Source of the DNA: Chloroflexota bacterium
GTDB taxonomy: Bacteria > Chloroflexota > Dormibacteria > CF-121
Length of the DNA: 47,951 nucleotides
Reading direction: 5' to 3'
NCBI GenBank assembly: GCA_005881215.1
Contig: VBDZ01000010.1
Span: forward strand, 1 to 47,951
Shown here: piece by piece, positions 1-47,951 of the stretch
Numbering within the stretch: position 1 is the first letter of the stretch
Layout of the letters: the number at the start of each line of letters is the position of its first letter
Notes under the pieces: generated by a model
What the model saw: the letters and a program-made list of their open reading frames with translations, nothing else
Told to the model about the DNA's origin: nothing
Database searches by the model: none
Program-made: the position numbers and the translations under genes

Positions 1-457
1 CGCCTTGCGGGTATTGCTCGCCGCCGCCAGCTTCGGGGCCGGCGTCTTGCTTCTTCGCGCTGGTCGCCATCGCCTTTTCGGCTTGCGCGACGTGCGCCTC
101 AGCGTTGGTGGCCTGCGGCCTCGGCGCCTCCGCGGCAGGCGCCTTTCCTTTTTGCTCCGGTTCGCCGGCTTCGGGCTGCGCCTTTGGTGCGGCCGGCTTC
201 TCAGCCTGCGACGAAGCCTCGCCGTCGCCACCAATCTCGGCGATGACGGCACCGATCGGTGCGCTCTCGCCTTCGGGGACGACGATCTTGCTCAGCTTGC
301 CTGAGGCATACGCCTCCACCTCGATGTTGGCCTTGTCGCTCTCGATCTCGACCAGCGGCTCGCCCTTTTTGACCTCTTCGCCTTCTTTCTTCAGCCAGCG
401 CAGGATCTTGCCGGTCTCCATCGAGTCCGACAGGCGCGGCATCTGGACGTTGGCCAT
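1..457 (-). CDS. pdhC: Dihydrolipoamide acyltransferase (E2) of pyruvate dehydrogenase, N-terminal part
   Basis: E2 subunit of a 2-oxo acid dehydrogenase complex, which carries the acyl group from E1 on a swinging lipoyl arm. Only about 152 residues lie in the window. They show one complete lipoyl domain (about residues 1-78) beginning MANVQMPRLSDSMETGKI, with the lipoylated lysine in the ESDKA motif, then an Ala/Pro/Glu/Lys-rich flexible linker. The catalytic domain lies beyond the left edge. The ATG at 457 is 13 nt downstream of the E1beta stop, so E1alpha, E1beta and E2 form one operon. The neighbouring E1 genes favour a pyruvate complex, but a branched-chain 2-oxo acid complex cannot be excluded. 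Confidence 0.9.
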   Translation of the reverse strand, partial: MANVQMPRLSDSMETGKILRWLKKEGEEVKKGEPLVEIESDKANIEVEAYASGKLSKIVVPEGESAPIGAVIAEIGGDGEASSQAEKPAAPKAQPEAGEPEQKGKAPAAEAPRPQATNAEAHVAQAEKAMATSAKKQDAGPEAGGGEQYPQG

Positions 458-470
458 CGGCGCCGGCCTC

Positions 471-1451
471 TTAGTTCTTTCCGAGCATGGCCCTGGCGGT
501 TACGACCACGTCGGCCTTGCCGGGGAAGGCAATCTTCTCCAGCCGCTTGTTGTAGGGCGCTGGGACTTCCGCGGCGCCGATTCGGGCGACCGGGGCATCG
601 AGGTAGTCGAACGCTTCCTCATAGACGCGGCTGGCGATCTCCGCGCCCACGCCATAGGAGCGCCAGCCTTCCTCGACGGTGATCAGCCGGCTCGTCTTCT
701 TCACCGACTCGATCACGGGGGCCATGTCGAGCGGACGCAACGCCCGCATATCGACCACTTCGGCGCTGATGCCCCCCTTCTCGAGCTCGGCGGCGGCGTC
801 CATGGCGACGATCAGCATCCGCGAATGCGCGCAGATGGTGATGTCGTCGCCGGATCGCTTGACGTCGTTCTTGTCCAGCGGCACCAGATGCTCACCGTCG
901 GGCACCTCGCCCTTGACGGCGTAGGTACCTTCGTTCTCCACGAACATCACCGGATTGTCGTCGCGAATCGCCGACTTCAGCATGCCCTTGGCGTCGGCGG
1001 GAGTGCCCGGGGCAACGACTTTCAGCCCGGGAACGTGGGCGAACCAGTTCTCATGGCTGTGCGAGTGTTGGGCACCCAGCTGATGGCCGCCGCCCCCGGG
1101 CGTCCGGATCACCAGTGGTACCTTCGTCCCGCCGCCAAACATGTAGCGGATGTGGGCCGCGGCGTTGACCACCTGGTCCATCGCCACCATGATGAAGTTG
1201 ACGGTCATCATCTCGGCCACCGGGCGAAGCCCGGACATCGCGGCGCCGATGGCGGTCCCGATAATGATTTCTTCGGCGATCGGGGTGTCGAGCACCCGCT
1301 TTTCCCCGAACTCCTTCCACAAGCCGCGCGTAACCTTGAATGAGCCGTCGTAAAGGCCGATGTCCTCGCCGAGCAGGAACACCGATTCGTCGCGCTTCAT
1401 CTCCTCGCGCAATGCCTGGTTGAGGGCGTCGCGCATGGTTAGGACGGGCAT
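471..1451 (-). CDS. pdhB: Pyruvate dehydrogenase E1 component, beta subunit
   Basis: Beta subunit of the heterotetrameric thiamine-diphosphate E1 enzyme, 326 aa, usual length for the family. The N-terminus MPVLTMRDALNQALREEM and the GEDIG motif are typical of transketolase-like E1beta, followed by DTPIAEEIIIGTAIGAA and the C-terminal transketolase domain. The ATG at 1451 shares its A with the TGA stop of E1alpha (TGATG), so the two subunits are translationally coupled. The open frame runs further upstream inside pdhA, but that extension is not E1beta-like. It acts with E1alpha and E2 to make acetyl-CoA from pyruvate. Confidence 0.93.
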   Translation of the reverse strand: MPVLTMRDALNQALREEMKRDESVFLLGEDIGLYDGSFKVTRGLWKEFGEKRVLDTPIAEEIIIGTAIGAAMSGLRPVAEMMTVNFIMVAMDQVVNAAAHIRYMFGGGTKVPLVIRTPGGGGHQLGAQHSHSHENWFAHVPGLKVVAPGTPADAKGMLKSAIRDDNPVMFVENEGTYAVKGEVPDGEHLVPLDKNDVKRSGDDITICAHSRMLIVAMDAAAELEKGGISAEVVDMRALRPLDMAPVIESVKKTSRLITVEEGWRSYGVGAEIASRVYEEAFDYLDAPVARIGAAEVPAPYNKRLEKIAFPGKADVVVTARAMLGKN

Positions 1452-2467
1452 CAGGCGGCACCCTGGTCGGCGTAGACATCGCGATAGAGGTCCTTCGGCT
1501 CCGGTTCCGGGCTCTCCTCCGCGAATTTGACCGCGGCCTCGACCTCGGCGGTGACGTCCTCGTCGATTTTCTGGATCTCCTGGTCCGTCAGCAGCTTCTG
1601 CTGCTTCAGGTGCTCGCCCAACGTGAGGATCGGGTCGCGCCCCTGCCACTCTTTGATCTCGTCCTTGCCCCGATAGGTGTCCGGGTCGGACATCGAGTGT
1701 CCGCGATAGCGATAGGTGACGCATTCCAGCAGGCTGGGCTCGTGCTTCTCGCGGGCCTGCTCAACGAGTTGGTCAGTGATGCGGCGCACCGCCAGCACGT
1801 CCATCCCGTCCACCCGCTCGCCGGTCATGTCGTAGGCGCAGGCCTTCTTCCAGATCTCGGTGACGGCCGAGGCGCGGTTGACGGCCGTGCCCATCCCATA
1901 GAGGTTGTTGACGCAGACGAACACGATCGGCAGGCGCCAGAGCTTGGCGACGTTGAGCGACTCGTGGAAGGCGCCGATGTTGGTGGCACCATCGCCGAAG
2001 ATGCTCATCACCACCTCGTCTTTTTCCTGGTAGTTGATGGCATAGCCGGTGCCGCAGGCGATGGGCAGCGCCTGGCCGACGATGGCATAGCCGCCGTAAA
2101 ACCGATGCTCCTGGCTGAACAGGTGCATCGAGCCCCCGCGACCGCGTGAGGTGCCGGTTTCCTTGCCGAAGAGCTCGGCCATCACGGCGTTGGGCTCGAT
2201 CCCCTTGGCGATGGCGTGGCCATGCTCTCGGTAGGTGCTGTAGACGTAGTCGTCCGGCCGTAAGGAGGAGATCGTTCCGACGATCGTCGCCTCCTCGCCG
2301 ATATTGAGGTGGCAGAAGCCGCCAATCTTGGCCGCCTGGTACATCTCGGCGGTCTTTTCCTCGAACCGGCGGACCAGCAGCATCTCCCGGTAGAGCCGGA
2401 GCAGGGCCGGCTTGTCCGAAAGCGTGCCCCTCGGTTTGCTTTCGGTGGGTCGCTGCTCGACCTTCAT
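1451..2467 (-). CDS. pdhA: Pyruvate dehydrogenase E1 component, alpha subunit
   Basis: Alpha subunit of E1, 338 aa, which decarboxylates pyruvate on thiamine diphosphate. The ThDP motif is plain: GDGATNIGAFHESLN closing with VCVNN. The YRYRGHSMSDPDTYR stretch is the phosphorylation-loop segment of E1alpha. The ATG at 2467 is preceded by a good AGGAG site (2473-2477, 5 nt spacing) and a candidate -10 box further up. First gene of the pdhA-pdhB-pdhC operon. Pyruvate versus branched-chain 2-oxo acid specificity cannot be proved from sequence alone. Confidence 0.93.
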   Translation of the reverse strand: MKVEQRPTESKPRGTLSDKPALLRLYREMLLVRRFEEKTAEMYQAAKIGGFCHLNIGEEATIVGTISSLRPDDYVYSTYREHGHAIAKGIEPNAVMAELFGKETGTSRGRGGSMHLFSQEHRFYGGYAIVGQALPIACGTGYAINYQEKDEVVMSIFGDGATNIGAFHESLNVAKLWRLPIVFVCVNNLYGMGTAVNRASAVTEIWKKACAYDMTGERVDGMDVLAVRRITDQLVEQAREKHEPSLLECVTYRYRGHSMSDPDTYRGKDEIKEWQGRDPILTLGEHLKQQKLLTDQEIQKIDEDVTAEVEAAVKFAEESPEPEPKDLYRDVYADQGAA

Positions 2468-2515
2468 GATGGCTCCTGGAATAGGAATGGCTGGACGCGT
2501 TGCAAAATCGCTTCT

Positions 2516-2521
2516 ATTGTA
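2516..2521 (-). promoter_or_regulatory. Candidate -10 box of the pdh operon
   Basis: TACAAT reads on the minus strand 49 nt before the pdhA start, in an A+T-rich pocket that contrasts with the GC-rich surroundings. I see no convincing -35. The leader is about 40 nt and ends in the AGGAG ribosome-binding site at 2473-2477. Confidence 0.5.
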
Positions 2522-2559
2522 TCTATCGAAGATTTTTATGGATGCCTGCCCGACGATAG

Positions 2560-2958
2560 CTACGAGCGGCTTTCCCCGTTGGGCGAGTACCCCTTTTGGG
2601 CGTGGCGGGCGGTGACGACCGTCTTGATGTTGCCCCGGACGTTGAAGTCACCGACGACCTCGATGGAGCGCGGGTCGAGCAGGCTGACCAGGTCGTCCAG
2701 AATCCGGTTGACCGCCGTCTCGTGGAACAGCTCCTGGTCGCGGAACTTGTTGATATAGAGCTTGAGCGACTTCAGCTCCACCAGCTTCTGGTCCGGGATG
2801 TAGCGGATGCGAATGGTGGCGAAGTCGGGAAAGTTCGACCGGGGGCAGAGGCAGGTGAACTCCGGGATGGTGAAGTCGATCTCGTAATCGCGCTGCGGGT
2901 TGTCGTTCTCGACTGCTTCCAGCGTCGACTCCGCGATCATCTTGGCGCCGTATTTCAT
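2560..2958 (-). CDS. queF: NADPH-dependent 7-cyano-7-deazaguanine (preQ0) reductase
   Basis: Reduces preQ0 to preQ1 in queuosine biosynthesis. 132 aa, the short single-domain QueF type. The catalytic Cys is in CLCPRSNFPDF (about C38) with the Asp of PDF (D45), and the substrate-binding LFHE pair is at H79-E80. The ATG at 2958 (MKYGAKM) was chosen because it has a GGTAGGA-like site and lies just past the stop of the upstream transporter gene; a longer open frame would overlap that gene. Together with the yhhQ-like gene it forms a two-gene queuosine unit, suggesting that the cell both imports and reduces the precursor. Confidence 0.93.
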   Translation of the reverse strand: MKYGAKMIAESTLEAVENDNPQRDYEIDFTIPEFTCLCPRSNFPDFATIRIRYIPDQKLVELKSLKLYINKFRDQELFHETAVNRILDDLVSLLDPRSIEVVGDFNVRGNIKTVVTARHAQKGYSPNGESRS

Positions 2959-2995
2959 GGCGTCAATCCTACCGGTGGCGGGTCGAGCTGGAGTC

Positions 2996-3691
2996 TTATC
3001 CGCCGGCGAGCCGAAAAGGATTGAAGTCGGTGCCGATATCGAATGGATCCTGGCGCTCCCGTCGCTTGAGAAACGCAACGACGGCGTAGGTCAGCGGCGT
3101 GGCCACAATTTCATAGGCCGTCTTGAACGCCCATTGATAAAGGATGGTGCGCAGCAGGATGCCGCCGGGGAGAACACCGGCGAAGGCGATCGTGATAAAG
3201 ATCGCCGAGTCGACGCCCTGGCCGATCAGGGTGGAGCTGATGGTTCGGCTCCATAGCCAGCGACCCTGGGTCGCGACCTTGAGCCGTGCCATCACGAAGG
3301 AGTTGAGAAATTCGCCCGCGACGTAGGCGATGAAGGATGCCACCAGCAGTCTCGGGGTGAAGCCGAGGATGCGATCAAAGGCGGCCTGGTCGCCGGGTCT
3401 CCAGGCGCCCGACGCACCCGGGAGCGCACCGGCCGCCACGATGAACAGCACAAAAATCAGGTTGCTGGCAAAACCAAGCCAGATGACGCGTCGCGCCGCG
3501 GCGTAGCCATAGACCTCGGTCAAGACGTCGCCGAACAGGTAGGACAGGGGGAAGACGATGACAGCGGCCGGCAACGTCCACGGGCCGAAGGCGACGAGCT
3601 TGACCGCAATCAGATTCGATGTCAGGAGGACGGTCACAAACAACGCGCTCACGACCAGGAGCAGGGGAGAGGTCCGTGGCGCCGTCGGCAC
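2996..3691 (-). CDS. yhhQ: Queuosine precursor transporter, YhhQ/VUT (DUF165) family
   Basis: Integral membrane protein of 231 aa with about six hydrophobic helices. The family motifs SNLIAVKLV near the N-terminus, YLFGDVLTEVYGY, and a late GQGVDSAIFITIAF segment identify it as the preQ0/preQ1 uptake protein. It ends 37 nt upstream of queF on the same strand, so the pair is probably co-transcribed. The family is well linked to queuosine salvage; which precursor is carried here is not visible. Confidence 0.9.
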   Translation of the reverse strand: MPTAPRTSPLLLVVSALFVTVLLTSNLIAVKLVAFGPWTLPAAVIVFPLSYLFGDVLTEVYGYAAARRVIWLGFASNLIFVLFIVAAGALPGASGAWRPGDQAAFDRILGFTPRLLVASFIAYVAGEFLNSFVMARLKVATQGRWLWSRTISSTLIGQGVDSAIFITIAFAGVLPGGILLRTILYQWAFKTAYEIVATPLTYAVVAFLKRRERQDPFDIGTDFNPFRLAGG

Positions 3692-3717
3692 GGCGATAGT
3701 CTACGGTCGCCGCCCCA

Positions 3718-4770
3718 TCACGACGTCACGGTGAAGGCGATCCCCGAGTGGGTCGCGCTGCCGTCGCCATTGATCAGCTGAATGGTGTAGTCCGCCACCA
3801 TGCGTCCGGCGGGAACCTTGACCGTCAGCGTCGATGCGTTGACCAGCGTCGCGGCCAGCCCGTCGAAGGCGCCCACCTGGCTGGCGACCGGATTGAATCG
3901 AACGCGCAGCACTGGCCCGGCGACAAAGCCGCTTCCCCGGATGGTGACCACCGTGTCGTGCGCCGTCGACGCCCGCGAGGGGCTGACGGACTGGATGCTG
4001 AGCCCCGCCGCCGGTGTGCTGGTGCTGTCCGTGCCGCGCAGCACCAGGTTGGAGGGCATCGGCGCCAGCGGCAGCAGGATGCCAGGCTGGCCGCGCCATT
4101 GTGCGATGTCGGCCGCCGCCTGGGTGATCGGCAGGGCGATACCGGTGCGGATGACGACGCCCATGACGCGCGCCCCCGGCCCGACGATCGGCCCGCCCAG
4201 GTTTCCGGGCACCTGATCGACCTTTAGGACCAGGGTGGTTTCCGTGGGATCGGTAACCACGGCCGGTGTGGTCGGTTGGAGATTCTCGATCTTGGGACTG
4301 GCCAGGAGCACCACGGGATCGTTGGGCTGCAGGCTTGCCGGATTCCCCAACGTCAGGGGGGTGGCGAAGACCGGGGTGCGCACCAGCGCGAGGCCCTGCG
4401 CCGCATCGATGCCCATCACGCGGACCGAGTGCATGCCCGCGGTGTTGTCCACCAGGCGGAGGCTGGCGCTGCCGCTGACCAGGCTTGCCGCGGTCACGAA
4501 GTCCCCCTGGGCATCGATCAGGAATGCCGTGCCGAAGGTGTGGTCATTGACGATCGTCATCACGCCGTCGAGGGCACGGTCGCGCTCGTCGGGCAGCAGC
4601 ACCGCGGCGGGCGGGGCGGTGCGCATCGGCGTGGGTCGGGGCGTTGCGGCAGGCCGCGCGGTCAGTCGCTGAGCGGCTGCCGGGATCAGGGCGACAAGGC
4701 TCATCAGCACCAGGGTGCTGACGAGCGCCGTCAGCAGCTGCTCCTGCCGTCCTTTCGGGATTCGGATCAC
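3718..4770 (-). CDS. Secreted trypsin-fold pseudo-protease with C-terminal IPT/TIG-like domain
   Basis: 350 aa from a GTG start. A hydrophobic segment at residues 11-34 is a signal peptide or anchor, followed by a Pro/Thr-rich linker (38-60). Residues 70-215 follow the HtrA/trypsin layout, with strands GTAFLIDAQGDFVTAASLV, GLALVRT and GNLGGPIVGPG. All three catalytic positions are lost: the His position in TAA(H) is Ser96, the Asp position before LALV is Gly126, and the Ser of GNSGG is Leu191. Residues 250-350 resemble an IPT/TIG immunoglobulin-like domain (SIQSVSPSRASTAHDTVV, then IRGSGF). Likely a non-enzymatic extracytoplasmic binding protein. Role unknown. Confidence 0.75.
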   Translation of the reverse strand: MIRIPKGRQEQLLTALVSTLVLMSLVALIPAAAQRLTARPAATPRPTPMRTAPPAAVLLPDERDRALDGVMTIVNDHTFGTAFLIDAQGDFVTAASLVSGSASLRLVDNTAGMHSVRVMGIDAAQGLALVRTPVFATPLTLGNPASLQPNDPVVLLASPKIENLQPTTPAVVTDPTETTLVLKVDQVPGNLGGPIVGPGARVMGVVIRTGIALPITQAAADIAQWRGQPGILLPLAPMPSNLVLRGTDSTSTPAAGLSIQSVSPSRASTAHDTVVTIRGSGFVAGPVLRVRFNPVASQVGAFDGLAATLVNASTLTVKVPAGRMVADYTIQLINGDGSATHSGIAFTVTS

Positions 4771-4799
4771 ACCCCTTCAACGAAGGATCGCCGCCCTTT

Positions 4800-4827
4800 C
4801 TTGAAGGCTCAAGCTTTCGTATACATT
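4800..4827 (+). promoter_or_regulatory. Promoter of the MshC-like gene with inverted repeat
   Basis: A TATACATT stretch (-10 region, 4820-4827) ends 7 nt before the ATG at 4835, so the mRNA has almost no leader. Just upstream is the inverted repeat CTTGA-AGGC-TCAAG (4800-4813), which could be an operator or part of the -35 region (TTGAAG at 4801). Confidence 0.45.
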
Positions 4828-4834
4828 CATCACG

Positions 4835-6034
4835 ATGCGGCTGCGGAATACCGAAACGGACGCGGTGCAGCCGCTGGAGCCCGGCGATCGCCCGGTCGGG
4901 TTGTACGTCTGCGGGATCACGCCCTACGACACCACCCACCTCGGCCACGCCTTTACCTACGTCGTTTTCGATGTCCTGGTGCGCACCCTGCGGGCTTCGG
5001 GCCAACCCGTCCGCTACGTGCAGAACGTGACCGACATCGATGACGACATCATTCGGCGGGCTCGCGAGCTGGGGACCACCTGGGAGCATCTGGCGGCAAA
5101 GGAAACGGCCCTCTATGAGGCCGACATGGCCGCCCTCAACGTGCTCGCGCCCGACGTGTTTCCCCGGGCCAGTCAGACCATCCCAAAGATCACCGAGCTC
5201 ATCCGTCGGCTCGAGGCGCAGGGTCACGCCTACCAGCGCGACGGCAACGTCTACTTCCGGGTGGGGAGCGTCACGGACTATGGGCGGCTGAGCCGGCTGA
5301 GCCGCGAGCAGATGGTGAAACTGTCGGCGGAGCGTGGCGCGGATCCCAACGATCCGCGCAAGCAGGACCCACTGGATTTCATCCTGTGGCAGGCGAGCGC
5401 CGCCCCCGAACCCTGCTGGCCCAGCCCCTGGGGCGACGGGCGCCCCGGCTGGCACATCGAATGCTCGGCGATGGCGCTCGAAAACCTCGGCAAGCAGGTC
5501 GATGTGCACGGCGGCGGCGCCGACCTGATCTTTCCGCATCACGACAGCGAAATCGCCCAATCCGAAGCGGCGACCGGGGTGCGTCCCTTCGCCCGCATTT
5601 GGGCTCATGTCGGCATGCTTCGCTACCAGGGCGAAAAGATGAGCAAGTCATTGCGCAACCTGGTGCTGGTGCGCGACCTGCTGCAGCGGTACGACGCCGA
5701 CAGCATCCGGGTGTTGCTGCTTCGCCACCACTATCGCGAAGCCTGGGCCTACACCGAGGATAAGCTCGACGATGCCGCCGCCTGGACGCGGCGCCTGCAG
5801 GAGGCGGCTCGCGGTTCGCGGCCGGCGGCGGCTCCACGCGACCTTGCTGTCCGGGCTGCCCTGGAGGACGACCTCGACAGCCCTCGGGCGCTGCGCCTGC
5901 TCGAAGAATCCATCGGCCGTGGGGACGAGAGCTGGCGGGATGGCGCCGCGATCCTGGGGCTCCGATTAGACGGGCGCCAGCTGCCGGAGGGAGAAATGAA
6001 AAAGGCGCTCGGGTGGCGAGCGCCTTTCTCTTAA
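4835..6034 (+). CDS. Cysteine ligase of the MshC/cysteinyl-tRNA synthetase family (MshC-like)
   Basis: Class I synthetase-fold enzyme of 399 aa. It joins cysteine either to GlcN-inositol in mycothiol synthesis (MshC) or to tRNA (CysRS). Features favouring MshC: the signature CGITPYDTTHLGHAFTY in place of the CysRS CGPTVYD type, YVQNVTDIDDD, GRPGWHIECSAMA, HHYREAWAYT after GEKMSKS, and no C-terminal anticodon-binding domain (CysRS is usually about 460 aa or more). One CysRS-like trait is HHDSEIAQSE, where many MshC proteins differ. The zinc ligands (Cys in YVCG, Cys in HIECS, His and Glu in the HH motif) are kept. A single-gene call is unsafe without checking for a second cysS elsewhere. A terminator hairpin lies in the last codons. 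Confidence 0.75.
   Translation: MRLRNTETDAVQPLEPGDRPVGLYVCGITPYDTTHLGHAFTYVVFDVLVRTLRASGQPVRYVQNVTDIDDDIIRRARELGTTWEHLAAKETALYEADMAALNVLAPDVFPRASQTIPKITELIRRLEAQGHAYQRDGNVYFRVGSVTDYGRLSRLSREQMVKLSAERGADPNDPRKQDPLDFILWQASAAPEPCWPSPWGDGRPGWHIECSAMALENLGKQVDVHGGGADLIFPHHDSEIAQSEAATGVRPFARIWAHVGMLRYQGEKMSKSLRNLVLVRDLLQRYDADSIRVLLLRHHYREAWAYTEDKLDDAAAWTRRLQEAARGSRPAAAPRDLAVRAALEDDLDSPRALRLLEESIGRGDESWRDGAAILGLRLDGRQLPEGEMKKALGWRAPFS
6004..6032 (+). terminator. Rho-independent terminator inside the end of the MshC-like gene
   Basis: GGCGCTC (6004-6010), a 7-nt loop, GAGCGCC (6018-6024), then TTTCTCTT. The stem lies before the TAA stop at 6032-6034, so the final residues (KALGWRAPFS) are encoded by the terminator itself. 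Confidence 0.7.
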
Positions 6035-6080
6035 TGGGGGAGGGAAAGCTAACGATGTTCGCGCCCCAGTGACGGCGGAC

Positions 6081-6509
6081 CTACGCCGTCTTGTTGGTGC
6101 GGTGAACGCGCGGTAACCCGGGCGGCGGAAAGGGAGGCAGATCAGCCGCGCCGCGCCGCTCCAGCTGCTCCCGCAGGGCGACGGTCTCGGCCACCAGCCG
6201 TTCGACATCGATCGTCATACAAGCCGGCCGATAGGGCTCCAACTTGCTGAGCCCGTGGCCAAGCTTGGCGACGGCGCCCCGCCAGTTTCCACGCCGCCAG
6301 TGATAAAAGCCGACCCCAACCTGCAGGATGCCCTGGTAGAGGTAGCGGACCGCGTCCGGCTCCTTGATCCAGATGGCTTCCAGCGTTTCATGCTGTTCGA
6401 AAAACTCCTGGCGGTTGAACTGCTCGATACCTTCGAGCAGTCCGGGAGGCGGCGGATCGTCGCAGCGTGCGGTTCGGGCGGGCGCCGTCTTTTTGAGTCG
6501 GACGGTCAC
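6081..6509 (-). CDS. DUF309 domain protein
   Basis: 142 aa, mostly alpha-helical. The DUF309 hallmark FNRQEFFEQHETLEAIW is at about residues 30-47, followed by the helix LYQGILQVGVGFYHWRRGN. The family is widespread and of unknown biochemical function; the conserved E/H residues have suggested metal binding, but that is not established. Its ATG overlaps the stop of the upstream histidine-kinase-like gene by 4 nt (ATGA), so the two are translationally coupled. Confidence 0.88.
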   Translation of the reverse strand: MTVRLKKTAPARTARCDDPPPPGLLEGIEQFNRQEFFEQHETLEAIWIKEPDAVRYLYQGILQVGVGFYHWRRGNWRGAVAKLGHGLSKLEPYRPACMTIDVERLVAETVALREQLERRGAADLPPFPPPGLPRVHRTNKTA

Positions 6510-7732
6510 GCCGGCGTCTTGCCGGCAACCGCCGACGCACGCACGGTATCGCCACTGGGGGATGCCACCGGCAGCTCGAGATAAAAGGTCGTCCCCTTGC
6601 CTTCGAGGCTGTTCGCCCAGGCCCGACCTCCGTGCGCCTCGGCCACCCGCCGCAACAGGAAGAGGCCGAGGCCCTGGCCGCGCGCCGGCTGCTCATCGGC
6701 CAGCGGACTGAAGAGCTCGGCCAGCCGATCCGCGGACATGCCGGGGCCGTCGTCTTTGACGATCAGTTGGCTTCGCTCGGCACCAGACGGACGCAATCGC
6801 AGCTGCACCACCGTCGCGCTCTCGGCGTGCTGGATCACGTTGTGGAGCATTTCGTCCAGCGCCGCTTCGAGCAGCGTGGCATCGCCCCAGACCTCCGCCT
6901 GAGTGTCCAGCTGGAGCCGCAGCTCCATCCCGGCCCCGAGCAATCGCTCGCGGATCCGCTGCGCGGCGGACTGGGCGACCGCGGCCAGCGAGACGCGCAC
7001 AGTGAACGCCAGCTCGAGTGGCAGGCGGGACAACAACAACACCTGGTCCGCGACCCGCATCAGAGTCTCCGACTGCGCCGCGAGACGCTGCGCCACCTCC
7101 GGCAGCTTCTCCGGGGGAACCTCGTTCTTGCGGAGCATGTCGGCATAGCCACGCAGAATCGCGAGCGGCTCCTTGACTTCCTGGGACGCCAATCGCACGG
7201 CCGATACCGGGGTGCGCGATTGGCCGTTGGCCGGCGGCGCCTCCGGCCGCAGCCGCGACGCCAGCAGGCCGGCCACGACCAGCAGCAGGTCCTGGTCCGC
7301 ATCGGTGAAGGTGCGCGCGCCCTCACCGAGCACCGCCAGGGTGCCGATCACCTCCCGGCGGCCGTTGCGCAAGGGGGCGCCCAGGTAGCTGACGATGCCG
7401 AGCCGCTGCCGCATCGGCAGGCTCTTGTGCGGCTGGCTCCTGGTGGCGTCACGGATGTTCGTGATGCCCCCCTGCGCATCCTCTTCGACCGCCGCAAAGG
7501 TTGCCTCGAGGGGCATTCGGAAGCCCGGCTCGATGGCCGGCCCGCTCTCCACCTGGGCCGCGAGGATCTCGAGGGTATTCTCGTCGATCTTGCCGTAGAA
7601 CGCCGCCCGGGCGCCGAGCCCCTGGATCAGGCAGGCCAGCGCGCGGTCGATCAGCTCGAACAGCGGCTTGTCGAGATTGCCGACCACCAGGTGGCGGACG
7701 AGGCTGAGCGGCGGCTGGCGGTCCGAACTCAT
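6506..7732 (-). CDS. GAF-domain histidine-kinase-like protein lacking the phospho-acceptor His
   Basis: 408 aa, cytosolic. GAF-like sensor at about residues 15-160, a dimerisation helix at about 178-240, and an HATPase domain at about 270-395 with the N-box (EMLHNVIQHA), G1 (DDGPGM) and G2 (GQGLGLFLLRR). The H-box reads LASQEVKEPLAILRGYA: Gln184 stands where SHELRTPL-type kinases have the phosphorylated His. The ATP-binding half looks intact, so it may be a pseudokinase or act through a partner. No response regulator lies nearby. Coupled to the DUF309 gene by an ATGA overlap. Confidence 0.85.
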   Translation of the reverse strand: MSSDRQPPLSLVRHLVVGNLDKPLFELIDRALACLIQGLGARAAFYGKIDENTLEILAAQVESGPAIEPGFRMPLEATFAAVEEDAQGGITNIRDATRSQPHKSLPMRQRLGIVSYLGAPLRNGRREVIGTLAVLGEGARTFTDADQDLLLVVAGLLASRLRPEAPPANGQSRTPVSAVRLASQEVKEPLAILRGYADMLRKNEVPPEKLPEVAQRLAAQSETLMRVADQVLLLSRLPLELAFTVRVSLAAVAQSAAQRIRERLLGAGMELRLQLDTQAEVWGDATLLEAALDEMLHNVIQHAESATVVQLRLRPSGAERSQLIVKDDGPGMSADRLAELFSPLADEQPARGQGLGLFLLRRVAEAHGGRAWANSLEGKGTTFYLELPVASPSGDTVRASAVAGKTPA

Positions 7733-7770
7733 GAGAGGGCGCCCACGGTTATATCACGCCGCACTTTCAG

Positions 7771-7800
7771 GCTCCCACCGGGGGAGGGCAGGGTGGGGCA
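7771..7800 (+). repeat. Interspersed G-rich palindromic repeat, copy 1 (degenerate)
   Basis: CTCCCACCGGGGGAGGG followed by CAGGGTGGGG, matching the pattern of the copies at 8703, 14479 and 43250. It lies between the divergent kinase-like and PHP genes. Confidence 0.55.
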
Positions 7801-7807
7801 TACCACA

Positions 7808-7813
7808 TACAAT
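7808..7813 (+). promoter_or_regulatory. Candidate -10 box of the PHP gene
   Basis: TACAAT 9 nt before the preferred TTG start at 7823, predicting an almost leaderless mRNA. No clear -35. Confidence 0.4.
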
Positions 7814-7822
7814 GGGCGACCA

Positions 7823-8701
7823 TTGGCTGAGGTATCCAACGGGCGGGCGAACCTGCACCTGCACACGATCTTCAGCGATGGGGAGTTGCCACCGCGGGAG
7901 GTGGTCGCGGCGCACGCGGCCGCCGGCTTTCGGGTGATCGCCCTCACCGACCACGACACCCTGGCCGGTATCGACGACCTGGGCGGCCTGGAAGGCCACG
8001 GCGCGACGATGATCCCGGGCGTCGAGTTGTCGATCGAGGATGAGCCGCGCCGCGGGCTGGTCGAGGTGCACCTGCTCGGATACGGCTTCGCCCTGAACAA
8101 TCGCCGGCTCCGGAATCGGCTGCACGAGGCCAGTGAAATGCGCGAGGCGCAGAAGCGAGAGACGGTGCAGCGGCTGGCGGCGTCCGGGTTCCCGGTCGAC
8201 TGGGAGGCGGTACGCGCCCGCGCCCGCGGCAACGTTGGCAAGCCGCATATCGTGGCCGCCATCGAGGCCGCCCAGCCTGACGTGAAGCGCGAGGAGCTGT
8301 ACGCGGTCATGGGGCCCGGTGGCGCGGCGCATGTTCCGCGCGCGAAGGACCTGCCCCTGGATGAGGCCGTCGACCTGATCGCCGCGGCCGGCGGGGTGAG
8401 CGTGTTGGCGCACCCCGGCGTCTACACCCACGTTCCGGACCTCGAGGTGCTGTTCCGCAGCTGCGCCGTCGCCGGCGTGCTGGGGCTGGAGGTGACCTAT
8501 CCGCAGGCCACAGACGATCCCTACGGACCAAAAAGTGCGGCGCTGATGGATCGGTTCGCGAAGACCGCCGCCTCCTACGGCTGGGTGGCGACCGGCGGCG
8601 ATGATTTTCACGGCCCGGCCGTCACCCCCTTGATCCGGCTCGCCCAGTGGACCGCGACGCCGGCGTCCTGCGTGGACGAGCTGCTCGCTCGCCGCACGTA
8701 A
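7823..8701 (+). CDS. PHP-domain metal-dependent phosphoesterase
   Basis: About 292 aa. PHP metal-site motifs appear in order: NLHLHTIFSDG at the N-terminus, ALTDHD, PGVELS, AHPGVY and GGDDFHG near the C-terminus. Members of this branch (YciV/RNase AM-like, nucleoside 3',5'-bisphosphate phosphatase) remove phosphates from nucleotides or short RNAs; the exact substrate is inferred. There is no ATG in a sensible place. TTG at 7823 is preferred because TACAAT (7808-7813) ends 9 nt upstream, as in other leaderless genes here. GTG at 7793, inside the repeat and with a GGAGG upstream, is the alternative. Confidence 0.85.
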   Translation: MAEVSNGRANLHLHTIFSDGELPPREVVAAHAAAGFRVIALTDHDTLAGIDDLGGLEGHGATMIPGVELSIEDEPRRGLVEVHLLGYGFALNNRRLRNRLHEASEMREAQKRETVQRLAASGFPVDWEAVRARARGNVGKPHIVAAIEAAQPDVKREELYAVMGPGGAAHVPRAKDLPLDEAVDLIAAAGGVSVLAHPGVYTHVPDLEVLFRSCAVAGVLGLEVTYPQATDDPYGPKSAALMDRFAKTAASYGWVATGGDDFHGPAVTPLIRLAQWTATPASCVDELLARRT

Positions 8702-8702
8702 C

Positions 8703-8740
8703 GCTCCCTCCCCCTTGTGGGGAGGGTCGGGGAGGGCGTC
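8703..8740 (+). repeat. Interspersed G-rich palindromic repeat, copy 2
   Basis: CTCCCTCCCCCTTGTGGGG followed by AGGGTCGGGGAGGG. The arms CCCTCCCC/GGGGAGGG form a strong hairpin. It lies between the convergent PHP and fusion-hydrolase genes and may also act as a bidirectional terminator. Confidence 0.7.
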
Positions 8741-10186
8741 TTACCGCGTCGTCAGAAACCGCGTAATCGCTTCCGTCACCGCATCCGGCCGGTCGAGGGG
8801 GAGGAAATGGCCGCCCGGATCGATGATCTCGACCGTGGTGTCGCCAAGCTTGTGTTTCAAGGTGTCGGCCCAGCGCGACTCCAGGAATTTGTCATTCGCA
8901 CCCCAGAGGATCAGCGTAGGCGTGGCGATCTCTTCGATGTGTTTCGACCGGCTGGTCAGGTCCCGATTGTTGAGGGCGCGGGCGGCCCGCAAGTAGGCGC
9001 GCCGTCCGCCGAGATCCTGGAAGGGCCGGGTCCACTCATCGACGAGCTCATCCGTGACCCGTCCCTCGGTCACGAGCCCCGCCTCGAGTCCTTTGCGCAA
9101 TCCGTTGCGCAGGTCGATGTTGACCATGATCTGGTCCCAGACCGGTTCCTTCAGGCGGGCGATATCGTTGACCGGCCAGTTGTTGTCGACCACGCTGTCG
9201 ATCAGAATGAGCCGGGCCACCCGTTGCGGCTCGTCGACGGCCATCAGTTGCGCCACGCCGCCACCGATGTCATGTCCGACGACCGCGGCCTGGTGCACGC
9301 CGATCGATTCCATGAACGCCACCACGTAGCGCGCCTGCGCCGCGATCGATAGATCCGCGTCGAGCCGCTTGTCGGAATCCCCGTAACCGAGCAGGTCTGG
9401 CGCCAGCACGTCGAAGGTCGCCGACAGGGGGTCGATCATGTCACGCCACAGGTACGACGAGCTCGGAATCCCATGCAGCAAGACGAGCGCGGGACCCTGG
9501 CCCTTTCGGAGGTAAGCGATGTCGCCAGCAAACGTCCGGATCTTTCGTTTGGTTCGGGCCAGCGGCGCTGCACTGATGAGCTCGGTGGTCAGTGGCGGGG
9601 AAACGGTCGGTGTCGGAGCTCGCTCGAGTGGTGATGGAGGTGGACCCACGGGCCGGGCCATCGTCGGCGGCGCGAAGGCCGGCACCGGCATCAGCGGCGG
9701 CTCGACCGGTTGTTGCGCCGGTGGCGAGAACGGCTGCGCCGCCGGACGGCGCTGCAGGATCAGGTTGGTCGAGCTGGCGCGGGCGATCACCTGGTTCTGC
9801 TGGTCCAGCACCTCCGCCTCGGCCACCGCGACCTGCTGACCGCGATGCATCACCCGACCGGTCGATCGCAGCACGCCGGACTCCGCGGTCACCGGCCTCA
9901 GGAAGTTGACGTGCAATTCGGCGGTGGTAAACCCTTCCCCGGGGCTCAGCGTGCTGAACACGGCGATGCCCATCGCGGAGTCGGCCAGTGAGCTGATCGC
10001 GCCACCGTGGACGACGTTGTTCGGATTGTAGAAGTCCGATTTCGCGGGCATCTCGAAGGTCGCGCTGCCGTCGGATACGGCGGTCAAGCGCATGCCGAGG
10101 AGCTGGACATATGGTGGTGGCGGTACGGCGCCACGCAAAGCGGCCTCAACGAGGTCACGACCGGACATCTGCGCCGGATCGGACAT
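8741..10186 (-). CDS. Hotdog thioesterase fused to a dehalogenase/epoxide-hydrolase-type alpha/beta hydrolase
   Basis: 481 aa in three parts. Residues 20-145 are a PaaI-like hotdog acyl-CoA thioesterase with the motif NVVHGGAISSLADSAMG (58-74). Residues 148-205 are a Pro-rich linker. Residues 215-481 are an alpha/beta hydrolase. The nucleophile elbow is GHDIGG (Asp306) rather than G-x-S-x-G, as in haloalkane dehalogenases and epoxide hydrolases; the oxyanion HGIP motif, the acid in WGANDKF and the base in GGHFLPL are present. The fusion suggests sequential action on one hydrophobic substrate, but none is indicated. The reading frame is continuous, so this is not a frameshift artefact. Confidence 0.88.
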   Translation of the reverse strand: MSDPAQMSGRDLVEAALRGAVPPPPYVQLLGMRLTAVSDGSATFEMPAKSDFYNPNNVVHGGAISSLADSAMGIAVFSTLSPGEGFTTAELHVNFLRPVTAESGVLRSTGRVMHRGQQVAVAEAEVLDQQNQVIARASSTNLILQRRPAAQPFSPPAQQPVEPPLMPVPAFAPPTMARPVGPPPSPLERAPTPTVSPPLTTELISAAPLARTKRKIRTFAGDIAYLRKGQGPALVLLHGIPSSSYLWRDMIDPLSATFDVLAPDLLGYGDSDKRLDADLSIAAQARYVVAFMESIGVHQAAVVGHDIGGGVAQLMAVDEPQRVARLILIDSVVDNNWPVNDIARLKEPVWDQIMVNIDLRNGLRKGLEAGLVTEGRVTDELVDEWTRPFQDLGGRRAYLRAARALNNRDLTSRSKHIEEIATPTLILWGANDKFLESRWADTLKHKLGDTTVEIIDPGGHFLPLDRPDAVTEAITRFLTTR

Positions 10187-10376
10187 TGCCGCATTCTATA
10201 GCGGGATACGCGAGAGCGGGAGCACCGACGCGGTTTGGTTACGCACCGGGGGTAACGGCTGCGTCACGGTCATGTGATAGCTCGTCGCGCCGATGCAAGC
10301 CATCAGCGGCGTAGGCAGTTTGTCCTGTATAGGCCGCGATCAGGCGGCAAGTTGGGAGGGGAAAGGGGGACTTGCT

Positions 10377-11336
10377 CTGAAGTACGCCGCGCCACGCTTT
10401 GCGACTCACTCGGCGGTGCTGCTGATGGCGGCCGCGATGCCGTGGGTGATGCTCCATGTCCCGGTGGGGGCTTCGCCGGCGATGGCCGGCGGGTCGATTC
10501 CCGGCACCGCCCTGGCCCAAGCGCCCTTCGGTCGCGCTGTCGATGGCATCGGCTGGTCGATGAGTGGATCGCTCGTGGTGCCCGCGCTTCCGGCGACGCC
10601 GCCGGGCGAGAAGCATCGCGACATCATTCATTACCAGGCGGTGGATGGGGATACGCTCCGCACGTTGGCGACCAGGTACGGGCTCTCCGTCAATACGTTG
10701 CTCTGGTCGAACCCGAAGCTGGTCGATCGGCTGACCGCCGGACAGGAAGTGGTGATCCCGCCGGTCGATGGGGTGCTGGTCAAGGTCACGGCGACCGATA
10801 CCCTGACGAGCCTGGCGCAGAAGTACCGCGCCGAGTCCGACGCGATCATCGAGTTCAACCTGCTGCGGCATCCGGAGACGTTGCCGGTGGACGACTACCT
10901 GATGGTGCCCTACGGCGTCGGTCCGGAGCCGCCGTCAGTGCCGCAGCAGAACGCGCACACGATCACGGTGGGCAAGCGTTCGTGGTACGTCACGCCGGTC
11001 TGGTCCTCGGGCGGTGGACTCTATCCCTTCGGTCAATGCACCTGGTACGTCAACACCCGGCGGGCCGCGCCCTGGGGCGGCAACGCGTGGCAGTGGTTCG
11101 GTCGTGCCAAGGCCTACGGGCGGCCGGTGGGCTCGACCCCGCGGGTGGGCTCGATCATGGTCACCTGGGAGTCGCCCTACTGGGGTCACGTGGCCTACGT
11201 CGAGCAGGTATACGGCGACGGCAGCTGGCTGGTATCGGAGATGAATTACTACGGCGACCCGGGCGGGGGCTGGGGCCGGGTCAGCTACCGACACGTCGTT
11301 CCCGGGACGATTCCCCTGATCGGCTTCATCTACTAA
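10377..11336 (+). CDS. Secreted peptidoglycan hydrolase with two LysM domains and a CHAP domain
   Basis: Cell-wall enzyme. Using CTG at 10377 it is 319 aa: a signal peptide (MKYAAPRF then a hydrophobic stretch to about 40), LysM 1 (about 83-128), LysM 2 (about 130-177), and a CHAP amidase/endopeptidase domain with catalytic Cys221 in GQCTWYV and His in WGHVAYVEQ. CTG is preferred because GGGGGA ends 6 nt before it and it places a classic n-region directly at the start. The ATG at 10293 would add 28 unlikely residues. Roughly 190 nt of upstream leader hold no clear riboswitch. It probably cleaves stem-peptide bonds during growth or division. Confidence 0.85.
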   Translation: MKYAAPRFATHSAVLLMAAAMPWVMLHVPVGASPAMAGGSIPGTALAQAPFGRAVDGIGWSMSGSLVVPALPATPPGEKHRDIIHYQAVDGDTLRTLATRYGLSVNTLLWSNPKLVDRLTAGQEVVIPPVDGVLVKVTATDTLTSLAQKYRAESDAIIEFNLLRHPETLPVDDYLMVPYGVGPEPPSVPQQNAHTITVGKRSWYVTPVWSSGGGLYPFGQCTWYVNTRRAAPWGGNAWQWFGRAKAYGRPVGSTPRVGSIMVTWESPYWGHVAYVEQVYGDGSWLVSEMNYYGDPGGGWGRVSYRHVVPGTIPLIGFIY

Positions 11337-11346
11337 AGCTCAGTCG

Positions 11347-11364
11347 GGCCGGCTCGTGCCGGCC
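11347..11364. terminator. Hairpin between convergent genes
   Basis: GGCCGGC-TCGT-GCCGGCC, a perfect 7-bp stem in the 29-nt gap between the converging LysM-CHAP and amidase genes. No T-tract follows on either strand, so termination activity is only likely. Confidence 0.5.
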
Positions 11365-11365
11365 G

Positions 11366-12700
11366 CTACTCCTGGGCGAACTCCTCGATCACCTGCCCCA
11401 CCGCCAGTACCCGCGGCTCATCGTTCCATCGCCCGACCACCTGCACGCCGACCGGCAATCCTCCGGCCTCGCCGCATGGCACCGAGAGCGCCGGCAGGCC
11501 CGAGAGGTTGAAGGGTGAGGTCAGCCGCACCAGTGCGCCGTCGATGGGCTCCTCGGCGGCGCGCCAGCGGACCACCCGCTCGCCGATGACGGGGGCCGTG
11601 ATCGGGGTGGTCGCGAGCAGCAGCACATCGACGGCATCGAAGGCGCGATCGAGCGCGTCGCGGAGCCGATCGCGGGCGCGCTGGGCGACCACGTAATCGA
11701 CCCCCGAGACGAGCGCCCCGAGCTGCAAGCGCACCCGCACATCGGTTCCGTACGACCGGGGTCGCTGTCGGATCCAGCGCGCATGAACGGCGCTGGCCTC
11801 GGCCCTGAGCGTGACCAACTGGGTCGCCACGGTCCAGTCCAGCTCCGGGATGGTGACGTCGCGCACGCGCAGTCCAGCGCGACGGAGCCCGCGGGCGGCG
11901 GCCTCGACCCGCGCCCCGACGCCGGGCTGAATGCGCTCCGTGATGCTACCCCGCACCACCCCGACCCGAAGTCCTCGGGTGCGGACCCGGGAAGGCGCCG
12001 GCCGGCCGGAGAGGATCTGGAACAGCAGGCTTGCGTCGGCCACCGTCCGGGTGAGCGAGCCGGCGTGATCGAGCGACCACCCGAGCGGGAAGGCGCCTTG
12101 GAGCGGCACGGCGCCCCGGGTCGGTTTCAGCCCGACGCAGCCGCAGAGTGCCGCCGGAATTCGGATCGACCCGCCCGTATCGGAACCCAGGGCGGCCGCG
12201 CACATCCCGGCGACCACGGCGATGGCCGAGCCCCCGCTCGAGCCGCCCGGACTGCGCCGCGGATCGACCGGGTTGCGCGCCACCCCCCACCATGGATTGG
12301 CGTTGCTGACGCCGTAGGCAAATTCGTGAAGGTTGGTCTTGCCGAAGACGATGGCGCCAGCCTTGCGGAGCCGTGTCACGACGGCGGCGTCCGCGCCGGG
12401 CTGCCAGTCGCGCAGGATTTTGGATCCCACCGTGGTGCGCACCCCGCGCGTCGCGAAGAGGTCCTTGATGGCGATCGGCACGCCGAGTAGCGCCCCGGTT
12501 TCCCGGCGGGCGATCCGCTCGGCGGCGCGTTGGACCTGGCGGCGGGCCGCCGCGCCGGGTGGCGTGATGAAGGCGCGAAGCTCGGGCGCGGCGTCGATCC
12601 GGGCCAGGTAGGCATCGACCAGCTCGAGCGGGGAAAGCGCGCGGGCCCGCAAGGCCCGGGCCACCGCCGTCATGGGCATCGCCGTCGGCGACTCAGTCAT
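11366..12700 (-). CDS. Amidase-signature family amidohydrolase
   Basis: 444 aa. The Ser-cisSer-Lys triad is visible: Lys79 in GVPIAIKD, cis-Ser154 in SPGGSSGGSA and nucleophile Ser178 in GSDTGGSIRIPA. Family members include GatA and biuret/allophanate-type hydrolases. The paired small gene just upstream, with an 8-nt overlap, suggests a two-subunit enzyme. There is no GatB nearby and the sequence shows no GatA-specific context, so a catabolic amidase with an AtzG-like partner is favoured over the tRNA amidotransferase. Substrate unknown. Confidence 0.85.
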   Translation of the reverse strand: MTESPTAMPMTAVARALRARALSPLELVDAYLARIDAAPELRAFITPPGAAARRQVQRAAERIARRETGALLGVPIAIKDLFATRGVRTTVGSKILRDWQPGADAAVVTRLRKAGAIVFGKTNLHEFAYGVSNANPWWGVARNPVDPRRSPGGSSGGSAIAVVAGMCAAALGSDTGGSIRIPAALCGCVGLKPTRGAVPLQGAFPLGWSLDHAGSLTRTVADASLLFQILSGRPAPSRVRTRGLRVGVVRGSITERIQPGVGARVEAAARGLRRAGLRVRDVTIPELDWTVATQLVTLRAEASAVHARWIRQRPRSYGTDVRVRLQLGALVSGVDYVVAQRARDRLRDALDRAFDAVDVLLLATTPITAPVIGERVVRWRAAEEPIDGALVRLTSPFNLSGLPALSVPCGEAGGLPVGVQVVGRWNDEPRVLAVGQVIEEFAQE

Positions 12701-12860
12701 CGCCGTGGATCGGCTCAGGCACCACCTGCGCTCTCAACTCTTCAACCAGCGCGATGTACCGCTTCCAGGCGGGGAGCAGCCGGTCCAGGTCGCTGCTCGC
12801 CAGCCGCAAGCCGGCGGCCCGCCCCACGGCCGCCAGTCTGTCCCTCTCCGTCACCGGCAC
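12693..12860 (-). CDS. Small GatC/AtzG-like partner subunit of the amidase
   Basis: 55 aa from GTG at 12860 (VPVTERDRLAAVGRAAGL), stop at 12693. It fits the GatC/AtzG pattern of an N-terminal helix, a second helix LDRLLPAWKRYIALVEELR, and an acidic PEPIHGDD tail. Its stop overlaps the amidase ATG by 8 nt (ATGACTGA), strong evidence for coupled translation. In known systems this subunit wraps around and stabilises the amidase. The assignment rests on pattern and position, because 55 residues give little power. Confidence 0.65.
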   Translation of the reverse strand: MPVTERDRLAAVGRAAGLRLASSDLDRLLPAWKRYIALVEELRAQVVPEPIHGDD

Positions 12861-12924
12861 AGTATGCAATCCGTGACCGAGGGCCGGTGATTGGGTCCAT
12901 CACCACTTGCGAGTGCGAAATGGT

Positions 12925-12954
12925 TTGACAAGACCGATTCTTCCGCCCTATTCT
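12925..12954 (+). promoter_or_regulatory. Sigma70-type promoter of the 473-aa gene
   Basis: TTGACA (12925-12930), 18-nt spacer, TATTCT (12949-12954). Predicted start near 12961, giving a leader of about 80 nt that contains a small leader ORF. Confidence 0.7.
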
Positions 12955-12991
12955 GGCGACTGCCGTCAACCGGCTCGTGGGGAGGCGCAGG

Positions 12992-13030
12992 ATGGCGGTG
13001 GCGCTGCCGCTCATCCATTTTCATTGCTGA
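12992..13030 (+). CDS. Leader peptide MAVALPLIHFHC
   Basis: Twelve codons with a GGGGAGG site upstream. Its stop is built into the ribosome-binding site of the next gene (TGAGGAG, 13028-13034). The arrangement would couple translation of the downstream gene to the leader. The peptide ends HFHC; whether it senses anything is unknown. Confidence 0.4.
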   Translation: MAVALPLIHFHC

Positions 13031-13043
13031 GGAGCCCGAAAGA

Positions 13044-14465
13044 ATGTTGCTTGTGGAAGTCCGCCGCCTGGAAATCGCGCCGACCAGCGACCAGTTTTGG
13101 ACCATCGTCTCCCGCGTCAACGGCCCCGAGTTCATGGGCGTGCTCTATCGCGCCCGCGAGGCCATCTTCGACAGCGCCGGCATCAGTTTCACGATCGACC
13201 TCCTGAACAAGTTCCTGCAGTTCGACGTCACCAAGAGCTGGTCCGCCGCGGATGAAGGCGAGCTCTTCATGGGACAGGCACCCGTGGTTGGCTGGTTGCG
13301 TGTCCGCCGTCCGGGGTCGGCCACCCTGCGCGAGCTGCGGTCCGACGACATCCACTTCATGGAGCTCGAGCACGCCGCCAAGCCCGCTTTCGTCGAAGTC
13401 GGCGTCGCCTACCGGGCCGGCACCGAGAAGGTTCGGACGGATTTTCTGAAACGGATTCGCACCGCTGCTCAGGAAGTGCTCGGCCAGGAGGTCGGGACGC
13501 CCTCGTCGTGGCCCGTCCTGGCCCCGGTGGGCAGCCACAACTTCGACGCCATCCGCAAGTCGCGGCAGGTGCCGTCTGAGGCCAGCGCCGAAGAAAACCA
13601 GGCGATGGCCGCCTTCACCACGCCGGAAATCCGCGCGTTGATCCGCGATCTCGAACGGGTGGGCTCGCTCACTGTTTCGGATCTGCCCAAAGTGCTGGGC
13701 GAGGCGCAAGGCACCGCGGTCGCCGGCCGCCTCGGCGAGCTGCGCAATCTCGGCTTGATCCAGTCGGAGTACGTGATCGTCTGCTCGCGCACCGGCAACG
13801 CCGTGCTGCGGACCGACGACCCGAACAAGCTGCAGAAGATGGCGCCGGACTGGATGAAGTGCGCCTGCGGCCGGCCGCTCAACGAGGAGCGGGTAGACCA
13901 GGTGATCATGCCGACGGATCGCGCCACCGCGCTCAACGACAAGGGCCGCTGGATGATCACCCTGGCGACAGCCATCCTTCCGAAGCTGGGCATCAGTCGC
14001 GAGCAGGTCATCATCGAGTCCAGCCCGCAGGGGACAGACATCGTCCTCGACTTGAGCGGCGACCTGGTGCTGGTGGTGCTGAAGGATCGCGAGTTCAACC
14101 TCGCGGATGCCTACGCCTTCAACGCCAAAGTCTCCCGGATCAAGGCAGCCGAGGGCGTGATCGTGAGCAACGAGGGCCTGTCCGGCGACGCCAAGAAGCT
14201 TGTCCAGGAAGAAATGGGTCCGCAGCGCGCCCGAATCACCGATCCCTTCCGGGTTTCCTTCGTCGAGGGCGGTGTCCAGGGTCTCGAGCACGAGCTCGGT
14301 CGCGTGGTCGAGCGGCGGCGTCGGCAATATTTCCTGCGCGCCCTCGGCGACCTGGCGACCATCCAGGGACTCAACATTGGGCAGCTGGCGCTGGCCAAGG
14401 TCGAAGCCGGCGGCCGTGCCGGAAAAGAAGTCGTCGCGCCGGAGGCGGTCGCCGCCGAAGCGTAA
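13044..14465 (+). CDS. Unrecognised protein: N-terminal domain, winged helix, Mrr-like C-terminal fold
   Basis: 473 aa. Start ATG 13044 has GAGGAG 9 nt upstream. I recognise no family over the full length. Visible parts: an alpha/beta N-terminal domain (1-185), a likely winged helix (about 195-265, FTTPEIRALIRDLERVGSL onward), a short cysteine motif KCACGRP, then a segment resembling Mrr-type PD-(D/E)XK nucleases: GTDIVLDLSGD, LVVLKDREF, and a late GVIVSNEGLSGDAKKLV strand-helix. The usual (E/Q)xK reads VLK, so the catalytic acidic or Gln residue is missing. A C-terminal helix is rich in Arg. It could be a DNA-binding protein with a dead nuclease fold. Low certainty on function. Confidence 0.8.
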   Translation: MLLVEVRRLEIAPTSDQFWTIVSRVNGPEFMGVLYRAREAIFDSAGISFTIDLLNKFLQFDVTKSWSAADEGELFMGQAPVVGWLRVRRPGSATLRELRSDDIHFMELEHAAKPAFVEVGVAYRAGTEKVRTDFLKRIRTAAQEVLGQEVGTPSSWPVLAPVGSHNFDAIRKSRQVPSEASAEENQAMAAFTTPEIRALIRDLERVGSLTVSDLPKVLGEAQGTAVAGRLGELRNLGLIQSEYVIVCSRTGNAVLRTDDPNKLQKMAPDWMKCACGRPLNEERVDQVIMPTDRATALNDKGRWMITLATAILPKLGISREQVIIESSPQGTDIVLDLSGDLVLVVLKDREFNLADAYAFNAKVSRIKAAEGVIVSNEGLSGDAKKLVQEEMGPQRARITDPFRVSFVEGGVQGLEHELGRVVERRRRQYFLRALGDLATIQGLNIGQLALAKVEAGGRAGKEVVAPEAVAAEA

Positions 14466-14478
14466 CCCGCAGCATTTT

Positions 14479-14516
14479 CCCCTCCCCCGCTGGCGGGGGA
14501 GGGTCGGGGTGGGGGC
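14479..14516 (+). repeat. Interspersed G-rich palindromic repeat, copy 3
   Basis: CCCTCCCCCGCTGGCGGGGG followed by AGGGTCGGGGTGGGGG, in the gap after the 473-aa gene. Possible terminator. The rest of the gap to 14576 shows nothing clear. Confidence 0.7.
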
Positions 14517-14576
14517 TTGGGCAACGCTGATTCCAGCGTGCCGCCATGAAACCTCCGGGCGTACTGTAATAGCGCG

Positions 14577-14768
14577 ATGCGTTTCGGCAGCCTGGTGCTC
14601 GGTGTGATCGGCCTGCTGGTCGGCGCGATCTGGATTCTCCAGGGGGCCGGCGCGCTGCCGGGCAGCTTCATGACCGGGCAGCGGCTCTGGCTCGTGATCG
14701 GCATCGTGGTCGCGGTCATCGGTTTGGGGCTTACCTACCGCGGCCTTCGGCGACCGGCCGGGTCCTAG
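14577..14768 (+). CDS. Small two-helix membrane protein
   Basis: 63 aa with two transmembrane segments (about 5-27 and 38-56) joined by the short loop GALPGSFMTGQRL. Proteins of this shape are common in high-GC bacteria and have no known function. It lies directly upstream of the molybdopterin enzyme gene, whose coding signal begins within about 45 nt of this stop, so the two are probably co-transcribed. Confidence 0.65.
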   Translation: MRFGSLVLGVIGLLVGAIWILQGAGALPGSFMTGQRLWLVIGIVVAVIGLGLTYRGLRRPAGS

Positions 14769-14809
14769 CTCGAGGGCCCACGGACACCCCCTCCGCGCCG
14801 CCGCGCCCG

Positions 14810-16219
14810 CTGGTCATCGGGCTGTGCGCCGGTGCGCTGGCGCTCGGTGCCGATTACCTGGCCCACGCGCTCTTCAGCATCCCGCTGCTCCCCGAACAGG
14901 CGGGCAACCTCCTGCTCAAGATCCTGCCGCTGCCGGTATTCGCAAACCTGCTGAAAGCGTTGGGCGTCCTGGCCCGGCCACTGTTGCTGGCCGGCGCCAG
15001 CATCGTGATCATCGCTCTCTACGGCGTGGCGGCGATGCTCCTCGCGCGGTGGTGGCCACGCCTTTACGGGAGGGCGCTGGCCGCTGTGGTGGCGGTAGCC
15101 AGCATCGTGGTGGCGCTGCTGGCGATGTTGCCCAGCGATTCGACAATTGGCGTGATCATCGAGGTCATCGTGCTGGCCGGCACCGTCCTCCTGGTCGACA
15201 GCTTCGCCCGCGAGCTGGCGTTGTTCGCCGGCGTCGACAATGACCGCCGCGTCCTGCTGCGCAATCTCTTTTATGGGGCGGCGGGCATCGCCATCCTCGG
15301 AATCGCCTACGCGAACGTGCGGCGGCTGACGACCGCGCTCGCCACCCAGGAAGGCAGCCGCGCCGATACCGAGATCACGGCCGTCAACGACTTCTATGTC
15401 GTCTCGAAGAACCTCGGCGGCGATCCCGTCGTCGACGCCTCGAGCTGGCGGCTCAACCTGCCGACCCGGTCGCTGACCTATGCCCAACTGCTCGCCATGC
15501 CAGCCCAGCAGCTGGAGCTCACCCTCGAATGCATCAGCAACGACATCGGTGGCACGTTGATCAGCAATGGCTCCTGGAAAGGACCGCGAGTCAGCGACGT
15601 GCTCGCCATGACCTCGGTTCCGCGCGACGCGGTCTGGATGCTGATCGAAAGCGCCGATGGCTATACCGAGAGCTTTCCGCTGCAAGAGTTGACGACCGAC
15701 CACCTGCTCGCCACCCACTTGAACGGCGCGCCGCTCACGGCGCCGCACGGCTTTCCGGCGCGCTTCCTCTTCCCCGGTCATTACGGCATGAAGCAACCAA
15801 AGTGGGTGACTCGAATCCGGTTCTCCGCGACCGATCAACCCGGCTACTGGGAGAACAATGGCTGGGACGAGCGGGCCATCGTCAAGACAATGTCACGGAT
15901 CGATCGTCCGGCTGACGGGGCGGCGCAGACTGGCGGGCCGGTGACGTTCGCCGGCATTGCCTTCGCCGGCGCCCGGCGGATCAGCGCCGCGGAGTTGAGT
16001 TGGGACGGCGGCGCCAGCTGGCAGCCGGCGCAGCTGCAGCCGGAGTTCTCGCCCTACGCCTGGCGCTTCTGGCAACTCACCGCCACCCTGCCGGCGGGTC
16101 AGCACCAGGTCAGCGTTCGTGCCCGCGATGGGGAAGGCACGCTCCAGTCGTCGAAGCCGGCCCCCACCCTGCCGAACGGCGCGGACGGCTACCACACGAT
16201 CACGATCGATCTCGCCTGA
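14810..16219 (+). CDS. Membrane-anchored molybdopterin-dependent oxidoreductase (sulfite oxidase/MsrP fold)
   Basis: About 469 aa. Four to five N-terminal transmembrane helices (to about residue 170) precede a periplasmic-facing sulfite-oxidase-type domain. The molybdenum-ligand Cys is in LTLECISNDIGG, and GHYGMKQPKWVTRI is the family's cofactor/substrate loop. A C-terminal Ig-like dimerisation domain follows (about 370-465). Membrane-type coding continues upstream of the first TTG (14960) back to about 14770 with no ATG, GTG or TTG in frame, so the start must be non-standard. CTG at 14810 is a guess; ACG at 14780, behind GAGGG, is another. With the ApbE and heme-protein genes downstream it suggests a membrane redox system. 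Confidence 0.83.
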   Translation: MVIGLCAGALALGADYLAHALFSIPLLPEQAGNLLLKILPLPVFANLLKALGVLARPLLLAGASIVIIALYGVAAMLLARWWPRLYGRALAAVVAVASIVVALLAMLPSDSTIGVIIEVIVLAGTVLLVDSFARELALFAGVDNDRRVLLRNLFYGAAGIAILGIAYANVRRLTTALATQEGSRADTEITAVNDFYVVSKNLGGDPVVDASSWRLNLPTRSLTYAQLLAMPAQQLELTLECISNDIGGTLISNGSWKGPRVSDVLAMTSVPRDAVWMLIESADGYTESFPLQELTTDHLLATHLNGAPLTAPHGFPARFLFPGHYGMKQPKWVTRIRFSATDQPGYWENNGWDERAIVKTMSRIDRPADGAAQTGGPVTFAGIAFAGARRISAAELSWDGGASWQPAQLQPEFSPYAWRFWQLTATLPAGQHQVSVRARDGEGTLQSSKPAPTLPNGADGYHTITIDLA

Positions 16220-16339
16220 CGCTCCTCTCACCGGCTTCTCAGGACGCCCTCAGCAACCTTGCGATCGCGCGCCCTACCGTAAGGTTCGAGGTCGCTGGAA
16301 ACGATGAACCGCCCCGTTGTACCGGTAAGGGAGAGGAAT

Positions 16340-16513
16340 ATGTCCTCGATCGCGACGCTGAGGTGGGCGTCGATGCTGGGCACGCTGGTGCTGGCCCTGG
16401 GCTCCGGTGCCGTGGTGGCTACGTCTCCGAAACCCACACAGGCGCCATGGCATCCGGCCGTCACGCTGTTGCCGAGCGACGCCACGGTCCAGAGCAAGAG
16501 CTATGTCTCCTGA
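16340..16513 (+). CDS. Small secreted or membrane-anchored protein
   Basis: 57 aa. ATG at 16340 follows a GGGAGAGGAAT site. One hydrophobic helix (about 8-28) and a short Pro-rich exported tail. Its stop overlaps the apbE ATG by 11 nt, so translation is coupled. It sits where ApbE clusters often carry an FMN-binding substrate protein, but it has no FMN-binding domain, and the only similar tetrapeptide (SDAT) lacks the Gly of the usual (S/T)GA(S/T) flavinylation site. Function unknown. Confidence 0.55.
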   Translation: MSSIATLRWASMLGTLVLALGSGAVVATSPKPTQAPWHPAVTLLPSDATVQSKSYVS

Positions 16514-17369
16514 AGTTACGTCCCGACATTTCGACGCGCTGGGCTCGACCTGCGAGCTGTTGAGTATTGGGACCGGCCAGGCAGCGCTCGAGCGCTGCGA
16601 GGCCAGGGTGCGCGAGGCGGAAGCGCGCTTCACCCGTTTTCTGCCCGATAGCGAGCTGGCGCGACTGAATGCCGGCGATGGCCGCTACCTTCCCGTGAGC
16701 CCCGAAATGTTCGCGATGCTGGAAGCGGCCCTCTGGGCATTCGAGGAAAGCCAGGGGCTGGTCAATGCCGCGGTGTTGCCGGCAATGCTGTCTGCCGGTT
16801 ATGACCGACCGTTCCGCCAGGGGCTCAGCGAACCGGCCTTCGCGGCGGCGGTCCAGTTGCCGCCCCTGCCGGAAGTCCTGCTGCTGGATGCGGCAACCCG
16901 GTCGGCCGCGCTCGCCCCGGGAGCCGCGCTCGATCTCGGCGGGATCGCCAAGGGCGCGCTGGCCGACCTGCTCATCGATGAGCTCGGTGACAACGGGGTC
17001 TGCAATCTGGGTGGTGACCTTCGGGTTCGCGGCTTGGGACCCGAGGGTGATGGCTGGCACATCGGGCTCTGCGACCGGACCGCGGTGGCCCTGACCGAGG
17101 GGGCCGTCTGCACCAGCGGCACCACCCGGCGGCGCTGGGGGCAATCCGCGCATCACCTGATCGACCCCAGAACCGGAATGCCGGCGAGGACGGACCTGGC
17201 CGAGGTTTCGGTCGTCACCGACAGCGCGCTTCGCGGCGAGGTCTATGCCAAGTGCGCGATGCTGCTCGGCTCGACCGCCGGCCTCGCCTTCCTCGAGACG
17301 CGCGGCTTGCACTTCGCGGCGGTACCCGCGGTCACCTCGGGTGATCGGGCGCTCGGCGCCGCGGCGTGA
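16503..17369 (+). CDS. apbE: FAD:protein FMN transferase
   Basis: 288 aa. Transfers FMN from FAD to a Thr/Ser of target proteins. ApbE motifs: ARFTRFLPDSELARLN near the N-terminus, LDLGGIAKGALADLL, NLGGDLRVRG, HLIDPRTGMPA and the C-terminal metal-site segment DSALRGEVYAKCAMLLG. No signal peptide is evident, so flavinylation would happen in the cytoplasm unless the protein is exported otherwise. ATG 16503 was chosen because a longer frame would overlap the preceding small gene completely. It overlaps the next gene by GTGA, so the cluster is tightly coupled. Confidence 0.92.
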   Translation: MSPEVTSRHFDALGSTCELLSIGTGQAALERCEARVREAEARFTRFLPDSELARLNAGDGRYLPVSPEMFAMLEAALWAFEESQGLVNAAVLPAMLSAGYDRPFRQGLSEPAFAAAVQLPPLPEVLLLDAATRSAALAPGAALDLGGIAKGALADLLIDELGDNGVCNLGGDLRVRGLGPEGDGWHIGLCDRTAVALTEGAVCTSGTTRRRWGQSAHHLIDPRTGMPARTDLAEVSVVTDSALRGEVYAKCAMLLGSTAGLAFLETRGLHFAAVPAVTSGDRALGAAA

Positions 17370-17911
17370 CCCTCGACCAGATCTTCTGGATGACGTCGCG
17401 GGCGGCCGCGCTGACGGCCTTCTTCCTGCTGTCGGCCGCGCTGATCACCGGTCAGGCGCTGCGCAGCGCCCTGTTCGAAGGCGCCATGCGTAACCGCGAC
17501 CTGTCGAGCCTGCACCGCTTCCTCACGGTCTGCTGGGTGCCGTTCGTCCTCATCCACATCCTGGCGATGACGCTGGACGCCGTGGCGCGCATCACGCCGA
17601 TCGATCTTGTCATTCCCTTTCGGGTGTCCTACGCGGTGCTTCCCATCGGGCTGGGCACCCTCAGCTTCGATCTCCTGCTGATCGTCATCGTCACCAGCTA
17701 CCTGCGGCGACGTCTCGATCCCACGGTCTGGCGCTGGCTGCATCGCCTGACCTATCTGACGTTCGTGCTGTTCGCGCTCCACGCCCTACTGGCCGGAAGC
17801 GACTTCGCCCGCCCACTGGTGCTCGCCCCGACGGCCGGGGTGATTGCCTTCATCGCGATCGTGAGCCTGGCCCGCGTGGCCTTCGGCCGGATGGACGCGA
17901 CCGCCCGTTAG
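17366..17911 (+). CDS. Ferric-reductase-like heme b membrane protein (MsrQ-like)
   Basis: 181 aa with about five transmembrane helices. Four helix-borne histidines suit two b hemes: SLHRFL and LIHILAM in one pair of helices, WLHRLTY and LFALHALLAG in the other. No cytoplasmic FAD/NAD domain, so it resembles MsrQ rather than full-length ferric reductases. GTG start overlaps the apbE stop (GTGA). Placement with a molybdopterin enzyme and ApbE fits an electron-transfer role, heme protein to Mo enzyme. The substrate is not shown. Confidence 0.85.
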   Translation: MTLDQIFWMTSRAAALTAFFLLSAALITGQALRSALFEGAMRNRDLSSLHRFLTVCWVPFVLIHILAMTLDAVARITPIDLVIPFRVSYAVLPIGLGTLSFDLLLIVIVTSYLRRRLDPTVWRWLHRLTYLTFVLFALHALLAGSDFARPLVLAPTAGVIAFIAIVSLARVAFGRMDATAR

Positions 17912-17972
17912 ACTCGTTCGGCACGGCTCGCGCCGCCGTGGTGTAACCGCGGGTTTTCAGGAGGGTAGGGCG

Positions 17973-18308
17973 ATGCGCGTCATGGACGTCGTGAACGAGG
18001 CGAAAGGGGCGATGCGGGCGAGCGAGGTGTTCGGACCGCCGTACGAGAAAGCGGGGATTACCATCATTCCCGCCGCGAAAATTGCGGGTGGCGCCGGTGG
18101 GGGAGGGAACCAGCAGAATCCGCAGGCCGGCGGGGCCGGCTTCGGAGTGTCATCGCGGCCGGTGGGCGCCTTTGTGATCAAAGATGGCGATGTCCGCTGG
18201 GAGCCGTCGATCGACGTCAACCGCGTGATCCTGATGGCGCAGGTCGTGGCGATCGTCGCCCTGCTCACCGTCCGCGCCATCGTCAAGGCGCGGGCCAAGC
18301 GGGGTTGA
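17973..18308 (+). CDS. GerW (YtfJ) family protein
   Basis: 111 aa, preceded by GGAGGGTAGGGCG. It shows the GerW layout: an N-terminal helix ending in FGPPYEKAGITIIPAAKI, a Gly-rich loop (GGAGGGG), a GVSSRPVGAFVIKDGDV strand pair and a C-terminal hydrophobic helix. GerW is needed for Bacillus spore germination, but homologues occur in many non-spore-formers with unknown roles. Its stop shares one base with the start of the next gene (TGATG). Confidence 0.87.
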   Translation: MRVMDVVNEAKGAMRASEVFGPPYEKAGITIIPAAKIAGGAGGGGNQQNPQAGGAGFGVSSRPVGAFVIKDGDVRWEPSIDVNRVILMAQVVAIVALLTVRAIVKARAKRG

Positions 18309-19561
18309 TGGCGGCGCCGAGCCTCATCGATCTCGACCTCCAGTCGGTTCGGCGACAGTTCCCATCGCTCTCGCTGACGGTCGATGGCCGTCCGGTCGTC
18401 TACCTGGACAATCCGGCCGGCACCCAGGTGCCGCAGCGCGTGATCGATCGGACCGCCGCCTACTGGCGGACGATGAACGCCAACCAGGGCGGCACGTTTG
18501 TCACCAGCGTGCGGTCCGACGCGCTGATCGCCGAGGTCCGACAGGCGGCCGCGGCCTTCCTCAACGCTGCCTCGCCGGACGAGATCGTGTTTGGTCCGAA
18601 CATGACCAGCCTGACGTTCGCCCTCAGCCGCGCGATCGGCCGCGAGCTACGCGCGGGAGACGAGATCCTGGTCACCCGGCTGGAGCACGACGCCAACGTG
18701 TCGCCCTGGCTCGCGCTGCAGGAACGCGGTGCGGTCGTGCGGTTCGTCGAGATCCGCGTGCCGGAGTGCACCCTGGACATGAGCGATTTCGAACGGCAGC
18801 TGTCGCCGCGCACCCGGCTGGTCGCCATCACCCATGCGTCCAACGCCGTCGGCACCATCCCCGACTTGCCCGCCATCGCGCGCGCCGCCCATGCGGTGGG
18901 GGCCTGGTTCTGGGTGGATGCCGTCCACTACGGCCCGCACGGCGCCATCGACGTGCAGGCCATCGACTGCGACTTCCTCGTCTGCTCGAGCTACAAGTTT
19001 TACGGGCCGCACCAGGGGTTGCTCTACGGGCGGCGCGAGCTGCTCGAGCGCTTACATCCTTACAAAGTCCGGCCCGCCAGCGATGAGGGTCCGTCCCGCT
19101 GGGAGACCGGCACCCAGAATCACGAATGCCTGGCCGGCATGCTGGGGGCGTTCGAGTACCTGGCTGAGCTCGGTGGGTCCGATCGCGTGGTCCGCCCCGC
19201 GCTGGTGACCGCGCTCAACCGGATGTCCACCCACGAGCGGGCGCTGGCGGCCCGGCTGATCGAGGGACTGGAGCAGATTCGTGGCATTCAGATCTATGGG
19301 ATCACGCAACGCGACCGGCTCGAGCGTCGGGCGCCGACGGTCTCCTTGACCTGGCCGCCCTATCAGCCCGAGTCGCTCGCCCGCTGGCTCGGGTCGCACC
19401 AGGTCTTCACCACCCACGGCGACCATTACGCGACCGAGCTCATGGCGCGGCTCGGACTGGCGGACAAGGGCGGCACGCTGCGGATTGGAGCCGCGCACTA
19501 CAACACCGCCAGCGAGGTCGACCTCGTGCTCGAGCTGCTCGCGGGGTACCGACCCGAGTAG
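18308..19561 (+). CDS. Cysteine desulfurase-like aminotransferase class V protein
   Basis: 417 aa, PLP enzyme. The motif DNPAGTQVPQRVIDRTAAYW and MNANQGGTFVTS mark the VC1184-type cysteine-desulfurase-like subfamily. PLP-binding features: HASNAVGTIPD, WVDAVHYGPH and the Schiff-base lysine in CSSYKFYGPHQG. The mobile cysteine loop of classical IscS/SufS is not evident, so the true substrate is unclear. The ATG at 18308 overlaps the GerW stop by one base. A TTG one codon earlier is possible. Confidence 0.9.
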   Translation: MAAPSLIDLDLQSVRRQFPSLSLTVDGRPVVYLDNPAGTQVPQRVIDRTAAYWRTMNANQGGTFVTSVRSDALIAEVRQAAAAFLNAASPDEIVFGPNMTSLTFALSRAIGRELRAGDEILVTRLEHDANVSPWLALQERGAVVRFVEIRVPECTLDMSDFERQLSPRTRLVAITHASNAVGTIPDLPAIARAAHAVGAWFWVDAVHYGPHGAIDVQAIDCDFLVCSSYKFYGPHQGLLYGRRELLERLHPYKVRPASDEGPSRWETGTQNHECLAGMLGAFEYLAELGGSDRVVRPALVTALNRMSTHERALAARLIEGLEQIRGIQIYGITQRDRLERRAPTVSLTWPPYQPESLARWLGSHQVFTTHGDHYATELMARLGLADKGGTLRIGAAHYNTASEVDLVLELLAGYRPE

Positions 19562-19572
19562 GACCTGCCGGC

Positions 19573-20409
19573 TCATACGCTGATCACGGCGACGCCGGCG
19601 AGCGCCAGGACCACGCCGGCCTGTTGCATCCGGGCCATTTGCTCCTGGAGCACGAGGCGTGCCAGCAGCACGGTCGCCACCGGGTAGAGGGACGAGAGGA
19701 TGGAGACGACGCTCAGCAACCCGAGCGTGGTGGCGAAGGCAAAGAAGACATCCGCGCCGACGTCGAGTAGGCCAACGGCGAACAGCGCCGGAAGGTCAGG
19801 CGAAGCGACCTTCACCCGTGATCGAAACACGGCGCCCAGCACCAGGAGCGCCGCGACGCTTCCCGTTCGGGTAGCCAGCACGCCGTAGAGCGCGTCCGGC
19901 CGGCTGGCATAGCGGATGGCGACCAGGAACAGTCCAAACGCCAGGGCGGCCAGCAGCGCCAGCCCAACCCCGGGCACCATGCGTCGACCGCCCTCGACGG
20001 GACGGCGATCGAACGCCAGCAGCCCGATTCCGCCGATCGCCATGGCCATGCCACCGAACTGCAGAGCGGTGGGTCGTTCCCCCAGGACCAGGCCCAGGAC
20101 GACCGGAACGACCGGTCCCGTTGCGGCGATGGTCGACACCACACTAACCACGCCGACCGCCATGCCGCGATAGACCGCGCCGAGTCCCACCAGGCCGACC
20201 AGCCCGGCGAGGATCCCGGCGATGATCCACGCCCCGGGAGCGACCCGGACGCCGCGCACGAGCACAATCAGCGCAATCAGGACGAGGGTGGGGGGCTGCG
20301 ACACCAGCAGCACGGTAAGCGCACCGAGCTTTCGGGTCTTGAAGCCGCCAATAAAGTCGCCGATGCCCCAGCTCAGGCTGGCGGCGAGCGACAGCAGAAC
20401 GGCGGTCAG
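19573..20409 (-). CDS. EamA/DMT-family drug-metabolite transporter
   Basis: 278 aa with ten predicted helices in two EamA repeats. The family N-terminus TAVLLSLAASLSWGIGDFIG lies upstream of the first GTG (20313), so the true start must be earlier. The only candidate is CTG at 20409, whose sequence CTGA overlaps the stop of the DedA-RDD gene exactly as ATGA overlaps do elsewhere. The second repeat ends with SSLYPVATVLLARLVLQE. Exported substrate unknown. Convergent with the cysteine-desulfurase-like gene, 11 nt apart. Confidence 0.88.
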   Translation of the reverse strand: MTAVLLSLAASLSWGIGDFIGGFKTRKLGALTVLLVSQPPTLVLIALIVLVRGVRVAPGAWIIAGILAGLVGLVGLGAVYRGMAVGVVSVVSTIAATGPVVPVVLGLVLGERPTALQFGGMAMAIGGIGLLAFDRRPVEGGRRMVPGVGLALLAALAFGLFLVAIRYASRPDALYGVLATRTGSVAALLVLGAVFRSRVKVASPDLPALFAVGLLDVGADVFFAFATTLGLLSVVSILSSLYPVATVLLARLVLQEQMARMQQAGVVLALAGVAVISV

Positions 20410-21506
20410 TCCGCGACCCGCCGCACGAACGTCTGGGTCAGGAGATCACCGAGCCGCTGGCGCCGCCCGTCGCGGAGTACCAGCACGGCGTCGATCGGCC
20501 ACAGGATCACCAGCACCCCGATCAGGTTGCGCACCGTGGCCCGCCACCAGCCGGGGACCCCGCCCGCCGGGCCGTACACCGAGATGCCCATCATCACCTT
20601 CCCAATGGTCTGGCCGGTGCGCGCCTCGATGGGGACGCGATACACCAACGCGATCGCTGTCAGCAGCAGCAGTCCCTCCGGGTCGAGCACGATTTCCGTT
20701 TTGTCCACCCCGGAGATCGCCGTTAGGATCAAGATGGCGACGGCGAACACCATGGCGAGGTCGATGAGCCCCGCCCATAGCCGGCGGACTAGCGGATATT
20801 GGCGCCAGCTTGGCTCGTCGCCGCGACGGAAGATCGTCGTCTCGACCTGGTCCGCCAGGTCGCGACGGACCCCCAGCACAATCGGCTCCAGCGCCGATAG
20901 CCCGCCACGGCGCGCCAGCCAGCGAACCGAAAGGATGACGGCGAGGGCGGCGAGGACCGTGACCGCGATCACGAAGAACCGGTGCTCGGCGCGGTGAAAG
21001 AGACTGACCGCGGGCTGTCCCACCAGCGCCCCGAGGCCGACGAAGATCGCGATGTAGACGAATACCGAGGGGATCAGGCCGAGGGCAAAGATGCGGCGGG
21101 GCATCCTGCTGACGCCGGCCACCTGGGTGGTGTGGATCCGCAGCCCGGGAATCAGCCGTCCGGCGAACACCGCCGGGGCGCCGCCGCGTCGGAGCAAGTG
21201 CGTGGCACGCTCCAGCGCCGGGCGAAATCGCAGCGCCTCCGCGACCCGCATCAAGGCCGGCCGGCCAACGGCGGCGAAAACTTCGCGGCCGATCATGGCG
21301 CCGAGGATGGTCGCGACCAGCAGGGCGCTGACCATCGGGACCGCGTCCACCGTATCGCTGGCGATCGCGATCCCGGCCACCATCAGCAGGAGATCACCCG
21401 GTGCAAAGGGCACCGGGATGCCGCTCTCCTCGATGAAGACGAGCCCGGCGATAACCAGGATCAGCAAGTCCCCGCTCAAGCTGCCGATGGAGGTGATGGG
21501 ATTCAA
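20406..21506 (-). CDS. DedA-family membrane protein fused to an RDD domain
   Basis: 366 aa from a TTG start with AGGAG upstream. Residues 1-185 are a DedA/SNARE-associated domain: ESGIPVPFAPGDLLLMVAG, GREVFAAVGR, and the hallmark FAGRLIPGLRIHTTQVAGVSR. Residues 230-366 are an RDD domain with two helices and the Arg and Asp-Asp positions (VRRLWAGLIDLAMV, GQTIGKVMMGI, RRQRLGDLLTQTFV). DedA proteins are linked to undecaprenyl-phosphate or phospholipid flipping and proton-motive-force homeostasis; RDD proteins are poorly known, some linked to Na+/H+ exchange. The frame is continuous. Coupled to the EamA gene. Confidence 0.87.
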   Translation of the reverse strand: MNPITSIGSLSGDLLILVIAGLVFIEESGIPVPFAPGDLLLMVAGIAIASDTVDAVPMVSALLVATILGAMIGREVFAAVGRPALMRVAEALRFRPALERATHLLRRGGAPAVFAGRLIPGLRIHTTQVAGVSRMPRRIFALGLIPSVFVYIAIFVGLGALVGQPAVSLFHRAEHRFFVIAVTVLAALAVILSVRWLARRGGLSALEPIVLGVRRDLADQVETTIFRRGDEPSWRQYPLVRRLWAGLIDLAMVFAVAILILTAISGVDKTEIVLDPEGLLLLTAIALVYRVPIEARTGQTIGKVMMGISVYGPAGGVPGWWRATVRNLIGVLVILWPIDAVLVLRDGRRQRLGDLLTQTFVRRVAD

Positions 21507-21541
21507 CAGACCCTTACTCCTACTTTGCGACAGGCGACCGG

Positions 21542-23137
21542 CTAAGTGAGAAGCTCGCGGATCAACGGGATCGGCAGGTAACCGCAGCCCAGGAAGGCGT
21601 CGTGAAACCGCCTCAGGGAAAACGCGCCCGCCTGCTGTTGCCGGAGCTCCCGTCGCAACTCAAGGATCAACAGCTTTCCCAGAGTGTAGTTCAGGTACAG
21701 CGGATCCCACGCACCGCGCGTCGCTTCGCGGGTCGCCGGCAGCTCAGACAAGAACGCGACGGAGCGAAAGGTCTCGATCGCCGCCGCCATCGGCATCGCG
21801 TGGCTGTGCAGGCCGAGCGCGACCAGGAAACGAGCATCGCGTAGCAGGGCATCGAGCGACTGGGCGAGCCGAACGCCGGCGTTGGCGGAATAGCCTGCCT
21901 CCAGCATCATCGCCTCGCAATAATGGGCGAATCCCTCGACGTTGGCGTACGACCAGAAGAGCTTGCGGGTCAGCGAGCTGCTGCGGCGCTCGTGGAGCGA
22001 CTGCAGGTAATGGCCCGGGTAGGCCTCGTGCACGGACGTGTTCTCGAGGACGGCGTAGTTCAAATGCCGCAACCATTCCTCGGCCTTCGCCTCCCCCCAG
22101 TCCGGTCTCGGGACGGTCACGTAGTAATAGCTTTCGGTGGCGACGGTTTCGAGTGGGCCCGCGCTGTCCATGGCGGCGGTGATGAAGGCTGCATAGGAAG
22201 GGGTCGGTCGGACCTGGCAGCGGACTTCCGACGGGATCGCGACCACGTCGTTATCCTGGATGAAGCTGCGCAGCCGCTCGAGCATCGCCGCGACGTCGTC
22301 GATGATCGACGCGGTGGTCGGATGGTGATCCTGCACCCGGTGGAGGGCTTCGGTCACCCCGCCGCCGGGGGCCAGCTGCTCCGCCGCCTCGGTCGCCGCG
22401 ACCCGATTCCGCTCGATGTCGGCGCGGACCATCCGCTCGAGCCCAGGAAGGTCCATGTCGACGAGCTCGCGGGCCGCCAGCAGTCGAAGAAACCGGTCCT
22501 CGCCGAGGGCGAAGTTGTCGTGCGCATCAGCCAGGCGGCGCTTGAGGAGGTCGACGAACGCCCGGGTCTCGGTCGCGGCCTGATCGATCGCGCTTAAGGT
22601 TTCGGTATCACCCGTGGCCGCCTGCCTGACCTCACCGTCGAGGTACTCGAGCTGGCCGTCGACGGCCTCGATCGCGATTTCCAGGTTCGGTCGCGGCAAG
22701 GCGGGCTCCAGGTTGTCGCGAGCCGTCGCCAGGTAGCCGTGATACCCGGCCAGGTGCCGCCGCAGGGCCGCCAGCCGCTCGCGCAGAGGCGCGTAGTCCC
22801 GCTTCAGGTAGGCGCTGACATCCAGCTCCGTGCCGTAGCCGGCATAAAACATCGGTTCGCGGAACGGGGTCCGCAGTTCAGTGAGCTCGAATCGAGCGGC
22901 GTTCAGCTGCCCGACCAGCGCCCGCCGATCGATGTCCTGCTCCTGGGTCAGCTGCGCCAGCGTGTCGAGCCGAGCGATCTGGCGGTCGATTTCCTCGACC
23001 CTGGCGCGGATCGCCGACCGGGAGGGGTCGCCGACGACGCCGTCGAAGCGGTGGTCGCCGGCCTCACGCGCGTGGCTGGGAGAGAAACGGAAGAAGCCCT
23101 CGATCACCTCCCGCTCCGCCGCCGCCCATTCCGCCAC
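21542..23137 (-). CDS. DUF885 family zincin-like hydrolase
   Basis: 531 aa, GTG start. DUF885 proteins are helical and carry an HExxxGH-like metal motif; here it is VHEAYPGHYLQSLHERR at about residues 360-376. No signal peptide, so cytosolic. The C-terminal FLGCGYLPIPLIRELL segment is also typical. Presumed peptidase by fold, but activity is untested for most members. It diverges from the subtilase gene across an 82-nt gap in which I see no clear promoter. Confidence 0.85.
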   Translation of the reverse strand: MAEWAAAEREVIEGFFRFSPSHAREAGDHRFDGVVGDPSRSAIRARVEEIDRQIARLDTLAQLTQEQDIDRRALVGQLNAARFELTELRTPFREPMFYAGYGTELDVSAYLKRDYAPLRERLAALRRHLAGYHGYLATARDNLEPALPRPNLEIAIEAVDGQLEYLDGEVRQAATGDTETLSAIDQAATETRAFVDLLKRRLADAHDNFALGEDRFLRLLAARELVDMDLPGLERMVRADIERNRVAATEAAEQLAPGGGVTEALHRVQDHHPTTASIIDDVAAMLERLRSFIQDNDVVAIPSEVRCQVRPTPSYAAFITAAMDSAGPLETVATESYYYVTVPRPDWGEAKAEEWLRHLNYAVLENTSVHEAYPGHYLQSLHERRSSSLTRKLFWSYANVEGFAHYCEAMMLEAGYSANAGVRLAQSLDALLRDARFLVALGLHSHAMPMAAAIETFRSVAFLSELPATREATRGAWDPLYLNYTLGKLLILELRRELRQQQAGAFSLRRFHDAFLGCGYLPIPLIRELLT

Positions 23138-23219
23138 GCATCCTGAGGCTAGCAGGTGGCCGTGTCCGGATCGTTACAGGGTCCGTAAGGGGCCGCTGTT
23201 ACGTTGGCGTCACGCAACC

Positions 23220-24734
23220 ATGCGCCAGAGGTCATCGGTCAGTTACCTGAACTTCAGCCCCGGGCGCTCCCTGGCGGCGCTGCTCGTCGCCGCCGGACTG
23301 GCGCTCGGGCCGCTGCCGAGCGCATCAACCTGGGCGGTGTCCAACGAGGCGCACCTCGACCGCCAGGTCCTGAAGGCGATGAAGGATGGGCAGTCGATCC
23401 ACGTCATCCTGATCGGGCGCGGCGACCTGAACACGCTGCAGGCCGATCTGCGTCGGACTGGCGTCAAAAACACGGAGCTCGTCCCGATCGCTCACGGGAT
23501 CGCGACCGAACTCACCTCCTCGCTGATCACATGGTTCCGCACCGACCCGAACGTGGCCCGCATCGTCTACGACGCGCCGGTTCGGCTGAGCGATACCCCC
23601 TTCGACCCGACTGCGCTGGCCACCGCCTACCCGGCGGTCGTCGACGCGGTCCCTGCCTGGTCAAATGCCCTGACGCCCCTGACCGGGCGTGGGATCGGGA
23701 TCGCCGTCATTGACAGCGGCATCGCGGCCCATCCCGACGTAGCCGGCCGCGTGATCGTCAGCCAGAACTTCAACGTCAATGTCACCGGTACCGACGACGC
23801 TTATGGTCACGGCACCGCGGTGGCCGGCATCATCGCGGGCGATGGGACCGCCAGCGCCGGTCAGTACATCGGCATCGCGCCCGAGGCCAACCTGATCAAC
23901 CTCCGGGTCAATGACGGGACCGGCGGGGCGCCGACCTCGTCGATCATGAACGCGATCATGTGGGCGGTCGTCAACAAGAACACCTACAACATCCGGATCC
24001 TCAATCTCTCGTTGCAAGCATCGGTGCAGGAGAGCTACCGCACCAGCCCGATCGACGCGGCCGTCGAATACGCCTGGTTGAAGGGCATCGCCGTGGTAGT
24101 GGCCGCCGGCAACAGCGGCCCCGATAGCGCTCTGTATGCCCCCGCGAATGACCCCTACGTGATCAGCGTCGGTGCGAGCGACGACCAGGGCACCGCCGCC
24201 ACCGCGGATGACACGCTGGCCGGCTTCTCCAGCTACGGCGCCACGCAGGACGGCTTCAGCAAGCCGGACTTCGTGGCCCCGGGACGGCGCATCATCACCG
24301 CCCTCGCCCCGAACAGCAGCTTTGCGCTGAACTATCCGACCTTCATGGTCGGCACCCAGTACATCCAGCTGAGCGGCACCTCGGTGGCGGCCCCCGTGGT
24401 CAGCGGCGTGGCCGCGCTCTACATCGAGAGCAACCCAACGGTGCGACCCGGACAGCTCAAGGGTGTCCTGCTCGCGACGGCCAACCCAGTCAGTTTCGCC
24501 GGAAGCGGGGCCGGCTACCCGGACGCGGGCCGCGCCATCGCCTTCATCGGCCTGGTCGGGAACGCCGACCACGGCCTGGATCCGAACAACTACCTCAAGG
24601 TTCTGTACATGGCCGCGCACGGCCTGGCGGTGCTGCCGCTGGTCTCCTGGGACACGGTGTCGTGGGACAGCGTCTCGTGGAGCAGCGTGTCGTGGGACAG
24701 CGTCTCCTGGGACGCGGTGAGCTGGAGCAGCTAG
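23220..24734 (+). CDS. Secreted S8 subtilisin-like serine protease with VSWDx tail repeats
   Basis: 504 aa. Hydrophobic signal segment at about residues 15-38, an I9-like propeptide region (about 40-125), then a complete subtilase domain: Asp in AVIDSGIAAHP, His in YGHGTAVAGI and Ser in LSGTSVAAPVVSG; AAGNSGP carries the oxyanion Asn. The last 30 residues are six VSW(D/S)x pentapeptides ending at the stop. No sortase or PEP-CTERM signal follows, so the Trp-rich tail itself may be the sorting or docking element. Two nucleotides downstream starts a membrane protein gene, then a diguanylate cyclase, implying one operon. Confidence 0.92.
   Translation: MRQRSSVSYLNFSPGRSLAALLVAAGLALGPLPSASTWAVSNEAHLDRQVLKAMKDGQSIHVILIGRGDLNTLQADLRRTGVKNTELVPIAHGIATELTSSLITWFRTDPNVARIVYDAPVRLSDTPFDPTALATAYPAVVDAVPAWSNALTPLTGRGIGIAVIDSGIAAHPDVAGRVIVSQNFNVNVTGTDDAYGHGTAVAGIIAGDGTASAGQYIGIAPEANLINLRVNDGTGGAPTSSIMNAIMWAVVNKNTYNIRILNLSLQASVQESYRTSPIDAAVEYAWLKGIAVVVAAGNSGPDSALYAPANDPYVISVGASDDQGTAATADDTLAGFSSYGATQDGFSKPDFVAPGRRIITALAPNSSFALNYPTFMVGTQYIQLSGTSVAAPVVSGVAALYIESNPTVRPGQLKGVLLATANPVSFAGSGAGYPDAGRAIAFIGLVGNADHGLDPNNYLKVLYMAAHGLAVLPLVSWDTVSWDSVSWSSVSWDSVSWDAVSWSS
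24642..24731 (+). repeat. Six 15-bp tandem repeats encoding VSWDx
   Basis: Six units of 15 bp (GTSTCSTGGGACRSS-like, the last variant GTGAGCTGGAGCAGC) encode VSWDT, VSWDS, VSWSS, VSWDS, VSWDA and VSWSS. Codons vary at third positions, so the protein repeat is kept by selection rather than by very recent duplication. Confidence 0.9.
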
Positions 24735-24736
24735 CC

Positions 24737-25450
24737 ATGACAAGGGGGATGTCGATCGCCACCCGCTCTTACATTGCCGCCGTCAGCCTGGTCGCCCTTA
24801 TTGCCGCGGCCCTGCTCTGGCGGAACGGAGCCCCGGCCGCCGGCGTCACTGCGTTTCTGTTGGTCGCCGGACTTGGCGCCCTCGCCCACGCCTATCCGAT
24901 CCAGGGCTTTCGCCACCAGGCGTACCAGGTGACGCTGCCCTTCATCGTGATCGCCGCGGCCATGTTCAGCGCGGCGCAGCTGGTCGCCTTCATCATCCTG
25001 ATTCACCTTGCCGAGCAGGCCCGGGTTCGCCGGCGGCCGTCGATTCAGTGGTTCAACGTTTGCAATTACCTGATCAGTGCCGCGATCGCCGCCCTCCTGT
25101 TCCACCGGGCGGCGCAGTTGTTGCTGCCGGATGGGGCCCTGGGCCAGCTGATCGACGCCACGGCGGCGGCCTCTGTCTTCATCCTGGTAAACCGGGTCCT
25201 GCTGACGGGCGTGCTCTGGCTGGCCCGCGGCCTTTCCCCGCTTGCCTCCGGGTTGTTTCAGCCCGAGATGCTGGCGGCCGACCTGGTGATCGCGTGGATC
25301 GCCGGCCCGATGCTGGTGGTGGCCGTCGCCGCCGGAACCTGGACAGTTCTGTTCACCGCCGGGCCGTTGCTGTTTGCCCGGACGGCGCTGACGTCATTGA
25401 TCCGGCGCCGCCAGGAATCGCCATCGCGGACCCAGGCCCGGGCGGCCTGA
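24737..25450 (+). CDS. Integral membrane protein, paralogue of the sensor half of the next gene
   Basis: 237 aa, nearly all membrane: about seven helices. It aligns by eye with the N-terminal 230 residues of the following diguanylate cyclase: the shared SIQWFNVCNYLISAA / YIQAFNVANFILCSM block, VNRVLLTGVLWLARG / LNHFLTALVIMWARG, and the final GPLLFARTAL / GPLFLIYRSLL. It stops where that protein enters GGDEF. Start ATG 24737 is 2 nt after the subtilase stop. Probably a membrane sensor or partner subunit; no catalytic residues seen. Confidence 0.75.
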   Translation: MTRGMSIATRSYIAAVSLVALIAAALLWRNGAPAAGVTAFLLVAGLGALAHAYPIQGFRHQAYQVTLPFIVIAAAMFSAAQLVAFIILIHLAEQARVRRRPSIQWFNVCNYLISAAIAALLFHRAAQLLLPDGALGQLIDATAAASVFILVNRVLLTGVLWLARGLSPLASGLFQPEMLAADLVIAWIAGPMLVVAVAAGTWTVLFTAGPLLFARTALTSLIRRRQESPSRTQARAA

Positions 25451-25462
25451 AAGCGAGGCACC

Positions 25463-26692
25463 ATGGCTGATCTGCCCCGCATCGCCAGGATCTACGTCGC
25501 CGCTGTGCTCGCGGCCGCCGTCGTGGGCGGCCTCGCCGGCGTCTTGCTGGCGCCGCCTCGGCTGCAGCTGGCTCCGGAGGCATTCGTGCTGCTGGTGGCC
25601 GCGACCATCGCGCAGCAATTCAAGGTCAAGAGTCCCAAGCACCAGTCGTACTACACCACGACGATCTTCTTTTTCGCGGCGGCGCTGTTGCTTCGCCCGG
25701 GATACGTGATCGCGATCATCATCGCGGCGCATGCCGCGGAGCTGTTGCGCGTCCGCTATCGCTGGTACATCCAGGCGTTCAACGTCGCCAACTTCATCCT
25801 CTGCTCGATGGCCGCTGGGGCGATCTTCGCGGCCGGTGAGTCAGGCAACAGCCTGGGCGGCGGGCGGGCGGTGTTCTTTGCGGCCCTCGCCGGCGTGGTG
25901 TTCGTCATTCTCAACCATTTCCTGACCGCGCTGGTGATCATGTGGGCGCGCGGCGTGCCGATCGCGCGGGCGGGCACGATGGACTGGGAAAACCTGGGCA
26001 CCGACCTGGCACTGATGTCGGTGGGTGCGCTGGGCTGCATGTTGTGGTTGGCCAACCCCTGGTTGGTGCCACTGTGTCTCGGCCCACTCTTTCTGATCTA
26101 CCGGTCATTGCTGGTCCCGACCCTTCAGGAAGAGGCGCGCACCGACCCCAAAACCGAACTGGCCAACATGAAGCACTGGAACCAGGTGGCGCAGGCCGAG
26201 GTGGAGCGCGCCCGTCGATTCGATCGGCCGCTGAGCGTCGCGCTGGCCGACCTCGACCTGCTCCGCGACATCAATAACCGGCACGGTCACCTGCTCGGTG
26301 ACCAGATGATCCGCCGCGTCGCCGAGGCGATCCGCACGGCACTCCGCGAGTACGACCTGCCGGCCCGCTTCGGCGGAGACGAGTTCGCCGTGCTGATGCC
26401 GGAAACCAGCCTGGCGGAGGCGATGACGGTGGCCGAGCGCATTCGCCTGGGCGTCGAAGCCATCGAGCTTCGGCTGTCCGACGGTACTCCGGTGAAGGCC
26501 AGTGTCAGCATCGGGGTCGCCCTGTTTCCGAGCCACGGTCGCGGTGCCTCGGACCTGCTGGCCGCCGCCGACCGGGCCGTGTACCAGGCCAAGGCGCTCG
26601 GGCGGAACCGGGTCGCCGCCTTCGCCGACGTGGACGGGGAGCGGCTGCGGCCGGTCAGGGTACCGTCGTCGGCTCGGCGCGAAGTCGGCTAA
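25463..26692 (+). CDS. Membrane-bound diguanylate cyclase (GGDEF)
   Basis: 409 aa. N-terminal MASE-like membrane sensor of about seven helices (1-225), then a GGDEF domain (about 230-395) that makes cyclic di-GMP from GTP. Active-site RFGGDEFAVLMPE at about 302-314 is intact, and the inhibitory I-site REYD lies five residues upstream, so product inhibition is likely. The usual DxLTGLxN motif reads DPKTELAN. No EAL or HD-GYP domain. 12 nt behind its membrane paralogue, in the subtilase operon. Confidence 0.92.
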   Translation: MADLPRIARIYVAAVLAAAVVGGLAGVLLAPPRLQLAPEAFVLLVAATIAQQFKVKSPKHQSYYTTTIFFFAAALLLRPGYVIAIIIAAHAAELLRVRYRWYIQAFNVANFILCSMAAGAIFAAGESGNSLGGGRAVFFAALAGVVFVILNHFLTALVIMWARGVPIARAGTMDWENLGTDLALMSVGALGCMLWLANPWLVPLCLGPLFLIYRSLLVPTLQEEARTDPKTELANMKHWNQVAQAEVERARRFDRPLSVALADLDLLRDINNRHGHLLGDQMIRRVAEAIRTALREYDLPARFGGDEFAVLMPETSLAEAMTVAERIRLGVEAIELRLSDGTPVKASVSIGVALFPSHGRGASDLLAAADRAVYQAKALGRNRVAAFADVDGERLRPVRVPSSARREVG

Positions 26693-26695
26693 GCG

Positions 26696-26989
26696 CTACT
26701 TCTTGGGGCGCCGACTGCGTCGCCGGTCGGCATGCGCCCGCAGGAAGGTGTAGGTTTTCTCGGCCGCGTAGCCCCGCTGGACCGCGTCCTGGATCCGCGG
26801 CCAGAATTCTTCCTTCACCCAGTTGCGGGCCACCAGCACTTCGATTCCTGACAGGCGAAGGTCGCCACGGTCCAGGTCGGAGGAGGTATCGCTCCGTTGC
26901 AGGGCGCGAACCGCATCGAGGCTGAGGTTCGGCAAGAGCCACGCTTGCGGGATGACAACTTCTGCCTGCCCACGCGGCTCCTCTGGCAC
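26696..26989 (-). CDS. Hypothetical basic protein
   Basis: 97 aa, unrecognised. A hydrophilic N-terminus is followed by predicted helices (WVKEEFWPRIQDAVQRGY, then AAEKTYTFLRAHADRRR) and a very basic tail (RRRSRRPKK). No membrane segment. Convergent with the diguanylate cyclase gene (3-nt gap) and divergent from the DUF2269-like gene. Coding is supported by the clean frame filling the gap between neighbours. Confidence 0.55.
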   Translation of the reverse strand: MPEEPRGQAEVVIPQAWLLPNLSLDAVRALQRSDTSSDLDRGDLRLSGIEVLVARNWVKEEFWPRIQDAVQRGYAAEKTYTFLRAHADRRRSRRPKK

Positions 26990-27015
26990 GGAGCAACTAT
27001 AAACGGGCCGCGCCG

Positions 27016-27021
27016 TATATG
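27016..27021 (+). promoter_or_regulatory. Candidate -10 box of the DUF2269-like gene
   Basis: TATATG 8 nt before the GTG at 27030, inside a short A+T-rich gap shared with the divergent 97-aa gene. A second A+T-rich stretch, TATAAA, starts at 26999. Confidence 0.35.
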
Positions 27022-27029
27022 CTGCTCAG

Positions 27030-27455
27030 GTGCCGGTGCTCAAAACGCTGCACGTGTTCGGCGCAATCTTTCTGCTGGGTGGCGTCACCACCCACGCACT
27101 GCTCCGGCCAATGGCCGCGAGGGCCGCAGAGACCGCCCAGCATGCCCTGTATCAATTTGCCTGGCGCGTCGAGCTCGCCATGGTGTACACCGGCTCGGCA
27201 CTGGTCCTGATCACCGGGCTCTTGCTCTGGATCGGCCACTTCAAGCTCTTCACCGGCTGGTTGCTGCTGGGCTTCCTGCTCTACGCCGCCGCGGCTGGTC
27301 TGGACGGCGCCTTCCTGGCGCCCAACCTGCGGCGAGCAAGGACGGCTGCGACGGAGGCGTCGGGCGGCGTGACGGCCGCCGCGACGACCATCCAGCTGGT
27401 TGCCTGGCTGCTGCTCGTCATCGTCGTGTTTCTGATGGTGGCCCAGCCCTTCTAA
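27030..27455 (+). CDS. DUF2269-like integral membrane protein
   Basis: 141 aa from a GTG start. Four hydrophobic helices (about 4-26, 47-68, 73-95, 115-138). The N-terminal LKTLHVFGAIFLLGGVTTHALLRP carries the conserved His of the DUF2269/CopD-like group. No known function; some relatives bind heme or sit next to redox genes. The following acetyltransferase gene starts 6 nt after its stop. Confidence 0.7.
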   Translation: MPVLKTLHVFGAIFLLGGVTTHALLRPMAARAAETAQHALYQFAWRVELAMVYTGSALVLITGLLLWIGHFKLFTGWLLLGFLLYAAAAGLDGAFLAPNLRRARTAATEASGGVTAAATTIQLVAWLLLVIVVFLMVAQPF

Positions 27456-27460
27456 TCGAG

Positions 27461-28057
27461 GTGTCTGCGAGGCCGCCGCTCGGTCCGGTCACGCTCACCG
27501 GGACGCATATTCGCCTTGAGCCGATGCGACCGGCGCATGCGGCCCAGCTGCTCGCGGCGGGGCAGCCGGCGGAGATCTGGGAATGGATGCCGACCCGTCC
27601 CATCTCCGCGGAGACCGTGGACGCCTGGCTGGCCACGGCCATGCAGGCGGAGTCCCATGGACGCGAGTACCCCTTCATCGTTGTCCGACTGAGCGACAGC
27701 CTGGTGATCGGCAGCACCCGCTATCTCGACGTCCAGCAAGACGACCGCACGGTCGAGATCGGCTGGACCTGGTATACGCCAGAGGCCTGGGGTGGCGTGG
27801 TCAATCCGGAAGCCAAGTACTTGCTGATGCGTCACGCCTTCGAAGACTGGCACGCGATCCGGGTGGCGCTGAAAACCGACATCAAGAATCTGCACTCCCA
27901 GGCCGCCATCAAGAAGTTGGGGGCGCGCTACGAGGGCACCCTGCGCAACCAGCGCGTCCGTCCGGACGGAAGCTATCGCGACACCGTGATCTTCTCCGTG
28001 ATCGAGAGCGAATGGCCGCAGGTCAAAGCCGGCCTCGAACAGCGGCTGCGCGCTTAG
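27461..28057 (+). CDS. GNAT-family N-acetyltransferase (RimJ/RimL-like)
   Basis: 198 aa from GTG at 27461. Acetyl-CoA transferase fold of the RimJ/RimL branch: HIRLEPMRPAHAAQLL, EIGWTWYTPEAWGGVVNPEAKYLLMRHAFE and the late NLHSQAAIKKLGARYEGTLR helix that caps the acetyl-CoA site. These enzymes acetylate protein N-termini, antibiotics or small amines; nothing identifies the substrate. Its stop overlaps the end of the convergent 135-aa gene by 4 nt. Confidence 0.88.
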   Translation: MSARPPLGPVTLTGTHIRLEPMRPAHAAQLLAAGQPAEIWEWMPTRPISAETVDAWLATAMQAESHGREYPFIVVRLSDSLVIGSTRYLDVQQDDRTVEIGWTWYTPEAWGGVVNPEAKYLLMRHAFEDWHAIRVALKTDIKNLHSQAAIKKLGARYEGTLRNQRVRPDGSYRDTVIFSVIESEWPQVKAGLEQRLRA

Positions 28058-28461
28058 CCTTTCCCGCCCTTCAGTAGCCGCAGACGAATCTCCCTCCCCG
28101 TGGTGGGCGGGCCCGCCGGCCCACGCGAGCCGCCGGGGCGTCGCCCCACGCGAGCCGCGCTTGAGTGCGATGCGAGCGTTTGAGACGCTGGAATTTGCGA
28201 TGCGAGCGTTTGAGGCGTTTCCGGGGAGGGGGTCGCCTTGCGGCGGATGCGATATCCGCTGGCGACCTTGGCGGCGGCGGCCTGCGCGGCCGCGATCAAC
28301 TCCGGAGCCGCTACATCGGCGTTGGCGAGCGTATCCGGCTCGAACTCGACCATCTCGCTGATGCAGATCTCACGCTGGGGATCGACGATGACGACGGCGA
28401 CGAAGGGCTGCTCGGTTTTGATGCTCGGATGGATCTGTGACCACGGAATGACATTGCCCAT
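28054..28461 (-). CDS. Hypothetical protein under a leaderless stress-type promoter
   Basis: 135 aa, unrecognised. Residues 1-75 form a plausible folded unit (GNVIPWSQIHPSIK, FVAVVIVDPQREICIS, then an Ala-rich helix). Residues 76-135 are low-complexity and are encoded by two sets of short direct repeats and a GC-rich repeat-like stretch, so the C-terminus may be a recent extension. The ATG at 28461 is exactly 7 nt after a TAGGCT -10 box, so the mRNA is leaderless; upstream is one copy of the 25-bp element shared with rmuC. It lies behind the YhaN-like gene on the same strand. Confidence 0.6.
   Translation of the reverse strand: MGNVIPWSQIHPSIKTEQPFVAVVIVDPQREICISEMVEFEPDTLANADVAAPELIAAAQAAAAKVASGYRIRRKATPSPETPQTLASQIPASQTLASHSSAARVGRRPGGSRGPAGPPTTGREIRLRLLKGGKG
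28120..28217 (+). repeat. Two sets of short direct repeats
   Basis: CCCACGCGAGCCGC occurs at 28120-28133 and 28145-28158. TGCGATGCGAGCGTTTGAG occurs at 28166 and 28196 (30-bp period, 22-bp units differing at one base). They lie in the 3' part of the 135-aa gene and give its ETPQTLASQIPASQTLASH-like low-complexity section. Confidence 0.75.
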
Positions 28462-28467
28462 ACCCGG

Positions 28468-28502
28468 AGCCTAATGGCCGGTTTTGACAGCTGTATGTCG
28501 CG
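28468..28502 (-). promoter_or_regulatory. Shared promoter element, copy 1 (upstream of the 135-aa gene)
   Basis: On the minus strand: CGCGACATACAGCTGTC then AAAACCGG (28502-28478), then -10 TAGGCT (28473-28468), then six bases and the ATG at 28461. It matches copy 2 at 35311 at 24 of 25 bases. CTGTCA, 3 nt, 8 nt, TAnnnT is the spacing of the mycobacterial RecA-NDp/PafBC promoter (TTGTCRGTG-N8-TAnnnT, from memory). The half-sites GACA(T/G) and CTGTC are inverted with a 4-nt spacer. Confidence 0.7.
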
Positions 28503-28504
28503 AT

Positions 28505-31500
28505 CTACGAGCTGGTGACTTCTTCTTGTTCCTCGGCCTGGTCGCGGCTGGACCCGTTGGCCGGCATGGCTTCCGCGCTCGCCGGGAGCAGCGACGGACC
28601 GGGCAGCCGGATGATGGTCCAGTCTCCGGACTTCTCGGCCCGGTCGGCCAGCCCCTCGTCTTTTGAGAAGAGGATGATCTGGTGGTCCTCGCCCAGCCGT
28701 CCCAGCTCATCGAGGGCGGCGCGCATCCGCCGGCGGTCGGCATGGACCAGCGCCTCGTCGAGCAGGAGCGGCGGTGGCTCGGCATTGCCGCCGATGATGC
28801 GCGCCAACGCCACCCGCTCCAGAAGGTAGATCAGCGATCGGGTGCCCAGGCTCAGGTTGTCGACATCTTTGAAGACCCGCTGATCCTGGGTCTTGACCTG
28901 GAGCGCGAGATCTTCGCCAATCCGGACGTCCCGGTAGCGGCCGTTGGTGATCGGCGCCAGCTGCCCCTGGAGTTGCGACTTGAGCCGCGGAATCACGGCC
29001 CGCCGCACGGACTTGGCCGCGGCTTCCAGCGTCTCGATGGCGAGGTCGTACGCATGCGCGTCCGCCTCCAGGTCCTGGAGTTGTTCGCGGACGGTCGCGA
29101 TCTCTTCGTCAAGGGCGGCCACATCGCCGATTTGAGCCAGCCGGTCGTTGAGCAGCTCTTCGGCTCGAGCGCGTTCCTCCTGGGCCCGCTCCTTGGTACC
29201 GCGGTGCTGATCGCGCTGGCGTTCCAGCTCGGCGAGTGGCAGGGTCGCGAACTCAGCGACCCGAGCGGAATCGACGTTGCGGCTGATCTCGCTGAGCTGC
29301 CGGCCCAGGTCGTCGGCCAGCTGGCGGAGCGAGGGCGCTTCGTCGGCCTGACCGGCGCCGCGCTGCGCTTCCAGCTCGGACAGCCTGGTCGATGAGGCGC
29401 GGTAGGCCTCGGCACTACCGATGCCCGCATCCCAACCGGCGGCGGCCCGCTCCATGTCAGGGTCGGTGATCCCCGCCGGGGCGTAGATGGCCGACAGCTG
29501 CCGGGTGTAGTCGTCGGCTTTCCCGCGCTCGGCGGCACCGCGCTCGCCCGGCGCGCGCAGCTGCTCCAGTTGCGCATCCAGCTGCTCGATCCGGGTCCGA
29601 ACCTGCTGCGCGGTGCGGGCGGCTTCGCAGCTGGCGATGAAATCTCGCGCCGCGCCCAACGCCTCTCGGCGGTCGAACCCGAGACCGTCGAGCAGGCTGT
29701 GGAGCTGCTGCCGCAGCGATTCGCGGCGCTGATCCATCTCCGACTCGGCGGCCATCGCCTCCTGCGAGCGCCGGCTGGCGGAGGTCCAGGCCAGCGTGTC
29801 CTGGGCGAGCGACTCGACCTGGCGCGCCGTTTCGTCTACAGCCTCGTCGGTCGGTGCCGGTTGCGGCAATCCCCACGAGCCCACCAGCTCGCGCAAGCTG
29901 CGGCCGGCCAGCTGGGCGCGCTCCTCGAGCTCGGTGGCTTGACGATCGAGTTCGAGTCGTGTCGCGTCGTAGCGCACCTTCTGCAAGTGCTCGACGAGCG
30001 CTTGCTGCAGCTCGCCCGAGCTGCGAACCCCCCACGGCTGGAGGATCTCACGGCGCTTGACGCGGGCCTCGTCCTTGGCGTGCAAGCGCCGATCCACCTC
30101 GCGGACCGCCGCGCCCCGCACCCAGATCCCGATGCCGGTCGAGAGCACGCCCATGCCCAGCAGGAAGAAGGCCGCGCCAGCAAGGTAGATCGACCCGTTC
30201 GTCTGAAGGGCAAGGAAGGCGACCAGGATCGCGAGTGCTGTCAGCAGCAGACCCCCGAGCATGGCCCCGAGGAAGGTGCGCTGCCTGCTGCGGGCCCGTT
30301 CCGCCATGGCCTCCTCGCGGCGCATCGACTCCTCGGCTCCCTGGCCGGCCTTGATGACCTCCGGAACTTCCTTGTAGCGGGCGATGTCGTGCTTCAGCTG
30401 CTCCAGCCGGGGCGGCAGCTCCGCGCCGGCTCGCCGGCGGGCTTCGAGGGCGACGTTGTGGCGTTCCCGCCACTCCGAATAGACCCGCTGAAATTCCATT
30501 TGGCGGGCGGGCCAGTCGAGGTTCTGCCCGATCAGGCCCGGATGGCGCTCCGCGATCCGCCGGGCCTCCTCGGCTGTGGTTTGGGCTCGCAGGTGGACCT
30601 CCGGCGCCTGGGCATCGGCCACATTGAGCGAGGAGAGCAGCTCCCGGACGACGGGCTCCTGGTTGAGGGCGGCCGCATCAATGCCACGGGCGCGGGTTTC
30701 ATGCCCCTGGGCCTCCGAGTCGAGTTTCTGCCGCTCGGCTTCGAGCTGCTGGACCGGGATCGCGGCCTCGGCCGCTCGGCGCTCGAACTCCTCCTGCGCC
30801 TCCCGGGTCGCGCGCAGATGGCTGCGCAGCTCTTGCACCTCGGCCTGGCGATCCAGCGGGAACATCGCGAACCGGGTGTGTTCCTCCTGCCGGCCTCGCT
30901 CCGCGGCGATCGCCTGCTCCAGCGCGTCGACCCGTTCGAGCCGGCGCCGCGCCTCCTCCAGGCGGGAGCCGAGAATGGCGGCTTCCAGTGTCTGCACGAT
31001 CGCCAGCTCCGCTTCGGTCAGCGCGCTGACGGTTTCCCGTTTCTGCGCCAACTCGTCGACGGCAGCGCGCGCCTGCCGGGCCGCGGCGAGTTGCCGCTCG
31101 AGCTCCGCCAGCCGGCTTTCCAGGTCGTGCAGGGGGCCGGTACGGCCGCGCGGTTTGCCGATGCGCTGCACCCGCTCCTGTCGCAATCGATCCAGCACTC
31201 GCTGGGCCGTCCGGTCGGGGGACGCCGAGTCGGCCAGTGCCACGATCGCTTCCTTGATGCTGCCAGCGTCTTCCAGCCGCATCACTTCACTGCGGGAGAT
31301 GCAGGCGGTGTTGGTGTAGATGTCGCGGCTGACGCCAAGCAGCTGGCGGCCGAGGTGCAGCTCGCCGCCGGCGTCGCGCTCGAAGCGCTCGCTCAGGTCG
31401 GTACCGGTCGTGACGTCGACGACCCGCACCGTTTCCGCATCGAGGTCGCGCTCGACGCGGAGCTGGGTCCCGTCTTCCAGGGCGAATTCGAGGGCGAGGC

Positions 31501-31726
31501 CGAAATCGCCGCCCTGCCAGGGGCGCCACCGGTCGGCGCGTTCCACCAGCGTTGTGCGGGCGGAATTGCTCGAGTGCAGACCGTAGAGACCGGTGACAAT
31601 CGCCTCCTGCAGGGTCGACTTGCCAGCCTCGTTCGGGCCGACCACCAGGTTCATGGCGGGACCGAACCGCAGGTCCATCGCCTGCAGGCTGCCGAAGCCC
31701 TCGATCTGGATACGGGTCAGCCGCAT
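28505..31726 (-). CDS. Rad50/SbcC-like ATPase of the YhaN type with two central membrane helices
   Basis: 1073 aa. N-terminal ATPase half with Walker A in VVGPNEAGKSTLQEA, long coiled coils, and a C-terminal half with the signature NLSLGTRSLIYLLERVALAR and Walker B PPLLLDEALVHADRRR. Midway (about 475-535) are two hydrophobic helices, FLGAMLGGLLLTALAILVAF and AFFLLGMGVLSTGIGIWV, as in Bacillus YhaN, where SbcC would have a zinc hook. Partner of the YhaO/SbcD-like nuclease encoded 28 nt upstream. Likely a membrane-associated DNA end-processing complex. Confidence 0.88.
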   Translation of the reverse strand: MRLTRIQIEGFGSLQAMDLRFGPAMNLVVGPNEAGKSTLQEAIVTGLYGLHSSNSARTTLVERADRWRPWQGGDFGLALEFALEDGTQLRVERDLDAETVRVVDVTTGTDLSERFERDAGGELHLGRQLLGVSRDIYTNTACISRSEVMRLEDAGSIKEAIVALADSASPDRTAQRVLDRLRQERVQRIGKPRGRTGPLHDLESRLAELERQLAAARQARAAVDELAQKRETVSALTEAELAIVQTLEAAILGSRLEEARRRLERVDALEQAIAAERGRQEEHTRFAMFPLDRQAEVQELRSHLRATREAQEEFERRAAEAAIPVQQLEAERQKLDSEAQGHETRARGIDAAALNQEPVVRELLSSLNVADAQAPEVHLRAQTTAEEARRIAERHPGLIGQNLDWPARQMEFQRVYSEWRERHNVALEARRRAGAELPPRLEQLKHDIARYKEVPEVIKAGQGAEESMRREEAMAERARSRQRTFLGAMLGGLLLTALAILVAFLALQTNGSIYLAGAAFFLLGMGVLSTGIGIWVRGAAVREVDRRLHAKDEARVKRREILQPWGVRSSGELQQALVEHLQKVRYDATRLELDRQATELEERAQLAGRSLRELVGSWGLPQPAPTDEAVDETARQVESLAQDTLAWTSASRRSQEAMAAESEMDQRRESLRQQLHSLLDGLGFDRREALGAARDFIASCEAARTAQQVRTRIEQLDAQLEQLRAPGERGAAERGKADDYTRQLSAIYAPAGITDPDMERAAAGWDAGIGSAEAYRASSTRLSELEAQRGAGQADEAPSLRQLADDLGRQLSEISRNVDSARVAEFATLPLAELERQRDQHRGTKERAQEERARAEELLNDRLAQIGDVAALDEEIATVREQLQDLEADAHAYDLAIETLEAAAKSVRRAVIPRLKSQLQGQLAPITNGRYRDVRIGEDLALQVKTQDQRVFKDVDNLSLGTRSLIYLLERVALARIIGGNAEPPPLLLDEALVHADRRRMRAALDELGRLGEDHQIILFSKDEGLADRAEKSGDWTIIRLPGPSLLPASAEAMPANGSSRDQAEEQEEVTSS

Positions 31727-31754
31727 GGCGGATCCACCTCGGTCACCCTATCGG

Positions 31755-32849
31755 TCATTGTTCGAAGGCGTCGAGCGCCAGTTGCAGCGCCCGCCCGGCC
31801 GTCTGTTCCTCCTGCCGCGATTCGCCCTTGTGGTCGACCAACTTTCGCACCATCTCGCCCCGGCTGGTGAATTCCTGTGCAGCCCCATCGAGGTCGTGCG
31901 AAACCCGCGAGCGGTCGTGAAACTCGAGGTACGCGAAGCCGTCGCTGCATTCCATGGAGAGCGCTTTGGGATCCAGGCTCAGCGACCGGGCGCGTTCGCC
32001 GACCAGGGTGGCGCGAATCACCCCACCTTCGAGATGCTTACTCTCGCGCAGCGCCATGACCGCGTCGCGGACATGGTCGGGGCTGCTCATGCCGGTGATG
32101 TCGATCGTCTCCTGCGCGAACCGCCGCTGGTTGATATCTTCCAGCAGGACCTGGAGCGCGCCCTCGTCGTCGATGGTGACGAGCGCGGTGCAATGTCGCC
32201 CGGCTTCGTTCCAGCCCAGCGGTTCCGGGCTGCCCGGATAGGTGATCCAATCGCTCGTCCGGGCATCGTGGTAATGACCGAGCAGCGCGTGGCGAAAGCC
32301 GGCCTCCTCGACCTGGTTGGGCAGGATGGGCTTGTAGGGTGTGACACCTTCGGGCAGCTGGCTCATGTCGGAGCCATGCAGCAGCATCAGGTGCGTGCCC
32401 AGCTCCTGGCGGACGACATCGCGCAGCGGTGCGTCGGGAACCTCGGCCCGCATGAAGCCCGCGGTCCAGACCTGGACGCTGCCGTAGCGGTACGGGCGGA
32501 GCTCCTCGTGAGCGGCGATCGTGACGTTCTCCGGCCAGCGCAGGTAGCGGTAAGGCGAGCTCGGCACGGCCGGATCGGCATGGCCGGGCGCGATCAGCAC
32601 CGGTATGCCGGCGGCGCCCAGCGTCTGCACGACGAAGCCGGCCGTCTCGCGGGTGACGTGGTCATGCTCGAAGAGGTCGCCACCGCAGGTGATCAGGTCC
32701 ACCTGTCGTTCGCGGGCACGGTCGACGATCCGCTGCAGCGCGGTCCGGAGATCTTCGCGGCGCCGCTGGGCACCGACTCCGTAGAGGCGCTCGCTCGCGA
32801 AGGATCGGTCGAGATGCAGGTCAGCGAAATGGAGCAGGCGAAGGGCCAC
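31755..32849 (-). CDS. Mre11/SbcD-like metallophosphoesterase of the YhaO type
   Basis: 364 aa, GTG start. Metallophosphoesterase motifs in order: FADLHLDR (I), CGGDLFEHD (II), then motif III, which reads APGHADP instead of GNHDP, LLHGSD (IV) and GHYHDAR (V). The motif III His that donates the proton in Mre11 is Ala and the metal-binding Asn is His, so nuclease activity may be altered. C-terminal capping domain about 230-364. Divergent from the WYL regulator gene across a 114-bp gap, first gene of the YhaO-YhaN-like operon. Confidence 0.87.
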   Translation of the reverse strand: MALRLLHFADLHLDRSFASERLYGVGAQRRREDLRTALQRIVDRARERQVDLITCGGDLFEHDHVTRETAGFVVQTLGAAGIPVLIAPGHADPAVPSSPYRYLRWPENVTIAAHEELRPYRYGSVQVWTAGFMRAEVPDAPLRDVVRQELGTHLMLLHGSDMSQLPEGVTPYKPILPNQVEEAGFRHALLGHYHDARTSDWITYPGSPEPLGWNEAGRHCTALVTIDDEGALQVLLEDINQRRFAQETIDITGMSSPDHVRDAVMALRESKHLEGGVIRATLVGERARSLSLDPKALSMECSDGFAYLEFHDRSRVSHDLDGAAQEFTSRGEMVRKLVDHKGESRQEEQTAGRALQLALDAFEQ

Positions 32850-32915
32850 AAATCCCCCGTAACCACGCGAATTGTGCCTGTCGCGATGGCCTAGGCGAGC
32901 GCGAAAGCAGCGCCC

Positions 32916-32921
32916 ATTATA
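32916..32921 (-). promoter_or_regulatory. -10 box of the YhaO/YhaN-like operon
   Basis: A perfect TATAAT on the minus strand, 67 nt before the GTG at 32849. The -35 is weak (TTCAGA about 19 nt upstream). It overlaps the region of the divergent promoter serving the WYL gene, so one regulator could affect both. Confidence 0.6.
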
Positions 32922-32925
32922 AAGG

Positions 32926-32953
32926 TTGGCCCGAATTTATTCTGAACTAGACT
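32926..32953 (+). promoter_or_regulatory. Promoter of the WYL regulator gene
   Basis: TTGGCC (32926-32931), 16-nt spacer, TAGACT (32948-32953), and the ATG 10 nt after the -10 box, so the leader is only a few bases. TAGACT fits TAnnnT, but there is no TGTC element at the PafBC-type spacing. Confidence 0.5.
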
Positions 32954-32963
32954 TTCCACGTAA

Positions 32964-34010
32964 ATGGGCTCCTTTGAGAAGGGGGATCGCGGCGCCCGCA
33001 TCCTGAAGATCCAGACGCTCCTCCAGGGGAATCCGCGAGGCCTGACCACCGGCGAGATCGCCCGCCGGACCGGGGTCAACCCGCGAACCACCTACCGGGA
33101 CGTGCGCGCCCTCGAGGCGATGAACGTACCGATCTACGAGGACCGGGGCCGGATCGTGATCGACCCGAACTACTTCATCGCGCCGGTGAAGTTCACCCTC
33201 CGCGAAGCGATGGCCCTGCTGATGGGGGTGCGGTTGATGTCGCGGCACGCCGACGAAGCCGATCCGGACGTGGCCGACGCCTTCACCAAGCTGGCCGCGG
33301 TGATGCCAGCCCCGGTCGCCGAGTACGTGCACGCGACCGTGCGCCAGATCGCCGCGCGGCCCCCGAATCCGGCCTACTCGCGGATCCTGCAGACCATTGC
33401 ACTCAGCTGGGCCGGTCAGAAGGCGGTCCGCATCTGGTACCCGAGCGCGGACCACGAGGTCAAGCCGCGCGTGATCGAGCCCTATTTCCTGGAGCCGTCG
33501 CTGATCGGACACAGCACCTACGTGGTGGCGCGCGATCGTGGGCGGGGGGAGATGCGGACCTTCAAGCTGGAGCGCATCAGCCGCGCCGAGCAGACCAGCG
33601 AGACCTATCAGATCCCCTCCGACTTCGATATCAACCGCTACCTGGCAGGCGCCTGGGGGATTTTTCACTCCGGCGAGCCGGTCGAGGTCCGGCTGCGCTT
33701 CTATCCCCCGGCCGCCGCCCGGGTCAAGGAATCGATCTGGCACCCATCGCAACGGCTCACCGAGGACCGCAAGGGCGTGGTGACGCTGACGGTCACCGTG
33801 GCCGGAACGGTCGAGATCACCCCCTGGATCCTCGGATGGGGCGATGTCGTTGAAGTCCTGGCGCCGCAGGAGCTGCGGGAGAAGATCGGCGCCACCGGGC
33901 TCAAGATGGGCGAACGCAACCGCCTGCACCAGCCGGTCGTCAAGAACGGTGGGCTACGCGGCGACCCGCGGCGACTTGCCGCAGGCGGGACACGGCGACC
34001 CCGCCTTTAA
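32964..34010 (+). CDS. WYL-domain transcriptional regulator
   Basis: 348 aa. N-terminal winged helix (about 10-65: ILKIQTLLQGNPRGLTTGEI, then the recognition helix NPRTTYRDVRALEAMN), WYL domain (about 140-235: VRIWYPSADHEVKPRVIEPY and VVARDRGRGEMRTFKLERI), and a WCX-type C-terminal domain (about 245-320). WYL proteins bind nucleic acids or nucleotides and control DNA-damage (PafBC) or phage-defence genes. Single WYL, so not itself a PafB-PafC fusion. Its 3' end overlaps the zinc-ribbon gene on the other strand by 57 nt. Confidence 0.9.
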   Translation: MGSFEKGDRGARILKIQTLLQGNPRGLTTGEIARRTGVNPRTTYRDVRALEAMNVPIYEDRGRIVIDPNYFIAPVKFTLREAMALLMGVRLMSRHADEADPDVADAFTKLAAVMPAPVAEYVHATVRQIAARPPNPAYSRILQTIALSWAGQKAVRIWYPSADHEVKPRVIEPYFLEPSLIGHSTYVVARDRGRGEMRTFKLERISRAEQTSETYQIPSDFDINRYLAGAWGIFHSGEPVEVRLRFYPPAAARVKESIWHPSQRLTEDRKGVVTLTVTVAGTVEITPWILGWGDVVEVLAPQELREKIGATGLKMGERNRLHQPVVKNGGLRGDPRRLAAGGTRRPRL

Positions 34011-34166
34011 CTCGGCCCGTTTGAACGCGTGACCGCCGCAGTGGGGGCACAGCGCGCCGGGCCGGAGTGAGTGGCCTTGCTCGGCCTTCTGCATCCGCTC
34101 GCGAATGTGGCTATCTTCCTCCGGCGGAATGAAGCGCGGGTCATCGGCCGAGAATTTGACGCTCAC
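33954..34166 (-). CDS. Small zinc-ribbon protein
   Basis: 70 aa from GTG at 34166, overlapping the stop of the uracil-DNA-glycosylase-like gene (GTGA). Starts VSVKFSADDPRF. A helix (EEDSHIRERMQKAEQGH) is followed by a zinc ribbon with two C-x2-C pairs (CPHCGGHAF and CPACGKSP). No known family. Tight coupling to the glycosylase-like gene suggests a partner in nucleic-acid binding. The last 57 nt overlap the convergent WYL gene. Confidence 0.65.
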   Translation of the reverse strand: MSVKFSADDPRFIPPEEDSHIRERMQKAEQGHSLRPGALCPHCGGHAFKRAELKAGSPCPACGKSPRVAA

Positions 34167-34909
34167 GCCGCCTTCAACTCCGTTGGCTGCAGCGCCTGTG
34201 GGCGTACCCGTTCGGCGATGGCGCGCCCGATCACGTCGGGGTGCAGGTCGACGCCACGCTGATAGGGATGCACGCTCAGGATGGCGGGCACGGTGCGGTT
34301 CGCCACCTCGATGTCGAGCACCCGGCCGTGCAGCGTGGTCATCGGGCCCCAACCGTCCCAGGTCCGCATCCTGCGCCACCAGAAGTAGCGGGCCACCGGC
34401 CCACCCATCGCGATCACGACCTGCGGCGAGATGCTGGTCAGCAAGCCCTGCAGGTGGCGGTCAACGCACTGGTTGATCGCGCCTTCGGTGACGCGGTCCG
34501 GATTCTCCGTCGCGCAGTGAACCGCCCAGGTGTGGAAGGCGAAGTCCAGAACGTCGTGCTTATCCAGCTTCTGGCCCATGCGGCGTCGCGCCTCCGTCAG
34601 AACTGCGCGAACGTACTGGAAGTAGGGGTGTGGGGTTTCCGACGTCATGTGATGCTCCAGCCGCGCCTCGTGCTCCAGCCACTCGGTGAACGCCTCATTG
34701 CTGGTGCTGGACAGGTCGAGCGGGCTCGGGCTGATGAAGACGACCGGCGCTTGCGGATTACCAAATCCAATTTGCGGCCGCCGAAGAGGTTGTGCCAATC
34801 CGTTGCAGGGACTGTCGGAGCCGCGGTCGGCTTCGGCGATCGCGCAGCCGTGCAGCCGCTTGAGCGCGTCGGAGCCGAAGAATTGCAGGTACTGCTGGCC
34901 CTTGCTCAC
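34163..34909 (-). CDS. Uracil-DNA-glycosylase superfamily protein
   Basis: 248 aa from GTG at 34909 (VSKGQQYLQFFG). Layout of the UDG superfamily: an N-terminal two-cysteine segment (GCAIAEADRGSDSPC), first loop VVFISPSPLDLSS where family 4/5 enzymes have GEAPG-like sequence, central VVIAMGGPVARYFW strand-helix, and second loop ILSVHPYQRG in the HPS position. Both active-site loops are divergent, so base excision is likely but unproven. ATG 34972 would leave 11 bp for a divergent promoter, so the later GTG is preferred. Coupled to the zinc-ribbon gene. Confidence 0.72.
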   Translation of the reverse strand: MSKGQQYLQFFGSDALKRLHGCAIAEADRGSDSPCNGLAQPLRRPQIGFGNPQAPVVFISPSPLDLSSTSNEAFTEWLEHEARLEHHMTSETPHPYFQYVRAVLTEARRRMGQKLDKHDVLDFAFHTWAVHCATENPDRVTEGAINQCVDRHLQGLLTSISPQVVIAMGGPVARYFWWRRMRTWDGWGPMTTLHGRVLDIEVANRTVPAILSVHPYQRGVDLHPDVIGRAIAERVRPQALQPTELKAA

Positions 34910-34971
34910 GCTGTGAGTTCGACGCAGAGAGATGCCGCAACCTTGCGCGAGGCCGCGGACGGCGGAGGCCA

Positions 34972-34977
34972 TACGAT
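34972..34977 (+). promoter_or_regulatory. -10 box of the rhodanese gene (leaderless)
   Basis: TACGAT ends 6 nt before the GTG at 34984, predicting a start of transcription on or beside the start codon. No clear -35. Confidence 0.45.
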
Positions 34978-34983
34978 AAGAAG

Positions 34984-35304
34984 GTGGCTGCAGTACCGGC
35001 GATAACGGTCTCCGAGTTGCGGGAACGGCTGGGCGCCGAGCCGAGGCCGTTCCTTCTCGACGTCCGGGAGCCCTGGGAATTCGTCGCCGGCCATGTTCCG
35101 GGCGCGCAGCTGATCCCGCTCGGTGAGTTGGAGCGGCGGGTTTCTCAGATCCCGCGCGATCGGCCGATCTTCGCCATCTGCCATAGCGGGCAACGCAGCC
35201 TGGCCGCGGCCAACTACCTCCTGGCGCTCGGCTATCGAGAGGTGGTCAACGTCGACGGCGGCACCGCCGCCTGGATCGAGCGCGGATACCCGGTCGACAA
35301 ATAG
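34984..35304 (+). CDS. Rhodanese-like domain protein
   Basis: 106 aa single rhodanese domain. Start GTG. LLDVREPWEFVAGHVPGAQLIPL is the substrate-side motif, and the active-site loop is AICHSGQRS with catalytic Cys in CHSGQR. Single-domain rhodaneses move sulfane sulfur. It is the first gene of the forward strand after the divergent UDG-like gene and ends just before the rmuC promoter, so it is likely a separate transcript. Confidence 0.88.
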   Translation: MAAVPAITVSELRERLGAEPRPFLLDVREPWEFVAGHVPGAQLIPLGELERRVSQIPRDRPIFAICHSGQRSLAAANYLLALGYREVVNVDGGTAAWIERGYPVDK

Positions 35305-35310
35305 CCTTTC

Positions 35311-35345
35311 CGCGACAGACAGCTGTCAAAACCGGGTGCTTGACT
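35311..35345 (+). promoter_or_regulatory. Shared promoter element, copy 2 (upstream of rmuC)
   Basis: CGCGACAGACAGCTGTC then AAAACCGG (35311-35335), then -10-like TTGACT (35340-35345), then six bases and an ATG at 35352. One mismatch in 25 to copy 1. Only the A of the TAnnnT -10 is missing, while spacing is identical in copies 1 and 2. Confidence 0.65.
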
Positions 35346-35351
35346 TTCAGG

Positions 35352-35414
35352 ATGAGCCCACCCACCATGATCACGACCATTCGTCTTGCCTACGTCCTGA
35401 AGGAGAAGCCGTGA
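35352..35414 (+). CDS. Leader peptide upstream of rmuC
   Basis: Twenty codons beginning MSPPTMITT and ending VLKEKP, stop TGA overlapping the rmuC GTG (CCGTGA). The ATG lies 6 nt after the -10 box, so the transcript would be leaderless. Translation would run through the rmuC ribbon-binding site (AAGGAG at about 35398-35404). It could make rmuC translation depend on the leader. Confidence 0.4.
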   Translation: MSPPTMITTIRLAYVLKEKP

Positions 35415-36529
35415 GCGTCCTGGAACTGGTCCTCGTCATCGTGCTGCTGGCCGCCGTGCTGGTGCTCCTCGCCATGCTCGTGTTGCGCCGGCCCGCCTCT
35501 GGGGGCGGCGCCTCGGACGCCGTCCTGCGCGCGCTCGCCGATCTCGGGGCACTCAAGTCGAACGTCGACGCCGTGAGTAATCAGCAGAGTTCGCTGGGCC
35601 AATCCCTGGGCATGCTGCAGGCGGCCGTGCAGGGTGTGGAAACAAAAGTCATCGAAAGTTCCGCGGGCGTCCGCGACGCCATCGGGAAGGATCTCTCCGA
35701 CGCCAGGCTGGTCGTCGAGCGGCTGAAGGTCGACGCTGAGGAACGGCGACGCATGGAGGAGGACGTGCAGGCCAGCGCCCGCCGGATCGAGGCCGTCTTG
35801 CTGGGCAGCCGCACGCGTGGCGCCGCCGGCGAAAACATCCTGCAGGATGCGTTCCGGCAGTTCCCGCCCGAGATGATCGACATGAACTTCCGAGTGAATG
35901 GCAAGGTGGTCGAGTTCGCCCTCGTGCTCGCCAACGGCAAGCGATTACCGATCGATAGCAAGTGGCCGTCACCCGAGTTGCTCGACCGGCTGAGCGATGA
36001 GCTTCAGGAGCCGTCGAAAGAGGCGGCCGTCGTCCAGGAGATCGAGCGCGTCCTGAGGCTGAAGGTCCGCGAGGTGCGGCAGTATATCGATCCGGGGGCG
36101 ACGCTGGCGTTCGCGGTCGCCGCCGTCCCCGACCCGGTCTTCAACGCCTGCCGCCGGGCGCACCTCGAGGCCTATCGGGAGGGCGTGATCCTGATGCCGT
36201 ATAGCATGACGATCCCATACGTGCTGGCACTCTTCCGGCTGCACCTGCAGTACGCTCGCTCGATCGACCTGGAGAACCTCGAGGGTTACCTGCAGCAGAT
36301 CGACGACAACGTGACCGCGCTCGACCGGGTGCTGGAAAACAGCATCGCGCGGGGCAGCACGATGATTCAGAACGCCTTCAACGATGCGAAGCGCAACCTG
36401 GGACAGATGCGCGGCGCCCTGGCGGCAATCCGGGCGGTGCCGCAGTTACCGCTCAGCGAGGAGCCCGAGATGGACCAGGTCGAGGAACACGACCTCGCCC
36501 TCTTGATGGGCGGTCCCCGCCGAGGTTAG
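35411..36529 (+). CDS. rmuC: DNA recombination protein RmuC homologue
   Basis: 372 aa, GTG start with AAGGAGA 5-7 nt upstream. N-terminal membrane helix (about 3-25), a coiled-coil segment (about 40-120), then the RmuC nuclease-like domain: RTRGAAGENILQDAFRQFP, LPIDSKWPSPELLDRL (with the DSK of a PD-(D/E)XK fold), YIDPGATLAFAVAAVPDPVF. RmuC restrains inversion between short inverted repeats; catalysis is unproven. Its promoter carries the repeat element shared with rtcB and the 135-aa gene, fitting a stress-induced role. Overlaps the next gene's stop by 4 nt. Confidence 0.9.
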   Translation: MSVLELVLVIVLLAAVLVLLAMLVLRRPASGGGASDAVLRALADLGALKSNVDAVSNQQSSLGQSLGMLQAAVQGVETKVIESSAGVRDAIGKDLSDARLVVERLKVDAEERRRMEEDVQASARRIEAVLLGSRTRGAAGENILQDAFRQFPPEMIDMNFRVNGKVVEFALVLANGKRLPIDSKWPSPELLDRLSDELQEPSKEAAVVQEIERVLRLKVREVRQYIDPGATLAFAVAAVPDPVFNACRRAHLEAYREGVILMPYSMTIPYVLALFRLHLQYARSIDLENLEGYLQQIDDNVTALDRVLENSIARGSTMIQNAFNDAKRNLGQMRGALAAIRAVPQLPLSEEPEMDQVEEHDLALLMGGPRRG

Positions 36530-37032
36530 GCGAGCCCGGGGGTGCGCGCCATCCGCATGATCAGGACCAGGAAGGCGATGAACCCACCGCCGAGCATGTA
36601 GGTCAGGGTGCTCGGCTGATCGCCCGAGCTGTCGACCACCAGGCTGTCGCTCGCCATGACGCTACCGGCCTCGTTCGTGACCTCGATTGCATAGGTCCCG
36701 CGCGCGAGATTGTCCGGAAGCTTGATCAGCGCGTGATTGGCATCGGGCACCTGGATGGTGGTGGCCAGCCGCGTGCCGACCTGCACCTTAGTGGCCGGCG
36801 TCAGGAACTGGCCAACGATCATGATGTTCGGTTGCACAGTCGGGTTCACCTTCAAGGGGTTGACCTGGTAGACCTGCGGCAGCCGCACGGTCGTGGCGTG
36901 TGGCGCGGCAACCGGCGGCAGCGGCTTCGGGGTGGGGGCGGTTCGCGCGGTGCTCGCGAGCACCGGCGCGGCCGTGAGGCCGAGCGCGAACAGGGTCAGG
37001 AGTCCGCCGATCGCCATCCTGAGTGCAGCCAT
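36526..37032 (-). CDS. Exported protein with a TIG-like domain and a C-terminal membrane anchor
   Basis: 168 aa. Signal peptide (about 5-26), a Pro-rich stretch (30-45), a single Ig-like sandwich (about 60-135: NPLKVNPTVQPNIMIVGQFL, ATKVQVG, then LARGTYAIEVTNEAGSVMAS) close in pattern to the C-terminal domain of the pseudo-protease at 3718, and a C-terminal membrane helix (about 142-162) followed by RMART. Its beta-sandwich suggests binding, but no ligand is indicated. Convergent with rmuC, 4-nt overlap. Confidence 0.7.
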   Translation of the reverse strand: MAALRMAIGGLLTLFALGLTAAPVLASTARTAPTPKPLPPVAAPHATTVRLPQVYQVNPLKVNPTVQPNIMIVGQFLTPATKVQVGTRLATTIQVPDANHALIKLPDNLARGTYAIEVTNEAGSVMASDSLVVDSSGDQPSTLTYMLGGGFIAFLVLIMRMARTPGLA

Positions 37033-37138
37033 GGATTCGCTCTACCTTGGAAAACGTCTGCGACGCTGCCAGTCAGGTGGCGAAGCGGACCATTCCGCCT
37101 GCGCACACGGACGTAGTTGTAACCCTGATCGAAACGAA

Positions 37139-37166
37139 ACAGCCCCTGCCACTCGGCAGGGGCTGT
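37139..37166 (-). terminator. Terminator of the histone-like gene
   Basis: ACAGCCCCTGCC-ACTC-GGCAGGGGCTGT, a perfect 12-bp stem, followed on the minus strand by TTCGTTTC. It lies 14 nt past the stop of the histone-like gene and is also a likely barrier to read-through into the next gene. Confidence 0.85.
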
Positions 37167-37179
37167 AGTTGGCGCTGGT

Positions 37180-37653
37180 TTAGCGGCTGCCGCCTCCCGG
37201 CCAGGTCTGCTCGGGAGGACGCTCCCCGATCTTGATTCGCTCGGAGCTGCCGCCTAGCGAACTGGACTCCGACTCGCTGCCCATGCCCGATTCGCTGCCA
37301 AACCCACCGTAGGTCGGCATGCTGGGCGCCGGTTCCGGCGGCCGCGCCACGGGGCGCCCGCTGCTGAATGACGTCGCGGGCTTGGGAGCGGCTGGTTGCG
37401 CCGCCCGCGCCGCCGGCTTCGAGGCCGCTTTCTTCGTCGTCGCGCGCGGGGTGCTCCGCTTGGCGGTGGCGCGCTTCGCGGTGGCGCGCTTTGCCGTGGC
37501 CTTCCTGGCCGTGCCCCGCTTCGCCGTGCTGCGCTTGGCGGTGGTCCGCTTTGCGGTGGTCCGCTTCGCCGTCGACTTCTTCTTGCCGCCAGCCCGCTTT
37601 GCGGTCGATCGCTTGGCGGTCGATTTCTTCGATGACTTCTTCTTTGCCGGCAT
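37180..37653 (-). CDS. Lys/Ala-rich histone H1-like nucleoid protein
   Basis: 157 aa. ATG 37653 has a strong GGAGGAGAA site. Residues 1-85 are a run of (S/T)(T/A)AKR and KATAKR-type repeats, 13 or more, like the C-terminal tail of mycobacterial HU/Hlp or eukaryotic H1, but without an HU fold in front. Residues 90-157 are Pro/Ser/Gly-rich and acidic-neutral (SSGRPVARPPEPAPSM, GSESGMGSES). Likely a DNA-compacting protein. Strong own promoter and own terminator indicate a monocistronic, well-expressed gene. Confidence 0.82.
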   Translation of the reverse strand: MPAKKKSSKKSTAKRSTAKRAGGKKKSTAKRTTAKRTTAKRSTAKRGTARKATAKRATAKRATAKRSTPRATTKKAASKPAARAAQPAAPKPATSFSSGRPVARPPEPAPSMPTYGGFGSESGMGSESESSSLGGSSERIKIGERPPEQTWPGGGSR

Positions 37654-37732
37654 TTCTCCTCCCTTCGGCTACGCGACCTCTGGATCGCGCGTGGTAATAC
37701 GTGCGGATGAGGACCGCTGCTGTTACCTGCGA

Positions 37733-37761
37733 GTTATAGCATCGGCATCCGGCAAAGACAA
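37733..37761 (-). promoter_or_regulatory. Strong promoter of the histone-like gene
   Basis: Minus strand: TTGTCT (37761-37756), 17-nt spacer, TGC-TATAAC (TATAAC at 37738-37733), giving an extended -10. Leader to the ATG is about 73 nt. Best match to a sigma70 promoter in the window. Confidence 0.75.
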
Positions 37762-37784
37762 GCATCTTTCCGGTGGCACCGGGC

Positions 37785-39401
37785 TCAGTAACCGATAACG
37801 GTACTCGTCCCCGGCCTGGGATCACCGGCGCCCACCAGCATCGTGCCATCCAGCTCGATCACCTGCGCCGCGCCGCCGGCTTCCCAGTCGCCGATCAGGC
37901 CTACCTGGTGGCCGCGCTTCCGGAGCGATTCGGCGATTGCCTCCGAGAATCGTCCTTCGAGCTCCAGGCTGGCATCGGTCCACGAGGTTTGGGAGCCCAT
38001 CCGCCACCGTGGCGCATCGACGGCGGCCTGTGGCGGCATTTCCCGATCCGCGATGTTACTGACGAGCTGGAGGTTGGTCTGCACCTGCCAGAAGGAGCCC
38101 GGGGTGCCGCCCACGATGTGGGGCCGCCCATCCCGGAGCAGCATCCACGAGTTCAGGGTGTGAATCGGCCGCTTACCGGGGGCGAGCCGGTTTGGGCTGC
38201 CCTCTTCGAGGCTGAAGCAGCCCATCCGGTTGTTCAGCAGGATCCCGGTGTCGCCGGCCACCACCCCGTTTCCGGCGTACAGGCTGTGAATGTAGGAGAC
38301 GACATTGCGTGCCTCGTCGACCACGCAGAGATAGGTGGTGTCCGGGTGACCGGCGGGTTCTGGCTGCAACGGCAGGGCCCGGCGTTGATCGATCCGGCCA
38401 GCCAGGGACGCGGCGTGTGCCTTGGAAAGCAGCGGGCCGAGGTCGGTGGGGCTGACCCGGGGATCGCCCACCCGGCTGAGCCGCTCCCGGAGGGCCAGCT
38501 TGTGCGCCTCCACCTGGAAGTGAACCCGATCCACCGGGTCGCTCGGCACCCCGGCGCTCTCGAGGATATTGAGCGCGATCAGGAGGATCAGGCCCTGCGA
38601 TACGGGCGGCTGCTCCAGTACCGTCCAGCCCCGGTAGGTGGTCCCGATCGGCTCGAGGATCTCGGTGCGATGTTCGGCGAAATCACGCTGGGAGAACAGG
38701 CCGCCGGCGCGGTCCGAGGCGGCGACGATCGCGTCGGCGATCCCGCCGCGGTAGAAGGCGCTCGGCCCCTCCGCCTGCAGGGTCCGTAGCGTGCGGGCGA
38801 GGTCGGGCTGACGCAAGACGGCGCCGGCGGGCGGGGGATGACCGTCCGGAAAGAAGATCGCCCGGGTCTCACGGAACGGCGCCGCGACCGCTGCCATCTC
38901 GCGGTTGTTGCGCGCCTGGCGCGCCGTCAGCGGAAATCCGCGCTCCGCGTAATGGATCGCGTCCTCCAGCAGGGTGCCCAGCGACATCGTGCCGTGACGC
39001 TCGAGCGCCGTCCGCCAGGCATCGACCAGGCCGGGGACCGTGGCGGCCAGCCAGCCGGACTCGGGGATCCGTCCCTCGGCCAGATAACGGTCGACGGTCG
39101 CGGCGAGCGGTGCGGCGCCGCTGCCGTTGATCGCGGTCACGGTCTTTCGCTCCGCCGACGCGATCAGCAGGAAGGCATCGCCACCAAGCTGTCCACTCCA
39201 GGGCTCAACCACCGTGAGGACCGCCCCGGCGGCGACGGCGGCGTCGAGCGCGTTCCCCCCGGCTCGCAGCACCCGCAGCCCGGCCGCGCTGGCCAGTGGA
39301 TTGACGCTCGCGATCATTCCGTGAGGGGCTCGACGAGGTTCCTGGGCCGGCCAGCTATCGGTCACGGGTGTCGCGGAATGTCTGGCACCTTCAACGCGCA
39401 T
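37785..39401 (-). CDS. Gamma-glutamyltranspeptidase-like Ntn hydrolase
   Basis: 538 aa. Autoprocessing Thr in PAGHPDTTYLCVVDEARNV (Thr at about 354) splits it into large and small subunits. Other motifs: GMIASVNPLASAAGLRVLRAGGNALDAAVA, QLGGDAFLL, GNGVVAGDTGILLNNRMGCF and the glutathione-binding RMGS. No signal peptide is obvious, unlike many GGTs, so location is uncertain; glutathione is rare in this type of organism, so the substrate may be another gamma-glutamyl compound. Starts inside the last codons of the upstream hydrolase gene (11-nt overlap). Confidence 0.9.
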   Translation of the reverse strand: MRVEGARHSATPVTDSWPAQEPRRAPHGMIASVNPLASAAGLRVLRAGGNALDAAVAAGAVLTVVEPWSGQLGGDAFLLIASAERKTVTAINGSGAAPLAATVDRYLAEGRIPESGWLAATVPGLVDAWRTALERHGTMSLGTLLEDAIHYAERGFPLTARQARNNREMAAVAAPFRETRAIFFPDGHPPPAGAVLRQPDLARTLRTLQAEGPSAFYRGGIADAIVAASDRAGGLFSQRDFAEHRTEILEPIGTTYRGWTVLEQPPVSQGLILLIALNILESAGVPSDPVDRVHFQVEAHKLALRERLSRVGDPRVSPTDLGPLLSKAHAASLAGRIDQRRALPLQPEPAGHPDTTYLCVVDEARNVVSYIHSLYAGNGVVAGDTGILLNNRMGCFSLEEGSPNRLAPGKRPIHTLNSWMLLRDGRPHIVGGTPGSFWQVQTNLQLVSNIADREMPPQAAVDAPRWRMGSQTSWTDASLELEGRFSEAIAESLRKRGHQVGLIGDWEAGGAAQVIELDGTMLVGAGDPRPGTSTVIGY

Positions 39402-40179
39402 TCATCCAGTCGAGCACGGTGGCGTACACGGCATCGTGCTCGAGATCGACGGTGATCGCATGGCCGGACCGCTCGAACCAGACGAGCCGCTTGTCGGTCG
39501 ATCCGAGGCGAGCCATGATGTGCGGCGCGTTCGCTACCGGGACCGTTCGGTCGTTTCGGCCCTGCATGATCAGCGCCGGCATGGTCAGCTGGGGCAGCTC
39601 CCGCTCCACCAGCCGGCCCAGTTGCATCGTGCTCTCGATGCACACGGTGGGACGCCGAGCATAGCTATGCAGCAGGCGCACCGCGCTCGGGTCGCCCAGG
39701 TCATTGTTTCCGGTTGGAACGTGCCAGCGGACCAGGTACTTGACGCCACGGATCCACGTGATCCGCCAGTCTTGAAAGAAGCTCGGTGAGGTCGGCGCGC
39801 CCATCGCGATCACGCCCTTGAGGTCGGGATGGGCGGCGGCCAGGTGCAGCGCCAGGGTGCCGCCCAGCGACTGGCCGCAAACGAACACCTCCGTGCAATC
39901 CTGGCGCAACGTCTGGTAGGCGAACTCTGCCGATGCGGCCCAATCCTGCCAGCGGGTCCGGGCCATGGCCTCCGGGGTCAGCCCGTGACCGGCAAGTAAC
40001 GGTCCGATGACGTCGTAGCCGCGAGCGGCGAGGAACTCGCCGAGTCCGCGCATCTCCGGTGGGGTGCCGGCAAACCCATGGATCAACAGGCAGCCCCGGG
40101 TTCCGCCGCGGATGCGAAATGGCTGCAACGCCTCCGGCTCGGCCGGCGAGCTCCAGACTGAATGCGTGACCACGGCCAT
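39391..40179 (-). CDS. Alpha/beta hydrolase (carboxylesterase/lysophospholipase type)
   Basis: 262 aa. HGFAGTPPEMRGLG holds the oxyanion-hole motif, nucleophile Ser in CGQSLGGTLAL, acid in QGRNDRTVP and base in SGHAITVD. Layout matches the Est30 carboxylesterase group and monoacylglycerol lipases. TTG and ATG starts are adjacent; ATG 40179 is preferred. Its C-terminus overlaps the start of the GGT-like gene. A cytosolic esterase is likely; substrate unknown. Confidence 0.87.
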   Translation of the reverse strand: MAVVTHSVWSSPAEPEALQPFRIRGGTRGCLLIHGFAGTPPEMRGLGEFLAARGYDVIGPLLAGHGLTPEAMARTRWQDWAASAEFAYQTLRQDCTEVFVCGQSLGGTLALHLAAAHPDLKGVIAMGAPTSPSFFQDWRITWIRGVKYLVRWHVPTGNNDLGDPSAVRLLHSYARRPTVCIESTMQLGRLVERELPQLTMPALIMQGRNDRTVPVANAPHIMARLGSTDKRLVWFERSGHAITVDLEHDAVYATVLDWMNAR

Positions 40180-40295
40180 CAATTCGAAGTCTATCGGCCC
40201 GCAAGTTCGATATAGCGCGCTCGGTTATATGGGCCGGCGAGGTGTCGCTACCGGTCCCCGAATCGGGTGACCGTAACTGGGGGGTGAACTAGCGA

Positions 40296-40616
40296 GTGGC
40301 GATCGTCGGATGGCTCATCGCACTGCTCCTGGGCATCGTGCTCGCACTGTTCTCCGTGGGGAATCAGCAGTCGGCAACGATCAACGTGCTCGGCACCAGC
40401 TACCAGGAAATCCCGACCTGGGTCGTGATGCTGGCCTCCGCGGCGCTCGGCGCCCTTATGGTGCTCGTCATCAGCCTGGTCGACCGGGTGCGCTGGTTCA
40501 TGAGTACCCGCTTCACCAAGAAGGTGCTCACCGAGCACAAGCGGATGATCATCCAGCGAGATAACCGGATCGCGGAGCTGGAGCAAGAAGTGCTCCGGCT
40601 ACGGGGCGCCGCCTGA
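40296..40616 (+). CDS. LapA-domain membrane protein
   Basis: 106 aa, GTG start with GGGGGG upstream. Two membrane helices (about 3-22 and 42-64) around the short NQQSATINVLGTSYQEIPTW loop, followed by a cytosolic coiled coil ending EQEVLRLRG. This is the LapA layout; in E. coli LapA/LapB act in lipopolysaccharide control, but in Gram-positive-type genomes the role is unclear. The next gene starts 7 nt later, so the pair is an operon. Confidence 0.82.
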   Translation: MAIVGWLIALLLGIVLALFSVGNQQSATINVLGTSYQEIPTWVVMLASAALGALMVLVISLVDRVRWFMSTRFTKKVLTEHKRMIIQRDNRIAELEQEVLRLRGAA

Positions 40617-40623
40617 GGCAACG

Positions 40624-41043
40624 ATGCTGAAAGCTTGCCCGCAGTGCGGGTATCGCTATAACGCGCCCGAGAACCAGACGTGCGGCAAGTGCAAGGGCTG
40701 GCTGGGCGGTGTGACGGCCGCCGCCGCGGTGGCCGCACCGGCGCAGCGCTCATCACTGGTTCCTCGATCCCTGCCGGAATTCGCCTGCTACCTGCCGGTG
40801 CCAATCGGCGCGATGCTCGGCTTTCCCAACCCGATCGGGGCGGCCTTCGGACTGCTCATGAGCGCGCTGCTGATCAAGGTGGTCCGGCTCGACATGGAGC
40901 GGTTCTCGAAGGGACTGCTGGTCGGCATCGTGATTGCGGGCGTGTTCTTCGTCTACTTGATCTTTCTGCTGATCTTCAGCTTTCTCTTTAACCTGCTTGA
41001 ACCCGTCCTTCAACCGCTGGTAGGGCGCACCTTCAAGCATTAG
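40624..41043 (+). CDS. Zinc-ribbon membrane protein
   Basis: 139 aa. N-terminal zinc ribbon with CPQCGYRYN and CGKCKGWLG, a Pro/Ala linker, then three hydrophobic helices (about 57-80, 95-118 and possibly 118-135). Such proteins are common in Actinobacteria and Chloroflexota with no known role. Co-transcribed with the LapA-like gene, and the following glycosidase gene starts 12 nt later. Confidence 0.72.
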   Translation: MLKACPQCGYRYNAPENQTCGKCKGWLGGVTAAAAVAAPAQRSSLVPRSLPEFACYLPVPIGAMLGFPNPIGAAFGLLMSALLIKVVRLDMERFSKGLLVGIVIAGVFFVYLIFLLIFSFLFNLLEPVLQPLVGRTFKH

Positions 41044-41055
41044 GCGTCGGCGTCC

Positions 41056-42309
41056 GTGGGGCCGCGCCGCCGCTTCCTCGCCCATACCGTCCTGATCGTC
41101 GCGCTGGTGGTGGCCGCCATCCCGGCAACGCTCGGCTCGAGGACGACTCCCCATCCCGCGCCCGTCGCGCTCAGAGGCCCGAGTCCCTCGGCCACGCCGC
41201 TTCCGCCCCCCTCCGTACCCGTCGACGAGCGGCCCCAGCCGCTCTCGCTCGATCTGGCGGTTGGGCAGATGATGGCGGCCAGCTTTGGCGGCCCGACCAT
41301 CACCGATGGGCTGCGCCACCTGATCCTCGATGAAAAGGTCGGCACCGTCCTGCTCTTCGGCGACAACTTCACGGACGCGGCCAGCCTCGCCCGGCTGACA
41401 GCGGACCTGCAGGCGCTTGGACGTCAGGCCGGCCTGCCCGCGCCGCTGCTGGTGACCCTCGACGAGGAAGGTGGGCGGGTGATGCGGGTGACGGATGGGG
41501 TCGCGTCGTTGCCCTCAGAGCAAGAGCTGGGCGGCCGCGGCCCGCAGGGCGTGCACGACGCCGTAGCCGCCACCGCCGTTGGGCTCCATCGTCTCGGGGT
41601 GCAGCTCGACCTGGCGCCGGTAGCGGACCTGCGAACGAATCCCGCCGATGCCGTGATCGGCGACCGCTCGTTTGGCGGCGATCCCGCGGTGGTCGGTCCG
41701 TTGGTGGCCGCCGCCGTTGGTGGGCTGCATGACGGCGGGGTGGCCGCCACCCTCAAGCACTTTCCCGGTCTCGGCGGCGCGGCGGGCGATCCGCACGCAG
41801 CCATGCCGTCGGATGGCGAGAGCCTGAACCAATGGGCCGCCACGCAGGCGCGCAGCTTCCAGGCTGGGATCGACGCCGGGGCCGACGCCGTGATGACCAC
41901 GGCGGTGGTGGTCCCGGGTCTCGATCCAACGGGTACGCCAGCGCTCTTCTCCCGCGCCGTGGTGACGGGGCTCTTACGGGACCGATTGCACTTTCAGGGC
42001 GTCATCGTGACCGACGGCCTGGGCATGGGCGGGATCACGATGCTCTACAGCCTGCCGGACGCCACCGTGGCGGCCGTCCGCGCCGGGAATGACCTGGTGC
42101 TCCTGAACAGCGCGGATGCCGCCTACCAGGCGTCGGCCATCGAGACGGTCAAGCAGCAGGTGCGCAGCGGGACCATCTCGAGCGACCAGGTCCAGGCGTC
42201 GGCCGCGCGGGTGATCGCGCTCCGGGCCCGCTGGCCGGTGTGGGCACCGTCGTTGATGGACCTGTCCGCGGCGCCTCCGACCTTCGAGCTCGCGGCGCGC
42301 CGGCGCTGA
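41056..42309 (+). CDS. Exported glycoside hydrolase family 3 beta-N-acetylhexosaminidase (NagZ-like)
   Basis: 417 aa, GTG start. Signal peptide or anchor (about 6-28), Pro-rich linker, then a GH3 barrel with VGTVLLFGDNF, LLVTLDEEGGRVMRV, TLKHFPGLGGAAGDPHAA (His/Asp dyad) and nucleophile Asp in VIVTDGLGMGGI. NagZ enzymes remove GlcNAc from muropeptides. Being exported, it would act on the cell wall rather than on cytosolic recycling intermediates. In the same operon as two membrane proteins. Confidence 0.88.
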   Translation: MGPRRRFLAHTVLIVALVVAAIPATLGSRTTPHPAPVALRGPSPSATPLPPPSVPVDERPQPLSLDLAVGQMMAASFGGPTITDGLRHLILDEKVGTVLLFGDNFTDAASLARLTADLQALGRQAGLPAPLLVTLDEEGGRVMRVTDGVASLPSEQELGGRGPQGVHDAVAATAVGLHRLGVQLDLAPVADLRTNPADAVIGDRSFGGDPAVVGPLVAAAVGGLHDGGVAATLKHFPGLGGAAGDPHAAMPSDGESLNQWAATQARSFQAGIDAGADAVMTTAVVVPGLDPTGTPALFSRAVVTGLLRDRLHFQGVIVTDGLGMGGITMLYSLPDATVAAVRAGNDLVLLNSADAAYQASAIETVKQQVRSGTISSDQVQASAARVIALRARWPVWAPSLMDLSAAPPTFELAARRR

Positions 42310-42312
42310 ATC

Positions 42313-43239
42313 TCAGCGAGCGATTCGCTCGATAACCTGGGCGAAGCCGTCGAGGTCTTTTTCGAAAACGGTGATCGATGAGATGCCGAGCTGTTCGCGG
42401 CGACGCTCGAGCGTGGACGCGACCTCCTCGACGCTGCCGATCAGGACGAGCGGCGAGACCAGTAACTGATCCGCCGGCTGCTTCCAATTGGCCGACAGCG
42501 TCCGTGCGGCGGCATCGCGATCGCTGGTCACGGTGACGGCTTGCACCAGGGTGTTGAGCTCCAATGTCGAGAATCGATCGCCCGCGGCTTCCTTGATCCA
42601 GGCGACCTTTACCCCAAAGGCCTGCTCCGTCGCGTCCGCAGTATCTAGCCCGCTGCCGTCGGCGCGGGAGCGCGGCATGAGGCTGACCACGTCCGCTTCT
42701 TTCGCCGCGAGTGTGAGCAGACGCCGCCCGCCGCCGCCGATGGTCAGCCGGGGATGCGGCTGCTGCACGGTCTTGAAGCCCGCCGTCAGCGCCTTCACCT
42801 GGTAATGCCGCCCGGTGAACGTCACGGGGTCCCCCGTGAGCAGCCGCTTGATCAGCTGAACCGCCTCGGTCAGCCGTTCAACACGGGTGCCACCCGGATC
42901 GAATCGAAGGCCGGCGGCGTCATACTCGCTCTTCAACCAGCCGGCGCCGATGCCAAATTCGAAACGGCCCTCGGTCAGCAGGTCGATGGTGGCGACCTCC
43001 TGGGCCAGCAGCGCGGGGTGGCGGAAGTCGTTGTCGTAGACAAAGCTGCCGACGCGCAGCTTCGACGTCGCCTCCGCGGCGAGCACGAGCGCCGGGGCGA
43101 TCGCCGGGCGGGCACCGAAATGGTCGGAGATCCGCAGGCTGTCGAACCCCATGGACTCGACTTGCCGAGCGAAGGCCATCCACTCGACCTTCGGCCGCGG
43201 GTGATGGGTACTGAGGCCGAACCGAAACGGACGGGTTAT
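42313..43239 (-). CDS. LLM-class F420-dependent oxidoreductase
   Basis: About 308 aa. Luciferase-like TIM barrel: GFDSLRISDHFGARPAIAPAL, EFGIGAGWLKSEYDAAGL and GGGGRRLLTLAAKEADVVSL, matching the TIGR03621 F420 group. The family's first strand (TRPFRFGLS) is encoded upstream of the first ATG (43179), so the true start must be earlier. The best candidate is ATA at 43239, which overlaps the stop of the upstream gene as ATAA, the geometry of ATGA couplings here. If ATA is not used, the gene starts at 43179 and lacks strand 1. Coupled to the LeuA-like fusion gene. Confidence 0.87.
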   Translation of the reverse strand: MTRPFRFGLSTHHPRPKVEWMAFARQVESMGFDSLRISDHFGARPAIAPALVLAAEATSKLRVGSFVYDNDFRHPALLAQEVATIDLLTEGRFEFGIGAGWLKSEYDAAGLRFDPGGTRVERLTEAVQLIKRLLTGDPVTFTGRHYQVKALTAGFKTVQQPHPRLTIGGGGRRLLTLAAKEADVVSLMPRSRADGSGLDTADATEQAFGVKVAWIKEAAGDRFSTLELNTLVQAVTVTSDRDAAARTLSANWKQPADQLLVSPLVLIGSVEEVASTLERRREQLGISSITVFEKDLDGFAQVIERIAR

Positions 43240-44144
43240 TGCGGAACAGGCTCCCTCCCCTTCGTGGGGAGGTCGTCAATCTCCCTCCCCCTTGTGGGGA
43301 GGGTCAGGGACCGGGTAGGCCGTACCAGCCAGTTGAGCGCATTGACGTACGCGTTGGCCGCCGCTTCGACCACGTCGAGCGCCACCGCCCGGCCGACGAC
43401 GACGTTCGAGCCCTGGCTGAGCGTCACCACGGCTTCGCCGAGCGCATCGCTGCCCTGGGTCGCCGCCGCCAGGCTGAAGTCTTCGAGCTCGGCCTGCACG
43501 CCGGTTACTTCCTGGATGGCGCGGAAGACCGCGTCGAGCGTCCCGTTCCCGGTCGCCCGGGCAGTCGAGATGGTGCCCTCATCACTGACGGAAACCTCGG
43601 CGGAGCTCGAAACACCGCTTTGTGCGTTGACCTGCACGTCGCGCAACGCAAAGCGTCCGGGTGTACTCCGGCCGAGTGCTTCCTCCGCGGCGAGCTTCAA
43701 GTCTTCGGCGTAAAGCGCGCGCTTGCGCTCGGCCAGGCTGAGGACCAGAGGGTAGACCGACCCGAGCTGTTCTTCGTCCAGCTGGATTCCCATCGAGGAG
43801 AGTTCTTCGGCCAGGCGGCGCCGGCCCGCCGTGGTGCCGACCTGACCGAACTGCGGCGCGTAGCCCAGATCTGCGGGGTCGATGAACGCCGGCACGATCG
43901 ACTTCGGACGGCGCGGCGGACTGAAGACCGTAGTGGGAAAGACGGCCCGGACTTCTTCGATCCACCGCTCCCAGCCGGAATAATCCATGGTGGCGAGCAT
44001 CGCGACGTAGGCGTCGAAGCGAACCAGCAATGCCGCCGGCTGCTCGTGATGTTTGATGATGAGTGTGGTGCCGCTTTCCTCCAACGCTTGCAGGATGGGA
44101 TCGAGATTACGCGCCAGTTCGGGAGCCGAAATGACTTTGAGCAC
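43236..44144 (-). CDS. Phd/YefM-like domain fused to the regulatory C-terminus of 2-isopropylmalate synthase
   Basis: 302 aa, GTG start 6 nt after a TACGAT -10 box, so probably leaderless. Residues 1-50 look like a Phd/YefM antitoxin-type DNA-binding fold (VISAPELARNLDPILQALEE then TTLIIKHHEQPAALLVRFDAY). Residues 100-155 match the linker domain after the LeuA barrel (TTAGRRRLAEELSSMGIQLD then AERKRALYAEDL). Residues 165-273 match the LeuA dimer/leucine-binding domain (SGVSSSAEVSVSDEG, GNGTLDAVFRAI, GSDALGEAVVTL, AANAYVNALN). There is no catalytic barrel and no substrate motif. The last 23 residues come from two palindromic repeats. Likely a ligand-responsive regulator, not an enzyme; function is inference. 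Confidence 0.72.
   Translation of the reverse strand: MLKVISAPELARNLDPILQALEESGTTLIIKHHEQPAALLVRFDAYVAMLATMDYSGWERWIEEVRAVFPTTVFSPPRRPKSIVPAFIDPADLGYAPQFGQVGTTAGRRRLAEELSSMGIQLDEEQLGSVYPLVLSLAERKRALYAEDLKLAAEEALGRSTPGRFALRDVQVNAQSGVSSSAEVSVSDEGTISTARATGNGTLDAVFRAIQEVTGVQAELEDFSLAAATQGSDALGEAVVTLSQGSNVVVGRAVALDVVEAAANAYVNALNWLVRPTRSLTLPTRGREIDDLPTKGREPVPQ
43250..43312 (+). repeat. Interspersed G-rich palindromic repeat, copy 4 (double)
   Basis: Two copies in tandem: CTCCCTCCCCTTCGTGGGGA (43251-43270) and CTCCCTCCCCCTTGTGGGGA plus GGGTCAGGG (43281-43309). They form the last 23 codons of the LeuA-like fusion gene, whose tail then reads LPTRGREIDDLPTKGRE. Confidence 0.8.
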
Positions 44145-44149
44145 GACGT

Positions 44150-44155
44150 CATCGT
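44150..44155 (-). promoter_or_regulatory. -10 box of the LeuA-like fusion gene (leaderless)
   Basis: TACGAT on the minus strand, then GACGTC, then the GTG at 44144: six bases between -10 and start codon, as in the rhodanese gene and promoter copies 1 and 2. The divergent lipoprotein gene starts at 44172, so both promoters share about 28 bp. Confidence 0.45.
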
Positions 44156-44171
44156 AGACCCGCGCTCGACT

Positions 44172-45347
44172 ATGGTCAAACGCCTTCGTTGGTGGATCGT
44201 GGTCGGATTCCTGGCGATCACGAGCGCCTGTCAGTCGACGCCCACGGCGCCCTCACCCACGCCCAGTCCCAGTCCGTCCGCATCACCGCTAGCCGCCTGC
44301 CCAGCCATACCCGCACCGACCGCGCCACAGTTCCTGCTCCAGAATCAGCCGGCGCCCGATGATCTGGCGTTCGACAGCCACGGCCGTCTGCTGATCAGCG
44401 ACATCACAGCCGGCACCGTTTCGGCCCTGAATCCGGACGGATCGGTCGAGCGGATCGCCGGCGGTCTCTCCGCCCCGGAGGGTATCGTGCTCGCCGCCGA
44501 CGGGCGCATCCTGATCGCGGAGCAGGGCCGTAATCGCATCGTCGCCATCGACGCGCAAACGCATGCCGTCACCCAGTGGCGTACGTTTCCAAACCGGACA
44601 GGACAAGACGGGATTGACGGCATCGGCCCTGTGCTTCCGGCTAAAGACTCCCTGGGCAATCTTCTCCCGACCGGTGACAACGTGATCGTGCCGGACAGTC
44701 CAAACGGTGTGGTCTGGCGGGTCAGCGCCGACGGAAAGAGCGCGACCCAGATTGCAAGTGGGATGGTGCGTCCGGTGGGAGCGGCCGTCGACCGCAATGG
44801 GCGGACCTTCGTGGCCGACGAAGGTGGAACGCTCTGGGTCCTCGATCCGTCGAAGCGTCGGTTCGCCACGCTGCCAACCCCCGACGACGTCTTAGTCGGG
44901 CGAGGCGGGCACATCTTCGTCAACACCCTTGGCGACAACGCGATCCATGAGCTCGATGGCCAGGGCCACCAGGTCAGCGTCATGTCCGGAATCCAGCAGC
45001 CGCAGGGGATTGCGCTCGACGACGCGGACAACCTCTACTACACCGAATTCCTGAAAGGTCGGGTTGCGCGCGTGGTGCGGACTTTCGTCCTCGACCCGGC
45101 GAAGGTAACGCGTACCGCGCCGGGGCGATACCTGATCTGTCCGGTGATCCGGCGAGCGCAGAGCTTCACCAGTCCACTCAGCCTCCAAGCCGGCTCGGGT
45201 CTCACCACATCGATCCTTCGCCTCGTGCAGCCAGGTACGGGCTCATCGGGCGCACTGGAGGTGGAGACACCCGATCGATCGATCGGGATCTTGGTCAGCG
45301 ATGGTGGCCTCTTATCGCAATCGCAGAGCGTTCCCCTGTCGCCGTGA
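44172..45347 (+). CDS. Lipoprotein with NHL/SMP-30-like beta-propeller
   Basis: 391 aa. Lipobox AITSAC at residues 15-20, Ser/Pro-rich spacer (21-45), then a six-bladed propeller (about 50-310) with repeated DDLAFDSHGRLLISD, PEGIVLAADGRILIAEQGRNR, PVGAAVDRNGRTFVADEGG and PQGIALDDADNLYYTE. The remaining 80 residues form a separate beta-rich domain. No conserved SMP-30 metal residues can be named, so enzyme activity is uncertain; ligand binding at the outer face of the membrane is likely. Its stop is 1 nt from the convergent rtcB stop. Confidence 0.84.
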   Translation: MVKRLRWWIVVGFLAITSACQSTPTAPSPTPSPSPSASPLAACPAIPAPTAPQFLLQNQPAPDDLAFDSHGRLLISDITAGTVSALNPDGSVERIAGGLSAPEGIVLAADGRILIAEQGRNRIVAIDAQTHAVTQWRTFPNRTGQDGIDGIGPVLPAKDSLGNLLPTGDNVIVPDSPNGVVWRVSADGKSATQIASGMVRPVGAAVDRNGRTFVADEGGTLWVLDPSKRRFATLPTPDDVLVGRGGHIFVNTLGDNAIHELDGQGHQVSVMSGIQQPQGIALDDADNLYYTEFLKGRVARVVRTFVLDPAKVTRTAPGRYLICPVIRRAQSFTSPLSLQAGSGLTTSILRLVQPGTGSSGALEVETPDRSIGILVSDGGLLSQSQSVPLSP

Positions 45348-45348
45348 C

Positions 45349-47025
45349 TTATTCAGTTCCCTTGATCGACGCCAGGGGCACCAGCTCGTGCTCGATGGTT
45401 GCCAGACCCGCTCGGGTTACGGCTTCGACGACCTCGCGCGACGATTTGTAGCAATCCTTCGATTCATCGATCGGAACCACGCCATCGGTGTTCACGATGA
45501 TGCCCGCGTCTCGGTAAGCGGCATTCACCTCGTCTTGTTTGAGGCCTCTCTTCGCTGCGTTGCGCGACATCCGGCGGCCAGACCCGTGGTTGACGCTGTA
45601 GCCGCTGACTTGAGCGTGTTCCGCGGCTCGGAGGATGAAACTCGAGTCACGATTACTGCCAGGGATGAGGATGGGATGCCCCGCTTGCGGGTCATCGTAG
45701 CCGGCGGGAAACGCGCGCGTTGCCCCCTTGCGGTGGACATGGACCCAGCCGAACTCGGGATGATGTTCCCGCTGGACCAGGTTGTGACTGATCTCGTAGA
45801 CCAGGGATAGCGGCTTACCGAAGACCTCTTCGAAAGCGATCGCGATCTGCTCGAACATGGCGAGCCGGTTGACAATCGCGAAGTTTCCGCCGGCCGCGAC
45901 CGCGTTCAGATAGTCGCGATAGTGTGCCGACTGCGGGGTGAAGTAGCCAAGGTCGAGCGCCTTGATCGCCGGATTCTCCGCCTTCGCCAGGTGGAAATAG
46001 TTGGTGGCCAACCCGTGGCCGAAGCCGCGGCTGCCAGAGTGCAGCTGCACATAAAGCGTGTCGCTACCCAGGTTGCCCTGGAGTTCGATGAAGTGATTGC
46101 CGCCGCCCAGCGTCCCCAGCTGCGGGATCCCGCGCTCCGGTCGTCCCGGACCACCCCATGGGGGCTGCCAGGAGTCATCGACCGGGAGGCGGTCGCGTTC
46201 CGCGCGTGTCCGGTCCACCCGCTCGCCATAGTGCTGGGCGTAGTAGGCGGCGCCGCCCCGGATGATCGCCTCGAATTGGTTCTGCGTCAGGGTCTTCAAC
46301 CGCGTGCGGCTGACCTTGCCCGGTCCCAGCGCCACTCGCCGCGTGACCTCCTGATTGAAGCGCCGACGATTCTGCGGCGTCGCGGCGGCGACCGGGACCT
46401 CACTCGAGGCGCTCATCATTCCGCAGTTGTGAACGAAGACCCCGGCATCCAGGGCAAAGTTGCCGTATTCGGGCACGGTCAGACAATAGACATCCTCATG
46501 ACCATCGATAACCTCAACGGAAGCGACCTTGTGGTTAAAACCGTGCCGCCATCGTCGGTGATTGTTGATGCCAAACCCGCCGACGACTGACTCGCCGCAG
46601 CTCTCGCAAAGATGGGTGAGATGGGCGACCTCAGACGACTTCGCTCGACCACGTTCGCTCTGGTTGTAAGCAAGGAGGAACGCTTTCCCGCGCTCGCCTT
46701 TGCCAGCGACCGATTGCCTGAAGTGCTCAGGTCGCTCGCGCATGTAGCGCTCCAGGTTGGCCGTGCCCCTAAGGGCGAAATAGAGGCGCCCCTCAGGAGT
46801 GCGTGCCTTTCTGGCTAAGGCTGCCAGTCTTGCCGGTTCAAGCCTGTCGCGGTGACGGGCGATATTATGTCGCCCGTTTTGATGGTGGTACCGGATATGG
46901 TCGCGGTCTCCCATGAACTGCAAGTTGTCGGGGCGGCAATCGTCCGGCGTGAAGTTCTTGTGATGAATGACCGTGCGCTGGCCGGGGAAGGACGGAATCT
47001 GCCCCATTAAGGAGGCGATAGCCAC
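45349..47025 (-). CDS. rtcB: RtcB RNA ligase: intein C-terminal half plus C-extein
   Basis: Residues 1-200 of this frame finish an intein: HNH-type VIHHKNFTPDDCRPDNLQFM and a C2H2-like zinc finger (HLCESCGESV then NNHRRWRH), then splicing blocks F and G (DVYCLTVPEYGNFAL, VFVHN). Splicing would join to Cys+1 of CGMMSAS. The C-extein (358 aa) has the RtcB core: LGTLGGGNHFIELQ, LHSGSRGFGH, SHNLVQREHH, ILIPGSNRDSSFI, VNHGSGRRMSRNAAKRG. RtcB joins 2',3'-cyclic-phosphate RNA ends to 5'-OH ends using GTP and Mn. It is out of frame by one nt with the upstream part. If translated alone, starts at ATG 47007 or GTG 47025 are possible. Confidence 0.88.
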   Translation of the reverse strand: MAIASLMGQIPSFPGQRTVIHHKNFTPDDCRPDNLQFMGDRDHIRYHHQNGRHNIARHRDRLEPARLAALARKARTPEGRLYFALRGTANLERYMRERPEHFRQSVAGKGERGKAFLLAYNQSERGRAKSSEVAHLTHLCESCGESVVGGFGINNHRRWRHGFNHKVASVEVIDGHEDVYCLTVPEYGNFALDAGVFVHNCGMMSASSEVPVAAATPQNRRRFNQEVTRRVALGPGKVSRTRLKTLTQNQFEAIIRGGAAYYAQHYGERVDRTRAERDRLPVDDSWQPPWGGPGRPERGIPQLGTLGGGNHFIELQGNLGSDTLYVQLHSGSRGFGHGLATNYFHLAKAENPAIKALDLGYFTPQSAHYRDYLNAVAAGGNFAIVNRLAMFEQIAIAFEEVFGKPLSLVYEISHNLVQREHHPEFGWVHVHRKGATRAFPAGYDDPQAGHPILIPGSNRDSSFILRAAEHAQVSGYSVNHGSGRRMSRNAAKRGLKQDEVNAAYRDAGIIVNTDGVVPIDESKDCYKSSREVVEAVTRAGLATIEHELVPLASIKGTE

Positions 47026-47329
47026 CGCGGGCGAGACGGCTGTAGAAAGGCATTAGGGAGGTGCCGGGCGAGAGCGATCGTGCTTCATGCCAACTTCCGT
47101 CGCGAAGCATGAATTGGTGGTCGGGCGTGCAATCGATCGTCGCGCCATTGTCGAGCGTCACGCGAACGAGTGCCGCCCTGCGCCGGGTCAGCTTCGCAGT
47201 AGCCTTGGCCGCGACGACCCGATGCTCCGAGGTGAGGGACAAGATCCAGTGCTCGCCGCCTGTGTCAGCTAGATCCCGGAGGGTCCGTGGCCCGTCGAGC
47301 GTCGATACACGAGTGCCTCCCGTGAAGCA
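46426..47329 (-). mobile_element. Intein with HNH endonuclease inserted in RtcB
   Basis: 904 nt, 301 codons plus one extra base. Cys1 (47329) to Asn at 46426 with Cys+1 downstream. Blocks A, B, F and G are present, penultimate His in VFVHN. An HNH-like endonuclease and a C2H2 finger lie between the splicing halves, so it is, or was, a homing element. The insertion splits the conserved GYDIG-C metal-ligand motif of RtcB, a typical intein hot spot. Confidence 0.9.
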
Positions 47330-47617
47330 GCCGATATCGTAGCCGACAGGACCCAGCGCCACGGCACCCGACTGCGCGTCGGTTAGTAGCGCCGTGCCAA
47401 TTGGGACGCCATAACCATGGTGAACGTCGGGCGTGATCGCCACCAGTTTCACGCCGGGAAAGGTCGCGGCATTGACAATCTGCGGATAGATCGACTCCTC
47501 AAGTTGATCGAGGAGGTTGGCTGTTAGGAAGAGCCGCACCGGGACTGACCCGATGGCCTCGGTATGCAACGTGTAGTAGCCGTAACCCGAATCTTTTACC
47601 GCGAGCTTCCAAGTCAA
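46865..47617 (-). CDS. rtcB: RtcB RNA ligase: N-extein plus intein N-terminal half
   Basis: TTG start 47617 (MTWKLAVKDSGYG). Residues 1-96 are the N-extein with ITPDVHHGYGVPIGTALLTD and GPVGYDIG, the metal-site motif that Cys97 of the intein interrupts. Residues 97 on are intein: block A CFTGGTRVSTLDG and block B LDNGATIDCTPDHQFML (TxxH). In-frame intein similarity continues to about LMPFYSRLARGGYRLL; after that the frame leaves the expected sequence and reads a non-intein tail to the stop at 46865. A 1-nt difference near 47000-47010 breaks the gene. Either a sequencing error, a pseudogene, a programmed shift or a split intein. Confidence 0.85.
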   Translation of the reverse strand: MTWKLAVKDSGYGYYTLHTEAIGSVPVRLFLTANLLDQLEESIYPQIVNAATFPGVKLVAITPDVHHGYGVPIGTALLTDAQSGAVALGPVGYDIGCFTGGTRVSTLDGPRTLRDLADTGGEHWILSLTSEHRVVAAKATAKLTRRRAALVRVTLDNGATIDCTPDHQFMLRDGSWHEARSLSPGTSLMPFYSRLARGGYRLLNGADSVLPRPAHGHSSQELHAGRLPPRQLAVHGRPRPYPVPPSKRAT

Positions 47618-47640
47618 CTGACAATCCGCTCCACTGTTGG

Positions 47641-47657
47641 CCGTAGGGTTCCTACGG
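47641..47657. promoter_or_regulatory. Perfect hairpin in the rtcB leader
   Basis: CCGTAGG-GTT-CCTACGG, a 7-bp stem with a 3-nt loop, between promoter copy 3 and the rtcB TTG. In the mRNA it would sit 24 nt before the start codon. No T-tract, so attenuation or processing rather than simple termination is possible. Confidence 0.5.
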
Positions 47658-47676
47658 CAAGGAGATCATCGCACCC

Positions 47677-47711
47677 ATCATGCGGGCCGGCCGCGACAGC
47701 TATCTGTCGCG
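47677..47711 (-). promoter_or_regulatory. Shared promoter element, copy 3 (upstream of rtcB)
   Basis: Minus strand: CGCGACAGATAGCTGTCGCG (47711-47692), an almost complete palindrome, then CATGAT (47682-47677) at the same spacing as the -10 boxes of copies 1 and 2. The first 17 bases fit CGCGACAKAYAGCTGTC, shared by all three copies. The rtcB start is 60 nt downstream of the -10-like box. Confidence 0.55.
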
Positions 47712-47743
47712 AAGTCACCACAGGTCAAAGTCCGATGGGAGGC

Positions 47744-47767
47744 AAGCCTAGAAAGGCTTCCTATACT
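47744..47767 (+). promoter_or_regulatory. Promoter of the citrate synthase gene with inverted repeat
   Basis: TATACT (47762-47767) ends 8 nt before the ATG at 47776, so the mRNA is nearly leaderless. Immediately upstream, where a -35 would be, is the inverted repeat AAGCCT-AGAA-AGGCTT (47744-47759), a possible operator. Confidence 0.5.
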
Positions 47768-47775
47768 TGGCTCGT

Positions 47776-47951
47776 ATGCCGACTACCAAGGGCGGCCTCG
47801 AGGATGTCATCGCGGCGAACTCGGCCATTTCGGACATCATCGGTCCCCAGGGCAAGCTCACCTACCGCGGCATCGACATCCACGACCTCGCTCGCCACTC
47901 GTCCTTCGAAGAGACGACCTACCTTCTCTGGTTCGGCACGCTGCCAACCCG
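47776..47951 (+). CDS. Citrate synthase (or 2-methylcitrate synthase), N-terminal part
   Basis: Only the first 58 codons are inside the window. MPTTKGGLEDVIAANSAISD, GKLTYRGIDIHDLARHSSF and TYLLWFGTLPT follow the N-terminal domain of type II-like small citrate synthases, which join acetyl-CoA and oxaloacetate. Citrate versus methylcitrate use cannot be told from this part. It diverges from rtcB across 158 bp containing promoter copy 3 and its own -10 box. Its placement at the far end of a window that opens with a pyruvate dehydrogenase operon is probably coincidence. Confidence 0.88.
   Translation, partial: MPTTKGGLEDVIAANSAISDIIGPQGKLTYRGIDIHDLARHSSFEETTYLLWFGTLPT

Follow-up and report, generated by a model that had tools for sequence, protein, structure and literature searches.

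The 47,951-nucleotide stretch of Chloroflexota DNA analysed here (the window) carries, at positions 4835-6034 of the plus strand, a gene for an MshC-like cysteine ligase of 399 amino acids, P0001, with an ATG at 4835 and a stop codon ending at 6034; the assignment is based on profile scores and trees. P0001 is probably a tRNA-independent cysteine ligase making a mycothiol-like thiol of the GlcN-Ins type, and it very likely belongs to the ligases of the MshC clade and not to the tRNA synthetases. The sequence-based support comprises its protein family, the lack of an anticodon domain, a second CysRS in the genome, homologues of partner enzymes, phylogeny and the catalytic residues.

The translation of the gene contains CGITPYDTTHLGHA, HHDSEIAQSE, HHYREAWAYT and KMSKS, and a score of 370 bits against PF01406 ruled out a chance match. 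P0001 scored 402.3 bits against TIGR03447, the MshC equivalog model, which is below the curated cut-off of 485.1, and 386.1 bits against TIGR00435 (cysS), which is above the curated cut-off of 340. Curated cut-offs alone would name it a cysteine-tRNA ligase and not MshC. With TIGR03447, the actinobacterial proteins L236 and L237 reached 717 and 692 bits. Five further members were scanned: L204, L022 and L048, the last from Levybacteria, passed the cysS cut-off only, and L027 and L050 passed neither. When P0001 was searched against PDB sequences, M. smegmatis MshC (321.9 bits) and 1li5 (317.6 bits), which we take to be E. coli CysRS, were about equally close. An AlphaFold model of P0001 (mean pLDDT 88.9, 18-row alignment) was likewise about equidistant from MshC (Z 48.3) and CysRS (Z 49.0). 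Since the PDB sequence and structure scores were about equal, similarity scores were unable to decide between the two. P0001 might be a truncated second cysteinyl-tRNA synthetase charging ordinary tRNA-Cys, as its passing of the cysS cut-off and this equal structural closeness would allow; we consider this improbable, given its domain content, the second CysRS and the tree split described below.

Pfam (E up to 0.1) detected neither DALR_2 nor CysS_C in P0001, and the same search found both in P0003, a second CysRS-type gene product of 459 amino acids encoded by the same genome (G000; 2.79 Mb in 255 contigs, 88% complete), whose gene has ispF and rlmB as neighbours as read by eye. Residues 1-378 of the P0001 model aligned to MshC residues 19-412, and residues 1-381 aligned to just residues 2-398 of a CysRS of 461 residues (1u0b). 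The absence of the anticodon-binding domain, CysS_C, and the presence of a full-length CysRS in the same genome both argue against a truncated synthetase. The original prediction had described a short ligase without an anticodon domain and had proposed a search for a second full-length cysS; the first point was confirmed by Pfam and the second gene, P0003, was found. Across 61 genomes (the own genome and 60 relatives), a match of P0001's kind, defined as E at most 2.2e-90, occurred in 47. A separate CysRS match was present in 46 of these 47, as fragments only in three (G012, G013 and G024), and G009, which is 82% complete, was the sole genome with the short gene but without such a match. In this search, matches of P0001's kind were absent from the 11 genomes of family f4 and from G005 and G008, and that of G053 was a fragment. 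By this gene content, P0001 is evidently not the cell's own CysRS.

P0001 could also be compared, by description, with CysRS* of Desulfobacterales (Mukai 2017, as cited in the part of PMC9437257 consulted), a CysRS paralogue that is also without an anticodon domain and that charges a special tRNA, SelC*. A role of this kind is very improbable for P0001: a tRNA scan of the window found no tRNA gene, and P0001 groups with MshC in trees of short proteins, MshC and CysRS.

The quick tree was built from 112 hand-picked sequences of 206 extracted homologues together with a typed M. smegmatis MshC. It separated 45 CysRS from 68 other proteins (63 short proteins, four actinobacterial MshC and one from Levybacteria) with an SH-aLRT support of 100. 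The MshC rows were L236 and L237, which are annotated as mshC, one enzyme of solved structure, and L238, which is unannotated and 58% identical to the solved enzyme; L050, from an Actinomycetota MAG, was counted among the short proteins. In the careful tree of 72 rows, 26 full-length CysRS were divided from 46 proteins (41 short, one from Levybacteria of the CPR and four actinobacterial MshC) with a support of 100/100, a split that speaks against a truncated CysRS. A tree uniting P0001's family and the CysRS from its class was rejected (p-AU 8e-5). A tree with the family on the same side as CysRS could not be rejected (p-AU 0.386); as the tree is unrooted, this means just that P0001's family may branch deepest within the short group. 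By phylogeny, P0001 can thus be assigned to the MshC clade, apart from CysRS, and of the two options left by the original prediction, MshC or CysRS, the trees support MshC. Named Chloroflexota loci fell among the rows of the window's phylum in both trees, which identifies that phylum as probably Chloroflexota.

Within the short group, P0001's family, families f2 and f11, L050 and MshC formed one group in the 72-row tree, with a support of 93/92 that is not firm. Actinobacterial MshC was nested among the short proteins in both trees; this nesting was not accepted as proven, because the alternative was not rejected (p-AU 0.181). The Levybacteria (CPR) contig encodes its 410-amino-acid member of the short group at L048:1432-2664 on the plus strand, possibly acquired via transfer.

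Residues were counted in an alignment of the 63 short proteins, four actinobacterial MshC and 45 CysRS. The Pro of TPY was present in 63/63 short proteins, 4/4 MshC and 10/45 CysRS, and Asn occurred in 40/45 CysRS where 55/63 short proteins have Ser or Cys. The Glu of HHxxE (E239 in P0001; codon at 5549-5551, plus strand) was found in 62/63 short proteins and 45/45 CysRS and in 0/4 actinobacterial MshC, and the Gln three places after it (Q242) in 63/63, 44/45 and 0/4, respectively. The mixed MshC and CysRS signature of the original prediction is real and is explained by these counts: this Glu of HHDSEIAQSE is shared by 62 of the 63 short proteins and by none of the four MshC; read in this alignment, HHDSEIAQSE is a family-wide trait missing from the sampled actinobacterial MshC and no sign of a hybrid. 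The column of Cys26 was Cys in all 63 short proteins, four MshC and 45 CysRS. The predicted zinc ligands C26 (4910-4912, plus strand; C43 of M. smegmatis MshC), C210 (5462-5464, plus strand; C231) and H235 (5537-5539, plus strand; H256) stand in conserved columns, and together with two amino-group threonines, T29 and T66, they were invariant in the sample (63/63 short proteins). The roles of the zinc ligands and these threonines in MshC are taken from the part of PMC9736012 consulted. The HLGH form of the HIGH motif, assigned to the adenylate site by motif and conservation, lies at 4937-4948, and KMSKS, by motif reading, at 5636-5650, both on the plus strand.

P0001 thus resembles actinobacterial MshC (TIGR03447; M. 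smegmatis 3c8z and 8hfm) in its length, the lack of CysS_C, TPYD, HLGH, KMSKS, the C/C/H zinc site and its tree group, but differs in lying under the 485-bit cut-off and in keeping Glu239 and Gln242, which 4/4 MshC lack. With bacterial CysRS (TIGR00435) it shares the catalytic fold, the Glu at the zinc site and the passed cut-off; it differs from them in the missing CysS_C, the 100/100 branch between and the full-length CysRS present besides.

The mycothiol system of Actinobacteria has further members whose homologues occur in P0001's genome, MshA and MshB. The MshA homologue L036 (G000:C251) scored 391.6 bits with TIGR03449, followed by 111.5 bits for the next family and 97.6 for BshA, and remained below the curated MshA cut-off (391 vs 462.5 bits). 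In a phmmer search, Tll1590, which we take to be a cyanobacterial sucrose-phosphate synthase (SPS), was nearly as close to L036 (250 bits) as MshA was (266 bits). MshA-type scores alone were not accepted as proof, because Tll1590 is nearly as close and because 28/69 genomes of the phylum sample described below without a TIGR03447 match, and Deinobacterium chartae too, also match. Since these scores alone are not specific, MshA was judged by residues and trees. L036 has GGMNVY, T134 and S317, at positions with a role in MshA; 6/6 sequences of the SPS/GGQ type have Q, S/A and P there. Among 32 rows of the class, the first of these positions was M in 16 and L in 16, and T and S were present in 32/32. 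From 82 GT4 rows gathered, 63 entered a quick tree and 53 a careful tree, with near-copies and three unrelated paralogues left out. In the careful tree, a class-wide MshA group of 14 rows and four actinobacterial MshA (one by annotation, one with a solved structure and two assigned by identity) formed one group (100/98), apart from the Tll1590 group and the phylum's remaining homologues. L322 (G193) and L324 (G200), which are second GT4 copies carrying a GGQNVY motif, clustered separately, together with a gene from a Burkholderia plasmid.

P0002, an MshB/Mca-like deacetylase of the same genome, scored 229 bits for Mca, 212 for MshB and 83 for BshB; its 211.7 bits against the MshB model are below the curated cut-off of 224.35. 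In the MshB tree, P0002 lay outside the four actinobacterial Mca-type rows, and the support was too low for further placement. In the own genome (88% complete), no MshD was found (best 29.9 bits vs a cut-off of 163.1) and no mycothione reductase (Mtr; best 258.9 vs 635.65 bits), which sets it apart from the actinobacterial system. The best Mtr match was taken as a lipoamide dehydrogenase; the adjoining open reading frame looks, by eye, like the E1 subunit of a pyruvate dehydrogenase. The search for mshA, mshB and mshD put forward in the original prediction thus returned MshA- and MshB-like genes, both below the cut-offs, and not mshD. The original prediction had held that tRNA charging would be favoured if P0001 were the only cysS-like gene in a genome lacking mshA, mshB and mshD; this genome has P0003 and the MshA- and MshB-like genes. 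A search for Ino1 with PF07994 at 1e-10 gave 0/61 genomes and was silent in the C. glutamicum control too, so that it was not usable.

The genes of P0001, L036 and P0002 sit on three contigs. By eye, no thiol cluster was seen within 15-20 kb around mshA and mshB of G000, mshC of G015 and G017, or all three genes of G165. A scan of genome contigs yielded ordinary CysRS for the most part. In the window, a DUF309 protein gene (6081-6509, minus strand) adjoins the ligase gene, and a like gene was read by eye at the same place in L008. The ligase gene is followed by genes for a DUF4395 protein and a thioredoxin-like protein in L016 (2791-3599, plus strand, by Pfam) and L017 (2741-3633, plus strand, by eye), whose genomes (G017 and G015, respectively) belong to two further genera of the family; this pair is absent there in the window. 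A putative metK (S-adenosylmethionine synthetase, by eye) lies directly 5' of the ligase gene in two f3 genomes (L027:223-1449 and L030:250-1476, both plus strand). The GGT-like gene that had been noticed in the window was borne out, as a gamma-glutamyltransferase-family gene at 37785-39401 on the minus strand (370 bits, cut-off 357.85).

Of the same 61 genomes, 55 had an MshA-type match (E at most 1e-60) and 56 an MshB-type match (E at most 1e-30). The short gene and both types occurred together in 39/61, some of these matches being partial and that of G013 reaching just 246.5 bits. At these thresholds Deinobacterium chartae matched besides C. glutamicum among the controls, for MshA at 1e-60 and for MshB at 1e-30 and 1e-40; C. 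glutamicum was the sole control above the curated MshA and MshB cut-offs. Of 201 genomes sampled evenly across the phylum, 132 had a TIGR03447 match at 1e-90, a threshold at which the E. coli and Synechococcus controls also match. These genomes were classed as 100 short, 32 ambiguous or full-length and 69 without a match, where short means 346 bits or more, placement in the quick tree, or, for six members of f3, an assignment based on the tree rows of that family and an identity of about 50% to P0001. MshA matches were found in 90/100 short, 23/32 ambiguous and 28/69 unmatched genomes, and MshB matches in 68/100, 13/32 and 28/69, respectively, in counts not corrected for kinship. G165, presumably Chloroflexus aurantiacus J-10-fl, carries the short gene (L204) together with matches of the MshA type (387 bits) and the MshB type (171 bits).

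Two families departed from this pattern. In f11, six genomes were counted as short (three genes extracted, 419-421 aa) and had no MshA match at 1e-60. In f4, MshA matches were present in 11/11 genomes and MshB matches in 9/11, and the short gene was absent. Two f4 genomes carry CysRS paralogues with a C-terminal extension, of 719 and 726 amino acids (L216:1261-3420, plus strand, in G058; L224:407-2587, minus strand, in G060); in L216 the extension is a GT2 glycosyltransferase domain (PF01406 + PF00535 by Pfam). This fusion might be a replacement ligase in f4, which lacks the short MshC but has MshA- and MshB-type matches.

For the pathway of P0001 we infer the acceptor, the product, a phosphatase and the physiological role as follows. 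L036 would join UDP-GlcNAc and inositol phosphate, some phosphatase would act next, and P0002 would then yield GlcN-Ins. P0001 would bind the thiol of L-cysteine at the Zn2+ held by C26, C210 and H235, form cysteinyl-AMP with HLGH and KMSKS, and transfer the cysteinyl moiety, without a tRNA, to the amino group of GlcN-Ins. The product, Cys-GlcN-Ins, would serve as a low-molecular-weight thiol, either directly or once an enzyme different from MshD had modified it; with MshD missing, the pathway may end at Cys-GlcN-Ins or at some other acyl form. The bacillithiol pathway (BshA, BshB and BshC) follows the same logic of a GT4 enzyme, a deacetylase and a cysteine ligase, but in the own genome BshA and BshB reached 98 and 83 bits against 392 for MshA and 229 for Mca.

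Several findings count against the mycothiol-type pathway proposed here: P0001 and the MshA and MshB homologues are below the cut-offs of their own families (402/485, 391/462 and 212/224, respectively), the thresholds are not fully specific, f4 and f11 are counter-examples, MshD and Mtr were not found, and the genes are spread over three contigs. There is a modest chance that P0001 is an MshC-clade cysteine ligase with a different amine as acceptor (a polyamine or another glycoside) and that its thiol falls outside the GlcN-Ins type. Such an acceptor would suit zinc-site neighbours unlike those of actinobacterial MshC (E239 and Q242 kept), the lack of MshA matches in the f11 genomes whose genes were classed as short, and Ino1 going undetected, in a search whose control was silent as well. 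It is harder to reconcile with an MshA homologue of the own class that groups with actinobacterial MshA and with an MshB/Mca-like deacetylase in the same genome, and a GlcN-Ins-type thiol remains the preferred reading.

A 2018 survey of finished genomes, in the part consulted, placed mshA-D in Actinobacteria only (PMC6282198). In the excerpt consulted of a salt-lake metagenome study, part of the mycothiol genes was assigned to groups outside Actinobacteria, which did not include Chloroflexi (PMC8581802). A mycothiol maleylpyruvate isomerase annotation is mentioned for a SAR202 Chloroflexi genome in the text seen of PMC6123686. Among the matches listed in the open-access literature, none dealt with the biosynthesis of mycothiol in Chloroflexota. 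For Chloroflexus aurantiacus, the section seen of PMC6336425 cites older work in which novel, unidentified thiols were detected; among the matches listed for such a thiol, it was the sole paper.

Short CysRS-like enzymes, with MshC among them and mostly accompanied by MshA-type and often by MshB-type matches, form a group that spans what is probably a second phylum, and curated cut-offs would label P0001, L204 and L022 as cysteine-tRNA ligases rather than MshC. We tentatively suggest, as a possibility that we do not favour, that mycothiol-type biosynthesis is old and widespread in Chloroflexota, that MshC arose there from CysRS, that MshA and MshC later reached Actinobacteria, by descent or by acquisition, from near the class of the window, and that the thiol of C. 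aurantiacus is Cys-GlcN-Ins or a close derivative. If true, the finding would name the thiol system of many lineages and supply an outgroup for studying how mycothiol originated, and it would provide candidate genes for the unidentified thiol of C. aurantiacus, a cultured organism, mentioned in that section of PMC6336425.

Follow-up and report, generated by a model that had tools for sequence, protein, structure and literature searches.

Control of 2-isopropylmalate synthase (LeuA) by leucine is textbook allostery within one polypeptide. The leucine binds a pocket at the dimer interface of the regulatory domain (PMC11057210). Other pathways pair a short catalytic enzyme with a separate feedback subunit, as in IlvN/IlvB and in HisZ/HisGS, the latter an established case (PMC9734150). 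The Phd/YefM/RelB/VapB antitoxins (PF02604; 3g5o, 2a6q, 4zm2, 6jqy) are a further point of reference; YefM cannot bind DNA without its residues R10 and R31 (PMC4803016).

In some soil Chloroflexota, the leucine-sensing domain is encoded by its own gene on an antitoxin-type fold, and their LeuA mostly lacks that domain. This suggests that feedback control is supplied by a separate protein. We found no description of a free-standing LeuA regulatory domain in the open-access literature, which does not imply that none exists elsewhere. The window (the whole 47,951-nucleotide stretch of contig VBDZ01000010.1 that was analysed) carries one such fusion gene with the following parts:

43236..44144 (-): Phd-LeuA_dimer fusion gene, 302 aa, GTG start; orthologues 68-91% identical, dN/dS 0.03-0.11
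43986..44144 (-): Phd/YefM-fold domain, residues 1-53 (b-a-a-b-b-a); PF02604, PDB profile matches, Foldseek
43935..43985 (-): helical DxxxWExW module, residues 54-70; D54, W58, E59 and W61 invariant in 14 members, dN/dS 0.033
43665..43883 (-): LeuA linker subdomain II, residues 88-160; HCS_D2 and LeuA models, match to 6e1j
43320..43664 (-): LeuA leucine-binding (dimerisation) domain, residues 161-275; PF08502, Foldseek match to 3fig, pocket residues as in LeuA
43239..43319 (-): non-conserved C-terminal tail from a dispersed repeat; repeat search, alignment

The gene is an uninterrupted 302-codon frame from GTG, and its product joins a dimer domain of Phd/YefM type to the sensing domain of LeuA in one self-standing protein, without the enzyme. 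LeuA_dimer (PF08502) matches residues 145-273 (E 3.4e-29, 101.8 bits against a curated cut-off of 24.9) and is found by Pfam in all 18 fusion members. The Pfam linker model HCS_D2 covers residues 88-141, and residues 88-276 correspond to positions 316-504 of the NCBIfam LeuA equivalog model (E 1e-39). Linker II, the bbba-bbba leucine-binding domain and the pocket-framing residues are thus shared with the LeuA regulatory domain (PF08502; 3fig, 1sr9). The fusion differs in being encoded separately and attached to a Phd-like dimer domain, with the TIM barrel (PF00682), the catalytic linker I and the TTLRDG, HCHND and SGIHQDG motifs all absent by Pfam and NCBIfam. Residues 276-302 are not conserved and derive from a dispersed repeat. 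The 22-bp element CTCCCTCCCCYTYGTGGGGAGG has three copies at window 8704-8725 and 43251-43302. Two fall within the 3'-terminal part of the fusion gene and encode the non-conserved tail, and the LeuA proteins of relatives end in similar tails.

The N-terminal domain is more divergent in sequence. Taken alone, this protein matches PF02604 over residues 3-54 with E 4e-4 and 20.4 bits, below the cut-off of 29.8. Sixteen of 18 fusion orthologues match the same model at E<=0.1 (best 7.6e-6), and a family profile of the N-terminus searched against the PDB retrieves the Mycobacterium tuberculosis RelB proteins (RelB, RelB1) and Escherichia coli YefM; a phmmer search of the PDB with the single sequence gave no match. 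An AlphaFold2 model from 18 orthologues (mean pLDDT 78) runs b-a-a-b-b-a-a, followed by the linker II helices and two bbba units. Its top Foldseek match is leucine-bound LeuA (3fig, E 2e-8), and the CimA regulatory domain is also matched. Modelled separately (pLDDT 74.5), the N-terminus aligns with RelB, YefM, Phd and VapB46 with TM values on the target that reach 0.87; the small size of the domain keeps the E-values weak (best 5e-3). Nearly all of the best 50 matches are Phd/YefM/RelB/VapB antitoxins, and no other fold comes near the top. A sequence-only reading of the locus had proposed a 302-aa frame with a Phd-like N-terminus and a LeuA domain but no enzyme. Profiles, AlphaFold2 and Foldseek confirm that architecture, and structure prediction, Foldseek and the orthologue profile uphold the Phd-like fold.

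Residues 1-53 therefore share the fold of the antitoxins, and the DxxxWExW helix would sit at the place of their toxin-binding helix. Both features fit a type II toxin-antitoxin antitoxin with an added ligand domain, but the fusion lacks the toxin gene, the disordered toxin-binding tail and the YefM arginines, and it carries a ligand domain. No toxin-like gene lies beside it in the window or at any of the relatives' loci read, and the fusions form a single vertically inherited clade. We consider an antitoxin function very improbable, and a toxin-antitoxin module was dropped for want of a toxin gene.

The two-domain architecture recurs in relatives. It is present in 17 of 18 genomes of the same family (f1), where complete orthologues are 68-91% identical, and in family f3 of the same class, where six genomes carry it at ~35-41% identity, giving 23 carriers in two families. 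All fusion sequences form one clade (support 99/100) that is split by family. Among the matches listed for 400 genomes sampled across the phylum, the fusion occurs only in this class; the other strong matches listed are ordinary long LeuA proteins that start at profile column ~74-87 and have no N-terminal domain. A scan for close relatives in 84,980 species genomes returned Chloroflexi contigs only. Within the genus the gene is under strong purifying selection (dN/dS 0.03-0.11). Selection is strongest on residues 2-70, with 0.036 in the Phd core and 0.033 in residues 54-70, against 0.081 in linker II and 0.108 in the LeuA domain.

These data bear on whether the gene is simply a truncated, decaying or mis-assembled leuA, a worry that the sequence-only reading had raised itself. 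The source metagenome-assembled genome (MAG) does have frame errors elsewhere, in its leuA on contig C62. Against this, 23 genomes in two families share the architecture, dN/dS is low, the promoter is conserved and relatives keep an intact separate leuA, and no relative couples this N-terminus to a LeuA barrel. A broken leuA is thus excluded, and we give it practically no weight.

The residues that frame the pocket are the same in the fusions and in the phylum's type 1 LeuA: GxGxLDA, L/V220, F223, A/S227, T229, GxDA and E237, in a numbering transferred from the CimA regulatory domain. Since these residues match LeuA and leucine binds the interface pocket of the LeuA regulatory domain, leucine is the likely ligand of the fusion, judged from sequence. 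Isoleucine, valine or a keto acid may be bound instead. The regulatory domain of Leptospira CimA (3f6g/3f6h) shares the fold (TM 0.67-0.72 on the target), but the fusion groups with LeuA type 1 in sequence, has Phe rather than Tyr at position 223 and occurs only in genomes without CimA.

The state of LeuA in the carriers points to a possible partner. The sequence-only reading had pointed to a separate full-length leuA as the thing to look for. A separate leuA is indeed present, but it is short and lacks exactly the leucine-binding domain. In the source genome (MAG 88% complete), the fusion is the single LeuA_dimer domain detected, and leuA lies on another contig in an operon of a ThDP enzyme, ilvC, leuA and ilvE. 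This leuA (contig C62) is broken over at least three frames and intact in relatives; the breaks are likely assembly indels. Family f1 relatives with a readable end encode an intact LeuA of ~385 aa that stops directly after linker II, and in most of those read the leuA stop overlaps the ilvE start (TGATG). The short LeuA of relatives retains the TIM barrel (PF00682) and the TTLRDG, HCHND and SGIHQDG motifs and is catalytically complete. One carrier in which the module and short LeuA co-occur, G059, has a short leuA frame with ~33 residues missing, including the catalytic SGIHQDG motif, through either a genuine deletion or a fault of the assembly.

Of the 23 carriers, 19 have no detected LeuA_dimer domain besides that of the fusion, and none encodes a full-length type 1 LeuA. 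Short LeuA and fusion occur together in family f1 and in the carriers G059 and G104, and four f3 carriers (G033, G041, G100, G109) have a full-length LeuA2 and no short LeuA. Short LeuA also turns up in genomes that have no fusion (most of family f3, f4 and one f2 genome), so it does not need the fusion, and it arose more than once or was regained. A strict pairing was rejected on both counts. In this class, type 1 LeuA commonly lacks the leucine-binding domain (f3, f4 and the one f2 genome), and some of these proteins have a conserved His-rich C-terminal tail, HNHVADTLRHLIFG.

The DxxxWExW helix follows the same division. Its D54, W58, E59 and W61 are invariant in all 14 aligned members with the module (f1, G059 and G104), and the module is missing from the four carriers with only full-length LeuA2. 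This match fits a contact between the helix and short LeuA. The four members without the module form one clade (96/69), so the co-variation probably represents one evolutionary event.

We propose that the fusion is a free-standing sensor of leucine (or branched-chain amino acids) that acts in trans. Its Phd/YefM-fold N-terminus would stand in for the lost TIM barrel as the part that forms the homodimer, holding two copies of linker II and the leucine-binding domain together so that leucine could bind at their interface as in LeuA. The most likely target would be the separate short LeuA, itself devoid of a leucine-binding domain, and docking could occur through the conserved DxxxWExW helix. The fusion would then be a regulatory subunit that exerts feedback control on LeuA, much as HisZ does on HisGS. 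The likeness to HisZ/HisGS and IlvN/IlvB is an analogy of plan only: their folds are unrelated to the fusion, and the interaction with LeuA is putative. The architecture, the fold, their conservation, the lack of the domain in LeuA and the kept pocket are observed; that the protein binds leucine, dimerises and touches LeuA, and in which direction control runs, we infer.

As a specific assignment, a leucine-sensing allosteric partner of short LeuA is our tentative choice. It draws on a LeuA that ends after linker II, on the fusion as sole LeuA_dimer domain in 19/23 carriers, on the LeuA-like pocket with 3fig as best structural match, and on a DxxxWExW helix seen only where LeuA is short. The loss of the YefM arginines, the lack of any operator or neighbourhood conserved across families and the failure to find the acetohydroxyacid synthase (AHAS) small subunit PF10369 in the own genus point the same way. 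Against it stand short LeuA without the fusion elsewhere, the four carriers without short LeuA and the position of the gene, which was never found within a leu/ilv operon. The Phd fold is also classically DNA-binding, and an N-terminus under the tightest constraint within the genus would suit a transcription factor too. A split isopropylmalate synthase, in which LeuA has lost its regulatory domain and leucine feedback comes in trans from a Phd-dimerised subunit, is possible but slightly more doubtful.

The same sensor might act on a partner other than LeuA, such as the operon's ThDP enzyme, another branched-chain enzyme or an unrelated protein, with the partner changing between families. The fusion persists in the four carriers without short LeuA, and its N-terminal module is remodelled between families in the alignment. 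The regulatory AHAS subunit of IlvN type (PF10369) was found in 0/15 own-genus genomes, though it is present in many relatives; this absence rests on one Pfam model. Fusion and CimA are mutually exclusive (CimA in 0/23 carriers against 63/87 non-carriers; Fisher p 6e-11, not corrected for ancestry), but the exclusion may reflect shared ancestry. No genomic link ties the fusion to any specific partner, and we regard this alternative as unlikely. The own-genus (g1, family f1) ilv operon begins with an unusual ThDP enzyme, and control of the branched-chain pathway in this lineage may be unusual in general.

The remaining alternative concerns DNA. The relevant elements lie upstream of the GTG:

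44151..44156 (-): -10 element TACGAT, 6 nt before GTG; TA..AT conserved in position
44174..44179 (-): -35 element TTGACC, in 12/12 species; unique in the window, overlaps the initial codons of the lipoprotein coding sequence
44172..45347 (+): divergent NHL/SGL-repeat lipoprotein gene; neighbour in family f1 only

The promoter reads TTGACC-17-TACGAT-6-GTG. The -10 box six bases before the GTG had been placed correctly by the sequence-only reading, which missed the -35 element 17 bp upstream; from the -10 position, the transcript would be leaderless. The upstream regions of 12 species retain GTTTGACC-17-TA..AT-6/7-GTG and nothing more, and inspection by eye of these 12 regions revealed no conserved operator-like palindrome. 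The same reading had the -10 box overlap the gap shared with the lipoprotein gene, a possible target. It caught half of the arrangement: the -35 element lies over that gene's first codons. The lipoprotein gene was rejected as a target: it adjoins the fusion in f1, within a block that is syntenic throughout, but does not do so in f3. There the neighbours are riboflavin genes or methionine (metE-like) genes, as read from clear genes only, with an arbitrary 0.7 GC3 filter for open reading frames that let some wrong ones through, and hence no common target is suggested.

A leucine-responsive transcription factor, as originally proposed, would hold an operator with its Phd/YefM dimer, and leucine on the LeuA domain would change its affinity. 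It would act on its own promoter, on the divergent lipoprotein gene or on genes for branched-chain amino acids. One-component regulators usually combine a DNA-binding fold with a ligand domain, and the fold here is shared with antitoxins that bind DNA, among them P1 Phd, whose structure was determined together with its operator (4zm2). The strongest purifying selection also falls on residues 2-70 (dN/dS 0.033-0.036). However, in the profile alignment the equivalents of YefM R10 and R31 are Ala11, an alanine in all f1 members, and His32. A basic residue occupies the R10 position in 2/18 fusion members and the R31 position in 3/18. Arg12 and Lys31 adjoin the lost positions, so this sequence-level argument against DNA binding is not decisive. 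The missing palindrome, the neighbours that differ between families and a PucR-like gene already divergent to the ilv-leu operon also count against a transcription factor, which we consider somewhat unlikely. Of the original proposal, the reuse of LeuA's allosteric domain next to a dimer domain of Phd/YefM type stands, and the transcription factor becomes one of two comparable readings. We favour a trans-acting leucine-sensing regulatory protein over it because of the LeuA-like pocket, the lost arginines, the lack of a conserved palindrome and the varying neighbours.

If the fusion acts on LeuA, it offers a direct test of domain signalling without covalent attachment, and a split synthase would be new both as a way to control leucine synthesis and as a use of the Phd/YefM fold, neither having been reported. 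Should the fusion bind DNA instead, it would be a leucine-responsive regulator of a kind for which we found no description in the open-access literature. Either way, it would provide a compact leucine sensor that can be tested in E. coli.

An RNA leader in the ilv-leu operon was rejected, as Rfam gave only a downstream SAM riboswitch. In family f1 (three loci), this riboswitch lies just after ilvE, ahead of an apparent threonine synthase/aspartate-family cluster. Beyond the lipoprotein gene, window 45349-47617 (-) encodes the RNA ligase RtcB with an intein that has an HNH-like part and runs over two frames, with the break near 47025. At the same place, several relatives carry an rtcB without an intein.
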